Shown here piece after piece: positions 1 to 64,000 of a stretch of 64,000 nucleotides of DNA. This stretch comes from Lycocorax pyrrhopterus obiensis. Lineage: Eukaryota > Chordata > Aves > Passeriformes > Paradisaeidae. Where the stretch lies: NCBI GenBank assembly GCA_014706295.1, contig JACSVZ010000003.1:328473-392472 (forward strand), in the 5' to 3' direction. The translations under genes were made by a program, and so were the position numbers. Within the stretch, counting starts at the first letter, position 1. Each line of letters starts with the position of its first letter. The notes below the pieces were generated by a model that had not been told where the DNA came from, searched no databases, and was given only the letters and a program-made list of their open reading frames with translations.

Positions 1-1922
1 ACTGGCACTCTATGCTCCCCCTCCCTGTGAAGAAGCCCCAAAGGAGCAAGAACAGCAACTGCTGGGATTAAAGGTGCCCTCCAACTTCCATACCTGGAGC
101 TTAGCTGGGGAGTGGGGGATTGTCAGACTTGTGCACTGAAACCTTCCAGTTTCTGTCCCCACATGTGACAAGCTGTCAGCAGAATGACAGGGCAGCAGAG
201 TGCCAGGGAATGGGTTTCCCACTTGGCTGTTAAGCACTTCCAAGCTCAACAGGAAACACATGGTAGTGTTTGACTCCAGGGTGCGTCTTCTGTTCCTCCT
301 GTCCCCACTCCTCAAAAAAGCAGGGAGAAGAGCTGTTGTCTCTGCAGGGACTGGCAGGGATGCAGCTGATGACACTCTGCATGTGCACAGCATGCTCTGC
401 ACTGACCCCTGAGCCCCTGTCCCACCACAGGAGGTTTCATTGCTCGTGTGTGTCACTAACTGGGCAGGGGAAGGAGACCCAGCACGTGCTGCAGTTCCTG
501 CTTCACTGGGGATAGAACCTGCTCCACTGGAAATGCCACCAGGCACTTCCTTCTTCTACCTTGGGCTTTCTAAGGTGGAAGATGAGCCTTACAAATCTTT
601 AACATGCAAAATATTACTAATGCTTTCCTCAGAGCCCTTCCAAGAAGGTTAAAGTTGAAGTCAGGAAGCCAATGCTAAGGTTGCAAATGCAATCTCGTCT
701 CTGTCCTTCCTGCATAAGCATTCATTAATTACACAGCCTCAGGTCCTTCATTATGTGATTTCTTCTGCAACTCTATATAAACATCCTGAAAATATTTTCA
801 TTCCCCTGTGCCTGTGTTCTCTATAAAATAGTATTATTCTGGATTTTAAGTGCTCTCACGCAGGCTCTGAATGATCTGCTGATTGCTTAAAAAATAATCA
901 CACAATCAAAGGCAAATCTGTCAAGTCTCAATTTTATCTTTCTGTCAGTCTCCAACAAAATGAGTTCCCTGTTAATTGATTTGTAATGGAATTCTCCCCA
1001 AGTTCTTTTCAGAGGCCAGGGCAAACTGGATGCAGCAGAAGGCTGCTCATTTTAGTGAGTCAAGGCTGCTTCACACCAGGAGCTGAAGGTTGTTCAGAGT
1101 TCTGTCCTCACTGTGAGCTCCTTGCAATCTTCTTCGGTGCCACTAGTTAATTACAAAGGACTCCATAAATTCTCTAAATCAGTCCAGACTAAGTGCATAC
1201 TCTGGGATTACTGTACTCCTATGGGTATGGAAGAAGAAAAAAGGCTGCTAACTTCTGATATTTGTCTGTAGAATCAAAAATACCTCTTGTACGAGGAATA
1301 TTTATTTATGTATATCCAAGTTTTAACCCCTATAATAATGCAGGCTCATCTGAGTCAGCTGCTAAGATTCTTCACTCACCTTTATCTTGGATGAAAACAC
1401 AAGGTTCGAGGAGTTCTTAGCTTGATAAAATAGAATTGCTGCTTGGGACATGGAGGTTAACACCTCTACACCATGTAGAATGTATCAAATAATAAACAAG
1501 TGGGTTCACTGTCTTACATGTTTTCTGATACAGGAAATGTATTATAGCAGATCCTGACTTGAAGCATTGTTTTAATTCAAACTTGGATCATTTCTCTTAA
1601 TTATGAGGCTCCTTCTACCAGCCATCCAGTATTCCTGGATGTCTCCTATCAAGCCAAGAGCCATGCCCGGACTTAAGGATATAAGGAAAAAAACTGACTT
1701 GAAACCTGATGTAATCACATTGCAGGGGAAAAGGCAGAAGCTGCCTGCCCAATATGGAGCATTCCAGAACCCAAACAGCCCTTTGAGATATGCAGTTGGC
1801 AAAATAAAGCCCAAAGACCCTTGAAGTCTGCAGAGTCACCTTTAAAACAAGCTCTGGGCGTTGCAGGCACGTGCTGGGCAGGTGATCTGCAGGAGCTGTA
1901 ACTGATGCCCCTTGTTTTATAG
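1..1922 (+). other. TAOK3: TAOK3 intron (upstream part)
   Basis: Non-coding DNA upstream of the first TAOK3 exon in the window. It is AT-rich and ends in the acceptor TTTTATAG before 1923. I see no exon, RNA gene or recognisable repeat here. It is taken as intronic because the first exon opens in phase 0 in the middle of the TAOK3 protein, so earlier exons (kinase domain) lie outside the window. Confidence 0.75.
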
Positions 1923-4900
1923 GACAGTGAGCATGGATCAAACCTGAGTAGGAAGATGGACAGTCTGGGCAGCAACCATTCCATCCCCAGTATGTCTGTG
2001 AGCACAGGCAGCCAGAGCAGCAGTGTGAGCAGCATGCAGGAGGTCCTGGATGAGAGCAGCCCTGAGCTGGTCATGATGCATAGTGACGAGAGCACCATTA
2101 ATTCCACCTCCTCCGTTGTTCACAAGAAGGTACGTGTGCCCTGGTGCTCTGCGCTGAGAGCAGGAGCTGCTGCTGGGCTTGCCAGAGTCAAGTTCTGTGG
2201 GGTTTTTGTCTTTAAAAGCATCTAAACAACCTCTGCCCATGAAAAGAGGTTGTTACTGAAAGAGCTGTCAGTGCCTAGGCAGGATCACCCAGACTCCCCA
2301 CATGCCCCGCCCTGCATGTGCACCTCTTCCTCTCTGCTTGGGATGTCCTTGTTTTCTTGGGAATGCCTGTCCTGTGTTCTGTGCTGTGCTGACAAGTGGT
2401 CCTAGCAGCCAAGCTCACCCTCTGCCTGGCACAGTGTGTGATTCAAACCTGCCTGCACTTGGATTTCCCTCGTGAGGAGTGGAAGTGTGCAGAACTTTGG
2501 ACCCTTCCCACAAGGTATGTTTGGAGTCTAGTTCCACTCAATGCTTTCCTGCTCCTTTGCTGCGTGCTGTGATCTGATGCCTTTCATTTTCCTAGGGCTG
2601 GATATCAAGCTAAGGTTGTCTAGTTGTAAGCTAGCATCTCATCTCCACTGTTTGTCTGACTAAAACAGTCTTGGCTTGGCCTTAGCAGTGTCATTTGCTA
2701 GTGGGCAGCAAAATGTAGGTTAGTTGTGTTGGTTTCTTTTGCAAGGAACTTCAAAGTGTACGTTTGCTTTTTGCCAGAGGAGCTAAAACATTGCAGCAGC
2801 ATGAAGAATATGAATTCCTTGTTTGTAAGGTTACAGTAAAGCTTGGTTGTCACTAACTAAATATTTCTAAGCAGTTTTTCTTCCTGAAGTGCAGGGTTTG
2901 TGTCACTGAATATTAAGAGCTGTTGAAAAACTTTTTCTTCAACAAAACATGGTCCTACATATTTAAAGATACTGACAGAGAAGTTGCAAAGGTTTTAGGA
3001 GTTTGCCTCTTTCCTAAAGACACTTGACAGCATCTTCAGAGAAGATTGTTTATTCAGAAAGGTGAAAACAAGGTGTTAGGTACCAAATGCCAGCCCATGG
3101 AACTGTCCTGGATGAATAGCAACACCACTGACGGATGTTCTGGGTGGTTGTGATTGGAGGTCTTTCTTATTTTGTTTTCAAAATGTGTGCTAACTTTAAT
3201 TTCACATTGTTAAATGGCCATATTTGCTTGTGCATTAAAATGGAAGTTTGAGGGACTGATTTACACAGAAGTCATAGGTTATAATGACTGCTCATAAAAA
3301 CAAAACATGAGCTGCTCCCACCAGACTTAAATGGCATTTGTGGAAGGAATAGAATTCCTGCTTGTTTCAAGACTAATTTTATGTTCTGTAATGGTTGTAT
3401 GACACTTGTAAAGTACAAATACAGGGTTTCTGATGCCGTGAATTCAGTCCTCTTAGACTTGTGTGTAGCTGTTCAGTTGAGTAGGATGCACAAACAGGAC
3501 ACCACATGGAAGTTTTTATCTGATTTGAAAAAAACGGTGTCTTGCACACTTGTAACTGAAGTGTCGTAAAAGAAATCACCTCTAGATCACTTAACGCAGA
3601 TGTTTTAGGGTAATTTTGAGTCCAGAAAGCCCAGATCTGCACTGATGGTCTTCACAAAACAGTTAATGATTGGCTGGGACTGCTGATCTTTGGAGTGGAG
3701 TAGATTCCTTCTCCGTTGGAAAATGTTCCCTTCTGCTGTATGTCATTCATAAAGCAGATTTGGACTCTGTGTAGCAGGACATATTCCAGTCTGCAAATAT
3801 ATTGTTTTAATTTAGTACACTTTTTTTTTATTCTTTGTTACTTTGGGGAATGCAATTTTAAATGGCAAACTGCTTCATATGTGTATTGTGTTTATTAATA
3901 TTGTGTGCAGTGAAGAGACTAAAATTGGAGCAGGACACTTCAGGGGGTTTATATCCACATGCATCCCCCTTGATTTTCAAGGTGAAGTTCCTTGTTCTGG
4001 CAAGATTTCAGTTTGTCTTTGTGCTTTAACTGTGTTTCTGGAAACTGTGATGAAGCTGAGTTTTGGATGTCACTCTGGAGCCCCTCACAGACACAATGGA
4101 AAGAACCTGGGGTTCAAGTTTAATTCAAGCTCTTGTTTTGCATTTAATCAGCCTTTAAAGGCTAAAAAGAAAATAATGATGAACATAATCAGCACTTCGT
4201 GGGTATAGGGTCACATATGAGATGGTTTTGACATGGGCGAAGTCAAAAGTGTTATGTAAAATTGCAATATTCCACAAATGTGTTAATTAATAACCTCCAG
4301 ATTGTGTAAAGGGTCCAAGATGGCAAAATGGCCTGGAGTGTTGGTGTTTTCTATGGCTCAAAGCTCTGAAGTGTCAGAGGCCTTTTGGTGCTTGGGCCAC
4401 AGCCCCATAATGTCATGTGCAAGTAAAATGTAGGCTGGAGGAGTCTGTGGTTGTGTGAGATGCAGTTCTCAGCCTTCAGTGCTTCCGGCTGCTGCCTGGT
4501 GTGGGGAGCCAGGCTGGGGTGGCCTTGGCCTGCAGGAAATCGGGAGCAGCCCATTCCCTGTGTGGTGCTTGGCTGGGAGAAGCCTCAGGCATCTCCGTGG
4601 AGCACTCCTGGCATCTGTCCCATGGCCAGTTACCGTGAGGCACAGGCTTAGGGAAGAGGCTGATGGAGTAAAAGCACTTATAAACAACTCATTTTCTTTC
4701 TTTTTTTTAACAGCTGCTAGTTGGCTGTAACTTCCAAAAATGTTTTGTGGTCACAGGGTAAGTGAAATGACCTGTTCTGATCTGGTTAATTTTCACTAGC
4801 TATGCTAGTTCATGGCAGCTGAGGTTCTTGGGGTTTGCCTGCATTTGGGATAAATCCTCTCTGGAAAACAGGCACAGCCTTATCCCTTCCACAGGACAGT

Positions 4901-7900
4901 AGAGCTCCATGGTTTTAAACTTGTGCTTAGAACAAAGGTGACTCCCATCTGTCAGAATACACCTGTTAGGTTGGAAGAAAAATCACTGTACAGGAATAAA
5001 ATATTAAAAATAATTACAAGCCATAATTGAATGTGGAGCTTTTTATGGTTTTTTTTTAGTTTATAGCTGTGTCCTGAACTCCTGGGAGGAAAAAAATGGC
5101 AGTAATATGAGCTACTCAGGCAGGCAGCCCATCCATGGGTTCAAACCCTGCTCCCTCAGGAGGACACCTTAATCAGCAGCATATTTTTTTCAGGAAATTC
5201 AGATGTCTGGCTTGGATGAGGAAGTTTTCCTTGCCCTGTTGCAGGTTCCAGGTTGGTGACCTCCTCCATGTACATCTCAGTATGGTCAGTGTAAGAACTC
5301 TGGGTCTCTTCTGAATATAGTTAAATAACTTTGCTACTCCGTCCAAGGATCATCTTGCCTATGGATACACATTCTCACATCCATCTCCTTTTAAGAGTTG
5401 TTCAGCTGCACAGGTTGAGAGCTGAAGAGTAAATGACAGCTCTGATACAAACCCAATTGTATCTGAGAGCCCCCAAAAATGACAGAATGGGGCAGGGAGT
5501 TAAACTCCAAATACATTGTGCTTCAAAGACACATAACCCAGATTTTAAAATCAGATAAATATCAGTTTCAATTAATCTTAAAAATGAAGAGAAATGTTTT
5601 TGGCTCCCAAAGTAAGACAATAAAATGAGTATAGGCATCAGCTGATGCATCAGAGATGTTTTGTCACCTGCTTTGTTCAGCTGCTGGTAAATGGCAGTGT
5701 GGGCATGGGTGGCTTCCCAGAAATACTATTTCGTTGTCCCCAATGAATTTATTATTATTTTATTCCCACAAAACTATAGTAGTAGGATGTTGTAATCTTT
5801 CAATCTAAACAAAAACCAGTACTATATTGGGTTTTTTTTCAACTGCAATACTCACTTGTTGCTGTTTCTTGCTTAAATCTTAAAATCATCAGTGCTTTCT
5901 GAAACTTGGGCAGTAAAATGCCAGGGAAATCTTGTGATTAAGATCTAGTTCATAACGAAAAGATGAAAAGAGGATGTTTGTAGTTGATCATCACAAATTC
6001 TCACCCATTGTCTGTAATAATGAAGTACCTTTGTAATAACTGCTGCAATCTGAGTGACCACCTAGATCCTGTAAATTAACCTGTGCACATCTCCTGTTGC
6101 TGCTACAATTAATTTCAGCATTTGTGGGGAATTTTGTGCGTGAAGAGAGCTCTGGGGTGGCTGCTCCACATGAGTTACAACCAAGGGAAAGCTGAGGGTG
6201 TTGTCCTGTGTGTCAGGATTTATGATTCACACATGGAAAAGATGATTTTTATGAGATGTAGCAGGTATTTAGGTAATGGCTTGGTTTAGTCTTGCATGTG
6301 CTGGCAGTGATGACCCCTCACGTGCCTTCTGGAATCGTGTCAAGCAAGTTGGGGACAGGAAGCTTTGTCTTGAAAAACTTTTGATGCTTAAACCTCTCTG
6401 TTGGTCATTGAGGCACTTAATGTAGTGTATTACGACAAACGATGCCACACTGTTGTTTTCCTTGCTCTTTAAATTCCTAGAAAGCAGGGATTTGCTGCAA
6501 TTCCATAGAAGTCCTTACCATGGCTTGGAAAATGCCTTTACTGTTTGTGTAGGAGACTGGCAGCCCTTCCAGTTAGTGAGTCTTCCTGCATCTGTGAAGG
6601 TTTTATTTGGTGTGCATAGCAAAAAAACCCAGTGTGAAAGGGAGTATTCCTCCTGAAGAGAAGGTGGAGGTGTCCCAGCTTGGGGCTGGGCAGAGTTTGG
6701 ATGGTCAAGGCCTTTTTTCAGTGAGAAGGATGAAAAGACAGTGTGTGGTAGAACTGGGATGGGATTCGGAGCAAAAGCCACTCTGTAGCGGATTTTGAAC
6801 TTATGGTTTGAGCACAGACTCATTGTGAGGTGCTCAGAGAACACACCAGGAGAAGCCATTTAGATCCAACTGGAAGCCACTGGAAGCTCCACCAGCTCTG
6901 GTCAGATAATGCTGTGAAAATATTTGAGAGGGGTTTTGTCCTGGCAATGTCCCAGCCAAATCCCCGCCCCCCTCTTGTTGTGATCAACCTGAAAACTGTT
7001 TATGTGGATGATACAGTCAGAAGAACAAATTATTCCTTCAGTAGGAAGTTGAAGATTCTGGATTGTTGGCCCTGAAGAGAAGGATTTTAATGAGTGAGTT
7101 GTGAGCTGTGCATGCCCAAACTGGCATCCTTAAAGCAAATATTGCAAAAAAACCACAAAAAACAAGTGGAAAATAAAATATATACAGAAGATACATTACT
7201 TTAAAAACAAACCAGGGTTTGAAGTGCAGATTTGGGACTGAGAGGTACCCTGACCCAAACTTGATGAGTTTCTAGGGTGCTTTCAGTCAGATTTTACTTA
7301 CTGGGTACCTTGAGCTGAGGTGCCAATTTTGGGTCTTTGTTTCCCACACATCTGAAGCTAAAAGTTGGAAATAAAATTTCCTTATCTGTGCCAACAGTTA
7401 TGACTGCAATGTCTCTTAGCAAGTTTTTGGGAGAAGAAGAATTTTATTTTAAAAGTAGCAAAATTCTGTTTTCTGGGTTTGTAGGGAGATGTTAGTCTTT
7501 GCCATCAGTCACCTCATCTGTGGAAGGCTGGTGGAGATGTGGCTACTCTTAGGTTTATTTCTCTTATCAGCTGTCCCTGGGGCAGTGTAACCTGTTAGAT
7601 TTGGTAACTCTTCGTGCCAAATGTTTTCATTTTTGGTAGTGGGATAGCTTTTCCAAAAAAATGTTTTGCCTGTTAAGGTTCTCTGGGCTTAGCTGAGAGT
7701 TGGTGGGTGCCTGTCTGCTGCAGAGTGCTCAGATCCCAGATTAAGGGGTGCCAAGGACAACCACTGAGTTTTTTTGTCCACTTGAAATTGGTCCTTTGGC
7801 TTGCTCAGTTGCAAAGGAATTTTCCCATTTCTTGCCCAGCTGAGTTTGAAATGTAGAATGTGGTTAATTCACATTCCTGAAGGGCAATTTAATTCTGCTC

Positions 7901-10900
7901 GGAGCTTCTCGTGTGTGCTGAGGTGACCAGAGATCCCATAAAACAAGGCCAGGGTGATGTTCTGTCTTCTAAAAATCCACCTCAGAAAGTAAATCACAGA
8001 TTAATTTTACAGCATAAAAAGCAATTGCAACTTAAACTTGTTATTTTAGGTGGTGTTTTGGAGTGTTCTGAAAAGTCTGAATGCCCATTTTAAAAGTTGG
8101 GTTTCTTTTTCAGTGATTTGCAGCTTCTCTAGATTTAGTATTTCCCATTCCTCCTGCCATACCAGTATAATGGAGAGAGGGAAGATGATCCAGGGATTTG
8201 GGGTATTGCTTAGCAGACCTTGGGAACCCTGTGCACTCACAAGTGCTGCTGCAGGCTCTCTGTGTGACCAGGGGTGACATTTGTCCTGTCCCCACCTTCA
8301 TTTCATGGCTGTGTACAGGACTGGTGGCTCCTGTGTGCTGTTGTTTCCTCTGTGGTTCGGGTGGGTGAGTCTGGTGTAGATCTTTTCTACAGGGTTTGAG
8401 ATCCCTCCAGTGAGGCCATGAGTCAGATTAAACTGAGTGATGCTGTTGGACTTTAAATGTTTAATCAGGATTTTTTGGGGATGGCTGTTCCAGAGCCTTA
8501 GATGTGCCTTTCTCTGGAAAGTGGGCAAGTCCAAGAGCTCTGCCTGTCACACCAACATACACAAGTTGGAAGTCTGAGATCAGCCCAACTTTCAGTGATG
8601 TCTCTTGTGGTCTCACTGCTTTCCCTGTCAGACAGTGCCACAAATGCCCAGTATAAGGATGACCAATAGAAAATGAAACTGCAGCTTTTCATGACACTTC
8701 ATATTTCTGTGGAGGACTGTCCTTTTCAGCTGTTTTGGCTCATTCTGTGTCCCTTGTGTGGGTGTAGAGGAGCTGGTGCAGACTTGGCTCTGTGGTGGCC
8801 TTGGGCTCTGTGCAAAGGCAAGGGAAAGGTGAGCATGGAGTGGGAACAGTCAAAAGGAAGGATAAGGAAAGGTTTTGGGGTTAAAGCGCTTTTAATCCAT
8901 GTGGTGTTCAGCTCTTAATATCAGCATTTCTGCACCTAATTGGCTTTTGCTTGAACTCGTTTCCAGAATCCTGTTGAAAGGGACTCAATGTGTGTGGGTC
9001 CAGGTGAGAAGCAGCTGGAAATTGAGACCAGCAGAGAGGAAAACCAGGTGTCTGTGGGGTGGGAAAGGAGCATGGGGATGACAGCAGTGTCCTGATGGAG
9101 ACACCATGGTGGCTGGTTTCTCACTATGGGGCTCTCTGACCTTCCTGGTGTCTGCTGAGGCATGGCAGGGTGGCAGAGCTGCTCCTGCTCATGGGGCAGC
9201 TCTTCCCTTCAAGGGCTTTCTAGGCACTGGCAGCCTTTATTTTGCACCCCTGAGAACTGGAAACTCGATTTAATTCGGGAAGAATCTCAGTCTTCTGTAG
9301 AGGTTTTAGGAGCTGGAGGTTGAGGATGGGAGTCATGACACTGTGGTGGGTGAAATGTGGCCCTGCAGAGCCAACGCTGCCAGGCAGGAGCGGGGTGTGC
9401 CTGGTGTCCAAAGACTGCTCCATCCCCAAGGTGTAGTCGGCAGGTGCGCTGACTTTTGGCAGTCACCGTTCCAATTGGGAAAATTGTGGTGGTGTGGTTT
9501 TTTGCTGGCCTTTCTGAGGAGGGTTTCTCCTGGAGCTTTGTTCCACTGCAAAATTTGCTCACGCCATTTGGGAAAGGCACAGCCGGTCCCGGTGAAGCCT
9601 TGCCAGGGAGCAGGAGGGAAGCTGCGCTGGGAACCATTTCTGCTAAAACCTGGGAGCTGTTGCTTTAAAAAGGAAAAAAAAAAAAAAATCCTTTGTGGGC
9701 TGTGGAGAGAAAGTGCTAGAACTGTGCAGGATCATGACTGGAAAGCAGGATCCCTGAGTGGTCACGGAGGTTTTCCAGGTCCTCTCCAGCCTGTCATGGA
9801 TTTAGTCGGGATGCTCATCCCCCACAGCAGATAGCAAACAAGGGACAAAGAAACCCTATCGAGGACACACCGCTCGGCAAAGGGAATGAGGCAGGATGTT
9901 GCTCTGGTGTTAAAAGGGAACAGGATCTCCGTGGCTAGACATGGGAATCACGTTTTCACCAGGATCGCTGAGTTGCAGTGCTTGAACCCGACCTTCCCGA
10001 GGACTCCGATCGCCCTGCTCCGCTTTCTGCTCCTGGCTCGCTTTTTTCTGGCACATATGTAATACTGGAGGTTTAAAAAAAAAAAAAAAAAAAAGGGAGA
10101 TTAAAAAAAAAAAAAAGGCAGCCCGATCCAGGGATTCGGAGGCATCCCGCTAGCGATCAGCTGACGCACCGAGCCAAGCTGCAATGTGTTGCTTATTCAT
10201 TTTGTACGGTGGGAGCTGCCGGGGCTAAGCAGAGAGCTGAACTATGCCTCTCCTACAGCCGCGCTTGTGCAGACAGAGGGGTGAGAGAGAGGCAGCCGCC
10301 GCGGGAAGAGCACAGCTGGACTTTCTCCTTGTTTTTATCCATTTCTGCAGGATCATGTATTTATAAGGGATGAGGTGGGCCACAGGGATCGCAGGCCTGA
10401 GGTGCGGCCTACCCAGTCAGTGCAGAATCAGGCCCTCCACTACCGGAACCGAGAGCGCTTTGCCACAATCAAATCAGCATCTTTGGTAAGAGCCCCCATC
10501 CCACCCCACCCCATCCCACCCCACTCCATGGCCCCTCGCTGCCATCGCCGCCCGTCCTGTTGGTGCTGTTGGCATAGCAACTGGATATTGCACTGAAAGA
10601 GATTTTACCTCTGTGTTTGTGTGTGTGTGAGAGAGAGAGAGATGTAAATGTGAAATATGTTTAATTTCTCTGTGCATTTCCAGTGTGAGAAAACCCACCT
10701 TCCTGGGTGAAGTTAGTATCATCTCATTTCCCCCTGCTCCATTTCCCACCTGCCCCTTTTGTTAATATATTTATCTGCATGTGCATAAAGTATGTGTGAG
10801 ATGTGTGAAAGCTGCTGGAACGCTGTGGAGATGCAGATGCAGATGGGTTTAGGAACAATAAGATCTCTGCTGCCCGCCCTGAGCCACTGCCTGGTGTTTT

Positions 10901-13900
10901 TTTTTTTTTCATTCATTCATTTATTTCAAGCAACTGTACCGTGACTGCATTTTCCAGCCTGATCCCTTGGAAGGATTGCTGGGCTGCGATAAGGGAGAGA
11001 GAGGGAGAGGGCTTACAGCAGGCTGTGGGCTTACAAAGGGGAGGGGGATGGGATGAATCCATCAAGATTTGTACTATTGCAAATGTGATTGCTGTGGATG
11101 CCTTTGTAGTAGGGAAAGGGGTGTGTGCCAGAAGAGTTAGTTGTGTGCCGCCTCCCCCACCCCGTATCCACCCGGGCTGGGAGCAGCCTTTTCCAGGGAA
11201 AGCAGTGAAAAATGGCCCTTCAGAGGTAAAATGAATGTCCTATTAAATATTTCAGCCCGCTGGTATTAGAGGTCAGATGGACGGGGAGCATTACAAAGTC
11301 CCCATGGTTTGGCCATGGCACTTGCTCAGTGCTATGACATCATCCTGGACCAACCCCGAAATTACACCAGCGAGCCCTCCCCTTCCCGCTTTCTCCTGCC
11401 TCCACCATGGGAGTTCTCCTTCCAGACCACCATTTCTGGATCCCCAGAATCACTTCCCATTCCTGCACGCACAAGACACGGAGTGTGTGCGTATGTGTGA
11501 CCACAGCTAAAGGTTGTGAGTGGAGGGAAGCAGCAGCATCCATGCCAGCAGCCCAAATTTTTCTGTGTGATTGTTGCTGCTGCTGTTAAAATCTAAAATG
11601 ATGCTGTGGCATTCGGGCTTCTGCCCAGATGCTTCCTGGGAGCATCTGAATCCCATCTTTCTCAGGTGTATTTCTGGGTGCCCATACCCTGAGTGCTCCC
11701 CCGGCTGGTGTCCCCTGCTCCCCACCAGTTTCAAGAGTGACCTAGAAATGTGTGTGTTAGAGGACTTCATGCAGCACACCTGACAGGGGCAGGATCCCTG
11801 CTCTCCTGGAGACCCTCTGCCCTGGGAATTTCTCCTTTTGGTGTGTGTGTGTTTGCACCCAGTGTACTGCCAGCTCTTCTACTGCCTGCACTGAGCAGAT
11901 AAAAGTAGGACCCAGTTAGGTTGGCTGGAGGGAAGAAATGATGAATGACTCATGTATCATATTCCAGACATACAATTTCATTGATAAATTGATATGTGTG
12001 ATGAATATATTCATGTTCTTTTACTCCCTGAGCAAAGCTGCTGCACCTTGTGTCCTGTCTTCAGCAGCAGAGCCCATAACTCCTGTCTTCCTTGGAAATG
12101 TCATCTCTGGGCTACTTGGGTGGCTTGAAGGGATTGCTTGGCCCCTTTGGGAGCTAATGGAAGTATGGGCCGTGAGGTATTCCCAGATCCCTGAGCTCTG
12201 GGGAAGACAGCTGATATCCCAAGGTCACTCCTAAATCCCGTGGCAGCCTCCTGTGGGGCTGGGATTGTGTCTGCCTTAATTCCTTAGTCACTTGGATTTG
12301 CTGAATCTCTTTGCTGCAGTGACCAAGTGATGATAAAGATAAAATTAATTTTAGGTGGGGAAGATGGAAAGCTTTTTGGAGAACTTCTCTTTTGGGGGGG
12401 GGGGTGTTTCTGTGGAACGTGCTCTGTTGTCCCCATCATACACACACGTATCCCCTTCCCAGTGTAGAGGGAAGTTCCCAACACACCACCTGAGCACTCC
12501 GGGAGGTGTTGGTGTGTCCTTACTTCTGAGGTTATGTGGTGGGGCAGAAGTGTCCCTGTGTTTGCCACAGAAATATTTCATTGTGTTGAGCTTTCCCGTT
12601 AATAATCTTCCATTCCCACCTCTTCATGTTCCAAAATGGAAATCTAGGGGTAAAAATAAAAGTTTAAACCCCATTGCACAGAACCTGAGTGTCAGTGCTT
12701 GTGTTGGAGCACTTTTTATCACTGTCACCATTCAGTGCCTGGATGATGTCGCTGAGGAGAAGTGCTGAATGCTGCTGCTCCTCTGGCCAAGGGAGAACGT
12801 CTTCCTGCTTCCCTGTCCAGTGCTTGTGAGGAGGGCAAGGACAGTCATGGAGCTGATACAGGGAGAAAGACCTAAACATGCCTGGAATTTGTAGTGCGAA
12901 CCCAGAAATTCAGGCTTTATTCGTTTCTCTGTGTTAATTTACACTTTCAACAGCAGCTGGAAAAGATTTTTCCTATGTGAATGGGTGCTCAAGATCCTGC
13001 AGAGGTTAAAAACAAGCAAACCAGCAACCTTTGATGGTTCCCTACATCCTGGCTGCTGCCCATTTCTCAGCAGCTGGGAGCATCTTCCCAGGCACAGAAA
13101 GGTTGTGCAGTTGGGAGCATCAGGTGGCCTGTATTACAGACAATCAAAAATGGGAGTTCTGGCCCCAAATTAAATAATATGGGATGATATTTGGGTGCAA
13201 AAACTTCCTTTTATGGGATTTGCTGAAAACCACCCCCCAACATGAGACCGGGGCAGTGTTTTTAGAAGAAAAGCATCAAGTCTGGGGCTGGTCGCTCCAC
13301 AGCTGTTCCTGCTGGTGCAGTCCAGGATCTGGGGCCCTCAGGTCCTTGCTGTTCTCCCATAGATCAGGATATTGCAGTTGGAGGTAAGACTGGCATTCCT
13401 AAAAGGAATCCAACATACAAGTTGGATCTCTTTCCAAAAACAAGCTGAAGCAGTTTCAGGGAGTGCAGAGGTCACAGGGGAACTTATATTAGACAGCTGA
13501 ACACTCCAGGTGACCCTGTGATTTGAAGAGATTCCTTTGCCCTGTTACTCTGCAAAAGCATCATGTGAATGTGAAGGAAACTGGACAGACCTCCAGAGAA
13601 AATAGTCAAATGAACTAACCACAAAGAAACAGGCTGTGGTTATCTCTTTCCAGTCTTGCAGTAGTGCTTTAATATTGCTCAGATTAAAGAAAATAATGAA
13701 AATGAGCAAATGTGTGTAAGAAAGATGAAAGAGCTTAACTTAGGTCATAATTCAATCAGCAGTTTTAGTAGTCATTTTTTCCTGGACCACCTTTCTCTTT
13801 AATCAGTTTTGTGTGGTAACAGTAACCATCGCTCACCTGGAACGGTGATGGAAAATACCCTGCATATTTCTGCTGTTGGAGTAAAAGTTGCCATCTGAAA

Positions 13901-16900
13901 TGGAGACCAGGCACCTACATCTCCATATTATTTCACAGATTATCAGTGATCCATAAATTAAAAGTTACAACCAGAAATCTCTTGAAGCTCAGCAAGCTGT
14001 TGTTTGAAAAAAAGGGCAGAGGTTCTGCATGTTGATGAGACTACACCTCTCCACATTTTCAAGGGAAAGCTGTTTTTTGAATCTCTTCAGAGATGCATTG
14101 ATCTGCACTTCTGGGTGTCTTTCAAGCTTGAACCCTTAGGTCCCCTCTGCCTCATGCATCTCCTCAACAGCTGCTTCTACAGTTTTCAAAGGCAATGATC
14201 AAGTGGTTAAAACTTCATAGAATGCCAGAATGGGTTGGGTTGGAAAGGATCTTAAAGCTCATCTCATTCCACCCCCTGCCATGGACAGGGACACCTTCCA
14301 CTGTCCCAGGCTGCTCCCAGCCCCATCCACCCTGGCCTTGGACGCTTCCAGGGATCCAGGGGCAGCCACAGCTTTTCTGGGCACCCTGTGCCAGGGCCTC
14401 CCCACCCTCACGGGAAAGGATTCCTCCCTCACGTCTGTGACATCTCATTTCATAGTAAGATCAGACAATGAGGACTCTATCAAAGGCTTTGGTGTTCTCT
14501 TTGAAATCCAAATGCCAGCGAAAGAACTATATGATCTCATCTGGGGCCTGCAGAGCCAAGTGTGTGTGTCCATGTGAGCAGGATTCCCTGGATGTGACCA
14601 AAAAAAATGGCACCAGGGCAGCCTGGCTCCAGAACCAGGTATCTTCACATGGAACTGTTCCCTTGCGCCCTCTTCTGCTGTAGCATTGATGCTTTATTCC
14701 AGAGGGTTGAGTTTCTCTCAATGGACTCCTCTGGCTGCTGCCTTTGTAGACCTTCTAAAATTTTGGACTTGTTCTTTCTCATCTCCTCTTGCTGTGAGAA
14801 GCGGCTAGCAGGGTCTTGCTCAGAGCTCTGCTTCCTCCAGCATAGAGGACCTCGGTATTTTGGTTATTGAGAGGCGAGAATTCCTGTCCTTTAGGAGAGG
14901 GTTCAGTATCTTGGATAGACAATGTAGAAAAGGGAACTCTAAACAGCTGCTGGTTTGGAGGAGAAGTTGTGAGCTTAACTTCCTTACGTAAAGCTAAAAT
15001 CTTGGAGGGGTGAAAGAGAGTTTGGATTTTATGGCAAGTGAGCTGCCTGTGGGAGTAGGTTGGAAAAGACATCTCTGTTCTCGGTTCTGTGTGTGCCAAA
15101 GATGCAGAGAGATAAGAAACGGAGAAAATGTCATACCTTAATAAAAGCTGTTCTGGTTTATACAGGTTTTTGGTTCTCCTGATGACCTGATTGATTGTTG
15201 TGTGCTGCAGGGAGAGCTCCAGGAAACTGCAGCTTTCTGGTGTGGAGGATCCTGACGTTTCCTGGTTATGTGGAGAACAGATTTTGTAGTTACCACCTTT
15301 TCTCCCATACTAATCTATGGGGTTATGTTTGTGGACTTCCTCCTGAGGGGCAGGTCCAGTCTGTACTCTCTGTGACCAGGGACAGGACCCAGGGAACAGC
15401 TGGAGCTGTGTCAGGGAAGGGGTGGGATGGAGATCAGGAAAAGGTTCTTCCCCCAGAAGGTCCTGGGTGCTGGGCACTGCCCAGGCTCCCCAGGGAATGG
15501 GCACGGCCCCGAGGCTGCCAGAGCTCCAGGAGCGTTTGGACAGCGCTGCCAGGAATGCACAGGGTGGGGTTGCTGGGGTGTCTGTGCAGGGCCAGGGGTT
15601 GGACTCCATGATCCTTGTGGGGCCATTCCCACTCAGGACATTCTAAATAGTACATGGAGTTCCAAGTGTCTTTGAGAACACCAGAAAGGTGATTACTGGA
15701 ACATCCCCAAATTTTCTTGTTAAAATGGTTGCTGGAGCTGCTCATTCATTAGGGGCTTAATCTTTAAAACCATAATCCTTTATTCATTCATAGTCTGAAG
15801 GACTTCTCTGGTACTGAACTGGGCATGTTCAGTAACTAATGTTCATTTTTTCCACATTTTCTCATCCCTGAGATCACCATGTGCAGACTTTGTCTTCAAA
15901 GACAATAGTGAAGAGTGTTGGACTTGACTGGAGATTGTGGTGATAAATGAAGTCTTTATCATGAGCTTGCTGGACACAGACAATAAATCCACGAGATGTC
16001 CACCAAGTCTGCTGCTCTCCTCTCTCATCTTTAGGATGAGACGCTGCTTTTGTTTTCTTCTGACTTTTTAATGTCTCATCTTCTGCTGTGACTGGAAGGC
16101 TTTATCAGCTAGGCTTGTAATTAGCAATTGCATCCTATTGTTAGGGATAAATATCCCAGATTTCATGGGAAATCTTTCCAAGATGGAATTCTTGTATGAT
16201 AAAGCTGAGCAAAATTGGAAATGGGGTACAGAGGAGCAGGGGAAAAAAACAAGGATAAAAGTTAATGAGTTTTGCTGTAAATAAAACAAGTGCACGTTCT
16301 ACATCTCATTAGAGATCAGACCAAAGGAGACTGGCAAAGTTGCTGGAGGATCCTTAGATCCATTTTTTCTTAGGCTCTTGCTGTTTGCTTTGTTCTGCCA
16401 ACGTCTGGGAACGGAGTGTGCCATGCAGAACATCCCATTGGTCACAAAAGGGCCAGGCCCCAAAAATAGCACATCCAGGAAGATCTTGTACTGCTGGTGG
16501 CTCCCAGGTCTCCATCTCTCTTCGAGGGCCTCACCAAGGCTGTTTTCTCCCAGCTGGATGTCACTTAGCATTGTCAGTGGCACATGTGAAGTGTTGGGGG
16601 TCTGCCTGTCTTACCTGGCATCTGTCTCTTATCATTAACTTGGATTCTCAGAGGAATTTTCCTTACCTGGAAGCTTCTGGCAGAGTTCTTATTCTTGCTG
16701 AACTTGACTGAAATGTGCAAGTTCCTACAAACACTTCCCGACTTCTTCCAAGTGTGGCTGTCCTTGCTACGCTTGGAAAAATCAAAAGCTTTTTGAACTG
16801 TAGCAGAACACAGGGCTAACCCAGTGTTTGTGTTTCTGTGGTCATTCCTACAATCCCACATACTCCTGCTGGCTGCCTTAGATCTGTTTGGGTCTCAAGC

Positions 16901-19900
16901 GTTTACAGGCTGTTCTGTTACACCAGTTGCTGAGGTGTGAGTATGTATTTAATCCAGCCAACTCCAAAATAACAGCCTGAAATTTCTTGAAGGAAGGACG
17001 TGGTTTGTACATCATCACCTTATAGTGGATACTCAGCCTCACTAAAGTGACCAACCCGAGTCTGACAGTGCTGTGGTCAGGCTGGTTCTTTGGTTCCTTT
17101 GCAATCAGGTGTTTCCTTGGCTTTGGAAGGCTCTTCCTAAGTTCCTCTTCACACTCCTCCCAAGTGCTGGGAGTCATTTGAGCCAAGACAGGTGCCACTT
17201 GCTGCCTGCCTTGGGTGACCTCAGTCAGGGTGTTAATCTGTTGATTTTGGAGCTCTGACTTGGCCATGGCTTCCTGTCACCTCCCAGCCCTGGAACCAGC
17301 AAGTGCACTGGGATGGCTGCTCCCTAAAGCAGCTGCTCTTCTCTTGAACCTGAACCTTCCCAGCTCTGAAGGTGCATCCCATCCTACATCTGAACTTTGA
17401 AAATCTCCACAAAACTACCTTCAAATGACAGCAGCTCTGTAGTAGGGGCCAGATTTTTGGGCTGCTGTGGAGGAATCCATCAGGAAGGCTCTTGCAGGCT
17501 GCAGGAGGGACTCTTGGTTCATAAAGCTTCAGTGATCACCTTCAAAGGACTGAGCTCTTCACACTTAAGTGTGAATGCAAAGGTCCCCTTGCACAGAATC
17601 AGGGGCTGCTGTTCCACACATGTACCAAGTTTTTGGTTCTTAAGTCACATAAATGATCAGCAGATCATCGTAAGTGAAGTTCCTGAGACTGTCTTTAAAA
17701 AAATTAAAATCAGTCGTGGACACTTCTCTTGTTTTGAAATGGAGGCATCACTGTTTGCATTTTCTTCTGAACAGTTTTGGCACAGCTTGTTGGTTTTTTT
17801 TTCTTCCTTTCACATGGATACACTTGGGCATGGCAATGAATGTGGAACTTGTGAGTTTGTTTCAGCTGAGCAGGGTTTAAAATCTGCTTAGACCATCTGA
17901 TCAATTTTGTTAAGAGCACACAGTTCCAGAACAGCATTCACTTGTTAGAAAACTTTCAATTCTGAGAGGGAATGAGCTCAGTCTGCCATCATCTTGAATT
18001 TTAAGGGGAAATTTTGAAGGAGGATCCTCGTAGCAGAAAATAGATGTTGAGGGATTGAATTAGCATGGGGGTGACTTGAGGAAGGAAAGAACGGGTGGGT
18101 TAGGGGTGTTCTGGATGCATCTTGGGAGTCCATGTCACCCTCAGGATCTGAGTCCTGTGTCTGAAGAAGGATGTCCATCAGCCACCTTTGTTTCCAGTGT
18201 GTCCTGGAGTGATAAGTAACCAGTCGCTTCCTTTATTTGTAACATGGCATTTTCTGCTCTGTTACTGAAAATACATAAAAGTCTCAGGAAGAGATGGGGG
18301 CTAAAAGTTAGGAGATAGGGAGACCTTGTGGCTTTGTGAACTGAAACAGCAGCACCTCCGAAACCCGCATCAGCTGATTCCTGAGAGCACAGCAGAGCAG
18401 GGCCTGGGTTACGGGTGAGCAGCCAGCATGGAAACAGCTTGTGTGGGAAGGAAGGCCATAGAGCGCTTGTTGCCCTGTTCCTGACCCCAGGTTACAAGAC
18501 AGATCCATGAGCATGAGCAGGAGAACGAGCTGCGGGAACAGATGTCAGGATATAAGCGGATGCGGCGCCAGCACCAGAAGCAGCTGATCGCCCTGGAGAA
18601 CAAGTTGAAGGCCGAGATGGACGAGCACCGCCTCAAGCTGCAGAAGGAGGTGGAGACACACGCCAACAACTCGTCCATTGAGCTGGAGAAGCTGGCCAAG
18701 AAGCAAGTGGCTGTGATGGAGAAGGAGGTGAGTGCAGGGAGCTGTCCCTGAGGATCCGAGGGACAAGAGAATCCAGGTCTCCAAGGGGGGCTGTGGGAGT
18801 TACTGCTCAAACCCATGGTCTGAGGTGCATCTTGTGCTCCCTGTCCTTGGCCAGAGATGCCTCAAGTTACCCTTCTGGATGTGGGCAGTCCATTGGCATC
18901 CACCACTGCACAGCTGGGAGCTTTACCTCACAGCTAAGGAGGTGACAAAGCCGTCAGTCTAAAAATCAGCATGTTGTTCCATATAGTGAACTAGTGGGGT
19001 TGTGCCCTCTGGGGTGGTTTTGGTGGGGAAATAAGAAGCACAAGGAAGCCCTCAGATTTACGTAAGCATTTTCTGTGCAAGTAGCTTTCCTGTGGCTGAG
19101 TGCTCATGGCTTTGTCTAGCATAGTCACCAAAATGACTGACCAAAAATCACAACACTGATTTGTGCTGGATTTTGCACCTGCTCACTCACCCTTTTTTTG
19201 TTTTATTGTTTTTTTCCCCTCTTTACATTGCAGGCAAAGGCAGCTGCAGCAGATGAAAAGAAATTCCAGCAACAGATTTTGGCTCAGCAAAAGAAAGACC
19301 TGGCGACCTTTTTAGAAAGTCAGAAGAAACAATACAAGCTTTGCAAGGAAAAGATTAAAGAGGCAAGAAACCCTCATTTTCAGGGCTGAAGGGGTGTTGA
19401 ATGAACATGAACCAGTCTTTCGTTTTGATAAACTTGGACCTGCCCAGGGGTTTAAGGGATCCTGTCAGGCTTGGAAGCAAATTTGGATTCTCAGCAAGTA
19501 AATTTTCAGAACTAGGAGCAGCTGGCAGTATTTCCAGAACAATTTGTGAGGGTGGCTACAGGTGCCTTCACAATTTGCTGTAGAGCAGAATCTTTGAAAC
19601 CAAGGGTGATGAGGGAAAATGGGACTTCACAGAAAGTTCTTCCCCTTTCTCCTCATCTGTTTTTTTTTTTTTCTAAGTAATCAGAGCAGCCATTCAATGT
19701 CCCTTGACTAAAAGCCCTGTGATCACTTACATAAATTAGGAAGAGAAGTAACTTCATATGTAGCTTATCTGTACCAAAATGCATTACTTAAGTAGTGTCC
19801 CCACCACATTGCAAAACAATTTGCTATTAAGAAGGTAAAGGTGAGAAAGTGATTCTCAAGAAAGCTCAGTGGCCACTTTTCCTCCTACTCTTAGTGTGGG

Positions 19901-22900
19901 TCCTGGTACAGCTGTAGGGGCAGCGGGGCTGGGCATGGCCAGGTAATAGGTCTGGTTCTGTTGGTTTTGTAGTAGGGTTTTGGTGTCCTTTCATGAACTG
20001 AATGGCAGAGGAGGAGCCAGGAAGGTCCCCAAGTCCTGTGTCACTGTGGTGCTAAGGGAAGCCTTGTTCTGACCCTGCAGGAAATGAATGAGGACCACAG
20101 CACGCCCAAGAAAGAGAAGCAAGAAAGGATATCCAAACACAAAGAGAACCTGCAGCACACACAGGCTGAAGAGGAGGCCCAACTTCTCAGCCAGCAGAGA
20201 CTCTACTACGACAAAAACTGCCGTTTCTTCAAGAGAAAAACGATGATCAAGAGGCACGAGATGGAGCAGCAGAACATTCGGGAAGTATGGCACTCCTCAC
20301 TTCCTCTCCCAGCGTTTCTTTAACTGCTTTAGCTTCACATCTTGGCTGAAGTTAGGTCTTTGTGTTTCTAGTTGCCAAATAGAACTGAGAAAAACGTAAC
20401 AAAAAAGTATTGGGAAGTGGTTTTCCATGCAGCTGTGGCTGCTTTGATCAGTTGAGGGATGGCACTGTTGACTGCAGACACAAACACCCTGTGGGCCACC
20501 CCCTCTGGGCCTGATGCTTCATCCCAGCTTCTGAGTGTTGGGTTTGGGGGATCCTGCCCCAGTTTGGGCTGTGGTGAGGGGCCAGGAAGAGCTGTGGGAT
20601 GGGGGATGTGGGTTGTCGAGGAGCAGCTTTTCACATCCTACTTCCCCTCGTTGGTTTTTGCCCCTTGCCTCAGGGCTGCCTGTGGTCAAACACCACTTTG
20701 GAGAAAGAGTTTCCACTTGGAGATGTTTCTGTGGCCATCATTGTAGTATCTGAATTCTTGCTTGATGTTATTTTTGGATAAAGACTGTCAGATGAGAGGG
20801 CGTTTTAGTGAAAACTGAGTGAGGAGTGGTCAAAAATTTCCAATTGTACTTGGCCTGCTACCCTCAGGTTTTCCAGCATATTTTCTGCTTGTTCAGAGCT
20901 TTGCTGCCTTTGAGTCCAGATGTGGCTGGGGCTGCTCAGCTGCTTTGCTGAGATCCAGATATCTCAACCTAGGCACCCTGAAAACAATTGACTCCAAAAA
21001 ATCAGATTTGAGCACCCTTATCACAGCATGTCAGCTCTGTGGCAGAGTTCAGTTACCTAGCATGGCATTTAACCAGGAACACACCTGACCTCCTGCATTT
21101 AAGCTCTTATGAGAGACCTCATTTTCAGAATGATCTGAGTTTTTATTTCCTGAAAATTACATCCCTACTAACTCAAATGTTCCAGTACCAGCTACTTGGA
21201 TCACCTGAAGTAAATAAGACTTTCAAAATGTGTTTTCCATGATATTTTAACTAACCACAGAGGTTGTTTTTGTGCAAGTGGGAAAGTGTTTGAGGGAAGT
21301 GGAGTGACTGTGTTCATGCTGTGTGTGATCTGAAATCAGGTGTGGAATGGGCTCAGGAGAGGCTGGCTGAGCTATCCTGGGATGAAGGCACATGGGCCAC
21401 AACTCCTGCCTGGTCAGTGCCTGACCTGCCTTTGTGCCAGTGGGAAGTGATTTTGGCACACCAGTACATCTAATTTTTAATCTTGGCTGTCAGGGGTCAA
21501 GCTTTGCTTAAATGTAAACACGTGCTAGACCCTTATGGCCAAGAGGGCAGAGAGAAACTCTGGCCCTGTTTCCTTCCCCATCCTCTCAGCTCAAACGTGT
21601 CCCAGGTGTAGCAGCCACAGGGGTTGAAGTTTGCAGGTGCTCCTGTTGAGAGTTACAACAGCATTACCACGTGTGAGCAGCAGCTCAGAATAATTACATT
21701 TTTCTGCTTCTCCTGCAGAATCTCGTTAGGCTGAGGCAGCACTGGGCTCTCCCTGTGCTGGGCACAGCGTGGGGTGGGGCAGCCCTGCTGTGCCTCCAGC
21801 ACGGAGCACAGCAGTGAGGCTGTAACCTGAGCCTGGATCTGGGATGCACCAGCACCATCTGTGCAGGGGTACAGCTGGAGTCAGCTCTGTGCTCCACAGG
21901 GTGTGGCTGACACCTGGAGACACAAATATTTGCAATAATTAGGGAGGGAACTGGTGTCTTCCCCTTCCTGGGCTTGTAGCTTGGAGAAGGTTATCCCGGA
22001 CTGTGGACACCCTGTGCAGCAGCTCTTGGTGAACGCTGCAAAACCCTGTGAGCCTTGGGCTCCAGCCTCGTTTTAAAAACATGCTGCACCTTGGGCCAGA
22101 TCCCACCTGGACAATTCATTTTCTCACCTGAGGTGGTGTTAGAGCCATTGACCTCTGCTATGGCCACTCTAGTGCAGGTGGTTGGGGAGGAGCTCATTCC
22201 CAGTGCCTACCAGGGGCACAGGGGAGTTTAAACCAGACAAGAGCCCCCGATTCTGTTGGTCACCCCAGCCCTGAGCACCCTGGCATGTATTCACTGAAAG
22301 CTGCTGCGAGTTTCAGCGGGCACAGAGGGCTTGTGTGGGGTCCTGGTGCCACCTGCTGGGGACTCCTGGGGCCATCCCAGAGCTGCCAGAGGAGCAGGGG
22401 ATGGATGGATGGATGGATGGATGGTCGGTCACTAGGTGGTCACTCTTAGCATCCCCACGGTACTGCTGGGTTTGTGTTTTCCTGTGAAGTCCCTGGTGTT
22501 GTGTAGAGGAGTGAGCAGGACCCTCAGCCTCATGAGCTCGACTCCTCCAGGCAGGGATTCCCCCTCCTCAGCTGTGTGTGTCTGGCGCAGGAGCTGAACA
22601 AGAAGCGGACGCAGAAGGAGATGGAGCACGCGATGCTGATCCGGCACGACGAGTCCACGCGGGAGCTGGAGTACCGGCAGCTGCACACGCTGCAGAAGCT
22701 GCGCATGGACCTCATCCGGCTGCAGCACCAGACTGAGCTCGAGAACCAGCTGGAATACAACAAGCGGCGGGAGCGGGAGCTGCACAGGAAGCATTTCATG
22801 GAGCTCCGGCAGCAACCAAAGAACCTGAAGGTGCTGCAAGCTTTCCTTCCTCCTCCTCCTCCAGCCTCTGTCCTCCTGTCCATGCCTCTTCCATGCAGCA

Positions 22901-24979
22901 CCTGTGCTGTGGGACCACTGCTCTCCACACCCTATGCTCTCCCTTGCATCTCCTCCCTTTGCACAGAGCAGCTGTGGATAAGGGAAGTTGTGGGCTGGGG
23001 TAGCCGAGAGCTCACAGAGTGTTTTTTAAGTGCTGTGCTAATTGAGGTTGTTGGGTAAAATAGTCCAGTCCTAAGCAAAGTGTTACAGAACGTGTTTCTG
23101 ACGAGCCGTGCATTGTTCAGGCCCTCGCTGGTGTCAGCTTGGAATGATGAGGAGAGAGGTTGGGTGCTGCTTTCAGAGCCCGGAGAGAAGACAGAGCACA
23201 GGGTTGTGCTGAGCTCTGTGCACTGCCCCAGTGTGGTTACAGACCCCTGAGCTGCTCTCTGCAGGAGAAGCCTGTTCCTCCTCCCAGTGTCAGAGAATCA
23301 CGGAATATCCTGAGTGGAAAGGGCCCCACCAGGATCATCGAGTCTGAATCCTGGCCCTGCACAGACACCCCAACAATCCCACCCTGGGCATCCCTGGCAG
23401 CGCTGTCCAAACGCTCCTGGAGCTCTGGCAGCCTCGGGGCCATGCCCATTCCCTGGGGAGCCTGGGCAGTGCCCAGCACCCTCTGGGGGAAGAACCTTTC
23501 CCTGATCTCCAACTTCAACCTCCCTGACACAGCTCCAGCCATTCCCTGGGGTTCTGTCCCTGGTCATCAGAGAGAAGACACATTGCTGTCACTCTGTCAC
23601 ACCCTCGCTAGTTCTCAGATCTGCAGCCTCCACATAGTGCAACATTGAGGTGGGAAGGAAATGGAAGGGGAATGATGCTGTGAAAAAGCAAATACATTTT
23701 GGGAGGCAGGTGATGGGCTGGGTGATCTGCAGGAAGCAGGGGCAGAGGGTGGAAGTGCCCTGGGCTGAGGAGGGCAGAGAGTGGGTCCTGTTCCTGGCCA
23801 GGCTGCAGCAGGGCCTGAGCTGATGCTGCTGGTTCATCCCTGTGGGAAGCCCATGCCGGGGAGCACAGGGGAGCTGTGGTTCCCAGCACCCCGCCCATGT
23901 TGGACATACCACAACCTCTCCATTCCCAAAGCCCTTCGCACTCTTCACGTTGTTTCTTCCTTGGCAGGCTATGGAAATGCAGATCAAAAAGCAGTTCCAG
24001 GACACATGCAAAGTGCAAACTAAGCAGTACAAAGCACTGAAGAATCACCAGCTGGAAGTAACTCCAAAGAGTGAGCACAAGACAATTCTGAAGAGCCTGA
24101 AGGATGAGCAGACACGGAAGCTCGCCATCCTGGCCGAGCAGTACGAGCAGAGCATCAACGAGATGATGGCCTCGCAGGCGGTACATGCAGGGGGCTCTGG
24201 GGCCTGGCAGCACCCTGGGGGGGGGGGTTCTCCAGCCATTGAATTATAAAAACTGTTTAAATAACACATCAGGTGGCACTTTGCCTCTTGGAGTAAGTGT
24301 CCTGCGGAACATGCATCCTTCTCCTGCTCCCCTCGCGTGCTAGGGTTTAGAATTGGATCTTCTGAGGCTCTGCCTCAGTGTGAGCAGAGAAGCTGCTGTT
24401 CACAAAGCCCTTCCTGCCTTCCCCCTCTGCCACCAACACCAGCGGCTTTGGGAAGAAAGAGTGGTGTGTCACTTGTGTCAGAGCAGAGGAATTCCCAGCA
24501 GGGGTTTGAGTGTTGTTTTCCCAATGCTCTCACAGCTCCGGCTGGACGAGGCCCAGGAAGCAGAATGCCAAGCCCTGAGACTGCAACTCCAGCAGGAGAT
24601 GGAGCTGCTCAACGCGTACCAGAGCAAAATTAAGATGCAGACAGAAGCACAGCACGAAAGGGAACTCCAGAAGCTGGAGCAACGGGTGTCGCTGCGCAGG
24701 GCACACCTGGAACAGAAGGTACGTTCCAGAGGGGATTTTGGGGATACGTGGAGCTGGGCTGCGACACGGGGCAGGGGTGGAGCTGTGCTGGGAGGCTGCT
24801 GACTGTGCTCGTTTCAGATCGAAGAGGAGCTCGCCGCTCTCCAAAAGGAACGCAGCGAGAGGATCAAGTTTCTGTTGGAAAGGCAGGAGCGAGAGATTGA
24901 GACGTTTGACATGGAGAGCTTGCGGATGGGCTTTGGGAATTTGGTCACATTAGAATATCCCAAGGAGGACTATAGATGA
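1923..24979 (+). CDS. TAOK3: TAO kinase 3, C-terminal part (nine exons)
   Basis: Coding exons are 1923-2129, 10351-10485, 18491-18727, 19234-19362, 20081-20284, 22591-22830, 23968-24180, 24536-24718 and 24818-24979. All are phase 0 and together encode 569 aa plus TGA. The product is the C-terminal two thirds of a STE20-family serine/threonine kinase acting in stress MAPK signalling. The kinase domain is not in the window. The first exon gives the Ser-rich linker ([18 protein letters not shown]). The later exons give a long charged coiled coil containing [26 protein letters not shown] and [17 protein letters not shown]. The protein ends in a short tail finishing KEDYR, which is TAOK3-like; TAOK1 and TAOK2 have different, longer tails. 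The intron after 19362 has a GC donor. CR1 copies lie in introns 2 and 7. The paralogue assignment rests on the linker and tail sequences and is firm. Confidence 0.97.
2130..10350 (+). other. TAOK3: TAOK3 intron, 8.2 kb
   Basis: Opens with GTACGTGT and closes with TTTCTGCAG. It is mostly AT-rich with no coding exon that I can find. It holds poly-A runs at about 9670-9687 and 10076-10113. Its last 400 bp (about 9950-10320) are distinctly richer in GC and CpG than the rest and are listed separately as a candidate regulatory block. Confidence 0.8.
9950..10320 (+). promoter_or_regulatory. candidate internal regulatory block of TAOK3
   Basis: A CpG- and GC-enriched stretch sits directly upstream of the exon at 10351, inside an AT-rich intron. 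It includes the A-rich double tract at 10076-10113, then GATCAGCTGACGCACCGAG and a GC-rich run near 10281-10310. An ATG at 10244 is not in frame with the downstream exon. The base composition suggests an alternative promoter or enhancer. No transcript evidence is available, so the call is tentative. Confidence 0.25.
10610..10644. repeat. (GT)n(GA)n microsatellite
   Basis: A short simple repeat reads GTGTTTGTGTGTGTGTG followed by GAGAGAGAGAGA, inside the TAOK3 intron. Confidence 0.85.
14215..14438 (-). mobile_element. CR1 LINE 3' fragment
   Basis: The stretch starts with a CATAGAATGCCAGAATGGGTTGG-type end and continues with the recognisable avian CR1 text on the reverse strand: TTGGAAAGGATCTTAAAGCT, then CCACCCCCTGCCATGGACAG, and CAGGGCCTCCCCACCCTCAC. 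The CR1 3' end is at the left, so the element is on the - strand. It is 5'-truncated, as nearly all CR1 copies are. Confidence 0.9.
15340..15645 (+). mobile_element. CR1 LINE 3' fragment
   Basis: This is a CR1 3' end read on the + strand: AGGTTCTTCCCCCAGAAGGT, then CCAGGCTCCCCAGGGAATGG, GAGCGTTTGGACAGCGCTGC and TTGGACTCCATGATCCTTGT, with a CATTCT-type terminus. It is close in sequence to the reverse complement of the copy at 23290-23582. The two form an inverted pair around four TAOK3 exons. Confidence 0.92.
18728..22590 (+). other. TAOK3: TAOK3 introns between exons 18491-18727 and 22591-22830
   Basis: Three introns: 18728-19233, 19363-20080 and 20285-22590. The first is GT-AG. The second starts with GCAAGA, a GC-AG intron. 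The third carries a (GGAT)n microsatellite near its 3' end. I see no further exon, RNA gene or clear transposon in them. Confidence 0.8.
22399..22424. repeat. (GGAT)n microsatellite
   Basis: About six tandem GGAT/ATGG units, close to perfect, within the TAOK3 intron upstream of the exon at 22591. Confidence 0.9.
22831..23967 (+). other. TAOK3: TAOK3 intron with CR1 insertion
   Basis: The intron runs from the donor GTGCTGCA to the acceptor TCCTTGGCAG. Its middle is the CR1 copy at 23290-23582, and the remainder is unremarkable single-copy-looking DNA. Confidence 0.85.
23290..23582 (-). mobile_element. CR1 LINE 3' fragment
   Basis: Reverse-strand CR1 3' end. It starts with AATCACGGAATATCCTGAGT, followed by AGGATCATCGAGTCTGAATC, GCAGCGCTGTCCAAACGCTC and ATTCCCTGGGGAGCCTGGGC. 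It is strongly similar to the reverse complement of the copy at 15340-15645 over most of its length, so it belongs to the same or a closely related CR1 subfamily. Confidence 0.92.
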
Positions 24980-26310
24980 GGTTAAATTTCTTTGCCATTT
25001 AGAAAAAAAAACAAAAAACACAAAAAGCAAACAAAGTAAGGATAAAACTTGCAAACCCAACATTCCCCATGTTGACGGGCGTGCTCTCTCTCTTTCTGTC
25101 TCTCTTACTGACATCGTGTCGGACCAGTGCCTGTATATTCTTACTCCATCAGGGGCCCCTTTCCCCCGTCACGTCCCGGTGCAGGACAGCTCCTGGCAGT
25201 CTTTTCCATAGTATGTCACAGTATTGATGTCTCTGTGCAATGATTAAAAATGTTTCAGTGAAAACTTTGGAGACAATTTTAATGGAGAAAAAAAAAAACA
25301 TAAAAAAAAAAACCAAGTGGATGTATGTTGCTTTTGAGCAATCACTCATTTTACCACCAATCAATGAAAGTACAAGCAAAAAAATATTAATAATTAAAAG
25401 ATATCTACAATCCCAGGGGGAGAGAGACTGAATCCGCAGCCTTACCTTAACTAGCTGCTGCATAATTTTATTTTATTTTTATTTTTTTGGTATTTATTCA
25501 TCAGGAATAATTAAATAATAAAAAAAAATTTTATTAAAGATTGAAAAAAAATTTGATACATTTTACAGAAAAAAAAACTTAATCGTGCTGTACATATCAG
25601 TGGTGACATATTACTTTTTTGGGGGTGGGGAGGGGCGGGGCGACGACGTGGTGATTTTTAGGAGAACCATGCCAGGGGCAGCAGGGACGAGCCCTGGCCC
25701 CTGGGCATATTCTTGATTGTATCATAAATCATTTTCTGCTGTCGCAGAGAATGTGAATACACTTAAATGAGCCCACAGGATCCCAGTAGCACAAATTGGG
25801 CTTTGTCAAATCGTGTATTTTGTGTATAGAAGGAATTTAAGGAGAGCTTTTACTTATTTTCATATTGTATTTTAACTGTTTCTCTGATCAAAAATTTTTT
25901 TACTTCTTTCCTCCCCTCCCTTCCCGCTCCAGCCACCCCCCACTCTCCAGTTCCGTTCCGGAGCTCAACACTGTCTGTTAGATCATCCTGGCCCTTTTCA
26001 GTTTTTTCTTTTATTTGTTTTTTGGGGTTTTTTTTTTTGTTCCTCCCCCAAGTCCACTCCCAACCCTATGATCTTGGTCATAAATATTGCATTATTCACA
26101 CTTTCAAACTGTGTATTTTCTTACAATAAAAAGAGAAAAAAAAAAGGCTTTACTTCTTTTGCATGCACTTTAAAAAAAAACCAACAAAAAAAAAAGGACA
26201 AAAAAACCAACAAAACAACAAAAACATTTTTCAGGTTCCAGGGAAGAGCATGAATAACTGTCAGAGCTTTTAATTATATTTGTAAATAAAAGTGTTCATC
26301 ACAATGCCTG
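24980..26310 (+). other. TAOK3: TAOK3 3' untranslated region
   Basis: About 1.3 kb of AT-rich sequence follows the TGA at 24977-24979. It has many A and T homopolymers, several AATAAA-like signals (for example in the ACAATAAAAAGAG near 26125), and a clear final AATAAA at 26285-26290. Past that point the sequence changes to GC-richer DNA. The 3' end is inferred to be about 15-25 bp after this last signal. Confidence 0.7.
26285..26290 (+). terminator. TAOK3: TAOK3 polyadenylation signal
   Basis: AATAAA is followed by a GTGTTCATC-type downstream region. It is the last canonical signal before composition changes and before the convergent PEBP1 3' end. Confidence 0.6.
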
Positions 26311-27270
26311 GCTGTGTCATTGCGGGAGGGGTGGCTTGTGGCCCAGCACAGGTGTAAGGTGGGGATGGGGAGGGGACACATTCCACAGGTGTCCCATGCC
26401 CCAGGTGTCCCTCAGCCTCAGGGCCTGGTTCCAGAGCTGGTTTCCTGACAGTGGAGGTTTTTAGGATAATGGATTTTTTATTTTTTTCATGTCTTCCTCC
26501 TAGCCTGAGCAGTCCCAGGATGGATCAGCCTCGTGAGCACTCTCCAGCCTTAACTCTGGTGGGCCTTGGTCTGAAGTAGCTGGGGATGTTTTCCTGGAAA
26601 ACCATAGATCCTGTTGAAATGTTTTAATGGCTGGGCTGAAGAACTGCCCCGGGGCAGCATGATCCACCTTTCTGACTTATGGAATCCTCAGTTTTTACAG
26701 GGCTGCTGCTGATTCCTGTTTGTCAGACCATGTCACTGCAGAGCTTTGATACAGCAGCTTGAAAAAAAGGGGAAAGGCTCTTGCTTGCATGAAGTTGAAT
26801 TGCATTGGCTTCACCTTTTTTACCTTTTTATAGCCATCAGGCTCCACCGAAGGCTCATTTCTGCTCTAAGCATGTAGGAGACACCCCCAGGCCTCACTCC
26901 AAAGCTGCTGGAGGAGCAGGAAGCACCTGGGACCTGCAGCTGGGCTGAGAAGTGGCTTCAGGTCAGTAAAGCTGGTGGTGCCCAGACTGTGCTGGGGTGT
27001 CAGATCTGCTGTGGTGATGTGGAGCCTCCTGTGGAGGAAAGGAGCCTCCATGGGTCTGGCAGTGTAGGGAGATCCTGGTAATGGCTGGTAATGTTTTTAA
27101 GATAGAAAGACATGATGGCTTTGAGCTGTGTCCCTCCAGCATCATTGTGTCCCAGGAATGGGGAGCCCTGGGCACAGGGTCCAGCCTTGTCCCCAGAGGA
27201 CAGGAACCCTACACCACCACACTGCTCCCTGAGCATTGCCCTTGTCCCCCAAGAAGACAACCACGCACAC
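26311..27270. other. TAOK3-PEBP1 convergent intergenic region
   Basis: About 1 kb between the inferred 3' ends of two convergent genes. I see no coding exon, RNA gene or recognisable repeat. Confidence 0.6.
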
Positions 27271-27870
27271 CACGTTCCTTGGGAAGTTTTTAATTGCACT
27301 TAACTGCAGGTCACCACAGGACTGAACAAAGCAAAGTGGTCTCAGCATTGAGTGGCAGCAGAGAACAAAAGGAAGTGCTCTAGGCCAGTTCCTGCCTCCC
27401 CCTTGAGCTGCACCTTCACTCCTGTAGTAGTGACATGGAGGCACTGGCCAAATGTAGTACAGGGGAAAGAAAAAAAAAGGGGAGGAAGTTTCCCTTAGAC
27501 TGCACTCTCCTCTCTTGGAAAAGAGAGTCTCCACAGCCAGCACCCACCCCAAAGTGGTTCTATACCCACACCCCAGCCACCTCAAGCCACCCAAGACAGC
27601 AGAGACCTCCTGAATTGACACAAATTCACAAAAGCTTTTGATTCCCTTAAGCAGGTCAGTTTTCCAGGGACACCCATCAGCAGCTCTCTAGCTAGGGTAC
27701 CACAGGCATCAGCACAGGCCTGGACACAGGGACACGGAGCAGGGACAGCGACGGGACGACATTTCCAGTGGCCAGAGGGGGACAGTTGGGTTCAACTCAT
27801 TAATTAAATGAAACTACAGTGCCATGGCTGGCTCCACCCATGGGTGTTGCAGTGCCCCACAGCCCTGGCC
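27271..27870 (-). other. PEBP1: PEBP1 3' untranslated region
   Basis: Sequence after the PEBP1 stop on the - strand. The first plausible polyadenylation signal is ATTAAA on the - strand at 27294-27289. That gives a UTR of about 600 bp, which is inferred from the signal only. Confidence 0.5.
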
Positions 27871-29610
27871 CTACTTCCCCGAGAGCTGCTCGTAGAGCTT
27901 GGGCACGTAGTCATCCCACTCGGCCTGGTAGCAGGTGCCTGCCACCGGTGCCCCCAGCCCGTACTTGCTGCGGAAGGCGGCCACCTTGAACTTGCCGCGC
28001 TTGTCCCCAGAGCGGTTGGACAGGATGGGCTCGTTGCAGGACAGCTGCTGGGGCTGCTCGTACACCAGCCACACGTAGCGGTGCAGTCCTGCAGGGAGGG
28101 ACACAGTCAGGTGCTGAGGTGACCCCCAGAGATGGCCAAGGATGATGGAGATTAAGGCATCTTAGGGAAGACACACTAGATAGGCTTGATCCCTGCTCGC
28201 GCTGGCTGTGGCTACGTGCAGCCCCCAGCAATCCTGCACGGATCGTTTCCACAGGCAGTTTCCTGCAGGTTTCGCCCCCCACCCCCACACCCTTCTGCAC
28301 TGGGTGTGATCCATGTAGCACCACGGGGGAACTGCTGCAGGCACCAACCTGTTCCCTTGGGAGGCCCGGAGCCAACATAGTCCGACATCACGGTCCCGCT
28401 GTCCACATTGTTGCCTTTCATGTTGGTCACCAGGAAGTGATGCCACTCCCTGAAAGGAGAGGGCAAAAAACAATCAGACTAGCAGAGCCCCAGACAAAAT
28501 CCTTTGTCACTCTAAGCTGCTGCTTTTCCATGAGGCTGTCAACATAGGGTAAACAAACAGCTGCCACTCCTGGTTTGCCAAACCCAAAGAGCACCAGTCC
28601 CAGGTACTGTTTCGTTGGGATGCACAGCCTGCCAAAACCAGCTCCGTGTGGCTACAGGAAACCCACAGCCTGACCTCTGAGAGTGGGTATTCCACACACT
28701 GCTGAGGCTGACTTGGGGAAGGTGAGCTGGTCCCAGATTTTTCTGTCACCAGCAAAGACCTAATTACAACTCACATGTGGTAAATTAGAGGAGGTAATAA
28801 ATGCTCTGCTGCTCCAGCTACAACAGACCTTTGAACCCCCCTGGCAAAGGCAGCTGCTCCTCTTCAAGCTGTCCCTGGCTCAGGGAGATGTCACTCTCAT
28901 CAGGAGAGATGCAAGGACACAGCTTCTATGCCAAGCCACAGCTGCACCTTAGGGAGAGCAGTCCCACCTCCTCCTAATCCTCTGCTCAGCCCAAGAGGGA
29001 TGCTCCATTTTCCCCAGGCAAGACACGGAGCTGCCCAGCCCCATTACCTGAACTTTGGGTCCTTCCGACTGGGCGCATCAGGGTCTGTGAGAACCAGGGT
29101 GTAAAGCTTCTGGGGATCACAGCCGTCCCACTCGATGCTGGTGGGGCGATTCTGGACCTGCAGGGATGACCACGTTAGCACCGGCCCCGCTGCCAGCGCC
29201 AGCCACCTGCCCGGCACACAGGGCCAGCATGACCTGCGCTGGCAGCGACACCCGAGGGGTTCAAGGCCATTCGTGCCAGCTCCTCCTGGCTGTGAGAGCC
29301 ACGGGCCTTCTCTCCTGCGGCACGGCCACCCCCGTACCAAGGCCGGCCCCAAAGCTCAGCCTCTCTCTCTCCCCCCGCACCCGGTGAAGCCCCGGCGGCA
29401 GCTGCCAGAGCGACAGCACAAGGGGCCCGACCGCATCCCGCCATTTTGCCGCGCCAATCCCCGGGCGCTGCTCACCTGAGTGGGCGTGAGCACCTTGCCC
29501 AGCTCGTCGATCTCCACGGAGCCATACTTGACCCGCAGCGGGTGCGCCGGCTTCTGCTCCACCTCGGCGAGGCTCAGCGGACCGTCCCACTTCGCCAAGT
29601 CCACCGGCAT
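27871..29610 (-). CDS. PEBP1: phosphatidylethanolamine-binding protein 1 (RKIP)
   Basis: Four exons on the - strand, 29610-29476, 29157-29048, 28449-28349 and 28088-27871, encode 187 aa, the exact length of mammalian PEBP1. It is a small cytosolic phospholipid-binding protein that binds Raf-1 and restrains the MAPK cascade. The protein opens [20 protein letters not shown]. It carries the family signature around residues 64-95 ([18 protein letters not shown], then [12 protein letters not shown]), the [18 protein letters not shown] ligand-pocket segment, and [12 protein letters not shown] with the serine equivalent to Ser153. It ends [13 protein letters not shown]. An in-frame upstream ATG at 29739 would add 43 Ala/Arg-rich residues and was not chosen, because the family start is strictly conserved. 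Confidence 0.98.
28450..29047 (-). other. PEBP1: PEBP1 intron 2
   Basis: A GT-AG intron (- strand GTAATGGG to TTTCAG). No exon, repeat or RNA gene is seen in it. The flanking introns, 28089-28348 and 29158-29475, are also plain. Confidence 0.85.
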
Positions 29611-29760
29611 AGCGACGTTTGTGGCTGCGACAGCGGCTACGGCAGCTACAGCGGCGACGGTGGCGGCTCCGCGCTGCCCGCCCCCCGCGCCTATTGGCGG
29701 AGGTGCTGCCTCCCTCCTCTCCCATTGGTGGAGACGCACCGCTGGCCGCCCTTGACCCAG
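29611..29760 (-). promoter_or_regulatory. PEBP1: PEBP1 promoter, CpG-rich with two CCAAT boxes
   Basis: A CpG-island block lies directly upstream of the PEBP1 start. ATTGG on the + strand, which is CCAAT on the gene strand, occurs at 29693-29697 and 29724-29728, about 83 and 114 bp from the ATG. This is a typical TATA-less, NF-Y-type housekeeping promoter. The transcription start is not determined. Confidence 0.6.
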
Positions 29761-29807
29761 TTTGAGGGCGCCCCCGGGTGGGGCCGGCCGAGCTGCGGTT
29801 ACCCCTG

Positions 29808-29838
29808 CCGCTAATTAGGTTAATTAATAATTAATGTG
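29808..29838. promoter_or_regulatory. TAATTA-rich element between PEBP1 and VSIG10
   Basis: A sharp AT-rich island in GC-rich DNA reads GCTAATTAGGTTAATTAATA, then ATTAATG. It contains at least three TAAT/ATTA homeodomain core sites in about 30 bp. Confidence 0.3.
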
Positions 29839-30189
29839 CCAGGGCCCAGTGGGGAAGCCCTTTGGGACTCAGCGCTCTGCTTCACGCACGCCTTGATGCT
29901 TCCAAGCTGCCATATGTAAGGTGTCCTGGAGAAACCCGTCGACAGTTGCATGGTTATGGCCCGTGCTGCGGAGTTACACAGAGGAATAACCGTTTACCTC
30001 TGCTCTCCCCGCTCCGCTGCTTGTGGGGTGTCTCTAAAGTAGGTGGATTGCAGCAGCTCTCTGGACGTGAAGGTCGCTGACTACTCAAGGAACACCACTC
30101 AGGGAACACCACTCTCTTTGGTTTAAACACTCCCCGTCCATGGGCGGCACCGGGTGGCAGCGCCGGCCCCGCTCTGCAGGGGCCGCCCC

Positions 30190-30441
30190 ATGTGGCAGGG
30201 GGGAGAGGTGACCCCAAGATGGCGGGCGGGGTCGGGTGGGGAGGTGGGGTCCCAAGATGGCGAGGGCCCAAAATGGCCGTCCTGAGGCGGCAGGGCCCGA
30301 TCGACGACCCCATCACGGGCCCCTCACGGGCCCTAGCGGGCGGGTCCCCCCGGCCGGGCACGCCCGCCCTCCCCTGGCCTCTCGCCGGGGCGGCGGCCGG
30401 GCAGTACCGCCTCCGCGGGGCTCTGGCAGCGGTACACAGCC
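30190..30441 (+). promoter_or_regulatory. VSIG10: VSIG10 promoter, CpG island with YY1-like sites
   Basis: A CpG-dense region upstream of the VSIG10 ATG. AAGATGGCG, the core of the YY1 motif, occurs at 30216-30224 and 30254-30262, with a weaker AAAATGGCC at 30270-30278. There is no TATA box. PEBP1 is transcribed the other way 832 bp distant, so some elements may be shared. Confidence 0.55.
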
Positions 30442-33400
30442 ATGCAGCTCCCCGGCGGGATGCCGCCGGCACGGTTCTTCCTCGCCCTTTGTGTCTGGAG
30501 GCTGGTGCCGCGCCGGGAGGCCGCAGGTAGCGCGGGCTGAGGGGAGGGGAGCGGGGAGCTGTGTCCCTTTTTCCTGATCTTAGTCTGCGCTGGTCGTTTT
30601 TAGTCACCTCAGAGGTCCCTCAGCAGTCCCCTAACAAGCACCCCTATTTGACACAGATAAAATATCCAGGTCTTTGCTGGCAGAAGGCAGCTTTGCCCAT
30701 TTCCTACATCCCTAATGCCATCCCTTCTCTCTTCCAGGAACAGATGAAGTGGTCTTCGGGCAGGTGGGAGGAAGCGTCCTCCTTTTATGCCGCAATGTGT
30801 CCAAGGAAGCCACCGAGGTGGTCTGGTTCCAAGGGGATCCTCACTCCTTTCCACCTCTCTTCTCCTCGAGGGTCTCCTTTCCCCCGGACGTCCGCTTCTC
30901 CCTGGTGGACAACAGCTCCCTGAGCATCACGGAGCTGCGTGTGCAGGACGAGGGCAACTACACCTGCAGGGAAGTGCTGAACAAGACAGACCATGAGCAC
31001 AGGGTGCAGCTCCTGGTGGCCAGTAAGTCATTCCCACAGCTGAGCTTCCTCCCCTTGCCCTTCCACATCCCCAAATTCATCTGGCACTGGTGGAAAAATA
31101 ATATTAAAAGAGTGCAAGGTGGCTTTATCATGCAGAATCTCTCTCACATCTGCTCACAAGCACCAAAATGTGTGTCCAAACGGCTTGTCACAGATCTGGC
31201 ATGTGCAGGGGAAATGCCAGCTCTTAAGTCCTCACTGTGTCTCTTCTTCATTGCTGGTGATAAATGAGTTTTTGGGCACATCTTCCATTCCCGGTAGCTA
31301 TTCCAGGGGGTCCCTTTGCCTCAGAATCTGGCTGACTTGAGCCTTCATAAACCTTGGGGTAGGGGCTGCTGCTCGCTGTCTGCTTTCTGGTGTTTGGGAT
31401 AGATGTGCTGTGCCATTCCTTGGTGCCATCCTTTCAGTGGGAGAACGGAGAGGGTCTCCAGCTGAGGAGTTGTACAGTGCAGCCTTCTGATAGTGACGGA
31501 AGCACGAAATTCCTCGGGTTTATGTGGGAGCAGTGTCCTGAGACTGTGCCTGTTATCAGCGCAGGCCAGTTCTTCCAGCCCTATTGTATCTTCTGGTGCT
31601 CTCTCCCCTTTCCATCTCTGTTTCATTCATTCATTCCCTTAGAAATGTTCAGAGCACAGGTGGAAGTTTGGGCTGGAAAGCACTTAAGCTGGTTAGTTCC
31701 CTCCTGCTCCTGCCGGGGCACCATTATTTTGCCCTGATGCCTCATGTATTCCATGGGAACAGCCCCCTACAGATCAGCAGGGAGCACAGGTCCTATGCCT
31801 GGTGCCACTCTTGGTCCCTTCAGGATTGAGAAGAGGGAAAATCCACTGTTTTTCCCATTTTGACCCTCTGTACTCCCTTGGCCCCTTCCTTTTTTGTCGC
31901 TCTTCCCATGTATGAGAGCTGTTTGCCTTCAGGGTGTTCCTTCCTTTTCCCTGTGTGTAAACATTGCACCTGTTTCGTACAGATTAACCTCTTGAAAGTT
32001 TACAGGAATAAAAATTCCCTTCCTGCAGCAAGGAACGTGCAGATGGGCTGTGGAAGGATTGAACCCCATCCTGCTGCAGGGAATAAATATGTAGGCACTG
32101 GGCTTGGGAGTGGGGAGCCCCAAACCTGGAGCACTGGGGCAGAACACTCAGGAGAAAAACATATTTATGGGGTGCCAAGTGTTGGTGCTGCACTCTGAAC
32201 TTCATTTATTAGCCTGGAATTAATTGTGTGAACTAATTTCCAAATATGACAAAGGCGATGTGGGCATACCCTTTGATAGGTGAGAGAGATTTCTGGGGGT
32301 GCTTTAGGTCAGCAGGAGAAGCATCAGCAGAAGTTTAACCTCTAACCTGTAGGAGGGTGTTGTAATGTATTTGAACCCTGATAGTATGCCCCAGCCAAAC
32401 CACCCTTAGTTATTCTTATCAGAGCCCTCAGGAATTAATCAAGTAATGGGTTCCACGTGTACAGCAGTTGTAAAGTTTAAGTGGAGTTTTAGGTAATCAA
32501 CAAAGTGGCTTTTGTGAAATCATATTGATTCGTTGTTCAGAAGTCCTGAGCTCCCACATGCTGGTGACCCTGCCGTGATAAACGTTGCGATAATGAAGCA
32601 GACCGGACCCTTTGCATTCTGAAGGGGGTTCTGTGGAGTGAAAAGGCGCGAGGCCCTGGTTGGAGCTCGCCCCAGCTGGACCGCGGCGGGGGGAGTCGGA
32701 GGACGGCTCTGTTGGAGTTCAGGGGCAGGAGAAAGCTCCTGGGAAAAGAGCTCTGGAAAACGTACGCTGCAGCGGGTACACCTGAAGAGGTGAGCGAGCA
32801 GGGGCTGGAGGATGGGAAAGGGACTGTCAAAAGAAGAACAGGCCACGTTCAGGGTCCTCCAGCTTATTCTCTCTGTGAGAGAAATTAGATGCCGTAAGCG
32901 ATGGATTAAAAGAAACTAAAAGAAACTAAGAGACTTTAAAAGAAACTAAGGGACTAGTATGGTATGGAAATTAATAATAACAGTGCTAAAGCAAGTAGAA
33001 GCAGAAAAAATAGCTGCAGCAGAGGCAGCAGCCCGTCTGGAGCCAGGCGGTCCCGCGGCTGCCTTTCCGACGCTCGCACGAGAATTCTTTGGGGTAGTAG
33101 ATCCAGTTATACCGTCCCTACCTTCTGCACCCTCAGAGACAGAGTTGCAGGCTCCACAGCCCGCACCAAAACCAGAGAAAATAGAAGTGGATGAGCTGTC
33201 CCCTCCACAGCCACCAGGATTACCTATGGGGTGTCCCGTGGTGTCCCCGGAAGAGTTAACAACAGCATCAGGAGGGCGCGTATACCTCCCTCCTGCCTGA
33301 CTCACTGCGGCTTGGCCAGAGCGGGGATTTAAATGCAAGTGACGGGTGTTCAAAGGCAGAGCAGTTGCGCTTCTGTGAGGAGGAAGGGGCTCCTGACCAC

Positions 33401-36400
33401 TCGCTAGCATGGTGGTTTTCACATGCAATGCGTGTGGAGAAGCTGTGAAGAAAGCATAGGTTGAAAAGCATGTGAACATCTGCAGAAACTGTCAGTGCCT
33501 GTCTTGCATGGATTGTGGCAAGGATTTCTGGGGTGATGACTATAAAGAACATGTGAAGTGCATAAGTGAAGACTGGAAATATGGTGGAAAAGGCTTTAAA
33601 GCCAAAACAAACAAAGGAGATGCTAAACAGCAGGAGTGGATTTAGAAAATTCATGAAGTAATGAAGAAGCTCAACATAAGCCCTAAAGCGTGGAACATCC
33701 TGGAACAAATGCGTGCCTTTGATAACATTCCAAGAGAAAAAAGTAAAGTTTCAGAATTCGATCAAGAACAGTTTGAGACTTCATGAGAGCACTTTGCAAG
33801 AGCAGGTGTGAGATGTTTTCTCAGAAGCAACCAGAAACATTTCAAATGAAAAAGAACAAGACAAAAGAACAAAAAGAAGGAGAAAAAAGATTTTAAATTA
33901 AAAAACCAGGCAGAAGTAAAAAAGAGTAAAAAGTCCAAAAAAGGAAAGGAGAGCATGGAGGATGAATTTGAAGTAAATGGAAATGACAATCGCAGTGAAA
34001 CAGAAGAAGAATCAAATGTAAAGAGACACAAAACATAAACATATAGAAGAGGAACCTCATACCAAAACAAAGAGAATGAAAACTGAAAGCATTTCAGAAG
34101 ACATGGAAACAGAAAATGTGGGAACAGGTAAATTCAACTGGAAGGGAACCATCAAAGCTGTTCCGAAACAGGCTCCAGACAATGAAATTTCAATTAAGAA
34201 ACTAAGAAAAAAGGTGATAGCTCAATATTATGCAGTAGCTGGTGAGTGTCACAAAACAGAAGATCGCAGGCGAATCCATGGACACTGACTACTTTTTTCT
34301 CCTAATTAATATAATTTTTTTTCTTCAAAATGTTAAGCTATTTCATTACAAACTCAAACAAGGGACACTTTGATTTAAAAAATAAGGTGGTTCAGATCTC
34401 TGCTAATTAGCAGCTGTCCTTACAGACTTTGGCAATGAATTAAATGAAAAATTGGGAAAAAAAAAGGAAAAAAGAAAAAAAAAAGGAAAAAGAAAAAAAA
34501 GAAAAAAAAAAGGAGGAAAAAACCCAATTTGTAGTGATTGGTTGGTCGCCTGGGGAGGGAGAATCTTGCTGCAACCAAGAATGGCACTTTTGAAACACAA
34601 CATTTAAAAACATGGCATTGATGGGCAATGCAGCAAATTTTCATATAATTTTGTTGGCTTTTTTCTGCTAGTAGCAAAACTTTTTTTTTTTTTTGAGAGG
34701 ATTTAATGTAATGACCCACAGCCTTGCTGACATAAAGAAGGGTTTCTGGTGTGCTAAAAGCCCTTAAGAGGAAGGACTTGCCTTCCAGCTCTGCCCCACG
34801 GCACTATTTAAACCAGCCAGGTAGGCCAAGTCAGGAAATGGAAGTCTCAGGTACTGCAGGAGCCGCTGTGAGATGAGGAGCTGCTGCACCACCACCAGAA
34901 TTTCTCAGTTATGTAAAGCCACCTGGCAAGAGAAAGGTACTGCTAGAGGCATTGGGGTGAAGAGATTGTAAAAATTGAAATGTTTTGTCATTTGGAGACT
35001 CTGGATTGCATCTAAAGATAAGAGTTGATGAGACGGTGGTGTTTTGGAAAAAGAAAGTGAAATGTTTCTAAAGTGAGACCCTATTTGTTTCAGAGCTTGA
35101 GCTGTGTCTGGTGGAACAATTGTGCCTTTTAGTCCTGCAGCGCCTCATCCCCAGTGCTGCTGAGCAGTTTCTGTCCTTAGGGTGTTAAAAAAGAGGCTGC
35201 GCTTATCCTCAGTATTTTTGTTTTAAGATGCTTGAAGTATAAATAATGACAACAAAAAAAGTAGGTCAAAGGATCAAGCATTACATATCCAAAAGAAACA
35301 AGAATAGCATTTAAAAAACATAAACAGTTAAATCAGATATTCACTGATCTAGATAGTATTAGACGCATCTAATTAGTATGTTGCAGAATAGAACTGCTAT
35401 AGATTTTTGTTATTAGCACATGAACACAGGTGTAAGAATTGTGAAGAGAGCTTCGTAAATACTATTAGCCATTACTGTATTGCTTTGTATTATTCTATAT
35501 ATAATGAAATTAGCGATCCTCTTGGTAAAAAACATAGTAAAAAGAGTTTGGCTGGTGCAAGAAGAAAAAGGGGGAATTGTTGTAATGTATTTGAACCCTG
35601 ATAGTATGCCCCAGCCAAACCACCCTTAGTTATTCTTATCAGAGCCCTCAGGGATTTGTCAAGTAATGGGTTCCACGTGTACAGGAGTTGAGCAGGTGGA
35701 CAAAATAGAGGGACCAATCAAGTAATAGGTTCCACATGTACAGCAGTTGTAAAGTCTAAGTGGAGTTTTAGGTAATCAATAAAGTGGCTTTTGTGAAATC
35801 ATATTGATTCATTGTTCAGAAGTCCTGAGCTCCCGCAGCAGGGCCCTGTTTTTTTCACAATCCCTGTTGGTGGAACATCTTATCCTGGGCTGGAGCAAAT
35901 TTTGGACACAGACTTGGCACTGCTGTGAAAGGGCCTCCCAGAATCTGTAGAGGCTTTGTGTGGGAATTACCAGCTGACAGTCTTCAACCCATCCCATGGG
36001 TGGTACCAAAAAGTTCTCTTTTTGTTTGAAACTGCGCTTTGAAAACCTCACAAGCAGTACAGTAAACATTCTAGTGACAGGACAAAGGTGCAGCCCTGCC
36101 TTGGGCTGTGATTCTGTGTTTGTTTTGGATGGGAAGCACCTGTGAAGGAGACGTGCAGTTCCACACCTCCCAGGGATTCCTTGGCACATCTGTGTGTGGG
36201 TTGATACACTGTTGGCTCTTCTGTGGGCCAAACCACAACAGGTCTTTTTTGCTGGTGTTTTGTGAGGTTTTAAGGTTTGAGAGGGTGGAGATTTTTAGGT
36301 TTTCTGTTTGGTAACTTTGTGGGAGCAGATCTCTTGTTTAGACAGAGTTGTGCTGGGAGAGCCTGGGAGTTCAGGGTGCAAAGCTGATGGCTTCAGGAGG

Positions 36401-39400
36401 CTGTTCCTGAGGTCAGCACAGAAAGTGCAGCTCTGGCTGGACATCCTGGAAGGGCTGTGTCCACCTGGACATCCTGGAAGGGCTGTGCCCCTTCGAGGTG
36501 GGGCAGTTTCTGCTGGTTCAGGCTGACAGAATGCCGTATTAGCCACAGCCAGGGTTTGGGATCAGTTTGATCTTCCCCAGAGCTGGGACACAGAGAGTGT
36601 TGCAGAGAACTTTCTTGCCAGAGCTGGGTGGTTTCAAAGATCACCCGAGGTGTGTGTACCGTTCCTGGAGAGCCAAGCCCCAGGAAGGTGTGTTCTTGCA
36701 GCTCACGTGAGGGTTTGCCGTGATGTTTGTTTTATCAATTCAAGTCATTTCAAAGTCACCTGAATAAATGCTCCCCAAAATAAGCCTCAGACATCCCTCT
36801 GACACCTCTGGGTGTGGGGCTTGCTTTGGTTTGATCTCTTGGTGGGGTCTTGTTCAGCACTGGATTAGGCACACATAGTGGTACAGCGTGTTAATTCTGG
36901 ATCAGAGTCCAGAATCCCTCTGGCTGTTAAGCCAGCACGTGCGTGGATCTGTGTGGAAGGAACAGCTGGGAGAGAGCCAGGACTGTGCCTTGTTCTCAAG
37001 TGGTGACTCAGTGTCCCTCCCCAGTAGCTGTGGCATGAGGACCAGGGCAGTGGGATTTCATTCTCTTGCTGTGTTTTTCTCATTTCCATTGGATAAAGCT
37101 GTGGCAATAATTTTTTCCCTCCCTCAAGGCTTGGCTGTGGGGGCTGTGACAGCCCCTCGTGGCTCCTGCTGGCTGTCACTTAGAGCTGCGCACGCCTGGG
37201 GCCGCGGGATGCAGCTCAGGGAGCAAGGCTTGCAGGGAAACAGGAAAGATTTTTCAAGGGGAACGATGACAAATGAATTTCAGCCCTGGCAGTGTTTCTG
37301 ACCACGTGCTGTCCTTGCTGCTAGATCCACCACAGGCAACCCCAAAGTGCTGGGCTGAGACCTCCTCGTCGGGGCTGATGCTGCAGCTGTTCTGCAGCTG
37401 GCCCGGGGGGTACCCCCACCCCACCCTGCACTGGAGAGAAGAGGGGCAGGATCTGGAGAACTCCAGCTGGGTCATCAGCTCCACCAGCTCCTCGGACACC
37501 CACGTGGAGACGCTGAACAGCTCCCACCTCTCCCACCGAAAAGTCTTCAAGTGTGTGGGTAGCCATGTGGTGAAGCAGGAGCAGCCTGCCTGCACTGTGG
37601 AGATAAGTGAGTGGATTTGCTGCCTCATTAACTGTTAATGAAGCTGCTGAAAGTGGGGTAGGTGCGTACCCCAGTCATTCCCTGCTCTCCAGAGCACTGA
37701 GGTGGTCAGGGAAGCCAGGAGGCAGCATGGCAGGACACATGTGCAGCCCAAGGCACAGATGTCCTGCAGCTGAGATCCATCACGGCAGAGTTGCAGGTGA
37801 GCTGTGTTTTGGGCCCATCTTCAGGGGCCAACAAATTTCACCACAGCAGTGTTTTCTCCAGTGGAAAGCTTTCACACACCTGCGTGAAAGTGAGAGATGG
37901 TTTGGGGGCTGTGGGCAGCTTGAGATGAAGTTTGGTAGGGTTGGGTTTAAGGGTTGTGTGTGCCCATGAGGCATCTCAGGGATCTGAGTGGCTTATGAAA
38001 ACCTGGGCTGTGTTTATCCTCCGAGGGTTGTCAGGGCTTCTTCACAAGAGCTCTGCTGATCCCAAGGAAGCTAATGCCTGGGCTGCTCTTCTCCTCTCTG
38101 CCATCTACCTGCTGGCTACCTCAGACCATTTTTCCCCGGGGATATGAAGACAGGTGTCAGAAGGGGCTGAGCACCATGAAAGCTGCTCAGGTCACTCCTT
38201 GGGAGGCTCTTGAGTGAGCCAAATGCCAAACCCCCAGTGCTCAACTCACAGACGCCTGCCTGCCTGCCTCCCTTCTGTTAATGATTATTAATCAGCCAGA
38301 AGCTTGATTGCTCATTATGTTAATTGCCTCCACTATCTCCTTGACTCCTGTTTTTGTTTTCGCCTGGGGCTGTTCAGAACTCCCTTCCCTGGAATCTGAG
38401 CCCCCCCAGACCTGCTTTGTGGGTGACAACGTGACCCTGACATGCCGGGTGACCGAGAGCACTCCGGCGGCTCGGCTCAGCTGGCTCCGGGACATCACCC
38501 GACCCGAGGCGGAGATCCAGCCTGGGGGGAGGTTCCTCATTGTCCAGGAGGGCAACGTGTCCCGGCTCACCATCCAGAACTGCTCCCAGGGCACCGATGG
38601 CGGCTGCTACGTCTGCAAGGCCCAGAACCCCGTGGGGCTCAGGGAGCTCTTTGTCTGCCTCACGGTGAAGCGTGAGTGGGGCTGTGGCAGGAGGGCTTGG
38701 GGGCACAGCACACCTGCTCTTTGGCTTGCACTGAGAATTCCTCATCCATCTATGTCCCGGTGACAAGCTCCTCCTGTGTCCCCTCTCTGCAGAGCCAGTG
38801 AACATCGTTGGCGTCGTGGGTGCTGTGGTGGTCCTGTCCCTCCTGGCTGTTCTCACCGTCACTGGGGTTGTGTTGTACTACAATCCCCTCCTGTGCCTGA
38901 GAGGTAGGGATTGGTTCCTCCCTTCCTGGGGGTTTATCCCTGACCTGCTTGTCCCTCCCAGTGTGCTGGAGTAAGTCAGGGTTGCCTGTGCCATGTGTGG
39001 GCAGGTCACCTCCACATTTGTGCCTCTGCATGGGGCTGCCAGTGACCATGTGGAGGCAGGATTGGCAGGGATTGTCCAGAGGCACTGCCAAGGGGGCAGT
39101 TTCTAACGCTATCTCTCTCTTCTCTCCCATTCAGGTGCTGCATTCAGGTGAGTGCTGACATTCCTCAGCCCAGTGCCTCATGGCATCACTACTCTGTTCC
39201 TGTAGGGCAGGAACAGGCTCTCCTCAGCCTTTCATCCAGCTTGCTCTGCTGTTCCCAGGAATGCAGACTCGGGGGATGTCTTAGTGCTGGTGGACTCTGA
39301 AGACGACGAGGAGGGGAAGGGGTCCGAGGAGGCCCTGAGCAGCTGCACCGAGCACGAGGCCATGGCGCTGGTTGGTGGGAGCAGGGCCCAGGCTGCTCAC

Positions 39401-39582
39401 CTGAGCCATCTCACGGAAGGTGAGGAGCCACCTGCTCCCTGCTGAGCTGTGGGTCTTCCCAGAGGAATTCCTGATGGCTGGCATAGCTGAGATGCTGCTG
39501 CTCTGTGCCCTGTGTAGGTGACGACGAGCTCCATGGCACGCTCTCTCCACAGGAAGGGAGAGAAGAAACAGGAGGCTCATAG
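30442..39582 (+). CDS. VSIG10: V-set and immunoglobulin domain-containing protein 10
   Basis: Exons are 30442-30526 (signal peptide MQLPGGMPPARFFLALCVW), 30738-31022 (Ig domain, cysteines in LLCRN and YTCRE), 37325-37606 (Ig, LFCSW and FKCVG), 38378-38671 (Ig, LTCRV and YVCKA), 38793-38903 (transmembrane IVGVVGAVVVLSLLAVLTVT), 39135-39147 (13-nt microexon), 39259-39419 and 39518-39582 (acidic cytoplasmic tail with LVLVDSEDDEEG, stop TAG). All phases agree; the total is 431 aa. Several N-glycosylation sequons (NVS, NSS, NYT, NKT) are present. It is a type I cell-surface Ig protein of poorly known function. Human VSIG10 is 540 aa with four Ig domains, and the second one is not found here. If the exon at 39259 is not spliced, an alternative stop falls at 39443-39445. 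Confidence 0.92.
32358..32558 (+). repeat. 5' LTR
   Basis: It begins TGTTGTAATG and ends CCCACA, and repeats at 35578-35837. At 201 bp it is 59 bp shorter than the 3' LTR because it has one copy, not two, of a repeated block (CAAGTAATGGGTTCCACGTG and following). Its poly(A) signal position reads AACAAA, not AATAAA. Confidence 0.93.
32562..32581 (+). other. retroviral primer-binding site, tRNA-Trp type
   Basis: TGGTGACCCTGCCGTGATAA lies three bases after the LTR. It fits the complement of the 3' end of tRNA-Trp with few mismatches. tRNA-Trp is the primer used by avian alpharetroviruses. Confidence 0.8.
32812..33300 (+). pseudogene. retroviral gag N-terminal fragment, broken
   Basis: An ATG at 32812 opens a short frame beginning MGKGLSKEEQ. 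Its glycine 2 suits N-myristoylation of a matrix protein. The frame is closed by TAA at 32917-32919. A second open stretch, 32959-33300, continues with VLKQVEAEKIAAAEAAARL and a proline-rich segment, then a TGA. This matches the expected order matrix then proline-rich linker for gag. Capsid and nucleocapsid are absent. The TAA and the short length make it non-functional. Confidence 0.7.
33409..34287 (+). pseudogene. LYAR: LYAR retrocopy inside the ERV
   Basis: The stretch is an intronless derivative of the nucleolar zinc-finger protein LYAR. It opens MVVFTCNACGEAVKKA, continues CRNCQCLSCMDCGKDFWGDD, and retains the C-terminal block GKFNWKGTIKAV, KQAPDNEISIKKLRKKV. In-frame stops occur at 33457-33459 and 33643-33645 (both TAG where LYAR has Gln) and at 33784. 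A frameshift falls near 33740-33800, followed by a TGA where LYAR has Trp. The last part of the LYAR C-terminus is missing. An A-rich stretch at 34446-34520 may be the remains of the poly(A) tail. It lies between gag and env-like sequence, so it was captured by the element or inserted into it. Confidence 0.9.
34288..35380 (+). other. ERV interior of unclear origin
   Basis: Sequence between the LYAR copy and the env-like remnant. It has a purine-rich A/G tract (34446-34520), a T run at 34681-34694 and no open frame of note. It may be LYAR 3' UTR, further host sequence, or decayed viral sequence. I cannot tell which. Confidence 0.5.
35381..35558 (+). pseudogene. retroviral env transmembrane-subunit remnant
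   Basis: The translation shows the LQNRTAID core typical of retroviral TM subunits. A frame change follows, and the adjacent open stretch LLAHEHRCKN runs on for about 60 codons towards the polypurine tract. SU and most of TM are absent. The identification rests on the short core motif and on its position just before the polypurine tract. Confidence 0.6.
35559..35575 (+). other. polypurine tract
   Basis: A run of A and G only (AAGAAGAAAAAGGGGGA) ends two bases before the TG that opens the 3' LTR. This is the normal site of plus-strand priming. Confidence 0.85.
35578..35837 (+). repeat. 3' LTR
   Basis: It begins TGTTGTAATG and ends CCCGCA, 260 bp. It contains two copies of the block CAAGTAATRGGTTCCACRTG and following, spaced 59 bp apart, which looks like a U3 enhancer repeat. 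It keeps an intact AATAAA (in TCAATAAAGTGG). Outside the duplicated block it differs from the 5' LTR at about half a dozen positions, mostly transitions. Confidence 0.93.
37607..39258 (+). other. VSIG10: VSIG10 introns 3-6
   Basis: GT-AG introns 37607-38377, 38672-38792, 38904-39134 and 39148-39258. The first and largest shows no repeat or extra exon. The others are short and plain. Confidence 0.8.
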
Positions 39583-40597
39583 CTTTGGGGAAGCACATGG
39601 AGCTCCGGCTGGAATCCAGCATCAAGCAGGCCCTCCTTGTATGTGGCTGAGCACAGGCTGTCAGTGTCCTGTGCCAGGACACTTCAGGCAGAGCCATCCC
39701 ACCTCTCTCTCCACCTGCCCCTTCCACAGTTTTCACTCCATCCTTCCCCAGCCATGTTTCTCCATTCCTTCTCTCCTCTTCCATTTCCCTCCTTTTGGGT
39801 GTCCTTAAAGCAAGGTGACACCCAGCGCAGGCAGAGCATGGGAGCACCCTCTCACTTCGATGCCTGTGATGGACTCAAATTCCTGTGTGGGATTCTGGCT
39901 CAGTCCCCATAAGCAGCTCCAGGATGGAGAAAGTCACCATGGGGCTGCAGTGGTCCTGGGACAAGGGAAGAAACAAGGGGTGTGCAGGCAGGACGTGGGT
40001 GACACTGACTCTGGAGAGGCTGAATTTTTTTTATAAATATTTTTCCCCTATTCCTTCTGCAATGTTGCTCTGTGTCCAAGTCAGGAGTTAATCTATTCCT
40101 TGTGGAGTGTGTGTTGAGGGTAATGGGGACATGAGCACATGTATGGGGGGACAAAGGGGACCTGACAACACACAGGGGATCAAAGGGAATCTGATGGCCC
40201 CTGGAGTGGAAGGGAAGCACTCCTGAGACATGCAGAGAGAGGCAGGGTCTGCACTGTGGGTGAAGTCGGGGGGTCTGAGCCATCCCTGGGGTGTCAGAAC
40301 AGTGTGAGCTGGAGCAGAGCTGAGGGAGACAGGGGTGGGGACAGTGGTTGTGGTCCAGCTGTGCATGATGGTCTCTGAAGGGCCATGGAGCCTGAACGGA
40401 GGGTTCTGAGGGGCTGGAGCAGGGTCTGAGGGCCGGAGGGAACGGAGTGTGGGTGGAAGGATGGGATGGTTTGAGGGCTGAGAGTGGGAGCCCGCCTGCA
40501 AGCAGCGCCAGCGCGTTCTCTTATGCTCAGCACCGCGCCCTCTCAGCGGCGCTCAGAGCCAAGCCAGGAAAATCCCAGGGAGCTGCGGGAGCCTCTG
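39583..40597. other. VSIG10 3' UTR and VSIG10-CFAP73 intergenic DNA
   Basis: This contains the VSIG10 3' UTR, with no canonical AATAAA found (TATAAA near 40032 is the nearest candidate), and short spacer DNA. It is the point at which gene order departs from that of human chromosome 12, where WSB2 follows VSIG10. Confidence 0.6.
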
Positions 40598-40612
40598 GCT
40601 GCCCCTGGCAAC
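40598..40612 (+). promoter_or_regulatory. CFAP73: RFX X-box upstream of CFAP73
   Basis: GCTGCC-CCT-GGCAAC matches the X-box consensus GYTRCC(N0-3)RGYAAC at every defined position. It lies 82 bp upstream of the chosen CFAP73 start. RFX factors drive ciliary genes through such sites. Confidence 0.55.
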
Positions 40613-40693
40613 ACTGTTGTGCTGCCACCACCTCCGCCGCCCCGGTCCCAGCTCCTCCGCAGGCCCCTGGGCGAGGAGGAGGCACCGGCCGAG

Positions 40694-42853
40694 ATGGACT
40701 CGGAGCTGGAGGAGCAGTTGAGAGCAGCTTTCCGGGACAAGCTGCGGCTGCTGTGAGTGAGACCCCTCCGTCCTCCCCGTGGCAAGGGACCAAAGGGCAG
40801 GCAACAAGGCTAGCATGTCCTGTGTGCCCGGTGATCTCGGTTTGTGTTTCCATTTCCGGGTGCCACTGCCAGGGTGGGTGTCACTGGGTGGGCACAGTGT
40901 CCCCAGCAGAGGCTCCCAGGGAGGAGAGGATATTCCAGCCGTGGTCTGGGGGGAGGCAGGGGGACTCCCCGGGGTCTAACCAGAAAGCTGAGATTGTGAC
41001 GTGATTTGTCCTTCCCTGGGGAACAGCGCCGATGCTGGGAGTCTCCAAGTGGAAGAGGCTGAAGTGGGAGAGATGGGCAGGAACGAGGGTGGGGAAGAAG
41101 ATGAATTCAGGCAGAGAAAACGCAGTGTGGTTCCTGACAATCCCTGCACACACCGGGGAGCGGGCCAGGCTCCCCACGCCGAGCCCCGGGAGTAGCGGTG
41201 GCCCAGAGAAATCCTGCCCGTGCCACGGTGGCAGATGCCCCTGCCCCGAATTTCCCTCCCCAGCCCAGCCGAGCTCCACGCAGCCCGTGGCAGGACGGTG
41301 CCAGCGCGGGACCCCGCCACGCTTCTGCCATCCACTCCTGTGCTCCTGAAGAGACGGGAGGTGGCAGAGGTGGAGCAGGAGCTGCAGAACCGGCGGGAGG
41401 TGAGAACGGCCCCAGCCCCCCGAGTGTCCCCTCCCCGGGTGCTTCAGGTGTGCCACGGGGACAGGCAGCTGGCAGGCATGTCCCCAGCTATCCATGGGCT
41501 GGCACCCTCGGGTGCACAAGCGTGGGGCGATGCTCTCAGCGCCCCGCAATCCCACAGGAGTTTCAGCAGCGGATGCAGCGCCTGGCGCAGCGCCGGCAGC
41601 AGCTGGCCCGGAGGGAACGGCAGCACCGCGACGCCGTCCTCAGATTTGACTCCTTCCTCAAGGTGCGGGGGCCGGGGCCGGGGCCGAGCTGGCCGGAGAG
41701 TCGCCGCTGACCCCGTGCCCACGGCGCAGGCGGTGGCGGCCAGGCGGGAGCGGGCGCTGCGCCGGGCGGGCGAGGAGCGGGCGCGGGTGGCGGCGGAGCG
41801 AGCTGAGGCCGCCCGGCTGCAGCGGGAGCTGGCGGGGCTGCTGCAGAACAGGGAGCGCCTGGCCCGGCGCCTGCGGAGCCTCCGGCCCTTCGGGGACTAC
41901 CTGCGGGACGTGCTGGCCAAGATGGGGCAGGTGAGCGTGGGGTCCTGCGGCGCCACCCTGAATGTCCCCCAGCCTCTTGGAGGGGACATCCCTCCACCGC
42001 TGCGGCCTCTCAGCCGCCTCCCGCTGCCCAGTTCCAGGACGTGCCGGCCATGCTGGTGCATTTCGGGGTGCTGGCGGGGGTGCGGGCAGCCCTGGCACGG
42101 GAGGTAGAGGCCAGGCAGGAGCGGCTGGCCCAGGGCAGGGCACGGCTCCAGCGGTACCGGCAGGAGACCAGCACCGAGCTCCTGGGCACCAAGGACGAGC
42201 TGGCCGGGCTCCACACACGCCTGGAGGCTGCCCGCCAAGATGTGCTCCAGTGGGTAAGGGGGATGTCGGGTGCCCAAGGACCCCCCCGGGGAGAAGGGCG
42301 GCAGTGCAGGTGTGCTGCACAAGGGAGATGCCCAACGTGGTGGAGGTGCAAAGTTGGGCGCACTCTGGGCTGAGCCCAAAAAGCAGCAGCTCTGCATGGG
42401 TAGGATACACAGCCAGGACTGCTGCGTCCCCCTGGCCTGGCCTGGCTGGGGGGGGCGCAGGAGGACAAAGGGCAGTGGCCCGGGGCTCACTCTGTCCCCC
42501 AGGAGTCCTGCTGGACCCACATCCAGAGTACAGCCACACAGAAGACCCTGCTGCTGGTGCAGATCAAGCTGGCTGTGCTGAACCTCTTCCAGCTCACCAC
42601 TGCACAGCTCAGGATCCCCACAGACAGAGCCCAGGAGGACACCAAGGCCCAGTTGGACATGGTCAGCACAAACCTCTCCCCGGGGCAGTGGGGCTGGGGA
42701 CACACAGGGACATCACTATCCCTGGCTGGCTGTGGCATCAGGCTCCAATCTTCACAGGTGCTGCTCTGCATGCGGGGCCTGGCTGACATCTGTGCCACTG
42801 GCACACACCCACAGCACGAAAGGGGTGCCAGGCTGCTTCAGGGCCAGGAATAG
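40694..42853 (+). CDS. CFAP73: cilia- and flagella-associated protein 73 (CCDC42B)
   Basis: Exons are 40694-40752, 41264-41399, 41558-41662, 41730-41930, 42032-42253, 42503-42661 and 42758-42853. Phases agree; the product is 325 aa (human 308). It is a CCDC42/DUF4200-family coiled-coil protein. In Chlamydomonas the homologue (MIA2) forms the MIA complex with CFAP100 and regulates inner dynein arm I1 of the axoneme. Family landmarks are VLRFDSFLKAVAARRERALR, the Arg/Glu-rich coiled coil, FQDVPAMLVHF and the C-terminal block QWESCWTHIQSTATQKTLLL then LAVLNLFQL. The start MDSELEEQLRAAFRDKL aligns with the short human N-terminus. An in-frame upstream ATG at 40526 would add 56 residues. The second exon could instead start at 41294 with the same phase. 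Coding GC content is very high. Confidence 0.92.
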
Positions 42854-43316
42854 CCCCTGGGGACACCTCCTGCTCCTGGGGCTGGGGAGAGGCTGCCAGG
42901 GCCAGCATGGAACTACAGGACCTCTGGGGACGGAGGTCGTTCCTTGCAAGTCTGGAAACCCCATGACGAGAGGCAACACGGATGGCAGTGGCACAGGCAC
43001 ACTGGAGTGGCACCGCACCCAGGCAGGGCCAGAGTACTCCCAGGTTCCCTCCTGCCCAGAGCACCCCAGGCAGCAGGAGGAGGAGGGAGCTGCTGTTGGC
43101 ATCTCCAAAGGTGTCTCACATCAAAATACATCCAACTGTGGAGCCACAGCACCTGCTTGTTCTTGTGTCTCTGGGTGGCCCGAGGAAAAGAATTACCCCA
43201 GGCACGATGCTCGGAGCAAGGACAGAGAGGAGTCAGGATGCAAAACCAGCCAATATTTACTGTCCCCTTCCCCAACTCCTCCCCAACTCCCAGCCCAGGC
43301 ATGGGGGGCATGTCAC
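42854..43316. other. CFAP73-DDX54 convergent intergenic region
   Basis: 463 bp between the two stop codons, holding both 3' UTRs. No canonical AATAAA is seen on either strand, so 3' ends may use variant signals or overlap. Confidence 0.6.
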
Positions 43317-46300
43317 CTACATCTTCTTCCTCAGCTTGCCCTTCTTGGCAGCGCCCGCCCGGCGCCCGAAGGCCATTTGCCGCAGCTCCTGCACGCGCTG
43401 CCGGTTCCGGGCCTTGAGGCGCTTCAGGCCCCCGCTCTGCAGGAAGCGCTGCTTGGCTGCCTTCTTGCGCTGCTTCAGGATCTGCTGCTTGTTCTTCAGC
43501 TCTGAGCGCACCCTGCCCTGCGCCGGGGGCTGCATGGGCCCTGCGGGGGAACATGGCTGTGCTCAGGGCAGGGGACAGAGCCAGGCTGAGGAGGACAATG
43601 TGGGGCTCTGTTGCTTGCTGCAGGTACTCACTGTGCCCATGCCTGTGCTTCCCTCTAAACTGCTCCCTGCTGCGTGGCCCTTCCTCATCCTCATCCCGCT
43701 CATCAACCTTGTACTTCTGCTTCCACTTCTCATAGCTGGGACAGGTGGGTTAAGGAAACGTGGTGACTCCTCACCTGACCCTGTGCTGTGGTGTCTGACT
43801 GTGCTCCCTCTCCCGGCTGCTGCCCTGGCAGGGGATGGATCCCTGACACGGGGGTCCAGCCCCGCTCCCGTAGCCCCCAGCCCAGGCAGGCAGCAGTGCC
43901 CATGGCAGGATACAGGTTGTTCTTGTAGGAGCTGCTGATGTAGCGCCCACTCTCTGTCCGCACCTTCTTCTTGTCCTCCTGGCCCATCTGCCCCACAAAC
44001 CGCTTCTTCTTGCGGTCCCTGCGAGAGACAGGAGGGTGGTGGCACTGAGCAGTGGCACCCCCAGCCCTGATTCTCCCTCCAGCCCACAGGCAAACCCCAC
44101 TCACCACTTGAGCAGCTGCTTGCTCTTGTTGAGGTTGTGGTTCTCATCACCCATGAGATCCAGCACGGCCCCAGCCGCCTGCTGCTCGAAGGCGCTGCCC
44201 TCGCTGCCCACACTCAGCCTGCAAAAGGGGGTGATGAGAGCGGCCCCCCCACAGGCTGAGATGGGACAGCAGCAGGAGCCTCCCCAGACTTACCCCCGCT
44301 CACTCTCAAAGTCCTTGGGCCGGTATGGGATGTAGAAGTCCTCATCCTGCTGTGCCGACTGCTGCGGCTTTTTCCTGGGACCATCTCCCTCTCGGCCCCG
44401 TTTTCGCTTCTGGCCCCCCACATTGGAGAACACGTCCTGGATAGGGACAGTGGAGGGGTTCGGGAGCCACGTCCCCCCCAACATCCCTGCAAGTCTCTGC
44501 ACCAGCCCCCAAGCGCCGGCACAATCTGGAGGCCCTGGTGCTGCCAGCACCAGGCCAAGGCCCCTCTGCAGCAGTTCCTGCATCCATGACCCCATTACCT
44601 GGAGGTCTTCCTGCTCTCCTTCCCCATCCTGGGTCTTGGGAGGGGCTGGGCACAGCCCCTGCCCTTTAAGTGCTGCTGCCCGCTTCTCCTGCTGCCCACG
44701 CTGGAACTTCTCAATCCGGGTATGGTCGTGCCGCCGCTTTGATCGCATCACAGTGCTGGCTGGTGTCCGGGACGTGGCGTTGATCTCAAAGATAGTCTGT
44801 CCCCAGGGTGGACGCATGATTCCCAGTGAGCCACCTGGGCCTCCCGTCCCGTCCCGTCCCGTCCCATCCCATCCCATCCCATCCCATCCCGTCCCATCCC
44901 ATCCCCCCATTCCAGGAGTCTCAACTCACCGCCTTGGACTTGTAGGTTTTAATGCTATCCACAAACTTCAGCCTCTCCAGCTCAGTGTCTTCGAAGCAAG
45001 CACCTGGGGAAGGCAGGCAGGAAGAGGGGCATGGATCAGTTCCCTGGGGAGGGGAATGGGGTCCCCTCCCTCGGCATCCCCTCAGCACTCACTGAAGAGT
45101 GGGTGCATGCCCAGCTGGGACACATCCAGGTCCTTGGCCCTCTTGATGGACTCTGGTGAGGGGCTGGGCCGGGAGCGCAGGTACTGCTTGTGGGCATTGT
45201 CGGCGACGCGGCGGAGGCTGCGCAGCTCGAGAGAGCCCTCGTGGTCCGTCAGCAGCAGGCACTCCTCGTCATCCACCAGGCTCTGGGGGACACGGCCCAG
45301 GACCCCACCAGCGTCTGCAGCGCAGGGGACACTGTGTCACCTCCCCAGCACCCACCCTGGATTTATCAGAGCAGAGCTGACAGCCCCAGGGAACTCAGCA
45401 CTGTTCAGTCAGCATCCCCCACACACAGGGCATATCACAGCCCCCAACACCCCATTTTCCCCATCACCCCTCTGTGTGAAGGCCCACCACAAGACCACAA
45501 ACTCCAGCACTGGCCAAGGGTAACATCCCAGTAACCACACAGCCACCCCTCACCAGCAGGCATCTCCTGGGCTCTGGCGAGGACGAGCGGGCGCCCCAGG
45601 AAGAGGTGGAGGTCGAACATGTAGGGCATCTCGTCAGGAGCCACCAGCGAGTAGGCAGTGCCACTCCGGCCAGCTCGGGCCACGCGGCCTGGCAAAGGCA
45701 AGAGGAGAGTGGGAAAGCATACCCACCAAGCCCAGCCTGTCCCCACCCCAGCAGGGGACTCACTGGTGTCCCTGGGAGTCTACACACGTGACATTTACCA
45801 TGGGGGCATGGCTGGCAAGAGGCCATGGGTGGCTGGGGAAGGGGCAAGGAGGAGCCCTAAAGGGAAAGTACCAGTCCTGCCTCCAAGACCCCTCACAGTC
45901 CAGCTGGGACACCAGGAATACTCTGACGCTGCTTTGTCCCCAGTCTGTCCCCCAGTGTCACAACACAGTGAGGACACTAGCACCCACCGACACGATGCAG
46001 GAACAGCTTGCCCTTGGCGGGGAAGCTGAAGTTGATGACATTGTCCAGCATGGGGATGTCCAGCCCCCGGGCAGCCACATCGGTGACCAGCAGCACTGGG
46101 CACTTGCCCTGGGAGAACTTGGCAATGTTGATCTTGCGGGCGGTCTGGTCCAGAGAGCTGTAAATGTGGGTGCAGCGGATGCCCTGCGCCGTCAGCAGCT
46201 GGGAAGGGGGGAAGAGAGATTGGATCCCACCTGGGCACGTGCCCTCAGCAAAGAGACAGGGCCAGAGACTCCAGGGTGGCCACCTGGACCTCCAAATCCC

Positions 46301-48742
46301 ACTGTGCTCCCTCCTCTCTCTGAGCGGTGAGTGGAGCAGCACCTCCACGATCACATATTGTGGGATTTCTCCTTCAATCTAGTGAAACGGAGGGAGAGAT
46401 TCCAGCAGGGACCTGCCATAGCTGCAGACCCCCCATGGGCACCCCCAAATGCCACTTACCTCCTTCAGATACTCTGTGTGGTGCTTGGTGGCCACGAAGA
46501 CGACGGTCTGGTCCTGGGGCTTCACCACGCTGCGGAGCAGGTGGAGCAGCACAGCTGGTTTGTCGTCCCCGCGCACATGGAAGAACGCCAGCTGCAGCAT
46601 GAGGGCAGTGCTCAGCCCTGTGCCACCACTGCCACCCTTGTCCCCTCCTCAGGAGCAGGTGGCTTGCAGGGGGTGGGGGGCACAAAGCCCATCTTGAACT
46701 CCCCCAGCTCATCTCACCTTCAGCTGCTCGCTCAGCTTGGACTCCACATCCAGGCGGATCAGCATCGGCTCAGTGAGGCCTGTGGTGACACACAGGACAT
46801 GAGTCACACATGGCACGTGCTGCTAGGGACACCCACTTGGCCCACCGTTAATCCAGCTCTGTTTTCCCAGTGCTGGGCTCGGCCTGGCTGCGGGACTGTG
46901 CTGTGTCCCTGTCCCCAGTGCCACCTGCGCCCCGTTCCTCACCAGCCCGGGCAAACTCAACGAGCAGCTTGGGCAGCGTGGCAGAGAACAGCACGGTCTG
47001 GTGGCAGTCTGGGAGCCGGGCGATGATCTCCTGGAGCTGCTCAGCGAAGCCCATCTCGAAGAGCCTGCAGGGGAGGGGATGTGGGACATGGCAAGTCCCT
47101 CCCTGCCACACCCTGGGCATCTCACCCATGTGGGGACACTGCCAGCCCTGGGGATGCCCCTGTGCTGACCTGTCGGCCTCGTCGAACACCACGTACTCCA
47201 CAGTGTGCAGCTTCAGCTTCATCTCCACTGCCACGTGCACCAGGCGCCCAGGGGTGGCTATGATTCTGTGGGGACAGAGGTGGTGACAGGACCAGGCTGA
47301 GGGGGAGACAGTGTCCCCACACCATCCTGGGAGCAGGTCCCAAATCCAACCCAAAGAAGACACAGTAGAGACCCTATTGTTCCACAGGAGGTTGCTCCAA
47401 GGGAACACCAGGAATGCCCATCAGGCACACTGGCTCTAAACACCAGTGATGTCCCCGGATGGCTGGTGGCCATTCCTCACCGGATCCCTTCCCTTCACCC
47501 CACTCACATGTCAGGGTTCTCGTGCAGGGCAGCAAACTGGTCCTCCATCCTGTGAGAGAGGGGAGAGACTGGGGTGGCACCGGGCAGCTCAGCCCCTCAC
47601 CAGGTTTTGGGGAGGCTCAGGGAAGCAGGGATTGGAGGAGACATGGGGACAGCTTACTTGTCTCCTCCCAGGATCAGGGCTGTCTTCAAGCCGGTGAACT
47701 TGCCCAGCTGCAGGATGAGGAAGAAACATATTGGTGGGCTGTAGAACTGACCCATTACCCTCATTGATGCTACTCGCCCCTGTTGTCCCCTGTACCTCCT
47801 TAGTGAACTTGAGGGTCTGCAGGGCCAGCTCCCGGGTGGGCGAGAGGATGAGGGCGCGTGCCCCGGCCTGGCTGGGCGCCTTCAGCCGCTCGAACATGGG
47901 GATGAGGAAACAGGCCGTCTTCCCGCTGCCCGTCCGCGCCATCGCCACCACATCCCGGCCACGCAGGATGGCGGGGATGGTCTGTGGGACACCACCGTCA
48001 CTATCACTGTCACACTGCCACCCCCTGGGGCAGGGACCCACTGCTCCCCATGCTCACCTTCCTCTGGATGGGCGTGGGCACCTTGTAGCCTTTCTTCATG
48101 ATGCCCTTGAAGACAGGGTAGCTGAGGCCTAGGAGAACAGAGACAAGTGAGGGGGCATGGGCAGGAGGGGACAGTCCCTGTCCAAGGGACAGCTGACCCC
48201 TGCCCCACACGCACCCATGGACTGGAAGCCCCCGGATTTCTTCTTCTTCTGGTTCTGGGCCCGCACCATGGTCTGAGTGTCGAGCTCAGCATCGGCGTCA
48301 TCGTCCTCCTCGGCGGTGGTAGGGAAGGCGGGCAGTGGGGTCACAGGGACCTGGGGACAGGGCAGGACATGGCTGTGGTGATGGCTGTCACGGCACTGCA
48401 GCTCTGCACTGCTAGCATGGCAGGCAGGGGCACCAGTGCTGGGGACTGTGGATACTGGGGACACCGGCACTGAGACACTGGTACTCAGGACATCGGCACT
48501 GGGACAGGGGTACTGGGGACACTGGCAGTGGAGACACCCGTACCAGGAATACGGGCACTGGGGACATTGGCACTAAGGATACCGGCACGGGGGACACCGG
48601 CACATGGAGACCGGGGACCCCAGCACCGGGCGTAGCGGCGCGGGGTGCAGGGACCCCCCTCGCTCGGAGCCCTCCCCGCTGCCCTCCCGTCCCCCCGTAC
48701 CGGCGCTCTGAGGGGCTGGCGGCGGGCGCGCGGCGGCGCCAT
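43317..48742 (-). CDS. DDX54: ATP-dependent RNA helicase DDX54 (DP97)
   Basis: Twenty - strand exons: 48742-48701, 48350-48215, 48128-48058, 47981-47796, 47707-47658, 47549-47508, 47265-47170, 47064-46943, 46779-46718, 46591-46460, 46198-45988, 45688-45554, 45314-45093, 45003-44930, 44796-44599, 44436-44294, 44218-44105, 44018-43914, 43735-43632, 43540-43317. They stay in phase and give 822 aa (human 881). It is a nucleolar DEAD-box helicase and nuclear-receptor corepressor. Motifs in order: Q motif [18 protein letters not shown] (98-105), Ia PTRELA (131-136), TPGR, II DEAD (204-207), [35 protein letters not shown]. The C-terminus has the family blocks [33 protein letters not shown] and a basic tail ending KKGKLRKKM. 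Confidence 0.97.
44842..44907. repeat. (CCCRT)n pentanucleotide repeat in a DDX54 intron
   Basis: About 13 tandem CCCGT/CCCAT units fill the middle of the 133-nt DDX54 intron 44929-44797. On the DDX54 transcript strand the repeat reads GGGAY, a series of closely spaced G triplets. Confidence 0.92.
48420..48630. repeat. degenerate minisatellite in DDX54 intron 1
   Basis: About a dozen imperfect units of roughly 15-18 bp based on GGCACTGGGGACACC, with drifted versions such as GGTACTGGGGACACTGG and GGCACTAAGGATACC. It covers much of intron 1 (48700-48351) and creates long chance open frames on both strands. Confidence 0.85.
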
Positions 48743-48825
48743 GGCGGTCCCGGCGGCGGAACCACGTGGGGAGGCGGCGGCGGAAGGGGCCGGGCCCGTC
48801 CCGCGCCCGCCCCGGGGCCGCGGCC
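48743..48825. promoter_or_regulatory. bidirectional DDX54/RITA1 promoter with E-box
   Basis: The 83 bp between the two divergent start codons are almost pure G+C. They contain the palindrome CCACGTGG, with the CACGTG E-box at 48763-48768. Neither gene can have its whole promoter and 5' UTR outside this segment unless transcripts overlap or start within the partner gene. Confidence 0.7.
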
Positions 48826-49789
48826 ATGCGGGCGGCGGGTCCGGCCCTGGGCCGTGGCTCCGCTGCGACCGCCGTCCGCCCTCCGCGGGGCCCCCGGGGC
48901 CGCCGCCGGGTGCGGCCGTCCTTCGTGGATGAGTCGCTGTTCGGCCGCCCCGCGGGGGCCCGCCCGCCGCCTCCCGCCTTCCCGCCGCCCTGGGCGGCTC
49001 CGGCGGCTCCCGCTGCCGGCGGCTCCCGGCCCGGGAGTCAGTGCAGGTGAGCGGCGACTCGGGGCGCTCCCTCGGCCCGGATCCCCGCTGCCTCGGGTTT
49101 CGGGGCTCACTACACGTCGGTGTCCCCGGGGCGCCCTGCGGAGCCCCTCGACTCCCCCAGCCCGGGCTCGGCTGCCCCGCCGGCTCTCGGTCACTCCCCT
49201 GCTGATTTCCCCCGCTCTAACGAACATGTGTTTCTCCGCTTGTCGCCCTCCAAGGTCCCGAAGCCACGCTCCGTCGTTCTGTGACGAGTCTCTGTTTGGT
49301 GCCAAGCCCCAGGGTCCCGCCTGGGCAGCTCCACGGATGAGGAAAGAAGATGTAGCCAAGCTCCATACGCTGCTCTGGAGCCCCCCGCCTGCCCCCCGAA
49401 ACCAGCCTGGCCTTTCCCCACACTGCAGGGGGACTCCCCTGCGAGCCGTCCACCCGCCGGCCTCCGCGCCTCCGGCCACATCTGAGCCCGGCCACAAGGA
49501 GAAGTCGTGTGGCTGGAGGCATCCCAGCAGCGATGCTTGCTGCAAAGGCTGGGGTGCTCCTGGCAGAGGACGTTCCCAGTCTGTCATCCGGCTGAGCACC
49601 CCCCCGGACAAGATTCGCCTGTCTTCCAACCTCGGCACAGAAAGGTGGAAAAACCAGAGCACTCCGACAACCCCTGCTGCCCCCCAGGGCCCTCCGATGA
49701 GGGGTCGGTCCAGCAGCGTGTCCGGATTGCCTGTGCTCAGGAATGCCAAGACAGCAAGTGGCTGCAAACCCAGACCCCCCTGGAAGTGA
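48826..49789 (+). CDS. RITA1: RBPJ-interacting and tubulin-associated protein 1
   Basis: Two exons, 48826-49046 and 49255-49789, join in phase (codon AG|G) to give 251 aa (human 269). RITA1 binds the Notch effector RBPJ, shuttles it out of the nucleus and also binds tubulin. The segment LHTLLWSPPPAP contains the hydrophobic-Trp-hydrophobic-Pro core used for RBPJ binding. The motif PSFxDESLFG occurs twice, PSFVDESLFG near residue 30 and PSFCDESLFG near residue 80. The protein ends KPRPPWK, as in mammals. The start MRAAGPALGRG was chosen as the first ATG whose frame gives the conserved N-terminal motif. An in-frame ATG at 48766 lies further upstream. Exon 1 is extremely GC-rich. Confidence 0.95.
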
Positions 49790-52649
49790 TGCCAAATGTC
49801 CTTCTGGATGTACATACAGCCTTAGTCTACCTGAGACCTCCCTGTGCCCAAGCCCATGAGGACCCTGGGCTTTTCCGTGGCTGGAAACGAAGGATGGAGC
49901 TGTTCCATGCTGGAAGACAAGCCAGGAGCCAAAGGTGAGCACAGTGCTGGAAGCAGTGACCTCCTTGTTCAGGGCACAACTGCACGGCACCAGAGTGGGA
50001 TAGCCTTGGTGGGAACAGCTGTTTCCCTTGATGTCCAATGGTTGTCAGAGGAGGTGTGGTAACACAGCAGGTTCCTGCTGTCTGGGAAATCCAAGTGGGA
50101 GGTGGGAGCAGCAGGAGACAGGAGTGCCCACAGTGCAGTCCAGGGCCCATCCAGGCACAGGTACATGGACAGTGTAGCTCCGTGGGGACAGGCAGGGCTG
50201 AGCTCCATGGAGTTCCCTGAACAGGGTGTGCTGCTGGGGTGGGGTCCCAGGTGAGTGGCTGGGGCAGTTGAGGTGTGAGGGCCCTGACGAGGACCTTTGC
50301 TGACCATGTGTGGTGAGAGGAGTCCTGCTCCATCCTGCCTGTGCTCGTGCCTGTGGGAATGCAGGAGATCCCTGGTCTGACCTACTCAAGGCATGTCCAG
50401 TCAGGTGGTGGAAACCTCTAGGAACAGAGGCTGCATGGCCTTGCTGACCGCCTTCCCACTGCTCCACTGTCCTCAGGGTGAAAATTTTCCCTTTATCCAG
50501 TCAGAGCCTTTCTAGTTTGATTTTGTGTCTGTTCACTCATTCTGCACCTGAGCACAAAACTTGGCCCAACCCTCATGGTTGCCTCCTCTTTGCAGGTATT
50601 GAGAGGCTGCTCTGAGGCCCCCCAAAAGGTTCCCTTCTCCAGGAAATGAGCTCCATTCCCTCTGCCTCTAGGCACAGGATGTGCCTTGGTGTCTCCCTGC
50701 TGTCCTTGCTTCGTGTCACCAACGCCTTATGGACTCCCCTGACAAAGCAGGACAAGGGAGGACAAGCACAGAGGTGAGGAAGGCGTTGCCCTGCGTCCTG
50801 CTGGCAGTGGGATGATCCCAGGCTGGATGGGGTTTGTGACAGAGAAGGATCTGCACAGAGATTTTGGCAGCTCGTGGTGATGAGGAGGTGCTGAGTAGAT
50901 ACATAATTGTGTCGCTGGTGCTGAGGGTTGTGAGGTGCTCACAGCAGTGCCATGGTGTCACCAAATAAATGCTCCGAGGCAAATCTGGGATCTGTGGGAT
51001 GCTGCTGAGTGATCTGGGCACCTCCAAAGCTCCTCCACTTTCCTTCCTGAGGTGGGAAAGAGCAGCTCTGTCTGTATGGAGGCAGATAAAGGACGTGGGG
51101 TGGGTGACTTGGGGTTTGCAGTCACTGCTCCCTGGGGAGAGAGGCTGTGGTGAGGAGCTGCTGAGGTTACTGGGAGTTTGGTAACTCCCATGCCGAGGGA
51201 AACACTCAAATTCACCCAAAGACACACCAAGCCAGTTTAAGAGCATCATTCTGCCCTCAGAAATGATTTTATTGCACCTTCAGCAGCAGCAGCAGGATTG
51301 GGCCTTGACCCACTCCAGCACGTGGAGCTGGAGCCAGCTAGGAGCCTGTGCTGAGTGGAATTTCTGCTTATTTCTTTGCCTGATAGGAAGCAAGAATAAT
51401 CTGATGTTATTAAAACCTGAGAAGGTGGGTGAAGATCCTTGTGATGAGTTCCAAGCTCTCAGATCTCTCCCTGTGCTTCCCACTGAGGCAATCCAGCAGC
51501 TCTTCTCCACCTGGGGTAAAACTGGAGGGACATGAAACAATTGTGGCCTTCTCAGAGGAGGGGTTGGGAAGGCTGGTGTCAATCCGAGCCTGATGAGCTG
51601 TGTTTGGGATGTGGGCACAGGGACGTGCAAGCTGTGAAGGCTGCAGGTCTCGCTGGGCTGGGAGAAAATCCGAATGTGATTTGGACACTAGATGGAGACA
51701 AGAGGGTTGAGGATTGACACAGAAGCAGGAACGCTGTTCCCCAGCAGCAGGTGGATGAGTGAGATCCAGCGAGGCGAGTCGTCAACAAACTGGAGGAACT
51801 GCCCCGGAATCTAAGCAGCAGAGAACTGAAACAGCGCAATCTTGGAGAGCTGGAGTCCTTGAAAGATGAAGCCTCTTAAAATGAAGAGAGATTTTATCTG
51901 AAAATCAAGTTGACAGTGGCCTGTGTGGCCAAGATTGGCCACTTTACCCCCACTGCTGTGGGGGTAAATCAAGGAATCAGTGAGGGAAACTAGAGCCCGT
52001 CACATCAGCCACACTTTCCTGTCCCACGCTGGCCCAGGTTGTCACCAAGGGCTTCCAGGAGGTCAGAACTGGCACTTCCTTGCTATTTACAGATGAAGAC
52101 AATGTTGGTTAAGTATAAATGGGTTGTTTGTATTTTGTTGTGATTCTCACTCACATTGGTGCTTTACTGCTGCCCTGTCCTCTTGTTCTGCCAGAGCTGT
52201 GCAGCCCAGCATGAGAGCAAAAGCTGCTCTGTTACTGCTGGAACTGGCGCTCACGTTCAGATCAAATCTGAATAAAATGAGGTGGGGGAAATGTTCAGTT
52301 GTTTCCTACCTCCAGATCCAGCCTGTCCCGTGTCACTGGTGCTCAGCTCAGGCCAGAGTTGTTGATACAGAGGCCTGAATCAAGCCAGGACTCCTCCCTG
52401 CTGCTGCTCTCATTTTTCTGTCTGCTCAGCACCGACATAAATCTCACTCTCCACCTATGACTCCACCCTGACTCCTTGACTTGTTGCTTACTTGGGGGTT
52501 GAAGTTGTGTTGCTGCAGGGCTGCTTTCCACTGAAATCAGCAGAGCGTTGGGACAGAGCGGCTAAACTCCAAAAACCAGCATAGCTGGCAGGAGCCAGGT
52601 GATAACTTGACGGAGGCAGCAGCCTGACCTCAGCAGGCTTAATCTCCTG
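49790..52649. other. RITA1 3' region and RITA1-TPCN1 intergenic DNA
   Basis: It begins with the RITA1 3' UTR. The first AATAAA is at 50964-50969 and a second at 52271-52276; either could be the 3' end. A diverged CR1 piece lies at 50470-50660. No gene is recognised. In human, IQCD lies here on the opposite strand, and I find no trace of its coiled-coil or IQ-motif exons on the - strand. Confidence 0.6.
50470..50660 (-). mobile_element. diverged CR1 LINE fragment
   Basis: The order of landmarks resembles the inner part of a reverse-strand CR1 3' end: CTCAGGGTGAAAATTTTCCC, TTTATCCAGTCAGAGCC, then GGTATTGAGAGGCTGCTCTGAGG and CTTCTCCAGG. It is much more diverged than the copies in TAOK3. Confidence 0.55.
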
Positions 52650-52769
52650 CAGGACCTTTTTGAGAGCCAGTGCTCTTGGATACCCCTCACGGCACCTCCT
52701 GCGCTCGGGGCTGGGCTGGACTGCACTCAGGGCCCGACTCATTCCTACAACCAGCGGGGCCTGGGAACA

Positions 52770-53560
52770 GGGATGTCTCCATCCGGAGCGGAGGAAAGGG
52801 GGTGTCCCTGCCCAAGAGCGGGTTGGGGTCCCAGGCCTGGTCCCCTCAGGGGTCCGCGGGCCGCTCCCGCCCGCGTCCCGCCGTTGCCCGGTGACCGCTC
52901 CTCCCCGACCCCGGGGCGGGGCCTCGGCGCAGCCAATGGCAGCCTGCGCTCCTGTCCCCTAGAGCCCACCCCCCGCCACCTTGGACCAATCAGCACCCCC
53001 GTCCATCTTGAAGGACAGCGCTTCTATCCAATGGCGAGGCGAAGTGCATGAGGGGAGGAGGGGAGGCGGGAATAATGCGGAGTCTCTCTCAGGGGGCGGG
53101 GGCGGGCACGGCGCGTGGATTGGCGGGCGCGGGGAGGCTCCGCCTCTTGGGGCGGGGACCCGCGGTGTGACAGCCAATGGGAGGCGAGGGGCGGGGCGTG
53201 GAGGAGTCGCGTCGCTGCGGGCGCCGGTTCGGCGGGGCCGGGACGGGCCGGGGGGTGCGGAGGGTCCCGGGACGGGCCAGGCAGTCCCGGGAGGGTTTGG
53301 AGGGTCCGGGGGCCGCGGGCACGGGGGGCTGGTGAGGAGCAGGTTCACCCAGGGGTGGGAGGAGGGGGCGGGGGGGCGCGGGGAGGGCGCTGGGCCGGGC
53401 CTCCCCAGCGCGGTGACAGCGCTGTGCCGGTGTCCCTTTCCCTGGACAGGGACAGTGGCTGTGGATTGTTCCCGCGGCGCTGTCCTGGGCCTGCTTCATT
53501 TTCCTTTTCCATCACCTTTTAGAGAAATCCGTGACCTTGTGGCATCGCGCAGTTAAGAAA
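52770..53560 (+). promoter_or_regulatory. TPCN1: TPCN1 CpG-island promoter with CCAAT array
   Basis: An 800-bp CpG island. CCAAT occurs at 52933-52937, 52986-52990, 53028-53032 and 53174-53178, and in reverse (ATTGG) at 53119-53123. There is no TATA box. A good splice donor (CTGGTGAGGAG) near 53330 suggests a non-coding first exon spliced to the exon that carries the start codon, with candidate acceptor CCAGCAG near 53964. The exact 5' UTR structure is not resolved. Confidence 0.6.
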
Positions 53561-54077
53561 ACCCCTCCGGGAACTTCATGTGTGCGGACTCCAGGCGGCC
53601 TCCGGTGCTCCCGCGTTCGCCTCCCCAGCTGCGGTCCAGGCGCTTGGGCACGGCGGGGGACAGAGCCATGTGTGACGGGGACACTTAGCGCCATGCTGGC
53701 CCGGGACGCGTCACGGCCGCTGCTCCTGGTGCCGAGGGGTCAGGAGCTTGCCAAGGATCAGCTTCTCCTGCGTCCCTGCTGTCCTGCGAGCCGTGCGCCG
53801 GCTGGGATAGGCAGCCCCGGCCTCGCTTTGTGAACTGAGCTTTGGCATAAATCCATCGAGTCCGGCATCCTGCGCTGCTTTTGGGAAGCAAGTAACTCGG
53901 TCCTTTCTGGAGCTGTGGTGTCCGGAGATGGGTGCGCGCACTGTTGTGTCCGTGTGTCCAGCAGACAGCCCCGGGGGACGGCTTTCCAGGGAGAGGTTCT
54001 GACACAAGCGCTTCCCAAGTGGAACTGCAGAAAGCGTTGTTTAAAGCTCCGTGAGCAGGAGCCTCAGAAGGGACGGC

Positions 54078-54189
54078 ATGGCTGTGAGCATGGACGATGA
54101 CGTTCCCCTCATCCTCACCCTGGACGACAACGGGAGCAGCGCCTCAGCCCCTCTGGATGACCTGGATCGGGAGGAGCTGCCTAACGAAA
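54078..54189 (+). CDS. TPCN1: two-pore calcium channel 1, first coding exon
   Basis: The ATG at 54078 gives MAVSMDDDVPLILTLDDN, then GSSASAPLDDLDREELPN, ending in phase 1 at a strong GTAAGAG donor. The opening residues match the cytosolic N-terminus of TPCN1, an endolysosomal cation channel with two six-helix repeats that responds to PI(3,5)P2 and NAADP. Only this exon is in the window; channel domains lie downstream. The upstream CpG island and the position next to RITA1 (as in mammals) support the call. Confidence 0.9.
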
Positions 54190-57100
54190 GTAAGAGCACT
54201 TTGTTATTCCCTGCCCGGTGTTTGTCTCTTTGGGGTGGCTGCTCTTCCCGGTGAAACTCCCAGAGCCGTCGCTCAGCTCCCGGGGCTGCCTGATAAAACC
54301 AGGTCAGGAAGTTGCTTGTTGTGCTGCTTGTTGCTCACAGCTCCGTCTGACGCCGCGGGCACTGGACGGGTCCTACCCGGGCTGTTTCTAACACACAGTT
54401 TTGGGGTTTCCCTGTAGTAACCTGTGACATTAAGCCCTTTCCTGCACGTTGTCCCAGAGTGTCTCCTTCCCTTGGCACTTTCCCACTGCAGTTATCTCAT
54501 GTGACATTCTCCTAGCACCATAAACACCTGCCCTTTGTGACTCTTGTTTTGTCTCTTTCTGGTTTACATTCAGATTTTTGTGAGAAGGGAAGTGTTGATA
54601 AATCCCTTCCACATCTTTATTGTGTTCTTATCAAAGAACCTGGAGTACTTTTAGACAACATATTCATGTTGGCCCCAGCTGTTTAATGGGGCATAGCTAG
54701 CCTGTGAGCACTGGGAGGGGGAAAACAACAGCCACCATTGCTCAGAAGCTTGGATTTCTCCTCAGTGTGTCTTCATTAAAGCCCTCACCCTGCAGCAGGT
54801 TGGATGTGGCCAGCAGATGTGTCTGAGTGTGTTCAGTGAGTTTCTGGTTGGTGTTACACCTCTCTGGATGTACCTGAGCAGTTTTGTCCAGCACATCCCC
54901 GTGACTTCCAGTTGACATTGCAGGTGCAGACACACACAGGTCTTGTGATCCTGTTCCAGCCTTTGCTGCCACAGGCTGCACATTTGGAACAAATGCATCA
55001 CTTCCTGGCCAGGCATCCCTTTTTTCCACATTACACCTCTGTGCCATACTGCCTCTGAGATTTGATTCCTCTTGCAATAAGATGGGTTCCCTTAATTTTC
55101 TCCTTCTTGACTTCCCAAGTCAGGAATTAGTTTCAGATAATCAAGATTCTTCCTCCCTCCTCCTCCTCCTCTGCCACCCCACAATACAGATCCCTGACTA
55201 AATTGCCCAGTTGACTTTCTCTAAGCTCTCTTTTATCCTTGCTTCATCCCATCTGTTTGTCTTTTAAAGTTTAGCCCTCTATTTTTAAGTTAAATAGAAG
55301 AGAGATTTCTTCCTCCGTCCACGGGTGTATTTATAGGATTCCTTGTGACTAATTTTAATCACTCTTCCCTCTTTCATTCCCCTGCCTCCCATCCCGTCAA
55401 AGAAGACGTTGGATGAGGCTTAACAATTGCTTGAAGCCAGCACGACTGTGTTAAAGCACAGGCATGAGAATGAATGTATTAATAAATAAAATTCTCCACA
55501 TTGAAATACAGGGAAGTTGTTTAGGGACCAATTTTGTGCTTCTTAAAAGATCGCTGTGTGGTTTTTGAGAACTCATTTCCTGGGATCCTTCAAATGAAAT
55601 GTCTCTTATTTTGCCGTATGTTTTAATCGCTGTTAAAGTTGGATTTGCTGCAGAAATATAAAGCTTATGCTATGGAAGAGATAGGGAATGATACAGAGCC
55701 TTCTGAAGTCAGGGTGGGATGAAGGATTAGGAGGGGAAGGCTGGCATCAACAACTTGAAAGGCACATTTATCTCTGGGAAGTGGGAAGCTTAAATCAGGG
55801 AGAGAGCACACTGACACCAGCACTGGCAAAAGTAAGCTTGTTTAAAAACCAGGACGTGTGGTCCAGCTTTTCCTCTTTGCCTGCACAGAAAATCTGCTGT
55901 GAAATGCAGCAAAGTTGTGTCTTGTGGAGGCTGTGAGGAATCAAGTGTGTCCCCTCTGCTCTGCCTCCCCTTGGCTGCTGAGGACTGAAATGGCATTAAC
56001 AGAACTGTGTGATGTCACGTTTTCAGTCAGAAGCTTTTCTTTTCCAGGGAGAAAGAGTGTGTGAGAAGTCCTTGTCAGGGGAGAAAGAGCCTGCCAGGGT
56101 GATGATGAGGACACGGGGACAGGGAATGTCGGGAGGCTGTTTCCTTCTGGCTTTGTCTTCCCTTTGCCTAAACTCTCATAATTCAATATCCAGCCAGAAT
56201 TTAGAGGAACAGCTCCCTTGTTACTGTGCCTGACCATCATCAACTCCAAGGGATTCAATGGCAGGTTAAACACAAAACTTTTGCTGAAGTGTGTCCCCAG
56301 AACAGGCTGGGACTGCTTGCAGTGAAGGACCCACCGTCCTCTTCCAGGTGACACTGAGGGAAAGACAAAGTGGCTGTAGCTGCCCCCTGTTCAATCACGT
56401 GTTTGAGGTTGATAATAATGAAGTCTCACTCTTGCTTTGTGTTCCTGTGTGCACAAACACCTCTAAATTTTAATCCATTCTCCAGTCTGTCACAGCCGTG
56501 TCACTAAGTGCTATGTGGCTCAGTGTATCAGCTCTCATGTTTTTTAAGGAACTTCTTGTGCTTTTAAATGAAAAAAAACCAAACTATCCATGGTGTGGCT
56601 TTGTTGCAATCAGGTCTTTGGATAAATGAATTTGTAGTTTTGGATTCTTGGTACTGATTGCCTGGAACTGGAGACAAGTTTCTGGGTTGAAATAAGTAGA
56701 AACAGGGTTTTCTGAAAGCAAGCCTGTAGCAGATGTAAAAAGAAAGGACTGAAGTGCAGGAGTGAATTCCTTTCCAAACCTTGCAGGAGAGTCCTCTCCT
56801 GGGTGAGTGTCTTGGGGTTAGAATAAAAGAAAGCTAAAGGAGAAAATTGTGTGGAAAATTACATTCTTAAAGAAAATGTCCAGCTGCAAAAATTAATCTC
56901 CCAAATCCTCCAGCTCTTAAGCATTTAATGAGAGAAAATACTTGCATGGGGAGGAATATTAAACTCTGCCTTGCTTGGCTTGTGCTGGGATATGCTGGGA
57001 TACAGGGCTTCCAGGTAAATCCCATGTGCAGCCACCACAAAGGGTCAGAATCCTGCAAAGTTGACAGGAATTCAGGCCACATCCAGAAAAATGTGGTCCC

Positions 57101-60100
57101 TGTGGTGCTGATGGTTTTCTGACTGCACCGTGTAGGGGCTGGGTAGTTTTTCATTCCAGCTGCAGCAGCTGAAGGAGCCAGGGAGAAGCTCTTGCATCAC
57201 CTGAATCCACCGTAATGAATGTGACGCTGCCCTTCCCTAGCACATCTTATCTGAGCATCTCCATGCAAACTCCAGTTAAGCTCCCCAGCACCTGCCTGAG
57301 GGGAATGACTAACAGGAAACTGAATTTCTGTAGGAGGCAAGAAGGGAGATGTGAACCTGGCATGGCCTTTCCCAAAATCCTGCACTGACAGTGATGAGAA
57401 CCTGCCAGGGTTTAGTGATTTCCTATCCCTCCTGAACTCCTGGGAAATGTTTGAACAGAGTTCTCAAAATATCTCTCGAGTGCAGTGTCTGTTTTCCATC
57501 TACAAAGGCAGCGTGGATAGCCTTGAAACTCTAGGACAGTGCCTCTCCTTGAGCTGATGGGAGCTATAAACAGTAAATGAGTGCACATTGATTTATCCTG
57601 TATTAGATCAGATACAAGACTCTCCTTTGCCTCCTGCATGGAAATTGCTGCAGCCTCAAGTAGAGTTACAGTGTGTTCAGAGCAGAAAGTACAGCTCGGA
57701 GTGTTGTACAGGGAACAATGGGATATTGTCTGTTTTCCTACACAATGGGTGACGGCAGGGGAAAAGAAGTCATCTTTCAACTCTGGGTTTTTACAAGAAA
57801 GCAGCTGCATCTGCTATTGAGGTAAAAACTAATTATTAGGGAGGTGGGGGAGCAACTGCAACAGCCAAGAGTGATGTTTTCTGGAAGGATTGCTGGAAAA
57901 TGGGAAGTTATAACTTTGAGTGAGGTGCCTTTGCAATCTCACTTTCTGCTGCCTGAGAAGTGAAGTGTCAGGAAAACTAGAGCCAGTCTGGCCTTTTGGA
58001 AAGGTGAATTATTTACACATGTGCCCCTGTGCCTGGCACTGCTGGGAAGGAGCAGGTGGCCCAAAGAGTGTGAAGAAAATGAGATTTCTCTGTTGGTGAG
58101 GTTGGAGGGGCTGCCCCAGGCATGCTGAGTGAGGAATGTGGGTAGGGAAAGCCCAGAGACTGCTGGTTGTGCCTTTAGAACAGTGTGTGGGGTGTGCTGG
58201 GCTTCCCAGAGGGCTGGAAGGGGCCCTCTGCCCTTGACTGGGACAGTTCCCTGATGGCGTGTGGGATGGGGCTTTCAGCAAAGCTGTTCCTTTTGTAACT
58301 GGCTGGTGGAGACTTCTGGTGGTTCTGAACACAGAATCTAATTACAGCATTAATAGATGTTGTAGACACCTAACTTGTCTTTTTTTTAGAAAAAATCCTT
58401 TACTAAGCCCCAGGTAGACACCCGCATATGGGAGTGGCTCAGGATTTGGGGCAGTTAATGTTCTTTTGAGGCATGTGAATCACCTGGATTTTGACGTGTT
58501 TGGTAACGAGTGTCCAACCTGAAGTGACAGAAATCTCCTCTGTGTTGGATCTGGTTCCAGAACACGTTTGTATTGGCAGTGAGAGAGTTAAGTCTGTCCA
58601 TGTACTCCACAGCTTCAGCCCATCTGGTCGTGGAATCATCTCAGAGAATCCCTGAATGGTTTGTGTTGGAGGGGCCTTAAAACTCATCCTGTTCCACTCT
58701 CCTGCCATGGCAGAGATTTCCAGGTGTAAAACAATTCCCAGAGGGCTGAGGGAGCAGAGAATAAACACCTGACCTTTGGGAAAATGCTGCAACCACACAA
58801 ACTCTTAGGACTTGTGTGTCTTGTGGAACCACTTGAACTGCTGTGGAAGCATTCTGCCTTTGCTACCTTTGAAGGAAAAGAGGCATTTCAAATGTCAGCC
58901 ACCTGGTAGATTTAATAAATCCTTCAGGATCTGTAGGTTTTGATCCTTGTGTGGAAGCAAGGATTTCAGAGGTGGCCGTTTGGACTGAGGCACTGGGTAT
59001 GAAATGCTGTAGCTAATTAAGGTGAAGAAATGAAGGGCATGAGGGAACAAGCAACTGCTTGCAGCGGACCTGGCAGATTCCAAGATTTCTGACAGCCAGG
59101 CTCTTAAACAGCCTTTTGGATTATCTGGTGGCTTTCTTGGATGCTATGTAGGATATTTTCTCACGTCATGGCCCCTAGTTCTACCAATTTGCCTTTAATT
59201 AGTTCCAGCAGCAGTGCTTCTGCTGCTGCCTTTAGAGGTGAAGCATGGCCAGAGCACAGGACTGGGATCTCATTTTGGGAAGCAGTCTGGTTCTGCTGCT
59301 GGAGCAGCTCCTCCTTGCACCTGGGGTAAGTCAGTTAATGCCACTGTGGCATTAACGCCGATCTCACCTGGAAATCCTGATTACACGGGTGTGGGAGTGG
59401 ACAGGTAGGCTTCATTCTTTTGTTATGAAGAGGTGCTGTTTTGCATTCCTGTGCATGATTCATTTTTCTTAATATGCACCTGCTTAAAATTTATAGAGAG
59501 AGAAATATTTTCCAAAGCATGAGTGGTGGTTTTGTGGTGGATTGCTGTTTATGCCTCTGCAAGTCTCATTTCTCTGACCTAACAGCCTTGCATTCTGCAA
59601 CTTCTGCCAGGGCTCCTCTAATCCTTTCCTGGCCTAGATGACTTATAATGAATGTTTTAAGCAAGCAAAGCGAAGCAAAACTGCCTCCGAGATGAGTGAG
59701 GGGTGAAAATCTTGGAAAGGGAAACGAACACCCAAAACATAAGGAGATTACTGTTTTCTCCTTCAATACAATTCGTTTCCCTGGGTGATGAGCTCTGTAA
59801 GCTCAGAGGAAGGAGGGAAATGCTGCTTTTTAGAAGATGTTGGGGATCTTTTGCTATGGTGTTAGAAATAGTGAAAAATGTGTTTCTGCTCTGAACCATC
59901 CTCTGGAATCTCACTTGTCCTGAGAATTCAGGTTTTAAGGCAGGGCTGTGCTTAAGTACTTGGGTAGAGCTGGTACTTTTCTTTCAGGAGAAGCAGCACT
60001 GTATTGTCCAAAACTCAAAAGCATTTGTGTGGAGACATTCTCACCGTGGCTCTGTGAACATGGTGCCTGTAGAGTAAAGTACCAGGAGGTATTGAGGGCT

Positions 60101-63100
60101 GCAGTTATTGTGGGCATTTTTTCCAAGCCTTCCTTGTTTTCTGAGCTCTGCAGGAGAGCGGTTTGCACAATGCACACATTGTGTGTCTCACAGTAGGATG
60201 CTCTGTCAAACAGAATCTCTGCACTGTTGACTCTTTCACGCAGTGAAAAAAAAAATTCCCAGTGATTTTTGTCTTGAATGCCCCATGCTGTTCAAATCTG
60301 AGCTGGTAACTGCGTCTGCAAGGTGGAGAAGACTTGGGTTAGTGTTCCGTTATCCTGGAGTCAAATGGTTCTTTCTCCTTTGTCATCTCCTGGAGCACTG
60401 GGGATGGAGATCATCTTGCACTGTAAATCAGGGGGGATGCTGCAGAGTGGGGCAAGGAGTCTGGGAGCTCCTCACTCCCTTCCTGAAGATGGAACTGATG
60501 ACCTTGATGCTTTGAGGGAGGGAGCCCATGCCCTTCATGTGTCTCTTCTCCAGCACAACTCCCATCTTTTTGGGGTGAGAGCAGAAGAACAGGGTAGTCT
60601 TAAGTGTTTCCTCCCTGAGCTGATTGCTTTCATTGGAAAATGTGGGCTGAGGCATGTATCATGTCATCAGAGGGCTCTGCTTTTTTGAACAGGTGGTCCT
60701 GGAACTATAAAAGATGTTAAGGAGTTTGAAAGTGTTCGAGCTGCAATTTTAAATCGACAACTTTCCAGCTCTAACCGGTCACTCCTCAGCCACCACAGCT
60801 GACTTGGAAACATTTGGCTCAGGAAGCGGAACAACAGTTGGAAACAAATAGTGATTAGTTTTTTCATGGCTTCCCAGGGAACGCATCAGTTTGTTCGTTT
60901 CCCCCCTCATTTGTGGTTCCTGTGGATTTTTAAGGCACTGTAGATGCAGGATGTTCAGTTTAGCCAAGCCTGTGTACTGGCAGATTAAAATGAGCAAAGG
61001 CTGAGCACGCTGAGTTCACTCATCATAACCAATATGATGCTTCTCAGAACTTCCTTTGCCCTTGGTATCTTCACCGAGGAATCCTGCCTGCTGCCGTCAG
61101 CCCCCCTGCGTTGAAATCCCATTTTACCCATTTGAATGCTGTAAGAAGTGCTGTATAAACTAAACAGGAGCATCTGTGAAGTGGTTAGAGTTGTTGTTGA
61201 TTGCCTTTTCCTTATTGCCTTCAGGGGATTTAGGCTTGAATTTGCTGGAAGTAGAATTTATGAGCCAGAACGCTCCATTTCTGATCCTTAAGCTGGGAAA
61301 AGTGCGGTGAATTTGATCGGTCTTTTCTCTTGCCTCCCATGTCTCTGGCTTTTGATCTGGACCTCGCAGGGCTCTCCGTGTGTCTTTAACAAAATTGCTT
61401 TTTGCATGTGGAGAAGAAGCCTGGTTTTCACATGGCTGCTTGCTTTATGGGGAGCTGTAGGAGCAGCGTTAGGATTTTGTCCATCTGCTCCCGGTGAGCA
61501 GTTCCGCAGGAAGCTCCTGCACCTGTGCTCCATCCGGGAGACAGGGAGGCGGGAAAGGCTGATCCACGGCAGCACCGTGGGCTTGCTGAAGGATCCTGAG
61601 GATGACAAGAGGGGACTGCTGTGGTTTGAATCATACTGTGGGGGTTTGGAGCATCCAGCGCTGCTTTTACAATCACGATCTGGTGAGGTCTGCTTGGAAC
61701 AAAAGGCTTTTCTTTTCCTGCTTATGTGTAGGGGAAGAAAATTTAGGATGTATCTCTCTGCACAGCTGTGTTAAACCCCCTGATTCTGTGGGGCTGGACA
61801 TCTCAGCTACACTTTTGTTTCCTCCATAACAGGTGTGTGTCTGTATTGCCACCTGGGAATGCCTGTGTTTTATTCCAACTATAACTGTTTTGCAGAGAGC
61901 ACTTTCACTATCCCCCATGGATTTGGGAAGTTCATGGCACAAAAGCAAAGTGAATTTCACTAGAATGCACAAATATGTTCCTGCTCTTCATTAACCAAAT
62001 GGAGAAATGCCTGTAGAATTAAGGCTGAGTGATCAGTCCTGCAAGTGGCAGCACTGAGGAAAATTTTGACATTTGGGTCAGTGGGGTGAAATGACCAAGT
62101 CAAAGCCCCTTCCTTTCAAATGCGAGGCTGGTGACAGGACCTTATCTCTAGTGGTTGCAAAGGAGAAGACTTAAACGTAAATTTTCTATACTTTGAGGCA
62201 GCACAAATGCATAGAAAACAAAAATGTTAATGGAAGCTTTAAAGCTGTTGGAGAGGCAGCAAAAAGTCACAGTACTGGCATGCCTGGGCTGGCTAACACA
62301 AAAGATTTACAGATATGTAGATAAATATATATCAAATGAAGGAAGAGCAACTGGGAGTGGAGGAAAACCATGACGAGGAATGTGGTCAGCAGAGTTAAAG
62401 GTGCTCTAAAGGACTTGAGAAATAAAAAAACATTAAATGATTCCAGCCTGTCAGGAGTTCAAGGTTTAACACTCCAATAGTGCTAAAGGGAAGCTCAAGA
62501 AATACTGAATGTGTTCTATATTTGCTGAAAAGCCAGATGACACAGTCATTGTATGACCTATTCTTCCATTCCTACAGTAAATAGAGATTAAACAGCTGAT
62601 TCTAAAGGTTGGCATTTAAAAATCAGCAGATGACTTTTGATTTCTAAGGCTGCAGATGAGGCAGTCTGTACATTGCCGTGAAGAGTGACTTTCTGCCAGC
62701 CCCAGAAGGTGTTTTGCACCAGGCAGGAGATTGCAGGCCAGCCAGCCAAGATTTCCAGGCAAAATAATGGGAAACCAGCAGTAGCTCTTCTAAAATCTGG
62801 ATTCAAAGGACATTTTTGTGTGTGTAGAAAAAGTTTTTAAGTCAAAGTTGTCCATTTTGTGAAGATGTGGTTCTGTGTGAGGGCTGTAGGACTTGAAATA
62901 AGGACTGGTTGAGGGAAAATCAGCTGTTTTGCAGTTGTCACCTTAATGGTTTAACTCCTTCCTTCCTCTCCAGCCATTAAACGCAACCTCCAGTTCCTGC
63001 CAGCAGTGGTTTCCACCAAATGTGCAGAAGCCTTTTTTCCTAATGGAGAACTGTTCCACAGCACTTGAGGCTGGGGTTTTCCCTACTCCTTTACACGTGT

Positions 63101-64000
63101 CTTCCCCTGAAGTTGGCAGCTTCTCTTTCCTGGCTGAAGGACAAGGCAGAGGAGATGTGGCAGTGTTGTGTTTCAAAGGAATCAGTGTGGTGGAGTCATG
63201 TTCTAACACTACAAAACACAATTACCTCCTTATTATTGCTGCACCACAACAAATAACTTTAATTGGTCTCAGCCTGTCATGGTAAGATGTTGAGAGTTTG
63301 TTATTTAACTTTTAAATTTATGTCATTTTCCTGCTATCCCCCTCTCTTCGGGGAACAAAGGTCAGTAAGGGACATACCTTATTACTGCCTTCTTCATTCT
63401 AGTCCTGCTTTGGCAATGCTGGAGGTTTGTTACCCAAATTAATCCAGATTTCTCCCATAAGGGAAGCGCTTCCTCTCTGCTTCCCACTGCTAACTTTGTG
63501 ACTTCCCTGGAGAGCTGCTGGCGGCTGGAGCTGGCAGTCAGTCCTGGCAGCACACTGCTCTCGTTAAAAAGGCCAGATTGCAGCTTAATCAAACATCTTT
63601 CCAAACTGCATCAGGGAAATCCAAAGGCTCTGCTTTGGAGAATTGAAATGAGGAACGTGCTCTTGAACTGCTGACATTGTGCTGTTACCAAAGCCAAAGC
63701 AGATCTTTAATGTGTTAAAAGCAGGAGGCACTGGTTTCCCTTTCTGGAACAAAAAAGAGGAAATTCCTTCATGTAAGAGGATATGTTAAAGAAATGCTAT
63801 AGCTGAGGGTGTCTGATACTGTCTCTTTCCGTTACTTCCTCAAAAATTATGAATTAGAAATGGGTGTGTGTGTATTTCATGTCTGGCCTCTCTCTCTGCC
63901 TTAGGCAGAGCTCTCTCTTTTATTTTTCCTTTTTGGTTCGGTTCAGCAAAAACTTAACTGTTTCCAATTGTTTTTTCCATTCATTAGTTGTTCCATAGAG
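54190..64000 (+). other. TPCN1: TPCN1 intron 1 (start, at least 9.8 kb)
   Basis: The donor GTAAGAGCA is followed by nearly 10 kb with no recognisable TPCN1 exon. It is moderately AT-rich and low in repeats; one small CR1 piece is at 58629-58725. A 155-codon open frame at 61307-61774 is not recognised. I see nothing else in it. Confidence 0.75.
58629..58725 (-). mobile_element. short CR1 LINE fragment
   Basis: A short, diverged reverse-strand CR1 3' end: GAATCATCTCAGAGAATCCC, TTGGAGGGGCCTTAAAACTC and CCACTCTCCTGCCATGG. Confidence 0.6.

What the first reader, a model, noticed from the sequence alone, without database searches (positions are those of the whole stretch)
32358..35837. Endogenous retrovirus that carries a host gene (LYAR): a fossil gene-transducing retrovirus
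Seen: two LTRs, a tRNA-Trp-type primer site, a gag start and linker, an intronless LYAR-like sequence, an env-TM-like core, a polypurine tract and the second LTR, in that order and one orientation. LYAR sits where capsid, pol and most of env should be. Known: acutely transforming retroviruses have this layout, with host mRNA replacing viral genes. Known: bird CR1 LINEs rarely make processed pseudogenes, so an LTR-driven capture is more likely than a LINE-made retrocopy. Inference: LYAR mRNA was packaged and recombined into the virus, then endogenised. LYAR is a cell-growth-linked nucleolar protein, which makes its capture biologically interesting.
Basis: partly seen in the sequence, partly recalled or inferred. 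Interest (0 to 1): 0.87.

Follow-up and report, generated by a model that had tools for sequence, protein, structure and literature searches.

The report
Dead retrovirus carrying a bird LYAR
In a songbird genome an old, broken retrovirus carries a copied host gene (LYAR) where its own genes should be; this is a clear new case of a known kind of event, rare enough in birds to be worth recording.

Summary
Window 32358-35837 is one defective provirus: TG...CA LTRs (201 and 260 nt; 7 of 201 aligned sites differ), 6-bp flanking duplication with one mismatch, primer site, a gag-like start matched by an independent protein (83% over 98 aa), a polypurine tract and a short env-like motif. Between gag and env lies a LYAR cDNA covering aa 1-333 of 361 of Corvus LYAR, continuous across three places where LYAR introns are inferred. 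It carries stops, frame breaks and deletions. No direct repeat was found flanking LYAR, so a nested LINE retrocopy is disfavoured. LYAR groups with Corvides birds, with modest support. Its decay is not significantly greater than that of the LTRs, so capture probably came at or shortly before integration. Best reading: retroviral reverse transcriptase switched templates onto a LYAR mRNA (LTR-mediated retroposition) and the chimera integrated in an intron of an Ig-domain gene. That it was ever a spreading or transforming virus is not shown: no second copy was seen, but no bird DNA could be searched (the genome tool did not complete). About 960 nt after LYAR are of unproven origin. Published parallels exist in crocodilian ERVs, chicken and parrot. 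New member of a known kind.

The parts
32352..32357 (.). 5' target-site duplication GGAGGG
   Evidence: 5 of 6 equal to GCAGGG at 35838-35843; chance 0.5%.
32358..32558 (+). 5' LTR, 201 nt, TG...CA
   Evidence: 7 differences (all transitions) over 201 aligned sites with the 3' LTR, K2P 0.036.
32562..32579 (+). primer-binding site TGGTGACCCTGCCGTGAT, three bases after the LTR
   Evidence: for sequence; tRNA-Trp type is recalled, not from a call.
32812..33300 (+). gag N-terminal remnant (MGKGLSKEEQ... and proline-rich linker), broken by stops and an internal deletion
   Evidence: P0121, 83% over 98 aa, same N-terminus; by eye the window lacks about 45 aa present in P0121. The name gag is inferred.
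33301..33408 (+). gag/LYAR junction region, perhaps LYAR 5' UTR; exact junction not fixed
   Evidence: Inference; the P0121 match ends near 33243, LYAR start codon at 33409.
33409..34263 (+). LYAR processed pseudogene: aa 1-333 of 361, stops, frame breaks, internal losses of about 41 codons (aa 152-192) and 7 codons (aa 279-285)
   Evidence: continuous over inferred intron places.
34264..35225 (+). about 960 nt of unassigned sequence; possibly LYAR 3' UTR (ATTAAA at 34439, A/G-rich run from 34457)
   Evidence: stops in the frames shown; nine ORFs tested in or overlapping it gave no Pfam match above cut-off. Origin not testable here; the boundary at 35225 is my choice.
35226..35559 (+). env transmembrane remnant with LQNRTAID at 35381-35404 and a continuation in another frame
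   Evidence: motif once in window, 0 of 2000 shuffles; no Pfam match above cut-off, no PDB match. The motif's meaning is recalled; the start at 35226 is my choice.
35560..35576 (+). polypurine tract AGAAGAAAAAGGGGGAA
35578..35837 (+). 3' LTR, 260 nt, TG...CA, with 59 nt (35657-35715) that the 5' LTR lacks; AATAAA at 35778
35838..35843 (.). 3' target-site duplication GCAGGG

Best explanation
A retrovirus or retrovirus-like LTR element of a corvoid songbird lineage packaged a spliced host LYAR mRNA. During reverse transcription the enzyme switched from the viral RNA (env/3' end) to the LYAR mRNA and back to viral RNA in gag, so that LYAR replaced capsid, pol and most of env. The chimeric DNA, with two LTRs, was integrated by viral integrase (6-bp duplication) in an intron of an Ig-domain gene, in that gene's sense direction, and has decayed since. 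Shown: provirus frame, LYAR identity, continuity over inferred intron places, no LINE-type flanks found, corvoid affinity (modest support). Inferred: packaging, template switching and their order, and that this was a one-off event rather than a spreading virus.
For: LTRs, flanking duplication, primer site and polypurine tract in order. Gag piece matched by an independent protein. LYAR aa 1-333. Intron places at E|EPHTK, VGTG|KFNW and KKV|IAQYY, inferred because short ORFs from public contigs leave LYAR there (of 24 proteins read from the 36 hits, 17 hold only the GKFNW...KKV stretch and 4 only the EPHTK...VGT stretch) and because P0010 has 26 extra residues at the first; the window is continuous at all three. 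No exact direct repeat of 9 nt or more between 33201-33412 and 34256-35300, none with mismatches at three candidate 3' ends. LYAR falls with Corvides rows (88/92, not a starred clade). At least 21-25 nonsynonymous changes in 680 sites (3.1-3.7%) against about 1.8% per LTR (p 0.23 and 0.09).
Against: The 960-nt segment 34264-35225 is unexplained; the env part rests on a short motif; the gag name is inferred; junctions are not fixed because no parental virus or LYAR DNA was available; no second provirus of the family was seen at DNA level.
Confidence: 0.87

Rival explanations
1. A fossil gene-transducing retrovirus: the LYAR chimera replicated with a helper virus as an acutely transforming virus does, spread through several rounds, and this is one of its endogenised copies. 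(It shares the template-switch capture of the best explanation and differs on what came after.)
For: Anatomy (LTR-gag-host cDNA-env-LTR) is that of defective transducing viruses; several losses within gag and LYAR could have arisen over several rounds. The point estimate of LYAR divergence (3.1-3.7%) exceeds that of one LTR (about 1.8%).
Against: The excess is not significant (p 0.23 with 21 changes, 0.09 with 25). No protein with the window's LYAR 3' junction among the 157 fetched, which include the 36 hits; of the 870 hits only 120 were listed. No LYAR relative in viral contigs. LYAR lacks its last 28 codons.
Confidence: 0.2
2. LINE (CR1)-made LYAR retrocopy inserted into an ordinary provirus.
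For: ATTAAA at 34439 followed by an A/G-rich run from 34457 could be a decayed mRNA tail.
Against: No flanking direct repeat; the run holds G at many places but no C or T, unlike a decayed A tail at about 2% change; capsid and pol are missing on both sides; CR1 rarely makes retrocopies (PMC3136929 passages).
Confidence: 0.07
3. Assembly artefact or chance similarity.
For: None found; no Ns in the window.
Against: LYAR match E 1e-142, zinc finger E 7.8e-15, LTR pair with flanking duplication on both sides.
Confidence: 0.02

Closest known systems
LTR-mediated retrocopies (Tan et al. 2016; original not held; described in passages of PMC5408686, which names chicken; a parrot DYNLRB1 case in a passage of PMC8854603)
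   Same: Intronless host cDNA inside one LTR element, no LINE-type flanks found.
   Different: Parent gene LYAR and a corvoid songbird lineage; part of the insert after LYAR is unassigned.
Crocodilian ERVs with captured KIT-ligand and nectin3 mRNA (PMC4299795, passages)
   Same: Host mRNA inside an ERV; nectin3 replaces env.
   Different: There several copies and open frames with signs of purifying selection, and KIT-ligand came in without loss of an ERV domain; here one broken copy, with capsid, pol and most of env lost.
Acutely transforming avian retroviruses (recalled)
   Same: Defective LTR-gag-host cDNA-env-LTR layout.
   Different: No evidence of replication, helper use, expression or transformation; LYAR is not known to me as a retroviral oncogene.

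Membership tests
LTR-mediated retrocopy | insert is a spliced copy of a multi-exon host mRNA | tested here: met
   Continuous over three intron places inferred from other sequences; the parental gene itself was not available.
LTR-mediated retrocopy | insert lies between the two LTRs of one element with target-site duplication outside the LTRs | tested here: met
   one mismatch in the 6-bp duplication.
LTR-mediated retrocopy | microsimilarity at both junctions between viral RNA and host mRNA | not testable with these tools
   Needs parental ERV and LYAR mRNA sequence; the own-genome search did not complete (14 tries).
Acutely transforming / transducing retrovirus | host sequence replaces viral genes in a defective provirus | tested here: met
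   gag-like start, LYAR and env-like motif in 3.5 kb; no pol-type Pfam match among the 18 ORF pieces of the element that were scanned (one search lists 58 ORFs in 32000-36200).
Acutely transforming / transducing retrovirus | replicated in several rounds, several copies share the junctions | tested here: inconclusive
   No second copy in the protein data seen; bird DNA not searchable.
Acutely transforming / transducing retrovirus | captured gene expressed and growth-promoting | not testable with these tools
   Broken frame today; ancestral state unknown.
Class II (ERVK/alpha-beta type) ERV | 6-bp target-site duplication, TG...CA ends | tested here: met
   one mismatch; rule as stated in a passage of PMC6523648.
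Class II (ERVK/alpha-beta type) ERV | class II reverse transcriptase | not testable with these tools
   No pol was found in the element.
LINE-made processed pseudogene | target-site duplication directly flanking the cDNA, A tail | tested here: not met
   No direct repeat; A/G-rich run is not a clean tail.

The most novel reading that the evidence does not exclude
A songbird retrovirus lineage that carried LYAR spread as a gene-transducing virus, with LYAR, a nucleolar growth gene, giving it an advantage, and left several proviruses with the same junctions in corvoid birds.
Probability: 0.12. Interest if true: 0.8.

Novelty: new member of a known kind. Interest (0 to 1): 0.45.

Why it matters
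Retrocopies are scarce in birds because CR1 rarely makes them (PMC3136929 passages), so LTR elements may be a main route for new intronless gene copies (inference). This case keeps much of its anatomy and has datable LTRs, so it can show how such copies arise in songbirds. If further copies share the junctions it would be a fossil transducing virus, a class that I know mainly from laboratory and poultry isolates.

Tried and rejected
Nested LINE retrocopy: disfavoured for lack of flanking repeats (shuffles rarely gave one either). Intron retention as the cause of the LYAR 3' break: disfavoured, since the break (34263) falls after the inferred KKV|IAQYY junction and no splice-donor GT stands right at it. 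LTR pattern in viral contigs and in prokaryote genome contigs, the gag piece and P0121 in viral contigs, LYAR in viral contigs: nothing. Env piece against phage records: nothing, as expected. P0121: no Pfam, no meaningful PDB hit, low-confidence helical model (mean pLDDT 46.8), not searched by fold. Weak Pfam matches below their cut-offs, taken as chance: two; two, both to 34825-34971. Rfam: nothing at gathering scores, one far below its cut-off. Papers, ten searches: only searches had LYAR as a term; one search listed 2 of 2 papers, neither on this subject by title, and none of the 12 of 25 papers listed holds the word LYAR. So I know of no report of a LYAR-carrying ERV from these listings, which is weak evidence. 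PMC4299795, PMC5408686, PMC3136929, PMC6523648, PMC11009239, PMC7341801 and PMC8854603 were seen as passages only.

Mended on checking: LTR divergence was first counted with a few bases beyond the LTR ends (8 of 204); cut at TG...CA it is 7 of 201. The comparison with LYAR is replaced.
Full report
What is there. The interval is a single defective provirus. Its LTRs lie at 32358-32558 and 35578-35837, begin TG and end CA, and are bounded by GGAGGG and GCAGGG, a 6-bp duplication with one mismatch (chance of 5 or more of 6 equal: 0.5%). The 3' LTR has 59 nt (35657-35715) that the 5' LTR lacks, in a stretch that repeats a neighbouring unit; since both LTRs are copied from one template, the 5' LTR probably lost it (inference). 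Three bases after the 5' LTR stands an 18-nt primer site; its tRNA-Trp type is recalled. A purine-rich tract precedes the 3' LTR.

Gag and env. The 116-aa open piece 32950-33300 has one relative at E 0.001 or better among 53 candidates: P0121, an unnamed 178-aa protein (tag lgn, three contigs), 83% identical over 98 aa. P0121 starts with the same MGKGLSKEEQATF as the window at 32812, and by eye holds about 45 aa that the window lost. Neither Pfam nor the PDB names it, so 'gag' rests on its place after the primer site and on its myristoylation-like start (recalled). The env claim rests on LQNRTAID at 35381-35404, a pattern chosen after it was seen; it occurs once in the 64-kb window and in 0 of 2000 shuffles of the element. 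Its meaning (retroviral transmembrane core) is recalled, and its continuation lies in another frame. The open env pieces gave no Pfam match above cut-off and no PDB match.

LYAR. The zinc finger scores 7.8e-15 in Pfam and 5.1e-32 against LYAR in the PDB. A read-through matched 870 proteins among 1662 candidates; of the 120 listed the best is Corvus kubaryi LYAR, E 1e-142, 74% identity. The match covers aa 1-333 of 361. I compared 276 of these 333 codons in five clean blocks; the 57 left out are about 41 lost codons (aa 152-192), 7 lost codons (aa 279-285) and 9 at frame breaks. The 276 hold 3 stops and 23 changed residues, the stops included. The last 28 codons are absent.

Splicing. Of 24 short proteins read from the 36 hits, 17 hold only the GKFNW...KKV stretch of LYAR between foreign residues, 4 hold only the EPHTK...VGT stretch, and 3 are continuous LYAR. 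P0010 (Aphelocoma) has 26 extra residues at E|EPHTK. In the window all three places are continuous, so the source was spliced mRNA.

How it got there. No exact direct repeat of 9 nt or more joins the flanks of LYAR (33201-33412 against 34256-35300), and none with mismatches was found at three candidate 3' ends. CR1, the bird LINE, makes few retrocopies (78 in chicken, PMC3136929, passages). Capture by template switching within the retroviral particle is therefore the best account. [quoted passage not shown] PMC8854603 (passage) gives a parrot case.

Whose LYAR and when. In a tree of 35 rows (34 proteins that I chose from the 120 listed, plus the window, with the uncertain stretch as X) the window falls with Corvus, Aphelocoma, Rhagologus, Edolisoma, Pteruthius, Platysteira, Ifrita and two unnamed rows, support 88/92; no starred set holds it. 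That these are Corvides is recalled. Identity is highest to Corvus, 90% over 268 columns. The LTRs differ at 7 of 201 sites (K2P 0.036; 95% interval of the raw difference 1.4-7.0%), so each changed by about 1.8%. LYAR needs at least 25 nonsynonymous changes from Corvus LYAR in 680 sites, 21 if residues shared with another corvoid are left out. The excess over the LTRs is not significant (p 0.09 and 0.23), though the point estimate is higher. The insertion is about 4.5-9.5 My old with recalled avian rates, or about 1.1 My with the crow rate used in PMC7341801 (0.0158 per site per My, passage; ages).

What is not known. The 960 nt at 34264-35225 are full of stops; nine ORFs tested in or overlapping them gave no Pfam match above cut-off, two weak ones below it. 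They may be LYAR 3' UTR: ATTAAA at 34439 stands just before an A/G-rich run. Then about 700 nt after the run still want a source. No DNA of the source genome or of any bird could be searched: the genome search gave 'busy' 14 times. No protein with the window's LYAR 3' junction was seen among 157 fetched, but these are only the listed hits. So one-off capture and spreading virus cannot be told apart; I favour the first.

Setting. The provirus lies between two Ig-domain exons on the same strand (30716-31267 V-set, 38308-38763 I-set); a PEBP1-like exon lies upstream on the other strand. By recalled gene order the host gene is VSIG10; that the two Ig exons belong to one gene is inferred.

Noticed in passing
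35657-35715: 59 nt in the 3' LTR, part of a local repeat, absent from the 5' LTR: a loss in the 5' LTR after integration or a copying error.
   Followed up: partly
34264-35225: About 960 nt of apparently non-coding sequence inside the provirus with an ATTAAA followed by an A/G-rich run; origin unknown.
   Followed up: partly
32790-32795: GTGAGC after GAAGAG shortly before the gag start: a possible viral splice donor.
   Followed up: no
30716-38763: The provirus sits between two Ig-domain exons (probably VSIG10) in sense orientation, near a PEBP1-like exon; effect on the host gene untested.
   Followed up: partly
48454-48614: 15-nt minisatellite array (about 10 copies) near the DEAD-helicase exons on the minus strand.
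   Followed up: no
P0121: An unannotated gag-like N-terminus with no Pfam family, from three short public contigs of unnamed host.
   Followed up: partly
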